Positions 1 through 38,989 of a stretch of 38,989 nucleotides of DNA are shown here, in pieces. This DNA is from a virus. Below the pieces are notes generated by a model. It did not search any database and was not told the DNA's origin. It saw only the letters and a list, made by a program, of their open reading frames with translations. Where the stretch lies: the IMG/VR virus record IMGVR_UViG_3300046167_000456, positions 1-38,989 of that record. One strand, written 5' to 3'. Position numbers and translations under genes: made by a program. The first letter of the stretch is position 1, and each line of letters begins with the position of its first letter.

Positions 1-2
1 GA

Positions 3-182
3 CAATGGCTTTACGTTGCAATGGATGGAGACTGGGCAGTACGCAAGTTTCTATCTTTAAGAGAAGCTCGTCATTATTGCGAGCGTAATAATTTAACTGT
101 TAAGTCAACTGGTGTTAAGCCACAGACTCAACGAGACATTTACAAGAAAGCTTTACTACAATGTGGTGAAGCACTGTTCTGA
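3..182 (+). CDS. Hypothetical protein, 5' end unresolved at window edge
   Basis: An open frame runs from the window edge to TGA at 180-182; the readable part includes YVAMDGDWAVRKF and SLREARHYCERNN. I do not recognise the family. The start is uncertain: in-frame ATG at position 21 would trim the first residues, and the true start may lie upstream or, if the genome is circular, near base 38980. The HNH gene begins 11 bases downstream, and the AGGAGG-type ribosome site for that gene overlaps this gene's stop codon, so the two are co-transcribed. Basic and small, it fits an early phage protein of unknown role. Confidence 0.6.
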   Translation, partial: QWLYVAMDGDWAVRKFLSLREARHYCERNNLTVKSTGVKPQTQRDIYKKALLQCGEALF

Positions 183-192
183 GGAGGACATT

Positions 193-741
193 ATGGTTAT
201 GACAGTAGAAGAAAAGAAAGCTTATAACAAAGCTTATCGTGAAGCAAATAAAGAGCAAAAAGCAAAGCACGATAAAAAGTATAGAGAAGCAAATGTAGAA
301 TCAATAAAGAACCAAAAAAGTAAGCACTATCAGAAAAATAAAGAAGATTACGCTAAAAAAGCTAAAGCTTACAGAGAAGCAAATAAAGCACAAATATCTG
401 CTCAAAAGAAAGCTTATAATTTAGCTAATAAAGAAAAGAAATATGCTACAAATAAAAAGTATAAAGAAGCAAACAAAGAAAAAGTAGCGGTTTTGTGCGC
501 AAAAAGGCGCTTACTAAAACTAAACGCTGAAGCAATAATGACTGGAGCAGAAAAAGAAAACTACACTAACTTAGTAGTGATTCGTGATAACGCAACAGCA
601 TTATTTGGGTATGATTGGCATATCGACCATGTTATTCCGTTGTCAAAAGGCGGAACAAATGCGGTAGATAATTTAGAGGTAGTTCCAGCATCATGGAATA
701 TATCTAAAAACAACAGAAGCTCTGATTCATTTTGGGGTTAA
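193..741 (+). CDS. HNH endonuclease (stand-alone, homing type)
   Basis: 182 residues. The first ~125 residues are Lys/Glu/Ala-rich and contain degenerate repeats of an AYREANKE unit (about five copies), a pattern often seen as the DNA-binding arm of small phage HNH proteins. The C-terminal part carries the HNH core: WHIDHVIPLSKGG, then DNLEVVPASWN and KNNR, giving the paired histidines and terminal asparagines expected for beta-beta-alpha metal nucleases. The longer open frame starts at 112, but ATG 193 has a strong GAGGAGG site 6-8 bases upstream and avoids overlapping the preceding gene. Probably a selfish or nicking enzyme; target unknown. The stop codon lies inside a repeated intergenic element. 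Confidence 0.85.
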   Translation: MVMTVEEKKAYNKAYREANKEQKAKHDKKYREANVESIKNQKSKHYQKNKEDYAKKAKAYREANKAQISAQKKAYNLANKEKKYATNKKYKEANKEKVAVLCAKRRLLKLNAEAIMTGAEKENYTNLVVIRDNATALFGYDWHIDHVIPLSKGGTNAVDNLEVVPASWNISKNNRSSDSFWG

Positions 742-758
742 TCAATTACGCACATATA
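735..758 (+). repeat. Intergenic repeat, copy A
   Basis: 24 bases identical to 38019-38042 and nearly identical to part of 38364-38392. Core shared by all copies: GGTTAATCA, then CGCACATATA. This copy lacks the ATATGTA half of the dyad found in the two others; it reads straight into the AAAGGAGG ribosome site of the gene at 775. Promoter or operator role is inferred from position only. Confidence 0.8.
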
Positions 759-774
759 ATAAAGGAGGTAGTAT

Positions 775-999
775 ATGAAATACATGACATGGGAATACAG
801 AAAAGATTTAGAAGCAACACCTAATAGAGTTTTTACTCTAACGGGTAATGGTAAGACTTACTTAGCAACTCCAAGTCCAAATGGAGTTTTAAAAGCAATG
901 TCTTATTTAAAAGCAAGGGGGATAAGCTCTAGCATTAAGATGTCTATGGTTTATCCAATCGTTAAGAAGTATTTTGAAAAGGAGATTATAGATGGCTAA
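775..999 (+). CDS. Hypothetical protein, 74 aa
   Basis: Unrecognised small basic protein (motifs WEYRKDLEATPNRVF, YLATPSPNGVLKAMSYLKARG). The start has a near-perfect AAAGGAGG site 7 bases upstream. It follows repeat copy A and overlaps the next gene by 8 bases, so it is probably the first gene of a translated-coupled early operon running to about 3.1 kb. No membrane segment or catalytic signature is visible. Confidence 0.75.
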   Translation: MKYMTWEYRKDLEATPNRVFTLTGNGKTYLATPSPNGVLKAMSYLKARGISSSIKMSMVYPIVKKYFEKEIIDG

Positions 1000-1198
1000 A
1001 TACAAACGGCAGTTAACAGCAAATCATTATCGAGGTTGTAATGATAGGTTGGCAAGAGCAATAGATGTTATGGCTGGTTTAGCGCCAGATACATTGCAAG
1101 AAATACCTAAATATGAATTTAGAGGTATGGATAGAGAGATTAACTCTCGACTTGATAAACATTACGAGGAGATGCAAAATGTACATAAAAATAAATAG
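992..1198 (+). CDS. Hypothetical protein, 68 aa
   Basis: Unrecognised, basic N-terminus (MAKYKRQLTANHYRGCNDRL), helical overall. Its ATG lies inside the last codons of the preceding gene with AAGGAG upstream, indicating translational coupling. It overlaps the next gene by 20 bases. Nothing in the sequence indicates a function. Confidence 0.7.
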   Translation: MAKYKRQLTANHYRGCNDRLARAIDVMAGLAPDTLQEIPKYEFRGMDREINSRLDKHYEEMQNVHKNK

Positions 1199-1472
1199 CA
1201 ACACTAGAATTACAGCTAACAGATATGCTTGGGTTATTGAAGAACGTATGCCTGATCCAGAAACTGGAAATGTTGGTTGGCAAGAAACTAAGAACTACAA
1301 TTCATTAGCATCTTTAATGAAGAACTATGTGGAGTTGCTAGTTAGGCAAAAAGTTAAAGGAAGCAAAAGTCTTATTGTTGAAATGAATAAGATTAATGAT
1401 GCCTTTCTCAAAGCTGTAGAAAAGCAGAAGTCTACAATAATAAAATTGGAGAAAGCCTATGGAGTTAGATAG
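1179..1472 (+). CDS. Hypothetical protein, 97 aa
   Basis: The open frame extends to 1113, but ATG 1179 is preceded by GAGGAG at 1166-1171 and gives the protein beginning MYIKINSNTRITANRYAW. The first half looks beta-rich (WVIEERMPDPETGNVGWQETKNY) and the second helical and charged. This is reminiscent of small phage proteins that describe a single all-beta unit plus helix, but I do not recognise a named family. It overlaps the next gene by 14 bases. Confidence 0.7.
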   Translation: MYIKINSNTRITANRYAWVIEERMPDPETGNVGWQETKNYNSLASLMKNYVELLVRQKVKGSKSLIVEMNKINDAFLKAVEKQKSTIIKLEKAYGVR

Positions 1473-1836
1473 TAGTTTTGATTGGTGCAATGCTGAACGT
1501 AAGTATTTCACCAAAAAGAAAGTTGTTGATTGGGGGTTGGTTAACACCGATCCCTACGACAACACAACTTACACTTATCATGGTTATCAAGCTACTAACT
1601 GGCTAGAAAAACCAATAGATGATCGTATTAGATTGCTAGTAGATAAGCGTAAAGGTCAGAGCATGATGGGTAGATACAAGAACCCACCTTTTGCACCTTA
1701 CCCAACGTTAGCAAATTACACGGACAGGATGTTTAAGAAAAAGATGGATGCCATACAACAAGCTGGTCAGTATCTTGACATTCCGTGGACTAGCTATCAA
1801 GGTATTACTTATACAATAACAATAAAGGAGAAATAG
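1459..1836 (+). CDS. Hypothetical protein, 125 aa
   Basis: Unrecognised. Rich in Tyr, Trp and Lys (DWCNAERKYFTKKKVVDWG, YTYHGYQATNWLEKP), with a basic stretch LVDKRKGQSMMGRYKN. The start overlaps the previous gene by 14 bases, with GGAGAAAG just upstream. The aromatic composition suggests a compact globular domain, not a membrane protein. Part of the coupled early operon. Confidence 0.7.
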   Translation: MELDSSFDWCNAERKYFTKKKVVDWGLVNTDPYDNTTYTYHGYQATNWLEKPIDDRIRLLVDKRKGQSMMGRYKNPPFAPYPTLANYTDRMFKKKMDAIQQAGQYLDIPWTSYQGITYTITIKEK

Positions 1837-1838
1837 TA

Positions 1839-2096
1839 ATGACAACACTTAACATTGCAGTAGCAGAAATAATAGAAACAGGCGAGATAAGCAAGAGGAC
1901 AGTAGTAGAGCTAAAAGAAACAGACTGGACTAAGGACAACATTCCATATCATAATGCAATGGAGCTAGAAGGTTTAGCTTACCACTTAGTTGAAACAATG
2001 CCTGAAGAAAGTAGGCTTGACCATATCAAAGCGTATAACTCTGAAGACTGGAATTATACAGACTGGGATAATGAACCTGAATGGGAGGAAGAATAA
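1839..2096 (+). CDS. Acidic hypothetical protein, 85 aa
   Basis: A small acidic protein whose last third is strongly negative and Trp-rich (NSEDWNYTDWDNEPEWEEE). Small acidic early phage proteins often act as DNA mimics or inhibitors of host enzymes; that is only an analogy here. Ribosome site AAAGGAG lies 8 bases before ATG. The stop overlaps the next start in TAATG. Confidence 0.7.
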   Translation: MTTLNIAVAEIIETGEISKRTVVELKETDWTKDNIPYHNAMELEGLAYHLVETMPEESRLDHIKAYNSEDWNYTDWDNEPEWEEE

Positions 2097-2332
2097 TGAT
2101 AACAGCACTAGAAGAACTAAAGATGAAGAACATATACTTAACACCTAAACGTAAGACTGAGTTAATTAAAAGTCTATCGTTAGATGAGAAGTTATATTAT
2201 GGGTCTTGGCTTAACGATAGTAACAATGAAACATATGTTAATAGTGAAGTTAAGGAAATAGATGGAGATCTGTCCTTTGGATCTAAAACCTTTGAGGATG
2301 GTGTTGAAGTCTTTACTAACAATAAATATTAG
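2096..2332 (+). CDS. Hypothetical protein, 78 aa
   Basis: Unrecognised. ATG 2096 overlaps the preceding stop (TAATG) and has GGGAGGAAG upstream, so I prefer it over the upstream start at 2081. The N-terminal half is helical and basic (LEELKMKNIYLTPKRKTELIK), the C-terminal half beta-like and acidic. No motif assigns a role. Confidence 0.68.
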   Translation: MITALEELKMKNIYLTPKRKTELIKSLSLDEKLYYGSWLNDSNNETYVNSEVKEIDGDLSFGSKTFEDGVEVFTNNKY

Positions 2333-2340
2333 GAGGTATT

Positions 2341-2835
2341 ATGAGTTATAAAAGAGCGAATAAAGCGCATGGTAAGCTAGATGGTTACGCCATTAGAGCT
2401 GAGGAATATGCTTCTTATTTAACAAGAAAAAATAGACCAGCTCATGTCAGTTTAGAGCGTATTGCTAATCTTGCTGAAAAAGCTATAAATTATCAACACA
2501 CACAAACTGTAAATGGAAAGCAATATCCTGACAACAGACCTAGTTTACTAGCTCAACAAGAAAGACAAAGAAGTAAGGTTGTTGCTAGAATATGGGAAGC
2601 TTATCGCATAGTTCAAGAAAGTGAAATAATGAACGGGGCGCATAAAGGTAAGGATGAAAGTTGGAATGGCGCTAAACAGGACTCTAAAACTAAGAAGTGG
2701 GTTAGCGACCCAGTGTATTTTTACGGAGACCAATTAGAGCATGTTGTAGGTGACGAGTTGTATGGCTACAAAGCACAAGGCAGAACCCCAATTAGGGATT
2801 CTAATTATAACGGAGATGAAGGAGGAGAAGAATGA
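2341..2835 (+). CDS. Hypothetical protein, 164 aa
   Basis: Unrecognised, basic N-terminal two thirds with helical segments (RANKAHGKLDGYAIRAEEYA, AEKAINYQHTQTVNGKQYP) and a more polar C-terminus. A strong TAGGAGGT site precedes ATG. The gene ends in an ATGA overlap with the next, so the two products are made together. No enzymatic motif is visible. Confidence 0.72.
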   Translation: MSYKRANKAHGKLDGYAIRAEEYASYLTRKNRPAHVSLERIANLAEKAINYQHTQTVNGKQYPDNRPSLLAQQERQRSKVVARIWEAYRIVQESEIMNGAHKGKDESWNGAKQDSKTKKWVSDPVYFYGDQLEHVVGDELYGYKAQGRTPIRDSNYNGDEGGEE

Positions 2836-3110
2836 AAAAAACACCAATACACGCACTAACTATGGTAGTAATACTATTTGTATTTTGCTGGCTTATGATT
2901 GAAAGAGCTAAAGCAGACGACATGGAAAGTATCTGGAAAGATGATGGATCGTTAGTAAATATATACGGAGCTGAAGAGTCTGGATATGTTATTAAAGGTG
3001 ATAGCGATGGTACTGAAATTGAGTATTTTGTTAAGCCTAAAGATGATGGCTCGCCAACTTTTATTTATGATGATGAGTTAATTATCTGCACTAACACTGG
3101 GTGTTATTAA
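2832..3110 (+). CDS. Small secreted or membrane-anchored protein, 92 aa
   Basis: Begins MKKTPIHALTMVVILFVFCW: a short basic start and a hydrophobic segment at about residues 8-22, followed by ERAKADD, resembling a signal peptide with an Ala-x-Ala-like site or a signal anchor. The remainder is acidic with two cysteines near the end (ICTNTGC), plausible for a periplasmic disulfide. This suggests a protein acting at or outside the inner membrane, for example in superinfection exclusion; function is unproven. It is the last gene before a 122-base intergenic region with promoter-like features. Confidence 0.72.
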   Translation: MKKTPIHALTMVVILFVFCWLMIERAKADDMESIWKDDGSLVNIYGAEESGYVIKGDSDGTEIEYFVKPKDDGSPTFIYDDELIICTNTGCY

Positions 3111-3130
3111 GGGTAAAATCCAATTCTAAA

Positions 3131-3174
3131 AAGTGTTTGCTTGCTGTAAATTATAATATAGTAATCAAGCACTT
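3131..3174 (+). promoter_or_regulatory. Candidate promoter inside an inverted repeat
   Basis: A consensus TATAAT at 3152-3157 sits in AAATTATAATATAG. It is flanked by AAGTG (3131-3135) and CTTG (3140-3143) on the left and CAAGCACTT (3166-3174) on the right, which pair with a four-base bulge. A dyad spanning a -10 box is typical of a repressor operator, but it could also form an RNA hairpin. No good -35 box is seen 17 bases upstream. Confidence 0.45.
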
Positions 3175-3199
3175 AAAAGGATAGTATTTACTATTTTAA

Positions 3200-3219
3200 A
3201 AATATACATTAGATGTAGA
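3200..3219 (+). repeat. Intergenic 20-base repeat, copy 1
   Basis: AAATATACATTAGATGTAGA, identical to 13100-13119 upstream of pqqA. It contains the dyad TACAT-TAG-ATGTA and leads into the GAGGAGG ribosome site of the gene at 3233. Likely regulatory, since both copies sit just before a translation unit. Confidence 0.75.
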
Positions 3220-3232
3220 GGAGGAAATAAAT

Positions 3233-3457
3233 ATGACAGATGAATTAGATGTCGATTGGCAAGACGAGGATGGAACACGTCAACCTAAAGACGAAGAGGA
3301 AATGATGTGGACACACGAAACATTAAGTCAGTTTGAGTTACTTATTGATACATTAGGGATCTCAACTGCAATGTTTTTAATGTCTGAAGAGCATGAAAAG
3401 ATTGTCTCATCTTGGGTCTTAGACAAGGTTGACATTCAGAACAGAACTAAGCAGTAG
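3233..3457 (+). CDS. Acidic hypothetical protein, 74 aa
   Basis: Very acidic N-terminus (MTDELDVDWQDEDGTRQPKD) then helices (WTHETLSQFELLIDTLGI). Strong GAGGAGG ribosome site with spacing 8. It stands alone between the repeat element and a hairpin, so it may be an independently controlled early gene. Unrecognised family. Confidence 0.7.
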   Translation: MTDELDVDWQDEDGTRQPKDEEEMMWTHETLSQFELLIDTLGISTAMFLMSEEHEKIVSSWVLDKVDIQNRTKQ

Positions 3458-3463
3458 TAAGGG

Positions 3464-3484
3464 TTTCTGCTTTTTAAGCAGAAA
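3464..3484 (+). other. Hairpin, 9-bp perfect stem
   Basis: TTTCTGCTT (3464-3472), loop TTT, AAGCAGAAA (3476-3484). It is followed by a purine tract rather than a T-run, so it is not a classical + strand terminator. It may protect or pause the upstream transcript. Confidence 0.6.
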
Positions 3485-3520
3485 AAGAAAAAGAAATAGA
3501 AAAAGAAAAAGAAAAAGAAT
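3481..3520 (+). repeat. GAAAAA hexanucleotide tract
   Basis: Seven imperfect copies of GAAAAA run in tandem directly before the TAACTAAACGGAGGAACT leader of the gene at 3541. Such a tract is prone to slippage and may change length between isolates. Non-coding here. Confidence 0.8.
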
Positions 3521-3540
3521 ACTAACTAAACGGAGGAACT

Positions 3541-4263
3541 ATGAAGAAAAGAATTAATGAAAAACCATTTTACTATAACCATGTAATCAATGAGTTTATA
3601 GTAGATACATTGCATTTAGATGTACTTGAAAAGTATGCTTACCTAACGTTGATTTGGGAAGCACACAGACAAAGAGGTACACTTACTAACGAATCGTTAG
3701 GTAAGGTGTATAAAGCAAATAAAGATATTCCTATAGAAACTTATAGAAGTGTGTTGTTTGAATTTTTTGATGTTGATGGAGATGAGAACTACTCTAATAC
3801 AAGAGTTACTTCTGACCTACAAAATACCAACCAACATAAAGATACATCTAGTAAGGGTGGTAAAACAACTAGCTTACAAAAGATGATTAGCTCAGATAAA
3901 AGGATAGATGAGTATAATCAGATACATGATGCTTACCCATCTAAAAGAAGAGTGGCTAGAAAGGAAGGGTTAGCTTTGTACTGTAAGCAATTACAAGACG
4001 ACAAAAGAATGACCTTTAAAAGAATAATGGAAGTGGTTAAAGGGTTTGATTGTCAACCACAATACTATCCACAATTAGATACTTTACTTAGAGATACTCA
4101 AGGCAAGTATTGGAAGGTAGAAAAGGAAGAAACTCCTCACGATAGAGCAATGAGAATGGTGAGTATTGGTAATATAATAGCTAAAAAAGATAGTAGCTTT
4201 TATGCCAAACCAAGAGAAGAGCAAACAAAATTAATTCACAATTATATAAAGGAGAATGCGTAA
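3541..4263 (+). CDS. DUF1376/YdaU-like replication protein
   Basis: 240 residues. The N-terminal ~75 residues (FYYNHVINEFIVDTLHLDV, EKYAYLTLIWEAHRQRGTL) follow the YdaU/DUF1376 pattern found in phage and prophage replication-initiation proteins, where a winged-helix-like fold binds DNA. A basic linker follows (TSSKGGKTTSLQKM), then a C-terminal helical domain with YPSKRRVARKEGLALY and WKVEKEETPHDRA resembling the tail of O-like initiators. It opens the replication/recombination block and is coupled by TAATG to the annealing protein. Likely loads or recruits the helicase at 5976; inference from family and context. Confidence 0.65.
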   Translation: MKKRINEKPFYYNHVINEFIVDTLHLDVLEKYAYLTLIWEAHRQRGTLTNESLGKVYKANKDIPIETYRSVLFEFFDVDGDENYSNTRVTSDLQNTNQHKDTSSKGGKTTSLQKMISSDKRIDEYNQIHDAYPSKRRVARKEGLALYCKQLQDDKRMTFKRIMEVVKGFDCQPQYYPQLDTLLRDTQGKYWKVEKEETPHDRAMRMVSIGNIIAKKDSSFYAKPREEQTKLIHNYIKENA

Positions 4264-4610
4264 TGAAATCAGTAGATATAAAAGGTAAGCAGTACATCAT
4301 GGTTAACGAAAGAATTAAAGAGTTTAGGAAGCAACATCCTAACGGACAAATTCTTACTCAGATTATGGCTAATGCAGATGGACAGGTAATGTTCCAAGCT
4401 AAGGTTATGGTTGAGGGTGTTTTAGTAGCAACGGGTCATGCTTATGAAAAAGAAGCAAGCTCATTTATCAACAAGACATCTTACATTGAGAACTGTGAGA
4501 CATCTGCTATTGGAAGAGCATTAGGAGTTTACGGAATTGGTATAGATGCAAGCATAGCATCAGCCGAGGAAGTAGGTAATGCAGTTAAACAACAGGAGGA
4601 CTTTTTATGA
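4263..4610 (+). CDS. Putative single-strand annealing protein (ERF/Sak-like)
   Basis: 115 residues. Contains VNERIKEFRKQHPNGQI, GHAYEKEASSFINKTSYIEN and CETSAIGRALGVYGIG, a signature seen in many phage proteins usually annotated as ERF/Rad52-like annealing or ssDNA-binding proteins; the GRALG segment resembles the GRALG motif of Rad52-type folds. It sits directly before a YqaJ exonuclease with an ATGA overlap, the standard exonuclease/annealase pair of phage recombination systems. Shorter than full ERF proteins, so it may be a core domain only. Confidence 0.6.
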   Translation: MKSVDIKGKQYIMVNERIKEFRKQHPNGQILTQIMANADGQVMFQAKVMVEGVLVATGHAYEKEASSFINKTSYIENCETSAIGRALGVYGIGIDASIASAEEVGNAVKQQEDFL

Positions 4611-5248
4611 GTAATGAAGAGTTAATACAAGGGTCGGATGAGTGGTTTAAAGTTAGGATGGGAAAAATTACTGCGAGTAAATTATCTGATCTAATGAAGA
4701 AAACTAAATATGGCGAGTCAACATATAAAACTAGACTCAGAATGGAGCTTGCTATTGAAAGGATAACTGGTAAATCTGCCAGTCCTAATTTCATGAACCA
4801 AGCTATGCACGATGGCGTTGAGCGTGAGCCTGATGCCCGCACTTTGTTTGAAGCAATGACAGGAAAAGAAGTGGCATTATCAGGGTCGCATGACCATCCT
4901 GAAATTGTAAATACAAGTGCAAGTCCTGATGGATTGATTAGGGGTGAAAATGCAGTGTTGGAGATTAAATGTCCAACTCATGTTACTCACGCTAAAAATC
5001 TTTTATCAGAGACTATGCCAAAGAACTATGAATATCAAGTACAGTGGCAAATGGCTTGTACAGAATCTGACTACGCTTACTTTGCTAGTTATCATCCAGA
5101 CTTTCCTCCTGAGCTTAGACTCAAGGTTGTTAAGGTCTTGAGAGATAATATTATGATACTTGAAATTGAAGATGCAGTAAGGCAATTTGATATAGAGGTA
5201 GAAGACTTAATAACTAAAATTAAAAAAGGAGGTAATAAAGATGGCTGA
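4607..5248 (+). CDS. YqaJ/lambda-exonuclease-family nuclease
   Basis: 213 residues, the usual size for the family. Motifs in order: GSDEWFKVRMGKITASKL (residues ~9-26), GVEREPDAR (70-78) with the conserved Glu, ASPDGL (105-110) with the metal-binding Asp, and EIKCP (119-123) with the catalytic Glu-x-Lys. These define the PD-(D/E)XK alkaline 5'-3' exonuclease that resects DNA ends for annealing. A late helix (YEYQVQWQMACT) is also typical. Its partner is the preceding annealing protein. Late-infection role likely in concatemer formation and recombination. Confidence 0.92.
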   Translation: MSNEELIQGSDEWFKVRMGKITASKLSDLMKKTKYGESTYKTRLRMELAIERITGKSASPNFMNQAMHDGVEREPDARTLFEAMTGKEVALSGSHDHPEIVNTSASPDGLIRGENAVLEIKCPTHVTHAKNLLSETMPKNYEYQVQWQMACTESDYAYFASYHPDFPPELRLKVVKVLRDNIMILEIEDAVRQFDIEVEDLITKIKKGGNKDG

Positions 5249-5483
5249 ACAGTATGATAACACTAACTCATTCGCACTATTTAAAAACGACAAGGGTGAT
5301 AATGAAGCAAGACCTGATTACACAGGAAACATTACACTAGAAGGTGGTAAAGAAATGCGGATGGCTTGCTGGATAAGAGAGTCAAAGAGCGGAATGAAAT
5401 TTTTGAGTGGAAGAATATCAGAGCCACAAGATAATTCTAGTACGAACAACGCATCAGTAGAAGGATCTGACGTACCATTCTAA
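5241..5483 (+). CDS. DUF736-like protein with SSB-type C-terminal tip
   Basis: 80 residues. The core NSFALFKNDKG, RPDYTGNITLEGGKEMRM and CWIRESKSGMKFLSGRIS matches the DUF736 pattern, a small beta-barrel family often near replication genes. After a Ser/Asn-rich linker it ends EGSDVPF, closely resembling the DDIPF tip by which bacterial SSB recruits DNA-processing partners. It may therefore serve as a compact phage ssDNA-binding or partner-recruiting protein. It starts 8 bases inside the exonuclease gene and lies immediately before the primase fragment. Confidence 0.7.
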   Translation: MAEQYDNTNSFALFKNDKGDNEARPDYTGNITLEGGKEMRMACWIRESKSGMKFLSGRISEPQDNSSTNNASVEGSDVPF

Positions 5484-5494
5484 TCCAAGAGGTC

Positions 5495-5884
5495 TTGAAC
5501 CACTTTGATGGAGTTCGTGAAACGGGCAATGGACAGTATTCATGTCGTTGCCCAGCTCATGAAGATAAGAGTGCATCACTAGGAATTAAGCAAGGAGATG
5601 GAGACAGGATACTTCTAAACTGTTTTGCTGGTTGTGATGTTAAGTCTATTTTAGAATCAGTTGGTTTAGACTGGAAAGATATTATGAATGAGGAAAAACT
5701 TTATCAAGCTGAAAAGTATAAGTTTAATCCTTTTGCAGTTTTGAAAGCAATAAGAGACGAAGTATTAATCATAGGTTTAGCAAGTGCAGATATACGAAAA
5801 GGTAAACCTCTTAATGATGAGGATCATGATAGATTATTAAAAGCTGTAGGCAACGTTAGAGATGCTTACGCTAAAACAAAATAG
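5495..5884 (+). CDS. Primase zinc-binding domain protein (no TOPRIM domain)
   Basis: 129 residues from TTG 5495. GNGQYSCRCPAHEDKSASLG and LLNCFAGCDVKSIL form the CPxH...CFxGC zinc ribbon of P4-type/CHC2 primases (ligands about C19, H22, C43, C47). The catalytic TOPRIM/AEP domain is absent: the remaining ~75 residues are a helical segment unlike a primase core. The start is uncertain; AAGAGG is too close to TTG 5495, and in-frame ATC/ATT codons at 5483 and 5477 would add IQEVL, as homologues usually begin. It may act as a template-binding partner of the helicase or of host primase. Confidence 0.8.
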   Translation: MNHFDGVRETGNGQYSCRCPAHEDKSASLGIKQGDGDRILLNCFAGCDVKSILESVGLDWKDIMNEEKLYQAEKYKFNPFAVLKAIRDEVLIIGLASADIRKGKPLNDEDHDRLLKAVGNVRDAYAKTK

Positions 5885-5933
5885 GGGCTGATAAAGTATC
5901 GATTAATCTTAAAATTAAATTAGGGATTAAGAC

Positions 5934-5957
5934 TGCGGAGCGTTACCGCACAGCTCC
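5934..5957 (+). other. Alternative hairpins before the helicase gene
   Basis: TGCGG (5934-5938) can pair with CCGCA (5946-5950), or GGAGC (5937-5941) with GCTCC (5953-5957). The two stems share GG and exclude each other. They precede the AGGAGG site of the helicase by about 10 bases, so they might affect its translation. Confidence 0.45.
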
Positions 5958-5975
5958 ACCAACACAGGAGGATAT

Positions 5976-6878
5976 ATGGTTGCACAAACGTTAGAAGATA
6001 TACTTATAACTGATAAAGAAGTTTCTGGTTATATGGATAGTAGAGATAACTCAGAACATCTTAAAATTAAGAGTCCTTCTGATTATACTGAAGAAGTAAT
6101 AAAACATTTTAATGAAGACTTAACAAGTGGATTGGCTTTACCATTCCATAAAACGCATACTGATTTTAGAGTAAGGGAGGGTGAAGTAACTTTAGTAACT
6201 GGTTATTCAGGTCATGGTAAGTCAGCATGGCTCAACTATGTAATGTTGCATCTGTTGCAACAACAGAAAAGTATGATAGCTTCGTTTGAAATGCTGGCAA
6301 AAACTACATTATCGAGGATGTGTCAACAGACAGGTGAAGCAATGCCTAACGATGACTATATTGCAGACTTTATAAATAAGCTAGAAAAAAGACTGTATAT
6401 GTATGACCCACAAGGTGAAACTTCTGCAAAAAAAGTGCTAGAGGTAATTTACTATTGCGCTGAAAAACTTGGTGTTAAGCTTATGATTATTGACTCACTT
6501 ATGAAGTGTGGAATACCATCAGAAGATTACGCTAGGCAAAAAGAGTTTGTAAACAGTTTGTGTGTATCTGCTAGAGACTTAGGTATTCATATATTCTTAG
6601 TTGCTCATAGTAGAAAGACAGCATCAGAAGATGATGGCAGTAGTAAGTTTGATGTATCAGGTAGCTCGGATATAACTAACTTAGTTGATAATGTATTATC
6701 TGTCCATAGAAACAAAAAACGTGAGAGAGAGTTAGCTGAAGGTGGTATTGATGAGAAAGTTATGAGTCAATCACCATGTTCTGTTTACTTACTTAAGCAA
6801 AGGCATGGGCAAGGAACTGAGACTAAGTGGGGTTTTGGTTATAAGCCTAAAACATTAGAATATACGGAGACTTGGTAA
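5976..6878 (+). CDS. DnaB/gp4-type replicative helicase, RecA domain
   Basis: 300 residues, shorter than DnaB (~450) because the N-terminal interaction domain is reduced to ~60 residues. Walker A GYSGHGKS at 76-83, ending in the P-loop Lys-Ser; Walker B LMIIDS with Asp at ~173; later motif HSRK (~210) and the conserved SGSSDITNLVDNVLSV characteristic of the DnaB/Twinkle arginine-finger region. Expected role: ring-shaped 5'-3' unwinding at the fork. No DNA polymerase is encoded nearby, so it probably serves a fork using the host polymerase. Clean AGGAGG ribosome site. Confidence 0.88.
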   Translation: MVAQTLEDILITDKEVSGYMDSRDNSEHLKIKSPSDYTEEVIKHFNEDLTSGLALPFHKTHTDFRVREGEVTLVTGYSGHGKSAWLNYVMLHLLQQQKSMIASFEMLAKTTLSRMCQQTGEAMPNDDYIADFINKLEKRLYMYDPQGETSAKKVLEVIYYCAEKLGVKLMIIDSLMKCGIPSEDYARQKEFVNSLCVSARDLGIHIFLVAHSRKTASEDDGSSKFDVSGSSDITNLVDNVLSVHRNKKRERELAEGGIDEKVMSQSPCSVYLLKQRHGQGTETKWGFGYKPKTLEYTETW

Positions 6879-7042
6879 TGATGATTAAAGACTTTATCAA
6901 AGAAGTAAAGAAAACATTTGGGGATGAGGTTGAGTTTAAAGCAACCTCTAAAGAAGGTAAAATTTACAGGAGCAAAGGCTATGAAAAGATACAAAGTGAC
7001 ATCCGAAGAGGAGTTGGAGAACGTAAGAAAGCAGATTGGTGA
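6878..7042 (+). CDS. Small hypothetical protein, 54 aa
   Basis: ATG overlaps the helicase stop (TAATG). The product begins MMIKDFIKEVKKTFGDEVEF and is basic and helical. It overlaps the start of the NinB gene by 62 bases in another frame, more than usual for this genome, which lowers confidence, but the TAATG coupling and the otherwise empty 100 bases after the helicase favour a real gene. Function unknown. Confidence 0.5.
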   Translation: MMIKDFIKEVKKTFGDEVEFKATSKEGKIYRSKGYEKIQSDIRRGVGERKKADW

Positions 7043-7355
7043 GTTAGACTTATCTAGCGCATGGGAAATTGAAGTAAAGCCGTTTGCTTTTAATAGAAGC
7101 ACTCAGCAGAACAAAAAGTATTGGGCGTTAATAGGTGAGCTTGGTTCTTTCCTTGGGTATGATGAAGGTGAGATGCACGAGCTACTTAAATATAAGTTCC
7201 TTAGCTATAAACAGGAAATGTTGGGAGATGAGATGGTAGTAATTCCATCTACATCTAAACTAACGATTAAAGAGTTTGTAGAGTATTTAGAAAAAGTAGA
7301 AAGGTTTGCAGTCAGTTTAGGATTTACATTAGATGTATCACAATATGGTTATTAG
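6981..7355 (+). CDS. NinB-like recombination protein
   Basis: 124 residues from ATG 6981, chosen because AGGAG lies 8 bases upstream; the longer frame from 6918 adds an unrelated basic segment. The core WEIEVKPFAFNRSTQQNKKYW and YDEGEMHELLKYKFL matches the NinB/Orf pattern (R-S-x-x-QN-x-x-YWALI, then MHE..K..FL). Lambda NinB (Orf) helps load annealing proteins on SSB-coated DNA, which fits its place among exonuclease, annealase and SSB-like genes. Confidence 0.8.
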   Translation: MKRYKVTSEEELENVRKQIGELDLSSAWEIEVKPFAFNRSTQQNKKYWALIGELGSFLGYDEGEMHELLKYKFLSYKQEMLGDEMVVIPSTSKLTIKEFVEYLEKVERFAVSLGFTLDVSQYGY

Positions 7356-7363
7356 GAGAACAT

Positions 7364-8461
7364 ATGAATTATTTATCTGTATGCAGTGGTGTTGAATCTG
7401 CATCTGTAGCATGGAAAGGATTAGGTTGGAATCCTCTAGGCTTTAGTGAGATAGAGAAGTTTCCATCAGAAGTATTAAATCACCATTATCCCAATGTGCC
7501 AAACTTAGGGGATATGACTAAATATAAGGAGTGGAATTTTGGAAAAAGATCAGTTGACCTTGTCGTTGGGGGAACACCATGTCAATCATTCTCAGTCGCT
7601 GGACTCAGAAAAGGAATGGAAGACCCAAGAGGGAATCTTGCCCTCACATTTTGTGCAATTCTTGATAAGTTTAGACCCAAGTGGTTCATTTGGGAAAACG
7701 TGCCGGGTGTCCTCAGTAGTAACAAAGGACGAGACTTTGGTTCATTCCTCGGGGCGGTGGCTGAACTCGGGTATGGTGCATCCTACAGGGTGCTTGATGC
7801 TCAAAACTTTGGAGTCCCCCAAAGACGTAGAAGAGTCTTTGTTGTCGGACATCTTGGAGACTGGAAGCCTACCTCAGAAGTATTATTTGAGTCCGAAAGC
7901 TTGCAGTGGCATCCTAAAAAGAGCAAAAAGGCGAGGGAGGACTCTACCGGATACATTGAGGGTGGCTTTGGAGCATACAACAAATCAAACGTTGGAGGAA
8001 CAACCAAAGCAAGTGGAGGGGTCTTAGGTGGAGGAAGTGAGACTTTTGTATTAGGTGGTCAGCATCCAAACTCTGCTATTGCAGAAAACCAATCACCAAC
8101 CTTGACAAGTGCTATGGGTACAGGTGGAGGGCATATTCCTGTATTTAATCATGTAGCACACACCTTTAAGATACGAGGTGGTTGTGAGGGTGGAGGGAAA
8201 GGATACTTAGGGCAAGATGAAAAGACTTACACTATATCTGCAACTCAAGATCAACATCTATATCAACATCCTCGTGTAAGACGATTAACACCTGTTGAGT
8301 GTGAAAGGTTACAGGGATTTCCTGATAACTACACCAACATTAAAGAGAATTGTCCTGATAGCCCTAGATATAAAGCAATGGGTAATAGTATGGCAGTGCC
8401 TGTAATGAAATGGATAGGAACTCGTATAAACAAATATAAGGAGGATACAGATGCAGTATAA
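7364..8461 (+). CDS. C5-cytosine DNA methyltransferase
   Basis: 365 residues, full length for the family. Motif I SVCSGVESASVAWKGLG; motif IV GGTPCQSFS with catalytic Cys73; motif VI WENVPG (110-115); motif VIII QRRRRVFVVG; target-recognition segment around residues 185-310, Gly-rich and poor in known motifs; motifs IX/X LTPVECERLQGFPDNYT and KAMGNSMAVPV. All catalytic motifs are intact, so it is probably active. No partner endonuclease is adjacent, pointing to an orphan enzyme that protects phage DNA or marks it for a methyl-dependent step. Local GC is higher around 7560-7800, a possible sign of separate acquisition. Confidence 0.95.
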   Translation: MNYLSVCSGVESASVAWKGLGWNPLGFSEIEKFPSEVLNHHYPNVPNLGDMTKYKEWNFGKRSVDLVVGGTPCQSFSVAGLRKGMEDPRGNLALTFCAILDKFRPKWFIWENVPGVLSSNKGRDFGSFLGAVAELGYGASYRVLDAQNFGVPQRRRRVFVVGHLGDWKPTSEVLFESESLQWHPKKSKKAREDSTGYIEGGFGAYNKSNVGGTTKASGGVLGGGSETFVLGGQHPNSAIAENQSPTLTSAMGTGGGHIPVFNHVAHTFKIRGGCEGGGKGYLGQDEKTYTISATQDQHLYQHPRVRRLTPVECERLQGFPDNYTNIKENCPDSPRYKAMGNSMAVPVMKWIGTRINKYKEDTDAV

Positions 8462-9156
8462 ACGTGTAATGGTAATAGGTGATATGCACATTCCATATCA
8501 TCACAAAGACTCTATGGCATTTCTTAGAGCCTTAAAGAAAAAGTATAAAGGATTTGACCTAGTAGTAAACATAGGTGATGAGTTAGATCAACACGCTATT
8601 AGTATGCACGACTCTGACCCAGACCTACCATCTGCTGGTGATGAGTTAAAAATGTCTAAGGTTCACGTTAAGGAATTAGAAAAGATATTCCCTGACATGA
8701 CATTGGTTGATTCTAATCATTCATCGTTAGTGTATAGACGAGCTTTAAAGTATGGATTACCTAAAGCTTATCTCAAACACTACAACGAGTTCTTAGGTGT
8801 AGGTAAAGGTTGGAAGTGGGTGCAAGACTTAACTATTACTCTTAACGATGGATCTAGGTGTTTCTTTACTCATGGAATGTCAGCTAATGTATTAAGTGTA
8901 GCTCAGAAGTATGGTATGCACACAGTTCAGGGACATTACCATAGTAAAGCTAGTATCCAATACTTTAGTAACCCTGATAAATTAGTATGGGGCGCACAGA
9001 CAGGGATGTTTAACTAACCAAGACTCACTAGCGTTCTCCTATTCTCGCAACTTTAAAGACAGATTTATTATGTCTTCATTAGTGATTGTAGATGGGCAAC
9101 CTAGGATTCACCCGCTAGTAATTAAAAATGGTAAGTGGATTGGGAAGATTGTATAG
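8451..9156 (+). CDS. Metallophosphoesterase, interrupted by one frameshift
   Basis: Calcineurin-like phosphoesterase. Motifs: VIGDMHIPYHH (Asp/His metal ligands), NIGDELDQHA, DSNHSSLVYR (the GNH variant, here SNH), FTHGMS and VQGHYHSKA. The frame stops at 9017 after QTGMFN, but the next frame reads CLTNQDSLAFSYSRNF through DGQPRIHPLVI to TAG at 9154-9156, the usual C-terminus of this phage family. Removing one G from GGG at about 9003-9005 restores a single protein. Likely a DNA-end or nucleotide phosphoesterase. The break is most likely a sequencing error. Confidence 0.82.
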
Positions 9157-9515
9157 TGTTTGAAATGTACAAAGGCAGAAAATACTCTATAACCCCTAAA
9201 GGGTATCTTAGGAATAATCCTATGGGGTTATTACACAGAGTAATTTGGGAAGAGCATTATGGTGCAATACCTGAAGGTAAGTTTATTGACCATATTAACG
9301 GAAACAAAACTGATAATAGGTTAGAAAATTTACAGTTATTAACTAACACAGAAAATGTCCAAAGAAGTAGTAGGGGTGGTGTTTACAAGATGTCAGAATC
9401 TAGGAATAAATCACGACCTTGGTTTGCTAAAAGAAAAGTAAACTATATTATATACAATGGATATTTTGGAACTAAAGGAGGAGCTATTATGTTTAATAAT
9501 ACTTGTTTGTTATGA
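9156..9515 (+). CDS. HNH endonuclease with NUMOD-like context
   Basis: About 119 residues from GTG 9156, which overlaps the phosphoesterase stop (TAGTG); ATG 9165 is an alternative. Core: LLHRVIWEEHYGAIPEG, FIDHINGNKTDNRLENLQLLTNTENV, then RSSRGGVYKM, the classic T7 gp5.3-like HNH homing endonuclease with His/Asn ligands. The C-terminal part FAKRKVNYIIYNGYFGTKGGA resembles an AP2-like DNA-binding segment. A free-standing mobile nuclease placed between recombination genes. It ends in an ATGA overlap with the next gene. Confidence 0.85.
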   Translation: MFEMYKGRKYSITPKGYLRNNPMGLLHRVIWEEHYGAIPEGKFIDHINGNKTDNRLENLQLLTNTENVQRSSRGGVYKMSESRNKSRPWFAKRKVNYIIYNGYFGTKGGAIMFNNTCLL

Positions 9516-9799
9516 AAAAATCAGACAAACTTAAAATGCAAAAGATGGTAGAGTTTGGTTGTGTAGTGTGTAGGTGGTATGAAGGGGTAGATGATTTACC
9601 TCCTTGTAACATTCATCATATTAGAGATAAGACTGGACTAGGCATGAAGGATGAAGAGATGATACCTCTTTGTCATTACCATCATCAAGGGCGTATGGGT
9701 ATTCATACAATAGGTAAAAAGATGTGGGAGGAAAGGTATGGAACTCAGCGTGAATTACATGAACGAATGAAGGAGGAATTAAATTTTGACATCGATTGA
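9512..9799 (+). CDS. Ref-like RecA-dependent nuclease
   Basis: 95 residues from ATG 9512. FGCVVCRWYEG, CNIHHIRDKTGLGM, IPLCHYHHQG and IHTIGKKMWEERYGTQ follow the Ref family order: CxxC, HH, CxxHH and the closing aromatic/Gly segment. Phage P1 Ref is a RecA-directed HNH-type endonuclease that cuts at RecA displacement loops. It is coupled by ATGA to the preceding HNH gene and overlaps the DUF3310 gene. A role in recombination-directed cleavage is inferred from family. Confidence 0.8.
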   Translation: MKKSDKLKMQKMVEFGCVVCRWYEGVDDLPPCNIHHIRDKTGLGMKDEEMIPLCHYHHQGRMGIHTIGKKMWEERYGTQRELHERMKEELNFDID

Positions 9800-10016
9800 T
9801 TTTGAAGTAAAGAATCCACTTAAAGAACAGGTAGGTGGCGACCATTACAGCAAGTTAGCAATACAACCAGCAGTGTATGCTGAACAAAATAAGTTAAGTT
9901 ATTTACAAGGTAATGCTATCAAGTATATTACCAGATATAAAGATAAGGGAGGTGTGGAAGACTTATACAAGGCAATACACACTGTTAAACTTTTAATAGA
10001 ATTGGAGGATATATAA
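9786..10016 (+). CDS. DUF3310 protein (nucleotide kinase-like annotation)
   Basis: 76 residues from TTG 9786, supported by AGGAGG 9 bases upstream. Contains QVGGDHYSKLAIQPAVYAEQ and GNAIKYITRYKDKGGVEDLYKA, the DUF3310 hallmark found across phages and often labelled nucleotide kinase; the biochemical role is poorly defined. Its location beside the RNR-containing block agrees with nucleotide metabolism. Overlaps the Ref-like gene by 14 bases. Confidence 0.85.
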   Translation: MTSIDFEVKNPLKEQVGGDHYSKLAIQPAVYAEQNKLSYLQGNAIKYITRYKDKGGVEDLYKAIHTVKLLIELEDI

Positions 10017-10517
10017 ATGGCTTATTTAGGATATAAAAATAAAGCTTTCATGAATTATAAAAGGGAGCAAGAAAGAATAAAGATATGGAAGATAAAACAA
10101 AAGGCAGAGAAAGCAAGAAGGCTTAAAAGGTTTAGGCAGTGGAAAACACTATCGACTACATTTATATTACAGCTTGTAGTAGTGGCACTAATCATAGCTT
10201 TTTATGGTGTGTTTGCTTCAGCGTTAATAGCAGATGAGAAAGGTAGCAAGGTAGGTGTAGGTGGTTTTGTTATGGCTGTTAGTTATACAGACAGTTATGA
10301 TGATTTAGTTTACGTTAGTAACTTTGTCAACTGCGACCATGCTATGAAGTATTATAACGATAACTGTACAGATGCTAAGATAATGATGTGTCAGCAAGAA
10401 GCGTACCTTTATATGCCGATAGGACATAACAGTGATTCATCATTTGACTTTGAACCTACCGACAAACAGTCGTGTGGTTTTGTTGGTGTACAAAAACCTA
10501 AATTTGTGGAGGAATAA
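10017..10517 (+). CDS. Membrane-anchored protein with Cys-rich outer domain
   Basis: 166 residues: a strongly basic cytoplasmic N-terminus (residues 1-43, many Lys/Arg), one hydrophobic segment at about 47-70, and a ~95-residue C-terminal domain with five Cys (NCDHAMKYYNDNC, MMCQQEAY, QSCGF). By the positive-inside rule the Cys-rich part faces the periplasm, where disulfides would form. Not recognised; a candidate for envelope modification or exclusion. Coupled to the next small gene by TAATG. Confidence 0.68.
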   Translation: MAYLGYKNKAFMNYKREQERIKIWKIKQKAEKARRLKRFRQWKTLSTTFILQLVVVALIIAFYGVFASALIADEKGSKVGVGGFVMAVSYTDSYDDLVYVSNFVNCDHAMKYYNDNCTDAKIMMCQQEAYLYMPIGHNSDSSFDFEPTDKQSCGFVGVQKPKFVEE

Positions 10518-10612
10518 TGGATAAAGGAACTAATGAGTATGATGCAACAGAACCAGTCATGGGGTACAATGGCTATTTTTTTGAACTAGAAGAGGAGAAT
10601 GAAGATGGGTAA
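10517..10612 (+). CDS. Small acidic protein, 31 aa
   Basis: Begins at ATG overlapping the previous stop (TAATG) with GTGGAGGAA upstream, and encodes MDKGTNEYDATEPVMGYNG followed by FFELEEENEDG. Its stop overlaps the next gene by 8 bases. Coupling on both sides supports translation. The net charge is strongly negative; function unknown. Confidence 0.55.
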   Translation: MDKGTNEYDATEPVMGYNGYFFELEEENEDG

Positions 10613-10829
10613 AGGTAGCGGACGTAGACCACAAAACATTAGTGATGAAGAGTTAGAGAAAGCATGGAACGCTATATTTGCTGGACATCCTAATGAAGAC
10701 GACTTTGCAAAAGTTAAGAAGGACATTGTAAAGCGTAAAGAAGATGTTATTAAGGAAGATGGCTATGGTAATGAGTTACCTAAAACCAATGACCCTGACA
10801 GATTTGTTGATGACATAGGAGATGCTTAA
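10605..10829 (+). CDS. Hypothetical protein, 74 aa
   Basis: ATG 10605 is preferred over 10599 because GAGGAG lies 7 bases before it. Basic start MGKGSGRRPQNISDEELEKAW, then helices with alternating charge. The pattern GRGSGRRPxxxSDEEFxxNWDxIF is frequent in marine phage early regions, but I know no function. TAATG overlap with the next gene. Confidence 0.7.
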   Translation: MGKGSGRRPQNISDEELEKAWNAIFAGHPNEDDFAKVKKDIVKRKEDVIKEDGYGNELPKTNDPDRFVDDIGDA

Positions 10830-11155
10830 TGGCTAAGGTAAGTCCCACTCAAAGGACTTTAAAAAGAATGAGAGAGAGTGGTGACTACGTTCTAGTAAAA
10901 GTAGTTGAACGTTGGAACGCTCACGCATTTAAAAGGCAAGACCTTTGGAACTTTGACATACTAGGCATATCAATTACAGGCGAGACCCATGCGGTGCAAG
11001 TTACCTCATATTCTAATGTTAATGCTCGTATTAAAAAGATTGAAGAGTCTGAATACACTCCACACCTAAGAGATGCAGATTGGGTATTACTTGTAGAAGG
11101 ATGGAAGAAAGAGAAGAACGGAAGATATAAATCATATATATCTGACTTATCATAA
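10829..11155 (+). CDS. PD-(D/E)XK-like nuclease (VRR-NUC-like)
   Basis: 108 residues. Order of elements: SPTQRTLKRMRESG, VVERWNAHAFKRQDLWNFDILGI and HAVQVTSYSNVNARIKKIEE, then VLLVEGWKK. This matches small phage resolvase/VRR-NUC-like proteins in which FDIL supplies the metal-binding Asp and QVTS replaces the usual ExK strand. Might resolve recombination or replication intermediates for packaging. Directly precedes the RNR gene with a 15-base gap. Confidence 0.65.
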   Translation: MAKVSPTQRTLKRMRESGDYVLVKVVERWNAHAFKRQDLWNFDILGISITGETHAVQVTSYSNVNARIKKIEESEYTPHLRDADWVLLVEGWKKEKNGRYKSYISDLS

Positions 11156-11170
11156 ACGAAAGGAGATCTA

Positions 11171-13036
11171 ATGGACAATTATCAAAGATTCATTCATGTA
11201 TCACGTTACGCTAGATACATACCAGAACTAAAACGTAGGGAAAATTGGGATGAGACAGTTACTAGGCTGACTGACTTTATCCGTAAACATCAACCAAAGC
11301 TAGGCAAAGACATAGATAGGATACATGATGCTGTATTAAAGCTAGAAGTAATGCCATCTATGAGATTGCTTATGACTGCTGGCGAAGCCTGTGAGCGTGA
11401 TAACATATCTGCATACAACTGTAGTTACCTAGCTATGAACAACAAACGAGCTTTCTCAGAAGCGCTGTACATTCTAATGAACGGAACAGGAGTAGGGTTT
11501 AGTTGTGAAAGACAAGAGATTGATAAACTGCCACAGATACCAGAAAGTATTAATCCTTGTGATGATACTATTGTTGTTGGCGACAGCAAACTTGGGTGGG
11601 CGAAGGCGTTTAAAAAACTTCTATCTAGTTTATGGGAAGGTGACATACCGACCATTGACTACTCTCGTGTTAGACCAGCCGGTGCTAGACTTAAAACATT
11701 TGGTGGTAGAGCATCAGGACATGAACCACTAAAGAGACTGTTTGACTTTGTTACTGAGACATTCATTAACGCTAGAGGTCGTAAGCTAACATCATTAGAA
11801 GTACATGACATCACTTGCATGATTGGTGAGATAGTTGTTGTAGGTGGTGTCAGAAGGTCAGCTCTTATATCACTATCTAATCTTACAGACAAACGCATGA
11901 GAGAAGCTAAGATAGGTGCTTGGTATAACGAGAACCCACACAGAGGTTTAGCCAACAACTCAGTTGCTTATACAGAGAAACCTGACATGGAAGTATTCAT
12001 GGAGGAATGGCTATCGTTAGTAAAGTCTAAGTCTGGCGAGCGTGGTATCTTTAACAGGGTAGCATCTCAGAAACAAGCAAACAAATGGGGTAGGCGTGAT
12101 GAAACATTAAACTATGGTACGAACCCATGTTCCGAGATAATTTTGAGGGATAAGCAATTCTGTAATCTGACCGAGGTAGTAGTGCGTGCAGAAGATACTC
12201 ATGAATCATTACTTGAAAAAGTAAGGTTAGCCACCATACTAGGTACTTTTCAATCAACCTTAGATAAGTTTCAATTCTTATCTGCTGAATGGCATAAGAA
12301 TACAACTGAGGAAAGATTGCTAGGTGTTTCATTAACAGGGATTATGGATAGCAAAATGATGGCTAATCCAGATCCTAAATTTTTAGAGGAGATGAGAGAT
12401 GAAGCAAGAAAAACAAATCAAAAGTATGCCAAACTCTTGGAAGTTCCTGAGTCTGCTTCTATTACCTGTGTTAAGCCTAGTGGTACTGTTTCTCAACTTG
12501 TTGATAGTGCCTCTGGGATTCATTCTCGACATAGTAATTACTATATTCGGACTGTTAGAATTGACAAGAAGGATTCTCTTTACGAGTTCCTCAAAAACAA
12601 AGGAGTGGCTGTCGAAGACGAGGTATATCGTCCTGATAGCACCGCAGTGTTTTCATTTCCTATTAAAAGTCCTAGAGGGAGTATTACAAGAGATGATAGA
12701 AGTGCTATTGAAGAGCTTGAAACTTGGCTAATCTATCAGAGATATTGGTGCGAGCATAAACCATCTGTAACGATTAACGTTAGAGAACATGAATGGCTAG
12801 AAGTTGGAGCGTGGGTATATAAACACTTTGATGAAATATCAGGGATTAGTTTCTTACCACACTCAGACCATAGCTATCAGCAAGCTCCGTATCAAGAAGT
12901 AGATAAAGATACATTTAGAAAGGCATTAAAAGAAACACCTCAGTTAATTGAGTTTGAAGAGTTGATTGAAGAAGACGATAACACAGAAGCCAGTCAGACA
13001 TTGGCTTGTACTGGCAATAGCTGTGAAATCACTTAA
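11171..13036 (+). CDS. nrdJ: Adenosylcobalamin-dependent ribonucleotide reductase (class II)
   Basis: 621 residues, size of the monomeric B12-dependent triphosphate reductases. Cysteines where the mechanism needs them: Cys84 in NCSYLAM, Cys320 in NPCSEI (thiyl/active loop), Cys331 in QFCNL, and a C-terminal shuttle pair Cys613/Cys618 in LACTGNSCEIT. Other family segments: NGTGVGFS, GGVRRSALISLS, VKPSGTVSQL and LPHSDHSYQQAPYQ. Supplies dNTPs from ribonucleotides without oxygen, using host-derived cobalamin. It ends the early/middle block; a terminator follows at 13065. Confidence 0.95.
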   Translation: MDNYQRFIHVSRYARYIPELKRRENWDETVTRLTDFIRKHQPKLGKDIDRIHDAVLKLEVMPSMRLLMTAGEACERDNISAYNCSYLAMNNKRAFSEALYILMNGTGVGFSCERQEIDKLPQIPESINPCDDTIVVGDSKLGWAKAFKKLLSSLWEGDIPTIDYSRVRPAGARLKTFGGRASGHEPLKRLFDFVTETFINARGRKLTSLEVHDITCMIGEIVVVGGVRRSALISLSNLTDKRMREAKIGAWYNENPHRGLANNSVAYTEKPDMEVFMEEWLSLVKSKSGERGIFNRVASQKQANKWGRRDETLNYGTNPCSEIILRDKQFCNLTEVVVRAEDTHESLLEKVRLATILGTFQSTLDKFQFLSAEWHKNTTEERLLGVSLTGIMDSKMMANPDPKFLEEMRDEARKTNQKYAKLLEVPESASITCVKPSGTVSQLVDSASGIHSRHSNYYIRTVRIDKKDSLYEFLKNKGVAVEDEVYRPDSTAVFSFPIKSPRGSITRDDRSAIEELETWLIYQRYWCEHKPSVTINVREHEWLEVGAWVYKHFDEISGISFLPHSDHSYQQAPYQEVDKDTFRKALKETPQLIEFEELIEEDDNTEASQTLACTGNSCEIT

Positions 13037-13064
13037 TTGTTAATTCTAAACACATCCTCTACAG

Positions 13065-13095
13065 CCCTTTGTTTACAAGGGGTTTGAGGGTTTCT
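13065..13095 (+). terminator. Probable rho-independent terminator after RNR
   Basis: CCCTT-TGTTTAC-AAGGG (13065-13081) followed by GTTTGAGGGTTTCTT. The stem is short with an interrupted T-rich tail, so it may be leaky. It separates the RNR transcript from the pqqA unit. Confidence 0.55.
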
Positions 13096-13099
13096 TAAT

Positions 13100-13119
13100 A
13101 AATATACATTAGATGTAGA
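13100..13119 (+). repeat. Intergenic 20-base repeat, copy 2 (upstream of pqqA)
   Basis: Identical to 3200-3219 (AAATATACATTAGATGTAGA) and followed by AGGGGACATC. It lies right after the RNR terminator and 75 bases before pqqA, a good position for a phage promoter or regulator site driving the pqqA-terminase transcript. Confidence 0.75.
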
Positions 13120-13194
13120 AGGGGACATCAAGGATAGTCTGCAAAAGCTCCTATCTGATCTTGTTATTCATTAACGATTATAAAGGATAACACT

Positions 13195-13272
13195 ATGAAC
13201 ACATGGACAACTCCTCAAGTAACAGAAATGAGATTTGGCTTTGAAGTAACAATGTATGTAGCAAATAGGTAA
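13195..13272 (+). CDS. pqqA: PqqA, pyrroloquinoline quinone precursor peptide
   Basis: A 25-residue ORF with AAAGGA 7 bases before ATG. It begins MNTWTTPQVTEMR and ends FGFEVTMYVANR, nearly the same as bacterial PqqA of beta/gammaproteobacteria, which end in (R)xGFEVTMY(x)ANR. The invariant Glu17 and Tyr21 (E-V-T-M-Y) are the two residues that PqqE cross-links, with PqqD as chaperone, to build PQQ. No pqqB-F is present, so the phage would supply only the substrate and rely on host enzymes. PQQ is the cofactor of methanol and other alcohol/sugar dehydrogenases; boosting it would sustain periplasmic energy metabolism in an infected methylotroph (inference). Preceded by its own repeat element and followed by strong hairpins, suggesting a short abundant transcript. 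Confidence 0.92.
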   Translation: MNTWTTPQVTEMRFGFEVTMYVANR

Positions 13273-13281
13273 TAAGGTTCA

Positions 13282-13353
13282 GAGGACGACTTCAAGTCCT
13301 CACTAAATTCGGAGGGACTGCTTTCCTTCTCCTGAAGCAGTTTAAAACCCTCC
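13282..13353 (+). other. Two strong hairpins between pqqA and terminase
   Basis: Hairpin 1: GAGGAC (13282-13287) with GTCCTC (13296-13301). Hairpin 2: GGAGGG (13311-13316) plus ACTGCTT (13317-13323) pair with AAGCAGT (13335-13341) plus CCCTCC (13348-13353), 13 pairs with a TTAAAA bulge on one side. No T-run follows, so they more likely stabilise the 3' end of pqqA mRNA or gate expression of the terminase. Confidence 0.7.
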
Positions 13354-13372
13354 ACTTAACATAGGAAATATA

Positions 13373-13632
13373 ATGGGCGCACCAAAAGGAAATTCAAAAC
13401 AGCAGTAAAGACAACAGGATATGGGGTAAGGTTGTTAAGAAGCTGGCTGTTCAAGAAGATTACAAAAGAATACACAACGTAGCTGAAGCTCTATTCAGAA
13501 AAGCTGAAGATGGAGATATATCAGCAATTAAGGAACTTGGAGATAGGATCGATGGAAAAGCACAGCAAGAAATCACAGGAAGCTCAGACCAACCCATTCA
13601 CAATCGTTGTCAAAACAGGAATTGATGAATGA
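13373..13632 (+). CDS. Terminase small subunit, frameshifted
   Basis: Starts MGAPKGNSKQQ then meets TAA at 13406, but the next frame continues SKDNRIWGKVVKKLAVQED, then YKRIHNVAEALFRKAEDGD and ISAIKELGDRIDGKAQQ, and a second shift at CCC near 13591 restores PFTIVVKTGIDE ending at TGA 13630-13632. MGAPKGN and the helical GDISAIKELGDRxDGKxxQ segment are typical of small terminase subunits of this phage type, which recognise the packaging site. Two single-base indels break it here; sequencing error is the likely cause. The stop overlaps the large-subunit start. Confidence 0.8.
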
Positions 13633-14939
13633 TGACACACAGGTATTGGATACTGGTTACGACCTAGAGAACCTCAAAAAGAAATTCACAGAGCCGTATC
13701 AAAGCAATAGTTGGACTGTCGCTGTGGCGCACAGACGTATGGGGTAAGACTGTGTGTGCTTAGTCAATCAGCTTATACACTCCGCTCTTCAAATGTGAGC
13801 AAGAAAAACCCTCAGTTCGCGTTTATTGCTCCCGACATATAATCAAGCAAAAGCGTTTCGCATTGATTATCCTTGATGAATATACGAGACCGCTTGGGGC
13901 GAAAGTAAACGTTGCTGAACTTCGTGTTGACTTTATGGGTAGGCGCATTAGTCTTTATGGCGCTGACAATCCTGACAGTTTGCGTGGTATTTATCTTGAT
14001 GGGGTTTGTATTGACGAGGTGGCACAAATTCATCCAAACCTATTTACTGAGGTTATAAGACCAGCTCTATCAGATAGAAAAGGATGGGCGCTATTCTTAG
14101 GAACTCCAAAAGGAGCAAACAGCTTTAAAGAGTTAAGAGATTTTGCAGATGATAAAGCTAACGATAATTGGAATCTGTTAGAGTTTAAAGCATCAGAGAC
14201 AGGATTGATTGCAGAAGATGAATTAAAAGATGCAGAAAAGTCAATGGGTATTAATGCTTATAACCAAGAGTATGAATGTTCATTTGACTCACCTATTGTT
14301 GGTTCTTATTATGGTGAGATGATTAAAGACATATCTGGTAGAAATCACATAAGAGACATCCCAACAGAATCAGCTACACAAAAATTTACAGCATGGGATC
14401 TAGGAATTTCTGATAGTACCTCCATTTGGGTCTGCGAGACCATAGGAGGTGAGGTCAGGTTAATGAATTATTATGAAAATCACGGGCAGAGTCTCGACCA
14501 CTATATTGCTTGGTTAGACGAGAATAAGTATCGGGATTATGTCCACATATTACCTCATGATGTACAAGTTAGAGAGCTACAGACAGGCAAGAGTCGTTAT
14601 GAGTTCCTAACGGATGCTGGTCTTAACATAGACATATGCCCTAAACACTCAGTAGAAGATGGTATTTTAGCAGTAAGGAAGATGCTACCCACTACATGGT
14701 TTAACAAAGACACCACTAAGTTTGGTGTTGAGTGCCTTAGGAACTATCGTAGAGTCTTTAACGAGAAGCTTAACGTATACCAAGAGAAACCACTACATGA
14801 TTGGTCATCTCACTGCGCTGATGCTTTCAGATACTTAGCAATGGGTATGGATACATCAGGTAGCATTAAGAGAACTAACTGGGGTAAGCCATATGAAACA
14901 ACCTACGATGGTGAAAGTTATAAATCACAGTATATGTAA
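13625..14939 (+). CDS. Terminase large subunit, N-terminus frameshifted
   Basis: Starts MNDDTQVLDTGY at 13625. Across three frames one can read RPREPQKEIHRAV (the PRxxQ adenine-binding region), WTVAVAHRRMGKTVCA (Walker A, HRRMGKT), NPQFAFIAP and YNQAKAF; at least seven indels between 13660 and 13872 break these apart. From 13863 one intact frame of 358 residues runs on: YLDGVCIDEVAQ (Walker B), FLGTPKGANSF (motif III), TAWDLGISDSTSIWV and HDWSSHCADAFRY (nuclease Asp residues). ATPase-nuclease that packages DNA into the procapsid through the portal. Essential, so the broken N-terminus is almost certainly an assembly artefact. Confidence 0.88.
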
Positions 14940-15021
14940 TTAAATACCCTTTAGATTTAAAAATCAGCCGAATCACTTGATATGACTGCGTTACAAGACA
15001 CTTACAACAAATACCCTAACT

Positions 15022-15050
15022 CCCTTTATTCATAAGGGTTTTGCTGTTTT
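15022..15050 (+). terminator. Rho-independent terminator after terminase
   Basis: CCCTT (15022-15026), loop TATTCAT with partial extra pairing, AAGGG (15034-15038), then TTTTGCTGTTTT. It lies 83 bases after the large-subunit stop and separates it from the small membrane protein and portal. Confidence 0.65.
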
Positions 15051-15132
15051 AAGAGCATATTTTGTCTCATAGAGCGATTAAAAAAACACAGGTGAGGGGT
15101 AGCCCTACCTAAGAATAACAATAGGAGAAACT

Positions 15133-15351
15133 ATGCTAAATACAATCAAATGGATCAGCTCGTTACTTATCATATTAAGCATGATACTAACATCAGCTAA
15201 CATATACCCAGCTAATCTATTCATTGCAGTGATACCTACATTAGGATGGATATACATATCATTTATGTGGAAAGATAAAGCATTAATAGCTATGAACTTT
15301 ACTGCACTTACAATCTATTTACTAGGCATTACTAACTATTTGCACCAATAA
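15133..15351 (+). CDS. Small membrane protein, three predicted segments
   Basis: 72 residues, almost entirely hydrophobic: segments at about 5-24 (IKWISSLLIILSMILTSANI), 26-46 and 52-69, separated by short turns including FMWKDKALI. ATAGGAGA ribosome site. Similar small proteins with a IYPxN..I...GTLGW-like pattern occur in marine phages near RNR and structural genes; I associate this one with DUF6552 with low certainty. Role unknown; a holin function cannot be excluded, although its position before the portal is unusual for lysis genes. Confidence 0.65.
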   Translation: MLNTIKWISSLLIILSMILTSANIYPANLFIAVIPTLGWIYISFMWKDKALIAMNFTALTIYLLGITNYLHQ

Positions 15352-15391
15352 GGTGCATAACAAACAATAACTTAGAGAATAAAACAAAATT

Positions 15392-17527
15392 ATGACTGAA
15401 GAAGAATTAAAAGCGTTACTAGACAGCTATATAGATGACTCACAGAGCGCCTACACTGAGGTTGATGGTGACGTACAGAGAGCTACAGATTATTATCTAG
15501 GCAGACCTTACGGAAACGAGGTTGCTGGTAAATCATCAGTAACTACTCGTGAAGTGGCAGAAGCCGTTGATGGAGCGTTGCCCCAGCTAATCAAGTGTTT
15601 TGCTCAATCAGATATTGTCGAGTTTACTCCTCAGAACGATGGAGATGCTACAGTCGCAGAGAATGTAACAGCCTATGTGAATCATATATGGAATAAAGAC
15701 AACTCAGGTGCGATTATTATGCACAACTGGTTTTGGTCAAGTCTCGTTAACAAAGTGGGAATTGTTAAGGCATTTTGGGATGTTAAAGAGGATGCTAATG
15801 AAGAAGAATACTTTGGACTAAGCCAAGACGAATTAGGTATGCTTATGCAAGAGCCTAGCGTTGAGATAGTAGAACAAGAAGAGATTATGGGTGATCCTAT
15901 CCCGGTAGGTGTAGACCCTATGACTGGTGAGCCTTTAATACAGAATGCGCCAAGCACCTTTAACGTTAAGCTAAAGAAAACAGTAGATGCAAGTAGGGTT
16001 AAGATAGAGAACGTCAGCAGTGCTGAGTTTATGATAGACAGACATGCAGACACAATAGATGATGCAAGGTTTGTTGCAGAAAGAAAGATGATGACAAGGT
16101 CAGACTTAGTTGCTATGGGTTACGATAAAGATATAGTAGCAGAGCTATCAACAGATGATGACGTAGGCTTAGGTGAAGATGGCTATGAGTTCAATCCTCT
16201 TAACGATGTTAATAACACAGACCCTAGCCAAGACTTAATCGCTTACTATGAATGTTACATAGATATAGGTGATGAAGATGGTTTAGCTAAGAAGCACAGA
16301 ATATGTTACGCAAGTAAGACAATACTAAGTGATGAAGAGATAGACTATGTACCATTCTACTCATTGTGTCCTTTCCCAATACCTCATACATTCTATGGTC
16401 AGTCTATGGCTGATAGAACAATGGAACTACAATTCATTAAGTCAACCATAACCCGACAAATGCTTGATAACCTTTACTTAACGAATAACAGTAGAGTTGG
16501 TGCAGTAGAAGGTCAAGTAAACTTGGATGACTTACTTAACTCAACTGCTGGTGGCATTATCAGGATGAAGAATCCTAATGCTATTGTGCCTATGCAAGTA
16601 CCTTCTAGTGCCGGTCAATCATTTCCTATGTTGGAATACTTAGATCAAGTACAAGCTAAGAGAACAGGTGTGAGTGATATGAATCAAGGCTTAGATGCTA
16701 ATGTCTTGCAGAATGTATCAGCTACAGCAGTTGCAACAATGACTGCACAGTCACAAGGTAAGTTAGAGCTGATAGCTCGTATCTTTGCAGACACAGGCGT
16801 GAAGAGCTTAATGCAAGGTATATTACATTTGGTATGTAAGTACCAAGACCAACCTCGTGCAATGGCTATCAATGGTAAGCCTATGAACATAGATCCTAGA
16901 GAGTGGGACAATCTTTACAATGTCAATATCAATGTTGGGCTAGGTAATGGCACAGCTAATGAGAAGATTGCTATGCTACAAATGATAATGGGCAAACAAG
17001 AACAAGTATTACAACAGTATGGTTTAGCTAATCCATTAGTAGACATCAAGCAGTACAGACAAACGTTAGGTAAGTTCATTAACGCATCAGGTTACAAAGA
17101 TGATGCACAATTCATTAAAGAGATTGATGAAGCTGGTATGGCTCAAGTCATGCAAGCAGATGCAGAAGCAGACAAGACTCCACCGGAGGTAAAAGCATCA
17201 CAAGAGATTGCTAAGGCAGAGATAGCTAAGGCACAGATGAAACAACAAACAGATGCACAAGCACAGCAGTTGAAGATGCAAGAGCTACAGTTTAAAGTAC
17301 AGATGGAACAACAAGAGCTAGCATTGCAACAGAAGCAACAAGAGCTAGATAGTGCTAAAGAGTTACTCAAGATACAACAAGAAAGAGCTAAGTTAGAAGC
17401 TGATGTAATGTTACATTCTGCTGAGATAGCACAGAAAGCACAGGCTAATGATGACAAGAACACAACTGATGACCTTAAATCTATGATACAAGCTGTAGAT
17501 AAGATAGCTAACATTAGTAATGTCTAG
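15392..17527 (+). CDS. Portal protein (P22-like size class)
   Basis: 711 residues. YTEVDGDVQRATDYYLGRPYG and SSVTTREVAEAVDGALPQLI at the N-terminus, FWDVKEDANEEEYFG, then CPFPIPHTFYGQSMADRTME and LDNLYLTNNSRVGAVEGQVN in the middle are typical of the large podovirus portals that form the 12-fold DNA gate. Residues ~600-700 are a Gln/Lys/Ala/Glu-rich coiled coil (QAQQLKMQELQFKVQMEQQ), matching the long C-terminal barrel of P22-type portals. The ribosome site is weak (TTAGAGAAT). The next gene begins 8 bases before its stop. Confidence 0.88.
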   Translation: MTEEELKALLDSYIDDSQSAYTEVDGDVQRATDYYLGRPYGNEVAGKSSVTTREVAEAVDGALPQLIKCFAQSDIVEFTPQNDGDATVAENVTAYVNHIWNKDNSGAIIMHNWFWSSLVNKVGIVKAFWDVKEDANEEEYFGLSQDELGMLMQEPSVEIVEQEEIMGDPIPVGVDPMTGEPLIQNAPSTFNVKLKKTVDASRVKIENVSSAEFMIDRHADTIDDARFVAERKMMTRSDLVAMGYDKDIVAELSTDDDVGLGEDGYEFNPLNDVNNTDPSQDLIAYYECYIDIGDEDGLAKKHRICYASKTILSDEEIDYVPFYSLCPFPIPHTFYGQSMADRTMELQFIKSTITRQMLDNLYLTNNSRVGAVEGQVNLDDLLNSTAGGIIRMKNPNAIVPMQVPSSAGQSFPMLEYLDQVQAKRTGVSDMNQGLDANVLQNVSATAVATMTAQSQGKLELIARIFADTGVKSLMQGILHLVCKYQDQPRAMAINGKPMNIDPREWDNLYNVNINVGLGNGTANEKIAMLQMIMGKQEQVLQQYGLANPLVDIKQYRQTLGKFINASGYKDDAQFIKEIDEAGMAQVMQADAEADKTPPEVKASQEIAKAEIAKAQMKQQTDAQAQQLKMQELQFKVQMEQQELALQQKQQELDSAKELLKIQQERAKLEADVMLHSAEIAQKAQANDDKNTTDDLKSMIQAVDKIANISNV

Positions 17528-19085
17528 GAGAGTTATAGCAGAGAGTGTATCTGATGGTGTTACTGACTTAATTAAGTATTTTAACAAGCCAGCAAGATCG
17601 GTAGGTGAATCAGCTTATGTACCTAACGTACAATCAGGCAATGAGTTATTTGTACAGCATAATCTAAGAGAAGGGTCATTAGAAGATATTGCAAGAAGAG
17701 GTGGTTTACCAGTACCTTCTATTGCTATTAATAAATTAAACCAACCATTACAAGGCTTTGGTGATATTAGATTAATAGGAGATAAAGGACTCATCTCTCC
17801 TAGTGGTAATACCCATGCGTATAAGTCAGATGCTTATACAACAAGAGTTCCTGAAGTTGCTCCAGTTGAAAGTAATTACATTAACGAGCTATCAGACATA
17901 CTTAAACCTTACAGCTCACCTTACTCTAATGGTAATGATGTACAAAGAATCATAGACAACGGAATAGATAGTAATGGTTATTGGTTAGACAAACCATTGA
18001 TGAGACAAAAGCTATTAGTTGATAGTGGTAAGATTAAAACAGCAACAGACTTTGATAGATCCTTATCAGGTAAAAGTGTTGATGAGTTAATACAAATGGC
18101 TGATGCTCAAGGTATTGATGTAGGTAGATTTAAAGAGATACAATCACAAGGTAAGAATACATCAAGAGGTTTGGATGTAGAGTTAAAAGAATCTATATAC
18201 AACAAACAAGTAGATGAAGCTTATGATGGTTTAGATAGTAAAGCTAAAGAAGGGTTTTACGATAGCATAGAAAAAGAATTAACTGCTAATGGTGCTGATA
18301 TGTCAAAGAAGTTTTTTAATGGATACACACCATCAGGAAATAGAAAGTACAAAGATGACACATTAGAAAACCTTGTAAGAAACATGAAAGCAAATAAAGG
18401 TGCTGGTGAAGAAAGTGCTGGGTCTAGTGGTTTAGGTTCTTTAAGGGCAAGACTAACTTCTAAGTTTAAAAACTTAAATGAAATTAAAAGCTCAAGAAAT
18501 AGGATTGTAAGTCCTGATGATTTTAAAGTAGCTAAAGATAACATGGGAAATAAGTTACAAAAACTAGGTGAAGACTTTGCTAACATGCAAAAGCAAGGAA
18601 ACAATGAGTATCCTTACAACCTTCACGCACAAGAAAGGTTTGAAAGTTATCTAGTTGATGTTGCACAAGGTAAAGATGCTTCTGATTATGCAGAGTTTAT
18701 TGCTGATGCTGACGTTACTGGACTTAATAAGAGAATTAAAGAGTTTGCTGGTGAGTTAAGTGATATGCCTACAGAATATTTTGAGGTAAAGCCACAAAGA
18801 GCTGTTGGTTTAGATGAATTTAAAGGTGCTATTGTTGACCATAACACATCAGATAGAGCAATAGAGATATTAGAGCAGTCTGGGTTAAAAGTACATAGAC
18901 TACCTAAAGGACAAGATGGCAGTAGTTTAAAATCAGATGAATACAACAAGCAAATTGGCGGTTTATTACAAGAACATTTTAGTGATTTATTGTTTAACGA
19001 AAAAAGAAGAGGATTAATTGATGGTATGCCTGTCAACAATAAACAAACAAGAGGTAAGTTTGGAATGGGTTTACTAAATGAGTAG
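17520..19085 (+). CDS. Virion-associated candidate effector 1
   Basis: 521 residues. N-terminus MSRRVIAESVSDGVTDL shares the M-(S/N)-RR-x-(I/L)-A-(E/D) motif with the next two genes. The middle is low-complexity and charged (Lys/Asp/Ser rich), suggestive of a flexible, ejectable protein. The C-terminal part, about residues 355-470, reads YNLHAQERFESYLVDVAQGK, then EYFEVKPQRAVGLDEFKGAI and EILEQSGLKVHRL, a module I associate with large polyvalent phage and mobile-element proteins, with no assigned activity. It overlaps the portal gene by 8 bases and the next gene by 8. Function not established. Confidence 0.6.
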   Translation: MSRRVIAESVSDGVTDLIKYFNKPARSVGESAYVPNVQSGNELFVQHNLREGSLEDIARRGGLPVPSIAINKLNQPLQGFGDIRLIGDKGLISPSGNTHAYKSDAYTTRVPEVAPVESNYINELSDILKPYSSPYSNGNDVQRIIDNGIDSNGYWLDKPLMRQKLLVDSGKIKTATDFDRSLSGKSVDELIQMADAQGIDVGRFKEIQSQGKNTSRGLDVELKESIYNKQVDEAYDGLDSKAKEGFYDSIEKELTANGADMSKKFFNGYTPSGNRKYKDDTLENLVRNMKANKGAGEESAGSSGLGSLRARLTSKFKNLNEIKSSRNRIVSPDDFKVAKDNMGNKLQKLGEDFANMQKQGNNEYPYNLHAQERFESYLVDVAQGKDASDYAEFIADADVTGLNKRIKEFAGELSDMPTEYFEVKPQRAVGLDEFKGAIVDHNTSDRAIEILEQSGLKVHRLPKGQDGSSLKSDEYNKQIGGLLQEHFSDLLFNEKRRGLIDGMPVNNKQTRGKFGMGLLNE

Positions 19086-20178
19086 GAGACAGATAGCAGA
19101 TCAAGTAGGTGATATGTTTGCTGATTGGTTTCGTAAAGATAAGGAAGCACAGACAGAAGCAGTTAAACGTTTAGGTTTACCTAAGAACAATACTGCTAAA
19201 GACAGAGCTAAAGCTATGGGATTCAGTGATGAGACTTACTATCATGGAACATCAGAAGACTTTAATGAGTTTAATGATGTTACTACATATGTATCACCTA
19301 GTCCTGATATAGCAACTGACTTTGCATTTATGGATAACGCTGGTGGTTACGCATTAGATGGCGCTGAATTAACAGAAGATATGTTATATAGAGGTCATGG
19401 TCGTCAATATTCTCAACCCAACATTATGCCTTTAAAAGTAAGAGTAAATGATACATTTGATTACACTAATCCAAATCATATAGATGAGATATCTCCTAGA
19501 GTAGGTGATGCCCCAATAGAAAGAATTGAAGGTGGGAATTACGAGGATATAGAAGATGCCATACCTGAGATAGCAAGAAAAGATTTTGACTCTATTAGGG
19601 TTAATGAAAGCCAAAAAGCTGGATTTGATTCTACTATTGATAACTTAGGTTTGTTTAATCCTAATGGTAATATTAGAAGTCCATTCGCACACTTTAATCC
19701 TAAGTATGCTGGGGTAGGCGCTGGAGCAGTAATGTCTGGCAACCTAATGGCTGATGAGTTAGACCTAGAATACAAAGGACAAGATCCAAGCACATGGGAT
19801 TCTCTAATGAATACTATTGGTGGTGTTAATCAAAAACAAGCACAAGCTTATGGTGATACAGGTGCTGGAACAATGGGTGGCACAGCTGGTTTAGCTGGTA
19901 TGCTAGCAACAGACCCAGCAGTAATGGCTGAGGTAATTGGCACTGTTGGATTAAAAGGTATTGGTGCAGTTTCTCCATACATAAAAGGATTTGGTTTAGG
20001 TTTGTTGTTAGATGCTAAGGAAATGGGCAATGGCGAAATACCAAACTTCGAAGAAAGATTATTTGCTGGTGAATTTGATGGTGAAAAGACATTTGATGGC
20101 TCTGGTAATCTAATACCAGCAACAGCATCTCCTAAGTATTCAGATGAAGACTTTATTAAAAAACTAGAAGGAAGGTAA
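19078..20178 (+). CDS. Candidate virion-borne ADP-ribosyltransferase
   Basis: 366 residues. Same N-terminal motif (MSRRQIADQVGDMFADWF). Residues ~53-211 look like an ADP-ribosyltransferase fold: YYHGTSEDFNEFND (NAD-binding His56), YVSPSPDIATDFAFMD, then MPLKVRVNDTFDY, FDSIRVNESQKAG and GLFNPNGNIRSPFAHFNPKY, the closing motif common in phage ART domains. From ~215 on it is Gly/Ala-rich and hydrophobic (GAGTMGGTAGLAGMLATDP), possibly membrane-interacting, which fits a protein passing through or into the cell envelope. Likely packaged and injected to modify host targets, by analogy with T4 Alt; the target is unknown. I could not identify the catalytic Glu. Confidence 0.65.
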   Translation: MSRRQIADQVGDMFADWFRKDKEAQTEAVKRLGLPKNNTAKDRAKAMGFSDETYYHGTSEDFNEFNDVTTYVSPSPDIATDFAFMDNAGGYALDGAELTEDMLYRGHGRQYSQPNIMPLKVRVNDTFDYTNPNHIDEISPRVGDAPIERIEGGNYEDIEDAIPEIARKDFDSIRVNESQKAGFDSTIDNLGLFNPNGNIRSPFAHFNPKYAGVGAGAVMSGNLMADELDLEYKGQDPSTWDSLMNTIGGVNQKQAQAYGDTGAGTMGGTAGLAGMLATDPAVMAEVIGTVGLKGIGAVSPYIKGFGLGLLLDAKEMGNGEIPNFEERLFAGEFDGEKTFDGSGNLIPATASPKYSDEDFIKKLEGR

Positions 20179-22409
20179 TGAATAGAAGAGTATTAGCAGA
20201 GGAGTTAGCAGATTGGATAAGCTCTTTTACAAGCAAGCCATCTAAAGGTGGTTTAGATGAGTTACTATTAAAACCACAAGTACCATTACAACATGGTGAT
20301 AGCGTTGCTATTGGTGGAAGTCCAATACCTTTACGTTCAGCAGATAACTATACATACAAAGGTGATTCAGTTGCTAACGAGGGTTTAAAGATTACTGAAG
20401 ATGGTATCTTTCATAACAGACCAAGCATACTAGATGAATACACTGGTGACTTTGATAAGAGTGCATGGCAATTTTTAGAAGAAACTGGAGACACTGGCTC
20501 AGGTAAGTTAAATGCAAATAGAAAAGTAAATCCAGATATGGGAAGAACATATGATGGCTCAGAGCTTCCTATGTCATTAGACCCAGATGCTGTTAAATTA
20601 TCTCCTAATGGACAAACAACACCAATAGCACCAGTAACAGAGCAAGATGTAGTGTTAGATGCCGGCAATAACTTTGTTAACCAACCAGCAGAAGGATTAA
20701 ACTCTGTTGCAATTAAGAATATGCCAGAAGATACTGCTGGATTACTTACACAAGGCGATTCACCATTAGCTAGCATGATAGAAGATTCATCTAGCATAGG
20801 CACAGCAACAAGAGAAAGACTATTTAAACTTCCTCAACGAGTTAAAGATGAGATGATGGAAGCGCCAGACAAAGAAAGCATGATAGCTATACTAAGAAAG
20901 TATCACACAGGTAACAATAACTCTGTGTTAACTAAGAATGACATCAACGGGTTAAGTAGAGAGAATTTAAGCCTAACAGATAACACTGATAGAGCGGTAG
21001 CCAACGCTAACAAAAGCGATACACACTTTACACAATCAGTATCAGGTGCTGATGAAGTGCCATTGGCTGATGTTGTGATGAAAGATATAGGCACAGGCTT
21101 TACAGATGCAGATGCTATTGCAGATGCCAAAGCAATTAAGAATCTATATTACAATAAACAGAAGTCTCCTGATGATGTTCTTAACGCTCTTACAAGAAAG
21201 TTAACAGACATACAAGCAAAGCCTACAACAATAGAGAATAAGAAGCTAATAGAGTCTATTCAGTTTGCAATGAAAGATATTGTAGATAATAGTTATCGTG
21301 GTGTGTATCAAACAAGCAACTCTCCATTAAGTAAGACACCAAAGCAATCATTAAATAGAATTGGACGTGAGATTACAGAAGGTGTTGACAACAAGATAGT
21401 TAACCTACAGAAATATGACACTGAAGAGCAGTTATTTAAAGAATTAGAAGGTGGAACAACACCTAAGAATCTTGATGAAATAGAAGATGGCATGACATTT
21501 GATGGATCTGGTAACGGATTAGGCAAAGAATACACAGACTCTATTACAGACATACTGGATGAGTTAAAGAATAGAAAGCTAGACCCTAAGAAGAAGTCAA
21601 CACCTAAAGTTAACAAGAGAGTTAAGAGAAGTAGGTTAAACTCTAAAGAAGAAGAAGAGTTAATGCCGTGGTTACAAGACTTTCCTGACTATGGGAGAGG
21701 TAGAATCACCAAAAAAAAAGACTTATTTGATGAATTAGAAGCACCTAGCATATCGTCCCCTACAACTGTAACTAAAAACACAGATAGTTTATTAGATGCT
21801 AAAGCAACAGCTAATGAAATTTCAGATGATTATTACCAAGTATTAAATGATGCTGTAGTTGGTTTTGAAAATAAAATGCCACGCTCACAAATGGCAAAAC
21901 AAGAATACGCAGTAAGGAAATTGTTTGAAAAAGAGGGTATTCCATATAACCCTGATGCACAGTATTTTATGTCAACACATATGCACGATATGGCAAAGAA
22001 TGATGGAGGGTTAGGTAAATACCTAGTTTCTACTAACGATAAAGGAATACCATTAGCTTCTGCTGAAACTCAAATATACAAAGAAGGTAAAAGAACTAGA
22101 TTTCCTAGAAGAAAAGAAAAGGTAGTTCGTACAGACCCAGCTATCTATATACCTAGTATTGGTAGCCATAACACCACAGCAACAGATGATATTATTGAGC
22201 AAGCTAAACAATTAGCAAAAGACAATAACATAAAGCATATTGTTATGGAAGATGTTACAAGCGAAGGTGCAGTAAACGCATTTAAGAAAAGAGGTTTTAT
22301 AGACAGTAAAAAAGGTTTCTTTGAGGGAGAGCCACTATCTTCTCCTTTAGAATGGAGAAATCAAAAAGCTGGAGATTCAACAATAAATTTAGTTCTTGAA
22401 GTAAATTAA
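20178..22409 (+). CDS. Candidate virion-borne GNAT-like acetyltransferase
   Basis: 743 residues. Begins MNRRVLAEELADWISSF, the third copy of the shared N-terminal motif. Residues ~40-530 are low in hydrophobic content, Asn/Asp/Lys rich, with no recognised fold. From ~540 to the end: VRKLFEKEGIPYNPDAQYF, GLGKYLVSTNDKGIPLASAE, then DPAIYIPSIGSHNTTATDD, AKQLAKDNNIKHIVMEDV and AFKKRGFIDSKKGFFEG; the last pieces match the GNAT ending (lAkdngik.i.lev...A..fYkkrGF). It shares TFDGSGN with the preceding protein. Probably injected with DNA to acetylate a host component; activity is inferred only from the C-terminal pattern. Confidence 0.55.
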   Translation: MNRRVLAEELADWISSFTSKPSKGGLDELLLKPQVPLQHGDSVAIGGSPIPLRSADNYTYKGDSVANEGLKITEDGIFHNRPSILDEYTGDFDKSAWQFLEETGDTGSGKLNANRKVNPDMGRTYDGSELPMSLDPDAVKLSPNGQTTPIAPVTEQDVVLDAGNNFVNQPAEGLNSVAIKNMPEDTAGLLTQGDSPLASMIEDSSSIGTATRERLFKLPQRVKDEMMEAPDKESMIAILRKYHTGNNNSVLTKNDINGLSRENLSLTDNTDRAVANANKSDTHFTQSVSGADEVPLADVVMKDIGTGFTDADAIADAKAIKNLYYNKQKSPDDVLNALTRKLTDIQAKPTTIENKKLIESIQFAMKDIVDNSYRGVYQTSNSPLSKTPKQSLNRIGREITEGVDNKIVNLQKYDTEEQLFKELEGGTTPKNLDEIEDGMTFDGSGNGLGKEYTDSITDILDELKNRKLDPKKKSTPKVNKRVKRSRLNSKEEEELMPWLQDFPDYGRGRITKKKDLFDELEAPSISSPTTVTKNTDSLLDAKATANEISDDYYQVLNDAVVGFENKMPRSQMAKQEYAVRKLFEKEGIPYNPDAQYFMSTHMHDMAKNDGGLGKYLVSTNDKGIPLASAETQIYKEGKRTRFPRRKEKVVRTDPAIYIPSIGSHNTTATDDIIEQAKQLAKDNNIKHIVMEDVTSEGAVNAFKKRGFIDSKKGFFEGEPLSSPLEWRNQKAGDSTINLVLEVN

Positions 22410-22417
22410 GGATCAAT

Positions 22418-22645
22418 ATGATTAAATCAAGCGCAATAGCTAATATTCTTAACGATGATAGCTTTATAGAAGCAATGGAAGAGCTAAAACAAATGCACAT
22501 TCAAATGATTTGTAATAGCGAAGCAGATGAAAAAGAAGTAAGAGAGATAGCTTATATGAGAATAACAACTATCAATGAAATACTCTCACATTTAGAATCT
22601 ATTGCATCAGATGAAAAAATAGATAAGAAAAGATGGAAAATATAG
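22418..22645 (+). CDS. Small helical protein, 75 aa
   Basis: MIKSSAIANILNDDSFIEAM, EELKQMHIQMICNSEADEKE, VREIAYMRITTINEILSHLE: entirely helical and charged, similar in size and charge pattern to short coiled-coil proteins encoded next to portal and scaffold genes. Eight bases after the preceding gene with AAGGATC. May be a head-assembly accessory; not recognised. Confidence 0.65.
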   Translation: MIKSSAIANILNDDSFIEAMEELKQMHIQMICNSEADEKEVREIAYMRITTINEILSHLESIASDEKIDKKRWKI

Positions 22646-22701
22646 GCACTTTATATCAAACCTATGTCTTACTATCAATTACAAATTTAAATCGCATGGT
22701 G

Positions 22702-22843
22702 GATTGCTTAAAAAGTAATCAACTGTAACCCAACAAACACAAGGCTCTCAAGAGTGCTAAAAAGCAAAAAGTGCTAAAAACACATCTTAGAGCATATTTA
22801 GAACAATTAGGGAAACCCCTAAAACGAGCTATCGTTAAATAGC
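22702..22843 (+). promoter_or_regulatory. Hairpin-rich leader of the capsid operon
   Basis: Within the 215-base gap before the scaffold gene: GATTGCTT/AAGTAATC (22702-22720), TTAGGG/CCCTAA (22807-22822) and GCTAT/ATAGC (22828-22843) can each fold, and GTGCTAAAAA is repeated at 22754 and 22771. None has a terminator T-run. Likely a promoter and structured 5' UTR for the abundant capsid mRNA, but no clear -35/-10 pair was found. Confidence 0.5.
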
Positions 22844-22860
22844 AATTATAAGGAAGAATT

Positions 22861-23871
22861 ATGACAGAGCAAATCAACCAAGAGTCTAACTCAGTTGAAA
22901 CTCCAAAAGATGCAACGGATGTTTTCACTGAAATGTTAGATGCCGAGGAATCAAATGATAAACCAGAGGTAGAAAATGAAGAAGTGGCAACGGAAGCAGT
23001 TGAGGAAACTGATGAAGAAGCATTGGAAGAAGAAGTAGAAGAGGAATCTGAAGAAGATGAACCAGAAGCTACTGAAGAAGAAGATGAATCTGAAGAAGAT
23101 GACGAAGTAGAGGTAGAAGAGCGCAAGACCTTTAGAGTAAAAGCTAATGGTGAGGAAAAGGATGTAACTCTTGATGAGTTAGTATCTGGATTCCAGAAAG
23201 GCGAAGACTATACCAAGAAAAGTCAAGCATTAGCAGATCAGCGTAAAGCTGTAGAAGCTGAAGCTCATGCAGTTAACGAAGCTATGCAGATGAGGGAGCA
23301 ATATGCTCAAAGGCTAAATCAAGTACAGCAAATATTACAGCAAGAAGGTGATGATGGTGTAGATTTAGCAGAACTAAAAGAAAACGACCCAATACAATAT
23401 GCTATTAAGGTAGCAGAGAAAACAGAAAACAATAAGAAGTTGCAGTTATTGCAACAGGAGCAGAATAAATTAGCACATGCACAGAAACAACAAGTTGCAC
23501 AGCATCAAGCTAAGTTAGTTGCCCATGAATCACAAATGTTGACTGAAAAAGTAAAGGAATTTTCTGACCCAAAGAAAGCTGAACAACTCAAAGGTGAGAT
23601 TCGGAATTTTGGAAAGAGTATCGGTTTTACAGATAACGAATTAGCACAAGTATATGACCACAGGCACGTTATGGTAATGCAAAAGGCAATGGAGTATGAT
23701 AAGTTGCAGAAAGCAAATCCAAGCGTAACCAAGAAGCTAGCCAAAGCACCAAAGATGGCTAAAAAAGGGAATAAAGTTGCTAACGTTGATGTATATACCA
23801 AGCAGAAAAAACGACTGAAGTCATCAGGAAGTTTAGATGATGCCACTTCGGTATTTACAAACTTTATTTAA
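22861..23871 (+). CDS. Scaffolding protein
   Basis: 336 residues. Residues ~20-85 are extraordinarily acidic (runs of Glu/Asp such as EEDEPEATEEEDESEEDDE), then RKTFRVKANGEEKDVTLDEL and FQKGEDYTKKSQALADQRKA, then a Gln-rich coiled coil (LQLLQQEQNKLAHAQKQQ) and a basic C-terminus (KKLAKAPKMAKKGNK). Acidic N-terminus, coiled coil and basic tail directly before the major capsid gene are the standard profile of phage scaffolds, which template procapsid assembly then leave. The EDYTKK segment is common in this family. AAGGAAG ribosome site. Confidence 0.82.
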   Translation: MTEQINQESNSVETPKDATDVFTEMLDAEESNDKPEVENEEVATEAVEETDEEALEEEVEEESEEDEPEATEEEDESEEDDEVEVEERKTFRVKANGEEKDVTLDELVSGFQKGEDYTKKSQALADQRKAVEAEAHAVNEAMQMREQYAQRLNQVQQILQQEGDDGVDLAELKENDPIQYAIKVAEKTENNKKLQLLQQEQNKLAHAQKQQVAQHQAKLVAHESQMLTEKVKEFSDPKKAEQLKGEIRNFGKSIGFTDNELAQVYDHRHVMVMQKAMEYDKLQKANPSVTKKLAKAPKMAKKGNKVANVDVYTKQKKRLKSSGSLDDATSVFTNFI

Positions 23872-23886
23872 AAGGAAACATTAATC

Positions 23887-24783
23887 ATGGCAACTATGCT
23901 AACGTACGATACAGAGGGTAAACGTGAAGATTTACAAGATGCGATTTACGACATTTCACCAACAACAACTCCATTCATGTCAACTATTGGCAGAACTAAA
24001 GCTAAAGCGACATATCACGAATGGCAAACAGATAATCTGGCTGATGTAGATGCAACTAATGCACAATTAGAAGGGGCTGATGCAGTAGCACCAGCACTAG
24101 CAACAACAGAAAAAGTAGGTAACAGAACTCAAATTTCTGACAAAGTAGTGCAAGTATCAACAACAGATGACGTAGTAGATAAAGCTGGTCGTTCTACAGA
24201 AACAGCTTACCAACTAGCTAAAGCATCATCAGAACTAAAACGAGACATGGAAACTATCCTATTGTCTGACCAAGCACAAGATGCTGGTTCAGCAGTAGCT
24301 CCTCGTAAACTTCAAGGTATGCAAGCTTGGGTTACTACTAACGATATAACAGCAACAGGTACAGGTGGCGTTACAACTTTTGACGAAGAAGACTTAAAGG
24401 GTGCAATGTTATCAGCTTATGACCAAGGTGGCGAACCATCAATGCTATTAGTTTCACCTAAAAACAAGGTGCAAGTATCTAGCTTTACTGGTATTGCAGA
24501 ACAGCGTTATCAAGCTCCTAAATCTTCACCAACTACAATTATTGGTACTGCTGACGTATATCTGTCAGACTTTGGTACACTAAATGTAGTTCCTGATAGA
24601 TTCTTGGACGATGCTTGTGCATTATTTGTTGACCCATCAATGGCTAACGTAGCTTATCTACGTCCGTTTAAGAAAACTAAACTAGCTAAGACTGGTGATT
24701 CAGAGAAGCACCTAATGAACGTTGAGTACACACTCGTTTGTAAAAACGAAAAAGCTCACGCTAAAGTATCAGGTATTGCGTAA
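23887..24783 (+). CDS. Major capsid protein (SU10/DUF5309-like)
   Basis: 298 residues. IYDISPTTTPFMSTIGRTKA, KATYHEWQTDNLADVDATNA and VSTTDDVVDKAGRSTETAYQ are characteristic of the DUF5309/SU10-type major head proteins (HK97-like fold). The remainder (LDDACALFVDPSMANVAYLRP, TLVCKNEKAHAKVSGIA) also fits. Forms the icosahedral shell. The gene follows the scaffold by 15 bases with AAAGGAAACA upstream, and is followed by a tight UUCG hairpin that may stabilise its mRNA. Codons are regular and intact, unlike several neighbours. Confidence 0.9.
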   Translation: MATMLTYDTEGKREDLQDAIYDISPTTTPFMSTIGRTKAKATYHEWQTDNLADVDATNAQLEGADAVAPALATTEKVGNRTQISDKVVQVSTTDDVVDKAGRSTETAYQLAKASSELKRDMETILLSDQAQDAGSAVAPRKLQGMQAWVTTNDITATGTGGVTTFDEEDLKGAMLSAYDQGGEPSMLLVSPKNKVQVSSFTGIAEQRYQAPKSSPTTIIGTADVYLSDFGTLNVVPDRFLDDACALFVDPSMANVAYLRPFKKTKLAKTGDSEKHLMNVEYTLVCKNEKAHAKVSGIA

Positions 24784-24791
24784 ATAAGTAT

Positions 24792-24807
24792 TGCCCCTTC
24801 GGGGGCA
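24792..24807 (+). terminator. UUCG tetraloop hairpin after the capsid gene
   Basis: TGCCCC (24792-24797), TTCG, GGGGCA (24802-24807): a six-pair GC stem closed by the exceptionally stable C(UUCG)G loop. Only TTACCAC follows, so it is a weak terminator at best and more likely a 3'-end stabiliser or attenuator between capsid and downstream genes. Confidence 0.75.
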
Positions 24808-24825
24808 TTACCACTAAGGGATAAT

Positions 24826-25140
24826 ATGAAGAAATTTACAGACCATCAAAACATGACAACAGAAGTTGGAATGGATGAAGAAGGCAATAGAAAGTTTAGA
24901 GTAGGTCAAGATGTGACTGAGCTCATAGAACAAAACAAAAAAGAATACAATGAAACTAGCACCAAATGGTCAGATGAATTATTTGGAAATAAAGTAGCTA
25001 GCATACCATTTACAGCAGTAGATATACTAAACAAAAAAGGGGTAATGAAAGGATTTCAGATACTTGACCAAAAGCGATTCTTTGCTTGGTTAAATGACCC
25101 TGAGAATTTGTTTTTCAGGACTAAAAAAGGACACCTATAA
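24826..25140 (+). CDS. Head-region hypothetical protein, 104 aa
   Basis: MKKFTDHQNMTTEVGMDEEG, KFRVGQDVTELIEQNKKEYN, then FFAWLNDPENLFFRTKKGHL. This Lys-rich C-terminal pattern (WLNDPEN..FRT..G.L) is often seen in a short gene between capsid and adaptor in marine podoviruses, but I do not know its role. AAGGGATA ribosome site. Four bases before the adaptor gene. Confidence 0.72.
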   Translation: MKKFTDHQNMTTEVGMDEEGNRKFRVGQDVTELIEQNKKEYNETSTKWSDELFGNKVASIPFTAVDILNKKGVMKGFQILDQKRFFAWLNDPENLFFRTKKGHL

Positions 25141-25143
25141 GAT

Positions 25144-25764
25144 ATGCCAGCATTTACAAGCTACACTAACTTAAAACAAAACATCTCTGATTACTTAGCT
25201 CGACAAGACTTAACTACTCAGATCCCGATGTTTATATCGTTAGCAGAGAAAAGACTTAACAGAGATTTAAGGCTTAGACAAACTTTACAACAATCTACAT
25301 ACAGTATGGATAGTGGTTTTGTTGTTCCAACTCCAGCAGATTTCTTGGAAATGCAAGACATACACTTAGATGCTAACCCAATTATACCTTTGACATTTCA
25401 AACAGTATCACAATTCTACAGAAGAAATGGTGGTTCAAATGCACAGGGTGTACCAGTAAACTACACATTAGTGGCTGATAACTTTGTACTAGCTCCACAA
25501 CCAACTGGTGCTACCACAGTAAACATGACTTACTACAAAATACCAGCACCAATGTCAGATACTAATCCTACTAACGAATACTTAGATGTATGCCCTGATT
25601 TAGTATTGTATGCTTCATTAGCAGAGTCAGCTCCATTCTTAATGGATGACCCTAGACTAGCAACATGGGATGGTATGTATCAAAAAGGACTAGCAAGTAT
25701 TACCAAATCAGATGAGTCAAGTACATTCCCAGCACAACCACTATCAATACAAATAACCACATAG
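25144..25764 (+). CDS. Head-to-tail adaptor (gp4/gp12-like)
   Basis: 206 residues. YTNLKQNISDYLARQDLTTQ, IPMFISLAEKRLNRDLRLRQ, then VPTPADFLEMQDIHLD, FYRRNGG and DLVLYASLAESAPFLMDDPR. This sequence order is the common phage adaptor family found in podoviruses (SU10 gp-like, P22 gp4-like), which forms the ring beneath the portal. Its position after the capsid agrees. No SD of note; the start follows the previous stop by 3 bases. Confidence 0.75.
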   Translation: MPAFTSYTNLKQNISDYLARQDLTTQIPMFISLAEKRLNRDLRLRQTLQQSTYSMDSGFVVPTPADFLEMQDIHLDANPIIPLTFQTVSQFYRRNGGSNAQGVPVNYTLVADNFVLAPQPTGATTVNMTYYKIPAPMSDTNPTNEYLDVCPDLVLYASLAESAPFLMDDPRLATWDGMYQKGLASITKSDESSTFPAQPLSIQITT

Positions 25765-25773
25765 GACACACAA

Positions 25774-26163
25774 ATGGATTTTACCAATTATTTAGCAAAC
25801 AAATTAGTCAAAGGAACAGTAGCTGGCTTTTCTTATCCAGCTCCAAGTAAGGTTTATTTAGCCTTATTTACTGAAGACCCAACAAAGTCTGGATTTACTA
25901 CTAGCGAAGTAAACCAAGCATCTTACACAAGAAAAGAAGTTACATTTGATATTAATAACATTACTGGAGAGTCTAGTAATGCTAATAAAATAGAATGGGC
26001 AACAGCAACAAGTAATTGGGGTAATGTTGGTTATGTAGGTATTATGGACTCAGCAAGTGCTGGATTCATGATGTACTTTTCAGAACTAGATAATCCTAAA
26101 GAGATATTATCTGGTGACCAATTCATTATAAATGTAGACCAACTTAAATTAACCCTTACATAG
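25774..26163 (+). CDS. Tail/neck protein, Gp80-like beta domain
   Basis: 129 residues, beta-rich. VYLALFTEDPTKSG, EVNQASYTRKEVTFD, WGNVGYVGIMDSASAGFMMY and DQFIINVDQLKLTLT follow the widespread phage pattern (y.rv.v.f ... aw..v..vgi.Da..gg..ly.g.l ... l.. Gd.f.i....l...l) annotated as Gp80-like or minor tail protein. Probably a small structural subunit at the head-tail connection or fibre base. Confidence 0.7.
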   Translation: MDFTNYLANKLVKGTVAGFSYPAPSKVYLALFTEDPTKSGFTTSEVNQASYTRKEVTFDINNITGESSNANKIEWATATSNWGNVGYVGIMDSASAGFMMYFSELDNPKEILSGDQFIINVDQLKLTLT

Positions 26164-26171
26164 GATAAAAA

Positions 26172-27489
26172 ATGGCAATTCAATTAAAAGATAGAATATA
26201 CACAAACTGCTCTACAATAGGTAAAGCTGATATTGAGATAGGATCGCCTAAAGAAGGCTATCAGGGTTGGGAATCAATTACAGATGGAAACACTGTTTAC
26301 TACTGTATTACAGAGGATGTAAATTGGGAAGTTGGTTATGGTGTTAAGACAGGAACAGAGATTGTAAGAAATCTATTATCTTCTAACACAGGAAGCTTGA
26401 CTTTCGTTAGATGGTAAAGCAAGTGTATTCTGTACTTATCCAGCAGAAAAAGCTGTCTTCTTAAATTTAGATGGCAATATACATTTTCCATCAGCTAATG
26501 TGACAGCTAATGCTTTTGTAGGTAAAGGAAGTGGTATCACTAACATTAATGCTGAAACAAATAACCTAGCACCTGAAGCACCAACAGATGGTGAGACATA
26601 TGCTCGTAACAACAAGACATGGGTATCTATTAGTGATAGTGCTGGCATACCTGATGCACCTGTTGATGGTTTGCAATATGGTAGACAAGATGGTGAATGG
26701 ACAGAAGTAGAAAGTGGCACTGATGGATATACTAAAGCTGAAATAGATGCACAACAAAATGCTCAAGATGTAAATATTACTGCTAATACTAATGCTATTG
26801 CAAACTTACCATCACCTGTAGATACTTACACCTAAGCTGAAATAGATGCCTCACAAGATGCTCAAGATGTAGAGATTGCAAAGAAAGCTAACACAAGTGA
26901 TACATACACTAAAACACAAACAGATACATTATTAGATAACAAAGCTAATGTAGGTGATAGCTATACTAAAGCTGAAACTTATACTAGCGTTGAAGTAGAT
27001 TCAAAACTGTTTGAGAAAGCAGATAAAACTACTACATATACAAAGACTGAAGTAGATAATTCTCAAGATGCACAAGACACAAATATTTCTAATAACACTT
27101 CAGCTATTGGAACATTATCAGGCAGAGTATCTGCTAACGAACAAGACATAGCAACACTACAAGATGGTATATTCTTTAGTTCATCATACACAACAGATTA
27201 TCCATCAAATCCTAACAGAGACCCTGAAACAGGTAATATATACTTGCAAGACTTATCAGCATTTACTTATTCATATGCCGATGCTAATCAAGTATTTATA
27301 TCTAAAACAGACGAGCAAGGTAATGTAAGACAATTCACAGCTGTTAAACCCGATGATATTCTTGTATTAAATCAAGTAGAAAGTCCTAATTATGGTCGTT
27401 ATAAAGTATCATCTGTTAATGATGTAGGTGATTATGTTAATGTTATTGTAGAATTTCAAGTAGGTGAAGGAACAGTATTAGAAGGGTGA
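26172..27489 (+). CDS. Tail fibre protein, broken by a frameshift and an in-frame stop
   Basis: The first frame ends at 26417 with LTFVRW; removing one A at about 26400 (TTGACTTTCG) gives GSLLSLDGKASVF and continues VFCTYPAEKAVFLNLDGNIH. The reading then meets TAA at 26833-26835 in DTYT*AEID, where the preceding repeat reads GYTKAEID; CCTAA replaces CTAAA. Downstream the same frame is open to TGA 27487. Content: fibre repeats PDAPVDGLQYGRQDGEWTEV and many TKAEID/TKTEVD heptads forming a trimeric shaft, then an Asp/Tyr-rich C-terminal domain. Host-contact structure. Both lesions look like sequence errors. Confidence 0.75.
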
Positions 27490-27493
27490 TACA

Positions 27494-28975
27494 TTGGCTT
27501 TACAGGCTTTTCCAGCAAGTGAAGGTGGAACAGGTGGTGGAATACCTGAAGCTCCAATTGATGGTAAACAGTATGGCAGACAAGATGCTACTTGGACAGA
27601 GGTAACAGGTGGTGGTAGTAGTTTATCTAAAGGCTCTATTATTATGTGGTCAGACCCAGTTGTTCCTGAAGGTTGGCAAATATGTGATGGAACAAATAAT
27701 ACACCTGATTTAAGAGATAAGTTTGTAGTAGGAGCTGGTAGTAACTATAATTTAGATTCAAGTGGTGGTAGTGCTGATGCAGTAGTAGTTAGTCATGGTC
27801 ACTCATTATCAGGCACTGCTGATAGTAATGGCGCTCATACTCATAGTATTGCAGGAACAATTGGAAATACTGCTGGTTCAACACAGACTAACCAATTGAT
27901 AAAATCAAATGATACAAGTTATTCAATGAATACAAATTCAGATGGAGCGCACACCCACAGTGTATCAGGTAATGCAAGTGATACAGGTGTAAGTGGCACT
28001 AATAAAAACTTACCTCCATACTATTCTTTATATTACATAATGAAGATGGTTGAAGGTGGTGGTGGTTCAGGTGGTGATAGCATATGGACAGATGTAGATG
28101 GTGATGCAGTATTAGAAACAGATGGCAAGAAACTAACAATAGATGCTAACGTAGCTGAACTAGGTGCTAAAGCTAGAATTACTACTGACACAAACTTATT
28201 AGAGTTTAATGTAGGTTCTGGTAGTTTACCTGATGTAACAATAGCTGATAGTGGGTTCACTTATTCAAGTTCAGCTGACACAAATATAACTGCTAAAGCA
28301 AACAGTGGACGATACGCAACTTATATGGCAGACAATGGCGACCAAAAGTATGCTATGCAAATCAGACCTGACCAAGCAAATGCTTTTGTAATTAGAAATG
28401 AAACATCTGGTCAAAACTCAATGTCTATTGCTACTGATGGAAAAGTTGTCATACCAACTGGAAATGTAGATATTACAAAAGTTGTTACTGCTGAAAAGTT
28501 TGTGTCTACAACAGGAGAAACAACGACAAATGCTCCTAATGTTCACATGACAGCTGGAGGTTCTATTGTAAAGTCTACTGGATCAAGTAACATATGGTCA
28601 CAAACAGGTTCAGATGTTTACTTTACTAACAATAGTAATGGTTTATATATAAACACTGCACAACCTAATTCAGTTAATTTAATGAACTACAATGGTTCAA
28701 ATTTTGGTGATATATGGCTACGAGGAACATCCTCTCCAGACAGAGGTGTAGGCGTTTTAGGTGATGGCAGAGTAATGATCCCTGATGTTCTTAATACACC
28801 AACAGGACTTACACCTAATTTGGCTATTCAATCTGACGGACAATTAATGGTGTCTACTGTAACATCATATTCAAAAGAAGAAGTAGATGGTTTGGTAAAT
28901 GCTAAAGAGGATATTATTAATAAACTAACACAAAGATTAGATTCATTAGAGCTTAAATTTAAGGCATTGAAATAA
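27494..28975 (+). CDS. Tail fibre protein with phage tail-collar domain
   Basis: 493 residues from TTG 27494 (GAAGGG upstream). Residues ~13-35 repeat the fibre signature of the previous protein (IPEAPIDGKQYGRQDATWTE). Next is a collar domain: KGSIIMWSDPVVPEGWQICD, NTPDLRDKFVVGAG and two His clusters SHGHSLSG and GAHTHS, which bind metal in collar proteins, ending NLPPYYSLYYIMKM. The C-terminal ~300 residues are beta-structured shaft and a final coiled coil (KEEVDGLVNAKEDIINKL). Distal adhesin or tail-tip component. Confidence 0.8.
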   Translation: MALQAFPASEGGTGGGIPEAPIDGKQYGRQDATWTEVTGGGSSLSKGSIIMWSDPVVPEGWQICDGTNNTPDLRDKFVVGAGSNYNLDSSGGSADAVVVSHGHSLSGTADSNGAHTHSIAGTIGNTAGSTQTNQLIKSNDTSYSMNTNSDGAHTHSVSGNASDTGVSGTNKNLPPYYSLYYIMKMVEGGGGSGGDSIWTDVDGDAVLETDGKKLTIDANVAELGAKARITTDTNLLEFNVGSGSLPDVTIADSGFTYSSSADTNITAKANSGRYATYMADNGDQKYAMQIRPDQANAFVIRNETSGQNSMSIATDGKVVIPTGNVDITKVVTAEKFVSTTGETTTNAPNVHMTAGGSIVKSTGSSNIWSQTGSDVYFTNNSNGLYINTAQPNSVNLMNYNGSNFGDIWLRGTSSPDRGVGVLGDGRVMIPDVLNTPTGLTPNLAIQSDGQLMVSTVTSYSKEEVDGLVNAKEDIINKLTQRLDSLELKFKALK

Positions 28976-29235
28976 TGCTAGGATTTACGACATTTGCTGG
29001 TTCACCTTTTGCATCCACAGGTAGCGGAGCAATCGTTAGAAACCAAGTAAGCTTTATTGGTGAAGCTATATTACAAGCTAACGCTAATGCTAAATGGCTT
29101 GATGGTGCTAACATCATAGGCGAAGCAATATTAAATACAGACGGCACTATTGCTGGAAGTGGTTGGGTGAGACAAAACCCTGATACCCCTGAATGGGATA
29201 TGGATAAGTCTCAAGATTGGAATCAAATTAAATAA
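28975..29235 (+). CDS. Tail-region hypothetical protein, 86 aa
   Basis: MLGFTTFAGSPFASTGSGAI, NQVSFIGEAILQANANAKW, then GWVRQNPDTPEWDMDKSQDW. The two repeats IGEAILQANA and IGEAILNTDG suggest a short beta-repeat fold. A one-base stop/start overlap couples it to the fibre gene. Unrecognised; probably a small fibre accessory. Confidence 0.65.
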   Translation: MLGFTTFAGSPFASTGSGAIVRNQVSFIGEAILQANANAKWLDGANIIGEAILNTDGTIAGSGWVRQNPDTPEWDMDKSQDWNQIK

Positions 29236-29250
29236 CTAGAGGAAATAATT

Positions 29251-29439
29251 ATGCATATAGTAGCAATAGTAGCTTTATTAGGAGCAGTAGGATTAGGATT
29301 TGAAAATGATTGGGCTGGCGTTAAAGCTTATAAGTCATATAACGAATGTAGAGAAGCTAACCCTAAATTTCACAACACAATGACACAATGGAAGTATGAC
29401 CCTTGCAATTTAGTAGCATATAAACTTCAAAACAAATAA
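29251..29439 (+). CDS. Small exported protein, 62 aa
   Basis: MHIVAIVALLGAVGLGFEND gives a hydrophobic start of ~16 residues, then a soluble domain with two cysteines (YNECREANP, YDPCNLVAY). Looks like a signal-anchored or secreted protein. AGAGGAAA ribosome site. Unexpected among fibre genes; may act in the envelope during assembly or lysis. Confidence 0.6.
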   Translation: MHIVAIVALLGAVGLGFENDWAGVKAYKSYNECREANPKFHNTMTQWKYDPCNLVAYKLQNK

Positions 29440-29448
29440 GGTATAACA

Positions 29449-29940
29449 ATGTCAAAAGAAAAAATCAGTCAATGGGATGTAAATCCAGCTAACAACACAG
29501 ACGTGGGTGGAATTAATATCGCTGAAAATTGTCCTCCTTCAAATATAAACAATGCAATTAGAGAGGTAATGAGCCAAGTTAAAGAGTTCCAAAATGGAGC
29601 TAGTGGTGATTCACTTACTTTAAATGGCACGTTACAGGCTGGTGGAAATGCTAACTTTCCCGTTAGCTCAACAGCTAAAACTATGCCAGCTGGCACTAAC
29701 TCAACAAAGATTGCAACAACTGCTTATGTTGATAGAGAAGTAGGAACACTAGGCACTATATCATCACAAGATGCTAATGCTGTTGCTATCACAGGTGGTA
29801 TCATTAATGGCACAACAAAGACTGGTCAGTTTGATGAGATTGAAATGGCTAAGATTGGTACTAATGCTATTGGTAAGAAAACAGTATCTTCGTTATCCCC
29901 TACTGGCGGAGTTGATGGTGATGTGTGGTACAAAGTTTAA
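29449..29940 (+). CDS. Tail fibre/appendage protein, 163 aa
   Basis: KISQWDVNPANNTDVGGINI, AENCPPSNINNAIREVMSQV and NSTKIATTAYVDREVG are standard landmarks of phage tail fibre proteins (W...paNNtd.ggi.iaEg.pps.iNNaiR.vMa..). The C-terminus repeats FDEIEMAKIGTNAIG and ends VDGDVWYKV. It abuts the next gene with no gap (TAA then ATG), consistent with separate subunits of one appendage. Confidence 0.82.
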   Translation: MSKEKISQWDVNPANNTDVGGINIAENCPPSNINNAIREVMSQVKEFQNGASGDSLTLNGTLQAGGNANFPVSSTAKTMPAGTNSTKIATTAYVDREVGTLGTISSQDANAVAITGGIINGTTKTGQFDEIEMAKIGTNAIGKKTVSSLSPTGGVDGDVWYKV

Positions 29941-30755
29941 ATGGCTGGTATTTATGTAAACGATGAAGGCACTTGGAAGCTTCCTAAATCTATTTGGATA
30001 AACCAACTAGGCACTTGGCGTGTATGCAGTAATGTATATGTAAATAAAAGTGGTTCTTGGAAAGAGATGATTAAGTCTGTAACCCTTACATCAAACAAAA
30101 ACAACTTTAATTTATATGCGCATGTAGGAAGCCCAACACAACCTTTATCATTAATATTTAATATATCTTCTGGTGTTGAAATATACTCTTCAGGTAACAC
30201 TGATGGCTATAGGACAACTGCATTTACAGTAGGAAACTTCCCAGCTGGATCAACTGTGATTATAAATAACAATGGGTATATATCTGGTGGAGGTGGAGAC
30301 CGAGGAAGTATAGTATCAGGAGGTCGTTATGGTCAAGGTGGTCCGGGCGGTAATGGTGGGTATGGATTAGTTAAAGGAAGTAATAATAACTATGACTGCA
30401 CTTTTGTAAACACAGGAACTATTGCTGGTGGTGGCGGTGGTGGCGGTGGTGGTCGTAGTGCTTCATGCAAACATATGGTGGTGGAGCTTAATGGAGGCAT
30501 ATGGTGGTCAAGGAGCTGGTATTACTGGCTCTTCAAAAACACAAGGTGAAGTTGGACAACCAGCTCAACAAGGTCTTTGATTGTTATAGGTGGTCCAGAT
30601 GGTTTTTAGGTGGTCAAGGTGGTAATGGTGGAGTAATAGGAAGATGGTACAGCTGGAGTAATGGTAATCAAATGGCGGTGCTGGAGGTAAAGGAAGACCG
30701 CTATAGTAAGTCTGGTATAGAGATAGCAGTTTCAGGAAAATTGATGGGAGCGTAG
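29941..30755 (+). CDS. Gly-rich tail fibre tip/adhesin, frameshifted C-terminus
   Basis: Intact part: two near-repeats IYVNDEGTWKLPKSIWIN and VYVNKSGSWKEM, a beta domain, then GGGGDRGSIVSGGRYGQGG and GGGGGGGGGRSASCKH. After about 30460 the Gly-rich reading moves between frames: YGGQGAGITGSSKTQGE, GGPDG, GGQGGNGG and KSGIEIAVSGKLMGA, ending at TAG 30753-30755. Repeated Gly tracts of this type form polyglycine-II lattices in phage receptor-binding tips such as S16 gp38. At least three indels in 300 bases; either sequence errors or phase-variable adhesin tail. Confidence 0.65.
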
Positions 30756-30759
30756 GTTA

Positions 30760-32245
30760 ATGACAGTAAAAAGAGTAGCACTAGGTGAATGGACACCTGA
30801 TATGCCATCAACAACAGGCACAGAAAGCACAGGATTAGCTGATGCTTTAAATGTATATCCTAACAATGTTGGTTATAGTCCTTTTCCTACACCAGTAGAT
30901 ATTATCTCCAGAAGCAGACCAAACATTAACATCTGTTTATGCTGGTAAAGAGAACGCATTGGTACAAGTATTTGCTGGTAGCGACCAAAAGCTATACAAC
31001 GTATATAGTGAAAGCTCTCCAGTAACAGCAAGAGCTTTAACATACTCTGGTGATGTAGAAATATCAGATGTAAGTAGAACATCAACACCTTATACCATTT
31101 CTCCAGAAGCATGGCACTTCGAGCAATTCGGTAAGCGAGTGTTGGCTGTAAAGAATAACAATATAATACAAGAGTGGACAATAGGCGAATCTGTTAAGTT
31201 TAAAGATTTAACACAAGCACCTACTGCTAAATGTATGACTATCGTTAGAGACTTTGTGGTAGCTGGTAACATAGATGCTGGTGATGATCCTAACCTTGTA
31301 AAATGGTCAGATTTAAACAACGAAGAGAATTGGACACCTAGTCCACAGTCACAAGCAGACAGTCAGTATATTGCTGATGGTGGTGCTATACAGAACATCA
31401 CAGGTGGTGAAATAGGTATTATCTTTTTAGAAAATGCTGTATATAGAATGAGTTATGTTGGCTCACCTTTATTCTTCCAATTTGACAAAATATCTACTGT
31501 TGGTTGTTTTGAGGGTAAGAGTTGTATTGAAGACAATGGCATAAGTTATTACTTATCTAACGATGGTTTTTATCAGACTGATGGTAATGCAGTAACAGCT
31601 ATAGGCACTAATAAAGTAGATGAGTGGTTCTTAGCTAATGCAAATCTAAAAGAATTAGTTACAATGTCTACTACAGTACATCCAACTTATAAATTAGTAA
31701 TTTGGAATTTTGAAGATAACTTTGGTAAGAGACAAAACTTAATCTATCACATAGAATCAGGTAGATGGTCAAGAACAGAGACATTAGCAAACAGTGTAGG
31801 CAATGTTGCTACAATGGGAACTGACTTAGAAAGACTAGGTGTGTTATATCCTAAACTTGATACAGATGTTCCAGCATCATTAGATGACAGAATGTTTATG
31901 GGTGGTAAGTATATATTTGCTGGTGCTAAAGATAAAAAGATTATATCTTTTACAGGTCAATGTATAAACCCTAGATTAGAAACATTTGACTTAGAAGGTA
32001 ACAACAACTCTGTTATTACAATGGTAAGACCTATTGTAGATAACGGACAGGCTAATATATCTATAGCATCAAGACAAGCATTAGACGATACAATTAATTT
32101 TGGTGCAGTATCAGAACCTTATGAAGATAGAAACAATGTAAGGTCGGGCGGTAGGTATCATAGAGTAAGAGTAGAGCCTGTAGGTAGCGGGTGGACAACA
32201 GCAGTAGCATTTGATATGACTGTTACAGCTAACGGGACAAGGTAA
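30760..32245 (+). CDS. Tail/virion structural protein, frameshift near 30902
   Basis: The first frame ends at 30948, but one extra T in GATATTATCTCC (about 30902) separates it from the main 428-residue frame: DISPEADQTLTSVYAGKEN joins ALVQVFAGSDQKLYNVY. The restored ~494-residue protein has repeating beta-propeller-like patterns: NNNIIQEWTIGESVKF, WSDLNNEENWTP, GGEIGIIFLENAVYRMSY, ENGISYYLS-type segments and WNFEDNFGKRQNLIYHIESG. It matches the large conserved structural gene downstream of the fibre block in marine podoviruses; exact role unknown, possibly tail tube or needle. Confidence 0.7.
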
Positions 32246-32532
32246 TGTATAGAAAACTTAACAACAATGCAACACCAAGAGAAATAGCAGAGGTAGTTAA
32301 TAGAGTATTAGATGGTGGTGTAAACTCTGTTGGTAGTATTACACTATCTTCTGGAACAGAAACAACGTTGTATGATGAGAGAATTGGTTACGAATCAGTT
32401 ATATTATTTACTGCACGAGGAACTAATGAATTTAACTTACCTTTTGTTAAAAGCAAAGGTAAACAAGAAGCGGTCTTAGGACATAGTGCTGATGCCACAG
32501 GCGTTACATTTGACTATGTTATATTTGGATAA
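32245..32532 (+). CDS. Hypothetical virion protein, 95 aa
   Basis: MYRKLNNNATPREIAEVVNR, VLDGGVNSVGSITLSSGTE, TLYDERIGYESVILFTARG, then FVKSKGKQEAVLGHSADATG. Short helix followed by beta strands. Similar small genes commonly follow the preceding structural gene and may form part of the tail or fibre attachment. It overlaps the preceding stop by one base. Role unproven. Confidence 0.68.
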   Translation: MYRKLNNNATPREIAEVVNRVLDGGVNSVGSITLSSGTETTLYDERIGYESVILFTARGTNEFNLPFVKSKGKQEAVLGHSADATGVTFDYVIFG

Positions 32533-32551
32533 AAACTTTATAGGGGTAAGG

Positions 32552-32983
32552 ATGAAATCAGAATTATATGTAGTACCGCCACAATTAGTGCATAAGTATT
32601 GGCATATGGCAGAACCACATTTGAAGTTAGCAATAGAGAAAGGTAACGGAGAGTTTGACCTTAACGATTTAAGATATGTATGCAGTAGAGGTGAGCAACA
32701 GCTATTGATGGTAATGAGGGATGATAAATGTCATTGTGCATTAACAACAATACAGTATAACTTCCCCAGGTTTAGACAGATGTATATTACATATATAGGT
32801 GGCAAGAATACAAATGATGGATGGAATCAGTTTTTAGAATGGACAGGAAATCAAGGATGTGACAGAGTAACAGGTAGTGCAGTAACAGAATCAGTAGCTA
32901 AATTATGGGCTAAAATGTATGGCTTTGAAAGTAAATATATAACAGTAGAACTTAAACTTAACAAGGAACAAAATGATACTTAA
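32552..32983 (+). CDS. GNAT-like phage protein, 143 aa
   Basis: 143 residues from ATG 32552, which has AGGGGTAAGG upstream; the longer start at 32486 overlaps the previous gene. YVVPPQLVHKYWHMAEPHLK, LAIEKGNGEFDLNDLRYVCS, then RQMYITYIGGKNTNDGWNQF, and CDRVTGSAVTESVAKLWAKM. It follows the small acetyltransferase-like proteins found near the tail genes of podoviruses (GNAT N-terminal and the closing YGF). A virion or late regulatory role is possible; acetyl-CoA residues are not obvious. Confidence 0.6.
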   Translation: MKSELYVVPPQLVHKYWHMAEPHLKLAIEKGNGEFDLNDLRYVCSRGEQQLLMVMRDDKCHCALTTIQYNFPRFRQMYITYIGGKNTNDGWNQFLEWTGNQGCDRVTGSAVTESVAKLWAKMYGFESKYITVELKLNKEQNDT

Positions 32984-33879
32984 ATTAAAAGTGTGGTTAC
33001 TTAAAAAACTGCTTAACGATGTATCTAAGCATGGACATGATGGTGATGTTTACTTAGCTCACATAAATAAATTTGAAGATAAACTACTCAAGACTGTAGG
33101 TGGTGAGGGAAGTATAAATCCTGACACTGGCCTGGTTCAGTATAAAGGTGGTGGCGGAGGTGGTAACTCACAGACAACAAATGAGTTAGACCCTAACGTA
33201 GTTCCTTATGTAAAAGATGCACTATCTAAACAACAAGCATTGTATAATGAAGGTGCTCCAGAATATTATGGTGGTCAAACATATTTAAACCCCAACGCTA
33301 ACCAAGCTACTGCAATGTCTCAAATGGCCGCTAATGCTGGTGTAAATAATACTATGTTGCAAAATGCAACTAACTTAAACAACCAAATGATTCAAGGTGA
33401 TTTCTTACAGAACAATCCTAACTTTGATGCTGTAATGAATACCGCTGGTAGGAAAGCAACTGACTTATATAACAATGCAATGCAAGGAACAAATAGCCAA
33501 GCTAGTATGTCAGGACGTTATGGCTCGGATGCTCATGCAAAAATGGCTTCTAATAATTCTAGCAACTTAGCTCAATCATTAGCTGATACTGCTGGACAAT
33601 ACGCCTATCAAAATTATGCTGCTGAAAGAGCTAATCAAAATCAAGCTATGCAAAATGCAGGACAAATTGCTCAAAATCAAAACATAGGTGCAAATAACCT
33701 TAATGAACGCAGGAAACATACAAGCTGGATTTGACCAAACAGCACTAAATGCTGATATTTCCAGACATGACTACGGTCAAAATGCGGCCCAACAACATTT
33801 GTCTAATTACACTAACGCAGTATGGGGTGCGCCAGGTGGTAGCACATCAACAACATCACAATCTGGAGGTGGCAAATAA
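32973..33879 (+). CDS. Internal virion protein, frameshifted near 33705
   Basis: N-terminus MILKLKVWLLKKLLNDVSKH is basic and amphipathic; then Gly/Asn/Gln-rich helical repeats, e.g. NNQMIQGDFLQNNPNFDAV and ADTAGQYAYQNYAAERANQN. The frame stops at 33734, yet the next frame reads NAGNIQAGFDQTALNADISR and ends SQSGGGK at 33879; deleting one A in CTTAATG (about 33705) fuses them into one protein. Ala/Asn-rich, low-complexity composition fits proteins packaged inside podovirus heads and ejected. Overlaps the previous gene by 11 bases. Confidence 0.65.
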
Positions 33880-34511
33880 TGGCTGAAGCTGTCTTAATAG
33901 GAGCTGGATTAGGTGCTGGTACTGCAATGTTAACAGGCAATGATTGGAAAACTGGGGCAATGATGGGTGGTGCTACTGGCGGAATTGGAAGTCAATTAAC
34001 ATCCAATCCATTTACACAAGAAGCATTAAAATCTGGTGTAACTTCAACAGTAAACCCAGCATTAGTTACTGGAACAGAAGCTGTTGGATCTACAGTGGCT
34101 AATAACACAATGAACCCAGCATTAACTAACGGACTTGGACAGTCATCAAACGCATTTACTCAATTTGGTAGAGATGCTAGTGAGATGGCAACAAATGCTT
34201 ATGACAATGTAAGCGACACAGTAGGTCAAGGCTTTGATTATCTTAACGATAAAACAGGCATGGAAAACAAAGATTACACTATGATGGCAATGAATCAAGG
34301 TGCTAATTTATTACAACCTACTCCACAAGAAACTATTGATCCAGCGCCAGCTGGACAAGGTATATCAAGACCTAATGTTGATTTATCTCAATCAAATGGT
34401 TTATTGTCTTCACTACCACCAATGACAGCTAAAGACGAGCAAGTTTTGTCTGGAAACAACACACTAACTCCTGAGCAAATTATGAAACTTAAACAACAAG
34501 GAATTTTATAA
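33879..34511 (+). CDS. Putative internal virion protein, glycine-zipper type, 210 aa
   Basis: Starts MAEAVLIGAGLGAGTAMLTG and has GAMMGGATGGIGSQLTSNP: small-residue heptads resembling glycine zippers in proteins that insert in membranes. Rest is Thr/Asn/Gln rich and unstructured. Genes like this in the late head region of podoviruses encode ejection proteins that form the trans-envelope channel. Starts one base inside the previous stop. Confidence 0.55.
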   Translation: MAEAVLIGAGLGAGTAMLTGNDWKTGAMMGGATGGIGSQLTSNPFTQEALKSGVTSTVNPALVTGTEAVGSTVANNTMNPALTNGLGQSSNAFTQFGRDASEMATNAYDNVSDTVGQGFDYLNDKTGMENKDYTMMAMNQGANLLQPTPQETIDPAPAGQGISRPNVDLSQSNGLLSSLPPMTAKDEQVLSGNNTLTPEQIMKLKQQGIL

Positions 34512-35962
34512 TGGATTTTTTAAAAGATATATTTGGAACAGGTGCTAACATATTTGGTGCAAGTCCTAGTAATACCGATGCTTTATTAAAAAATGGATTA
34601 CTTCAGCAAACAGATGTAGATAAAGCAACAAATCAGTCGTTAGTTAGAGGTTTACTTGGTGCTGGTATTGGATATTTAGCTCAACCAAAAAATCAAGGAT
34701 ATGGCAGTAGCATTCCTTATATAGCTAAAGGATTTCAACAAGGTATGGAGCAAGCTCAAAAACCTTTTGATAAATTAGTAACCGATGCTAATCAAAATAT
34801 TAAACTTGAAGAATATAAGCTTAAAAAAGACGAAAGAGAAAACAAAGAGAAGTTTAGTAAAGGATTATTTAAACCTAATTCATCTATAACTGAATTTAAT
34901 AGAGAAGCAGATCCTAGACTAAACAAAACAGATGTTAATGGTGTTGTAAGTCAAGTAGCTCCTAATTTTAACCCTATCATATCTAGTCAAAAACCAGTGT
35001 TTGATTCAGAAAAATATTTACAAACTAGCTTGGCTAATGGTAGGATAAATGGTGAAGATTACTTTAAATATAAAAACTTAATTAATCCAACCAAAGACCC
35101 AATATCAGTAGCTTCTGGTGGCGCTTTATTTGACCCAGTTACAAAAAAACCAATATTTGTCAATCCAAAGAATGAGTCAACTACGAATTATAGAGACTAC
35201 GCAATGACTACTAACAACCCATCTCCTGAAGGGTTTAATGAATGGTTAATTGCACAAAATAATAGCAAAAAAACTGAAATTAGCTTAGGTGATGATGGTT
35301 CAGGTGCAATACAAGATAAATTAATTAACTATGTTATAGATACAAACAAAGATATAAATAGAGGAATACAAAATCAACAAGACATGAGTTTAGCTTCTTC
35401 TCTTGTAGAGCAAGCTGGTTCTGCTCAAGGTTTTGGATCTCCATTAATTGAAAAGGTTAGTGCAATAGCTGACAGACTTGGCATTCCTGTGGCAAGCAAC
35501 ACTAAAGCTGACATATTAAGAACACTTAAAAGTGTTCAGATTAAACTTGCTCTTGGTGAGAAAAAGCCCGGCACTGGTCCAATGACAGATAAAGACTTTG
35601 ATAATTACTTAAAAACTACAATAAATATGGACAACCCTCAAGCAACCAACAGAATTATTGCTTACTTAGCAAATAAAAAACAAGAAATGAGACAGTCTTT
35701 TGGTACTGCTTTGAATGCTTATGTAAAACAAAATGGTTATGACATGGGTGTTTTTGAGTTTGAAAAACGATGGAACGCTGAAAATGGTCAAGCTTATAAA
35801 GACGAAATGCAATCACATATTGATGAAATTGTTAAAAGAAGTAATATTCAAAAAAGAAACCCAAATCTAACTGAAGAAGAGCTTGACCAAGCTGTAGCTA
35901 CTGAAGAAGAAGTTATTTCTATTATTAACGAACCAAAAGCGAAAAATAAAAATGGATATTGA
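34511..35962 (+). CDS. Large internal virion/ejection protein, 483 aa
   Basis: MDFLKDIFGTGANIFGAS, then KGFQQGMEQAQKPFDKLVTD and KLEEYKLKKDERENKEKFSK, a long helical charged region, followed by a C-terminal helical domain (DTNKDINRGIQNQQDMSLAS, SAQGFGSPLIEKVSAIADRL, RTLKSVQIKLALGEKKPGTG). No enzymatic motif. Size, helical content and place next to other such genes suggest an ejectosome component. Coupled by one-base overlap to the preceding gene. Confidence 0.6.
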   Translation: MDFLKDIFGTGANIFGASPSNTDALLKNGLLQQTDVDKATNQSLVRGLLGAGIGYLAQPKNQGYGSSIPYIAKGFQQGMEQAQKPFDKLVTDANQNIKLEEYKLKKDERENKEKFSKGLFKPNSSITEFNREADPRLNKTDVNGVVSQVAPNFNPIISSQKPVFDSEKYLQTSLANGRINGEDYFKYKNLINPTKDPISVASGGALFDPVTKKPIFVNPKNESTTNYRDYAMTTNNPSPEGFNEWLIAQNNSKKTEISLGDDGSGAIQDKLINYVIDTNKDINRGIQNQQDMSLASSLVEQAGSAQGFGSPLIEKVSAIADRLGIPVASNTKADILRTLKSVQIKLALGEKKPGTGPMTDKDFDNYLKTTINMDNPQATNRIIAYLANKKQEMRQSFGTALNAYVKQNGYDMGVFEFEKRWNAENGQAYKDEMQSHIDEIVKRSNIQKRNPNLTEEELDQAVATEEEVISIINEPKAKNKNGY

Positions 35963-37439
35963 TATACTTAACAACAGCGATATATTTAAATCTCTTCCAG
36001 AAAGTGTGCAAAAAGGATATAGAGAACTGTATGGTGTGGCAGAAACTGGCACATCTATAGTTACTGGTGTTGGCGCTCAAGCGCTAGGCGTTGCTGAAAC
36101 TGCCTATGATACCATTACACATTCAGATAGCCCAAATTTAAAAAAAGCTGAGGAATGGTTAGAAACCAATAAAGACTTAGTTGGCGACCCTAGATATTCT
36201 AAAGTAGAAAAATGGATGCAATCTGAAATTGCAAAGAGACCTAACGAAGCTACTTTAAATGAAAACATAGACTCTTATACATATTCACCTAGAACAGAAG
36301 AAGGGCAAAGAAATGTACAGGCTATAGGCGATACTATGGAAGAATACAAAATACCTCCTTTTATTCCGGGGTTAGGACCAGCTGGTCGTTTTGGAGTTAA
36401 AAGAAAACCAAAAGCCAGAAAGGTTAAGAAGGACGACATTAAATCAATAGATTCTGCTGATGGTTTGTTTACTAGGGCAAGAACTTACTTTGATGAAGCA
36501 GAAGAAGCAAGAGTTGACTTTAAGCCTAGCGCTATAAAAAACACTATTGCCCAAATGAGAAAGTCGTTAAAGGAAAATAATATTAGTGATTTATCGTCTT
36601 ATGGTCAAAATGCCTACACGCAACTACAAAGGATGGAGTTGGAGGTGGCAAGAGGAAAGCCAATTAGTTTTAATAAAATGATGGAGTTTAGAGACTTAAT
36701 TGACGATATAGAAACAATTAGTAAACCAAAATCAAGAAGGGTTGCATCTATACTGCGTGATGATTTAGATACATTTATTTCTGATGCTGGAGAGTCAGTT
36801 ATGCACAATGGATCTAAAGGGACTAAATTAAACTTAGAAGCATTTAAAAAAGGTCAACAATATTATAGTAAGGCTAAAAATACCCAAACGTTAGAGGAAG
36901 CTTTGCAAAATGCACAAATGACCAAGAGTGGTAATTACAGTCAAGCTCAACTAGTAGATGCAATGAAAAAAGAAGTTAAGAAAATCATTAAAAACAAGAA
37001 GAAGTTTAAGTTCTTTAAAGCTCCACAAAAAGAAGTATTACGAAAGTTTGCTGAAGGAGGAAACTTTGAAGAGTTTTTAAAGCAAGCATCTAAGTTTGAC
37101 CCTCTTTCTGGTGGTTGGATGTTAAGCCCAACAACATTAGCCACTCTAAGTATGGGTGGATTATATGGCGGAAGTGCTGGAGCAACTGCTTTAGGTATTG
37201 GCACAGTTGTAGGTCAGGGAGCAAAAAGAGCTAGAAGTGCTATGCTAAAAAACAGCATTGATAAAATGATGGCTAATATTCAAAATCGTAAAGTTGATGT
37301 TAATACTGGATTTTCACAAATAGATTTACCTACAGATTTAGGATTGCTTGGAACAAGTGTTGCTGGACAAAATGGACCAGATGAAGAAATACAATCTTTA
37401 TTAGCAGAAAAAAGATTACCTTTCCCTCAAGGAAGGTAA
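35952..37439 (+). CDS. Large internal virion/ejection protein, 495 aa
   Basis: MDIDILNNSDIFKSLPESVQ, a hydrophobic Gly/Ala stretch TSIVTGVGAQALGVAETAYD, helical central region (KSLKENNISDLSSYGQNAYT) and a long basic segment (DAMKKEVKKIIKNKKKFKFF). Near the C-terminus a Gly/Ala-rich hydrophobic segment LSMGGLYGGSAGATALGIGT may insert in a membrane. It ends the structural operon. I see no lysozyme or peptidase motif. Probable ejected protein; overlaps the previous gene by 11 bases. Confidence 0.6.
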   Translation: MDIDILNNSDIFKSLPESVQKGYRELYGVAETGTSIVTGVGAQALGVAETAYDTITHSDSPNLKKAEEWLETNKDLVGDPRYSKVEKWMQSEIAKRPNEATLNENIDSYTYSPRTEEGQRNVQAIGDTMEEYKIPPFIPGLGPAGRFGVKRKPKARKVKKDDIKSIDSADGLFTRARTYFDEAEEARVDFKPSAIKNTIAQMRKSLKENNISDLSSYGQNAYTQLQRMELEVARGKPISFNKMMEFRDLIDDIETISKPKSRRVASILRDDLDTFISDAGESVMHNGSKGTKLNLEAFKKGQQYYSKAKNTQTLEEALQNAQMTKSGNYSQAQLVDAMKKEVKKIIKNKKKFKFFKAPQKEVLRKFAEGGNFEEFLKQASKFDPLSGGWMLSPTTLATLSMGGLYGGSAGATALGIGTVVGQGAKRARSAMLKNSIDKMMANIQNRKVDVNTGFSQIDLPTDLGLLGTSVAGQNGPDEEIQSLLAEKRLPFPQGR

Positions 37440-37475
37440 GGGGTAGGGAGTTTTAACTTTATAGGAAATTTATCT

Positions 37476-37619
37476 ATGGAAGCATTATGGACAGTATCAG
37501 CACCAGCTTGGCAGTGGCTACTCTCAGGTGTAGTAGCATTGTGGGTATGGGAAGAGTACTTGGAACACGTTTGGTACAAATTTAAACACTGGGTGACTAA
37601 TCATCCCCATAAAAAGTAA
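37476..37619 (+). CDS. Small Trp-rich membrane protein (holin candidate)
   Basis: 47 residues, ATAGGAAATT upstream of ATG. MEALWTVSAPAWQWLLSGVV, then ALWVWEEYLEHVWYKFKHWV and a basic end NHPHKK: one hydrophobic helix (about 9-25) with eight Trp, short tail. Position after the structural genes and before two more small genes fits a lysis cassette; I call holin only as a candidate. TAATG couples it to the next gene. Confidence 0.55.
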   Translation: MEALWTVSAPAWQWLLSGVVALWVWEEYLEHVWYKFKHWVTNHPHKK

Positions 37620-37828
37620 TGACAATAGTTACACTATTATATCTTAGTGGAGCTGTAACAGGTACAGTGATAGGGGAAGCTTACAAACCCCTATCCCTAC
37701 CTTTTCATGATAAAGATTGCTATACGCACACTAAAACAACAAAGGAATATAACTTTGAGATTAAGGATTATATTGAAAATTCAGTAACGGAGGAAACTTG
37801 CACTTGGAAACCACGAAACAAACATTAG
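37619..37828 (+). CDS. Small exported protein, 69 aa (possible lysis accessory)
   Basis: MTIVTLLYLSGAVTGTVIGE is a hydrophobic N-terminal segment, followed by a soluble domain with two Cys (DKDCYTHTKTTKEYN, EETCTWKPRNKH). Resembles a small periplasmic protein with a signal anchor, in the place where spanins are often encoded. The overlapping gene at 37804 also begins with a hydrophobic stretch, reminiscent of nested Rz/Rz1, but no lipobox is visible. Confidence 0.55.
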   Translation: MTIVTLLYLSGAVTGTVIGEAYKPLSLPFHDKDCYTHTKTTKEYNFEIKDYIENSVTEETCTWKPRNKH

Positions 37829-37956
37829 TATCAATCATAGCTTTAGCGACTGCTTTTGTAGGTGGAGACTATCTTGATACAGTAGAACCAACATTGCATA
37901 CTCATGTAATAACCGAGGAATGCACTGTAGTGAGACAAATAGAGAAAGAACTCTAA
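37804..37956 (+). CDS. Small exported protein, 50 aa, nested start
   Basis: TTG start with GGAGGA 10 bases upstream, overlapping the preceding gene by 25 bases in another frame. Product: LETTKQTLVSIIALATAFVG then GDYLDTVEPTLHTHVITEEC; single membrane segment near the start, one Cys later. Similar in layout to the preceding protein (THV/THT..EEC), so the two may be paralogous or function together. No T-run terminator before 37981. Confidence 0.5.
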   Translation: METTKQTLVSIIALATAFVGGDYLDTVEPTLHTHVITEECTVVRQIEKEL

Positions 37957-37980
37957 AAACCCCCAGTAATGTAATAACTC

Positions 37981-38004
37981 AACCCCTTAATTGGGGTTTT
38001 TTTT
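37981..38004 (+). terminator. Strong rho-independent terminator, end of late operon
   Basis: AACCCC, loop TTAATT, GGGGTT, followed by eight T (37997-38004). The best terminator in the window; it ends the structural/lysis transcript before the small-gene region. Confidence 0.92.
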
Positions 38005-38018
38005 CCTTTAAAATCAAA

Positions 38019-38048
38019 GGGTTAATCAATTACGCACATATATATGTA
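38019..38048 (+). repeat. Intergenic repeat, copy B
   Basis: First 24 bases identical to 735-758. Adds the dyad ACATATATATGT at 38036-38047, then AAGGGG. It follows the late terminator and precedes the gene at 38088 by 40 bases, as a promoter would. Confidence 0.85.
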
Positions 38049-38087
38049 AGGGGTAGAGATACTAACACTAACTAAAGGGGAATAAAT

Positions 38088-38228
38088 ATGAATAAAATAA
38101 CCATGATGAGAATTAGAGAACTAAACTCAAGAATATTAAATGAGGAAGGAGAATTACAAAATGCAAGTAATAAACTAAAGGAATTAAAAGAGCAGTTAAA
38201 TAGACTAAAGGGGAATAACTATGAATAA
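38088..38228 (+). CDS. Small coiled-coil protein, 46 aa
   Basis: MNKITMMRIRELNSRILNEE, then LQNASNKLKELKEQLNRLKG: a helical heptad protein. AAAGGGGAATAA precedes ATG. Its last codons overlap the start of the next gene. Too short to assign; such early small coiled coils may interact with host proteins. Confidence 0.6.
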   Translation: MNKITMMRIRELNSRILNEEGELQNASNKLKELKEQLNRLKGNNYE

Positions 38229-38355
38229 TTATAACCAACATGTAATAGATTTTATGAACAGCGATAAGTTTGATGTTGAAGCTTACGTTGATAAGTTCAT
38301 TACTGATTACAACAGATCTTGTTATGAATCAGGCAATGTTGATAAACAGGTTTAA
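38221..38355 (+). CDS. Small hypothetical protein, 44 aa
   Basis: MNNYNQHVIDFMNSDKFDVE then AYVDKFITDYNRSCYESG. AAGGGGAAT lies upstream; ATG overlaps the preceding stop by 8 bases, supporting coupled translation. Unrecognised. Confidence 0.6.
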   Translation: MNNYNQHVIDFMNSDKFDVEAYVDKFITDYNRSCYESGNVDKQV

Positions 38356-38363
38356 AATCAACA

Positions 38364-38392
38364 GGTTAATCATTTCCGCACATATATATGTA
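38364..38392 (+). repeat. Intergenic repeat, copy C
   Basis: 29 bases with two mismatches to 38020-38048; contains the same ACATATATATGT dyad and is followed by GGGAGTGAACAT. It lies 36 bases before the 18-codon ORF of the ribozyme transcript, so it is the likely promoter region for it. Confidence 0.85.
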
Positions 38393-38427
38393 GGGAGTGA
38401 ACATATAAACTAACTAAGGAGAACGTC

Positions 38428-38484
38428 ATGGAATATACACACTACTATGTAGCCCCAGATGGTACAATCGTCTGGGTTAAGTAA
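38428..38484 (+). CDS. 18-aa microprotein/leader upstream of the ribozyme
   Basis: ATG with AAGGAG 6 bases upstream; encodes MEYTHYYVAPDGTIVWVK then TAA at 38482-38484. The stop codon touches the first base of the hammerhead stem II. A real ribosome site and good position after the repeat argue for translation, possibly as a leader peptide whose ribosome would cover the 5' arm of the ribozyme. Function unknown. Confidence 0.6.
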   Translation: MEYTHYYVAPDGTIVWVK

Positions 38485-38540
38485 GGACGAAACTAGGTGG
38501 CAACACCTAGTCCACTGTTTATGACAGTGCTGATGAGTCC
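38485..38540 (+). ncRNA. Hammerhead ribozyme, type II
   Basis: Read 5'-3': GGAC (38485-38488, stem II), GAAA (38489-38492), stem III CTAGGTG / GCAA tetraloop / CACCTAG (38493-38510), TC (38511-38512), stem I CACTG (38513-38517), loop of 7, CAGTG (38525-38529), core CTGATGA (38530-38536), then GTCC (38537-38540) closing stem II with GGAC. All invariant core positions are present: CUGAUGA, GAA, the A15.1-U16.1 pair and C17. Cleavage is predicted after C38512. Stem II is open, the defining feature of type II, the form common in bacterial and phage metagenomes. Cleavage would leave the microprotein mRNA with a short tail and release a downstream RNA with a defined 5' end. No experimental activity is known for this sequence. 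Confidence 0.93.
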
Positions 38541-38707
38541 ATCAGTAACTAACCGCAACACAAATTAATCACTATGTGATGCAGAAGCAAAGGTCAAAAG
38601 ATACCTAAGAACGGATATACAAATCTTTAAGTCAACGGATGCTTTAAATCCAGATGCCAGCGACCCTGATATTACGGGGTCGGGCTATTTAACTAAAGGG
38701 GATCAAA
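38541..38707 (+). ncRNA. Hairpin-rich RNA downstream of the ribozyme
   Basis: No ORF with a ribosome site in ~165 bases. Possible stems: ATCAC/GTGAT with TAT loop (38568-38580), AAAGAT/ATCTTT (38597-38628) or AGGT/ACCT (38591-38606), and GCC..CGACCC/GGGTCG.GGC (38656-38685). These could form a separate small RNA whose 5' part is set by ribozyme cleavage, with the last stem acting as a weak terminator. The exact function is unknown. Confidence 0.5.
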
Positions 38708-38881
38708 ATGAAAATTGTATTTCTTGTAATAGAGCATGAACAAAATAAAAGTGAACCATATGCGGTTTACACTACACTAGCAAGTGCTGAAGAAACAGTA
38801 AAAGCAGTTAAACCATTAGCATTTAAGGCTGGCAGAGATATTACTTACAGTATAGAAAAGCTTGCTTTACATACTAATTAA
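38708..38881 (+). CDS. Small hypothetical protein, 57 aa
   Basis: ATG with AAAGGGGATC upstream. MKIVFLVIEHEQNKSEPYAV, then TTLASAEETVKAVKPLAFKA. Beta-alpha pattern with a hydrophobic first strand, similar in form to small early phage proteins of unknown role. Confidence 0.62.
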   Translation: MKIVFLVIEHEQNKSEPYAVYTTLASAEETVKAVKPLAFKAGRDITYSIEKLALHTN

Positions 38882-38898
38882 TATATTAAGGAGAAATT

Positions 38899-38989
38899 AT
38901 GTTTACATTAATATTTACATTTGCAAGCATAGCTATTTTTGCTATACTCGCATTAACATTTGAAACTATTTTAGGAGAGGGTGATGAAT
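38899..38989 (+). CDS. Small membrane protein, 3' end cut by the window
   Basis: ATG with AAGGAGAA upstream. Encodes MFTLIFTFASIAIFAILALT then FETILGEGDE, a single hydrophobic segment. If the window ends are joined, the last base plus the first two form TGA, closing the gene at 30 residues, in keeping with a circular genome map. Confidence 0.6.
   Translation, partial: MFTLIFTFASIAIFAILALTFETILGEGDE

Follow-up and report, generated by a model that had tools for sequence, protein, structure and literature searches.

The window, by which we mean the whole stretch of DNA that was analysed, is a viral record of 38,989 bases. Among named isolates, Methylophilales phage Venkman has the closest portal protein (51.5% identical). 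The window also encodes a ribonucleotide reductase, behind which lies a gene for the PqqA peptide (PF08042; 13195-13269), and this gene occurs in the isolates P19250A, MEP301, Venkman, MEP401, MEP402 and Melnitz as well. These features suggest that the host is probably a methylotroph of the Methylophilales, so that the window would come from a phage of marine methanol-eating bacteria. In the isolates named, the PqqA gene is present without a PqqA annotation.

The features of the leader region are listed in Table 1. A terminator-like hairpin may mark the end of the late gene block. Beyond it stand two promoter-like repeats, whose inner 24 nt, of the GGGTTAATCAATTACGCACATATA type, are found at 735-758, 38019-38042 and 38363-38386, upstream of small ORFs. 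The repeat had no match in the other viral contigs searched, and a sigma-70 scan adjoining the repeats identified no promoter. The 18-codon ORF encodes a microprotein that is shared with a related contig, L227; the two are identical at 11/18 residues and similar at 14/18, with changes in 7/19 third codon positions versus 7/38 first and second positions. By this comparison, the protein sequence of the microprotein is conserved.

Table 1. Positions of features in the leader region of the window
Feature	Position	Strand	Basis and remarks
Terminator-like hairpin, AACCCC-TTAATT-GGGGTT and T-run	37981-38004	+	1 found versus 1.0 expected by chance; weak alone
Promoter-like repeat, copy 1	38007-38066	+	60 nt; 82% identity with copy 2; function presumed
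Promoter-like repeat, copy 2	38351-38410	+	about 20 nt upstream of the microprotein; function presumed
18-codon ORF MEYTHYYVAPDGTIVWVK and UAA	38428-38484	+	UAA abuts stem II; kept in L227 as MEYNHYYIDQNGNIVWIK
Type II hammerhead ribozyme	38485-38540	+	sequence, covariance model, orthologue comparison
Stem II, 5' strand GGAC	38485-38488	+	4 bp with GUCC 38537-38540; GGUC/GACC in L227
Core GAAA	38489-38492	+	last A pairs with U38511
Stem III hairpin	38492-38511	+	8 pairs including A15.1-U16.1; GCAA loop 38500-38503; L227: ACAGGC-GAAA-GCCUGU
Predicted cleavage site, after C17 (38512)	38512^38513	+	sequence and established hammerhead chemistry
Stem I hairpin CACUG-UUUAUGA-CAGUG	38513-38529	+	L227: UAUGUC-UUUUU-GGCAUA
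Core CUGAUGA	38530-38536	+	sequence
Anti-core CAUCAG	38540-38545	+	folding; complements CUGAUG 38530-38535; alternative hairpin with loop AGUC; AUCAG kept in L227
Structured RNA element	38546-38692	+	directly after the anti-core; elsewhere directly 3' of phage pqqA
Next ORF, 57 aa	38708-38881	+	sequence and family search; no family

The ribozyme reads GGAC-GAAA-CUAGGUG-GCAA-CACCUAG-U-C^CACUG-UUUAUGA-CAGUG-CUGAUGA-GUCC. Its invariant core is complete, with U38511 and C38512 as the UH positions. Stems I and III are closed by loops and stem II is open, which is the permuted topology of type II. The stem III arms, ACUAGGUG and CACCUAGU, form seven pairs around GCAA, or eight with A15.1-U16.1, and stem I has five pairs, or seven with an added U-A and U.G. 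Hammerheads cleave themselves after C17, leaving a 2',3'-cyclic phosphate and a 5'-OH. An earlier sequence-only reading had recognised this phage ribozyme as a complete type II hammerhead, counted 4, 7 and 5 pairs in its stems and predicted a cut after C38512; its coordinates agree with the sequence.

Detection and conservation of the ribozyme

A type II descriptor (exact core, stems of at least 4 pairs each) matched the window once and found nothing in 11.7 Mb of order-1 Markov sequence (300 windows), so the match is more than chance. We built a custom covariance model from 39 other phage hammerheads, with the window excluded. In that alignment 13/15 pairs are doubly changed and 585/585 cells are paired, compared with 25-46% in slid controls. 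With filters off, the model gave the window ribozyme 64.4 bits (E 4.7e-16), whereas the next best place in the window reached 11 bits. A chance origin is ruled out by this score and by the simulated windows, and we are nearly certain that the ribozyme is genuine.

The Rfam search that the sequence-only reading had proposed came out differently: RF02276 did not match the window either at its cut-off or at E values up to 5-10. The gathering cut-off of 37 bits, which the ribozyme does not reach with this model, is a detection convention and not a definition. RF02276 detected only 4 hammerheads across the other phage loci tested, namely 2 of about 17 descriptor hammerheads in L112, L120, L017 and L002, 2/4 in L058, and none in L107 or L087. 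Its stem II and stem I differ from those of the window subtype. Since most phage members of the subtype escape the model, its silence on the window reflects the model and not the sequence. The Rfam type II model therefore overlooks much of the phage hammerhead population.

We found a single orthologue of the window ribozyme. It lies on an 18.5-kb contig that was recovered as L142, L216 and L227 (IMGVR_UViG_3300025880_000173) and whose ribonucleotide reductase is 90% identical to that of the window. The L227 block runs MEYNHYYIDQNGNIVWIK, UAA, GGUC GAAA CAGGC-GAAA-GCCUG U C UAUGUC-UUUUU-GGCAUA CUGAUGA GACC AUCAG, with AAGGAG and then AUG directly behind the AUCAG tail. Thus, the microprotein, its stop, the position of the ribozyme, the core and the AUCAG tail are the same, whereas all three stems have been rewritten with their pairing kept. 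The L227 hammerhead scored 59.0 bits with the custom model. In a comparison that is small, being of two sequences in an alignment fitted to the model, 8/15 modelled pairs were doubly changed and none broken, and 30/30 cells were paired versus 27-47% in slid controls. The sequence-only reading would have been contradicted by homologues that kept the sequence and lost the stems; L227 does the reverse. Separately, L227 carries a 76-nt mini tmRNA at 13243-13318 on the minus strand (RF00023, 51 bits, model 1-374), which consists of the tRNA-like part only, has no space for a tag reading frame and is not reported by ARAGORN.

The order of genes on the L227 contig is structural genes, ribozyme leader, and then small genes with counterparts at the window's left end. 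This order suggests that the ribozyme heads the early gene block and that the two ends of the window are neighbours. A second relative, L228, carries a hammerhead at 1501-1558 with the core CUGACGA (position 7 changed) behind another upstream gene, and its junction is also arranged as stop, hammerhead, Shine-Dalgarno (SD) sequence and AUG. Among the named Methylophilales phages examined (Venkman, P19250A, MEP301, MEP401 and MEP402), none had a hammerhead match to the custom model, so the ribozyme is dispensable for the phage group overall. A search with the 495-aa neighbour protein as query found no relatives.

Placement of hammerheads at phage gene junctions

A scan for GGACGAAA..CTGATGAGTCC matched at least 120 viral stretches, a sample biased towards contigs that carry at least one GGAC-type stem II. 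In the listed viral stretches together with the window, the descriptor identified at least 158 distinct phage type II hammerheads. Among the matches listed, a gene of at least 40 codons has its stop codon ending -3 to +5 nt from stem II at 116/152 hammerheads, versus 302/2,801 (10.8%) control GAAA sites. At offset -1, the triplet is a UAG that shares the first G of stem II in 41/158 hammerheads among the matches listed. Downstream, an SD-like sequence and a start codon follow within 80 nt in 136/155 of the matches listed (median 25 nt). The ribozyme therefore fits exactly between genes, and the arrangement of stop, ribozyme and start is ordinary for phage type II hammerheads. The sequence-only reading had called the placement next to a stop codon unusual; these counts make it the usual one.

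The same reading had raised the idea that translation and cleavage are coupled. A ribosome at a stop codon occupies about a dozen nt beyond it, and a footprint reaching past the UAA would include GGACGAAA. Ribosomes ending the 18-codon ORF could thus cover stem II and the GAAA and delay cleavage, so that translation of a leader peptide times the cut. The UAA abuts stem II in L227 as well, and the microprotein is conserved as a protein. However, most of the phage hammerheads listed adjoin genes of at least 40 codons in the same way, so that neither a microprotein nor a special coupling is needed; tight packing explains the adjacency. We therefore regard such gating as quite unlikely.

It is also conceivable that the hammerhead is a selfish or neutral cassette that spreads between gene junctions and hardly affects the phage. 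Among the matches listed, insertions at junctions with differing neighbour genes are very numerous, and only some relatives carry the ribozyme. The compensating changes in the stems of L227 argue instead for selection on folding, and to us a cassette of this kind seems doubtful.

Type II hammerheads were previously found to flank prophage genes and to be active in cleavage both in vitro and in E. coli; for phage hammerheads, the processing of long transcripts into gene-length mRNAs has already been proposed (Perreault et al., 2011; PMC3088659). The window ribozyme shares with these bacterial and prophage examples (RF02276) its core, its permuted topology and its location at a gene junction in phage DNA. 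It differs from them in having a 4-bp GGAC-type stem II and a CAUCAG anti-core, in going unreported by RF02276, and in showing no convincing pseudoknot between loop I and the tail. The HHphage ribozyme of haloviruses HF1 and HF2 likewise heads an early polycistronic phage transcript, and a 5' end has been mapped to within 3 nt of its cleavage site (PMC3088659). The window ribozyme has an intact core and stands behind a microprotein; HHphage, in contrast, lies 13 nt before the start codon of a helicase, has a variant core and comes from an archaeal host. Thus, the type of ribozyme and its junction location were already known, and what is new is an orthologue in place whose stems are rewritten yet paired, together with a conserved anti-core. 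The role of hammerheads in phages was first raised as a question in 2011, and to this the locus adds an orthologue pair in conserved synteny. It also yields a clean rule for phage type II hammerheads, which is stop codon, ribozyme and ribosome-binding site. In a limited search of the literature, which is no proof of absence, we located no statement of the stop-codon rule.

The CAUCAG tail and the proposed role

Minimum-energy folding of the region favoured the anti-core hairpin over stem II. Nearest-neighbour energies, which leave out tertiary energy, favour the alternative fold that lacks stem II over the hammerhead by 1.5 kcal/mol in the window and 1.8 in L227, and ribozyme activity could therefore be low. 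Until the tail has been transcribed, the minimum-energy structure is the hammerhead.

CAUCAG is present in 18/110 non-redundant hammerheads among the matches listed, where 0.09 would be expected from the local rate. In this class the loop is 3, 4 or 5 nt long and the stem II strands are GUCC, GACC, GGUC or GUCA. Because the spacing varies and the loop I sequences are unrelated, a hairpin is a better reading than a fixed tertiary contact, though this is no proof. Pseudoknots between loop I and the tail have been reported to be common in type II hammerheads (PMC3088659). Here, Watson-Crick complementarity between loop I and the tail was not above that of shuffled tails (9/155 with at least 5 pairs versus 5.6 expected), and with no convincing example in the window we rejected such a pseudoknot. 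A second anti-core class, GACU-AGUC, was weak (12 observed versus 6 expected), and once the CAUCAG class was set aside, folding energies gave the tails no significant excess of structure over shuffled ones. A stem II extension in the window, GGUUA/UAACC, is not conserved and arises from the inserted element.

One way to read the tail is that the ribozyme regulates itself, with CAUCAG pairing the core before cleavage so that the RNA stays uncut until a ribosome, a protein, temperature or a second RNA opens the hairpin. The position-specific recurrence of CAUCAG across three spacings and several stem II sequences is consistent with this, as are its retention in L227 while the stems changed and the energies of the alternative fold in both contigs. 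However, those energies omit the tertiary core, cleavage may come before the tail is made, 92/110 non-redundant hammerheads among the matches listed do without CAUCAG, and the tail could instead make a tertiary contact in the active ribozyme. We consider self-regulation before cleavage unlikely. More broadly, we suggest only tentatively that about 1 in 6 phage type II hammerheads of the subtype, the window ribozyme among them, are two-state RNAs, which either alternate between a core-locked uncut form and a cutting form, or cut and then lock into a protected 5' end. If so, natural hammerheads would contain a switch of their own. The anti-core deserves follow-up because it is recurrent, position-specific and testable, and it could explain regulation or product stability.

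We propose that the locus probably holds a functional type II hammerhead that heads the early block and divides the phage transcript at a gene junction. The likeliest role would be constitutive processing, by which one long phage transcript becomes separate RNAs with structured ends. The cut would separate the 18-codon ORF from the downstream part of the leader transcript. The stem III hairpin with a 2',3'-cyclic phosphate would close off the upstream piece, and the stem I hairpin with a 5'-OH would open the downstream one. As the GGAC strand would depart with the upstream piece, CAUCAG could then pair with the freed CUGAUG. This would place two hairpins at the 5' end of the downstream RNA and make re-ligation less likely; in folding, the 3' cleavage product of the window forms two adjoining hairpins. 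In this model cleavage would occur in the cell, processing would be its benefit, and the anti-core hairpin would form in the order described. When Perreault et al. tested hammerheads that conformed to the consensus, 4/18 were inactive (PMC3088659).

The structured RNA element and pqqA

In the window, the ribozyme joins a structured RNA element directly after AUCAG. In six other phages (L124-L129) the element lies directly behind pqqA and has 34 consecutive invariant bases and covarying hairpins; shorter variants in L229-L232 have the 3' domain in common. The element had no Rfam match, was not found in GTDB genomes by exact pattern, and was seen only in viral contigs. Its frame looks like coding sequence (DAEAKVKRYLRTDIQ...) and has translated matches in viral contigs, and we considered and rejected the remainder of a broken protein. 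The element is an RNA, because its relatives behind pqqA are conserved as DNA or RNA, its hairpins covary and it has no start codon. In named phages, the translated downstream frame matched nothing convincing.

The pqqA locus of the window lacks the element, which has therefore probably moved. The L227 ribozyme is also without it and is followed instead by an ordinary gene with a ribosome-binding site, and the six phages that carry the element behind pqqA had no hammerhead match in the DNA scanned. Thus, ribozyme and element were joined in the window lineage. This bears on a role that the sequence-only reading had considered, release of the following RNA; here the ribozyme would free the element as a separate molecule with a defined 5' end. 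The element does begin directly after the anti-core, and it is conserved and covarying. However, its association with the ribozyme is specific to the window phage and looks like a later insertion, and L227, which has no such RNA, argues against release as the ancestral role. We find a releasing role very unlikely.

Two further contigs, L141 and L147, have frames resembling HNH-type homing endonucleases (MDYND[LM]FEYRDG...) behind pqqA, and the sequences suggest that this site is a hot spot for insertion. Compared with relatives, the stretch of the window from pqqA to the terminase frame (13270-13870) seems to have frame breaks in the small subunit and at the beginning of the large one, and these are possibly sequencing errors in the contig.
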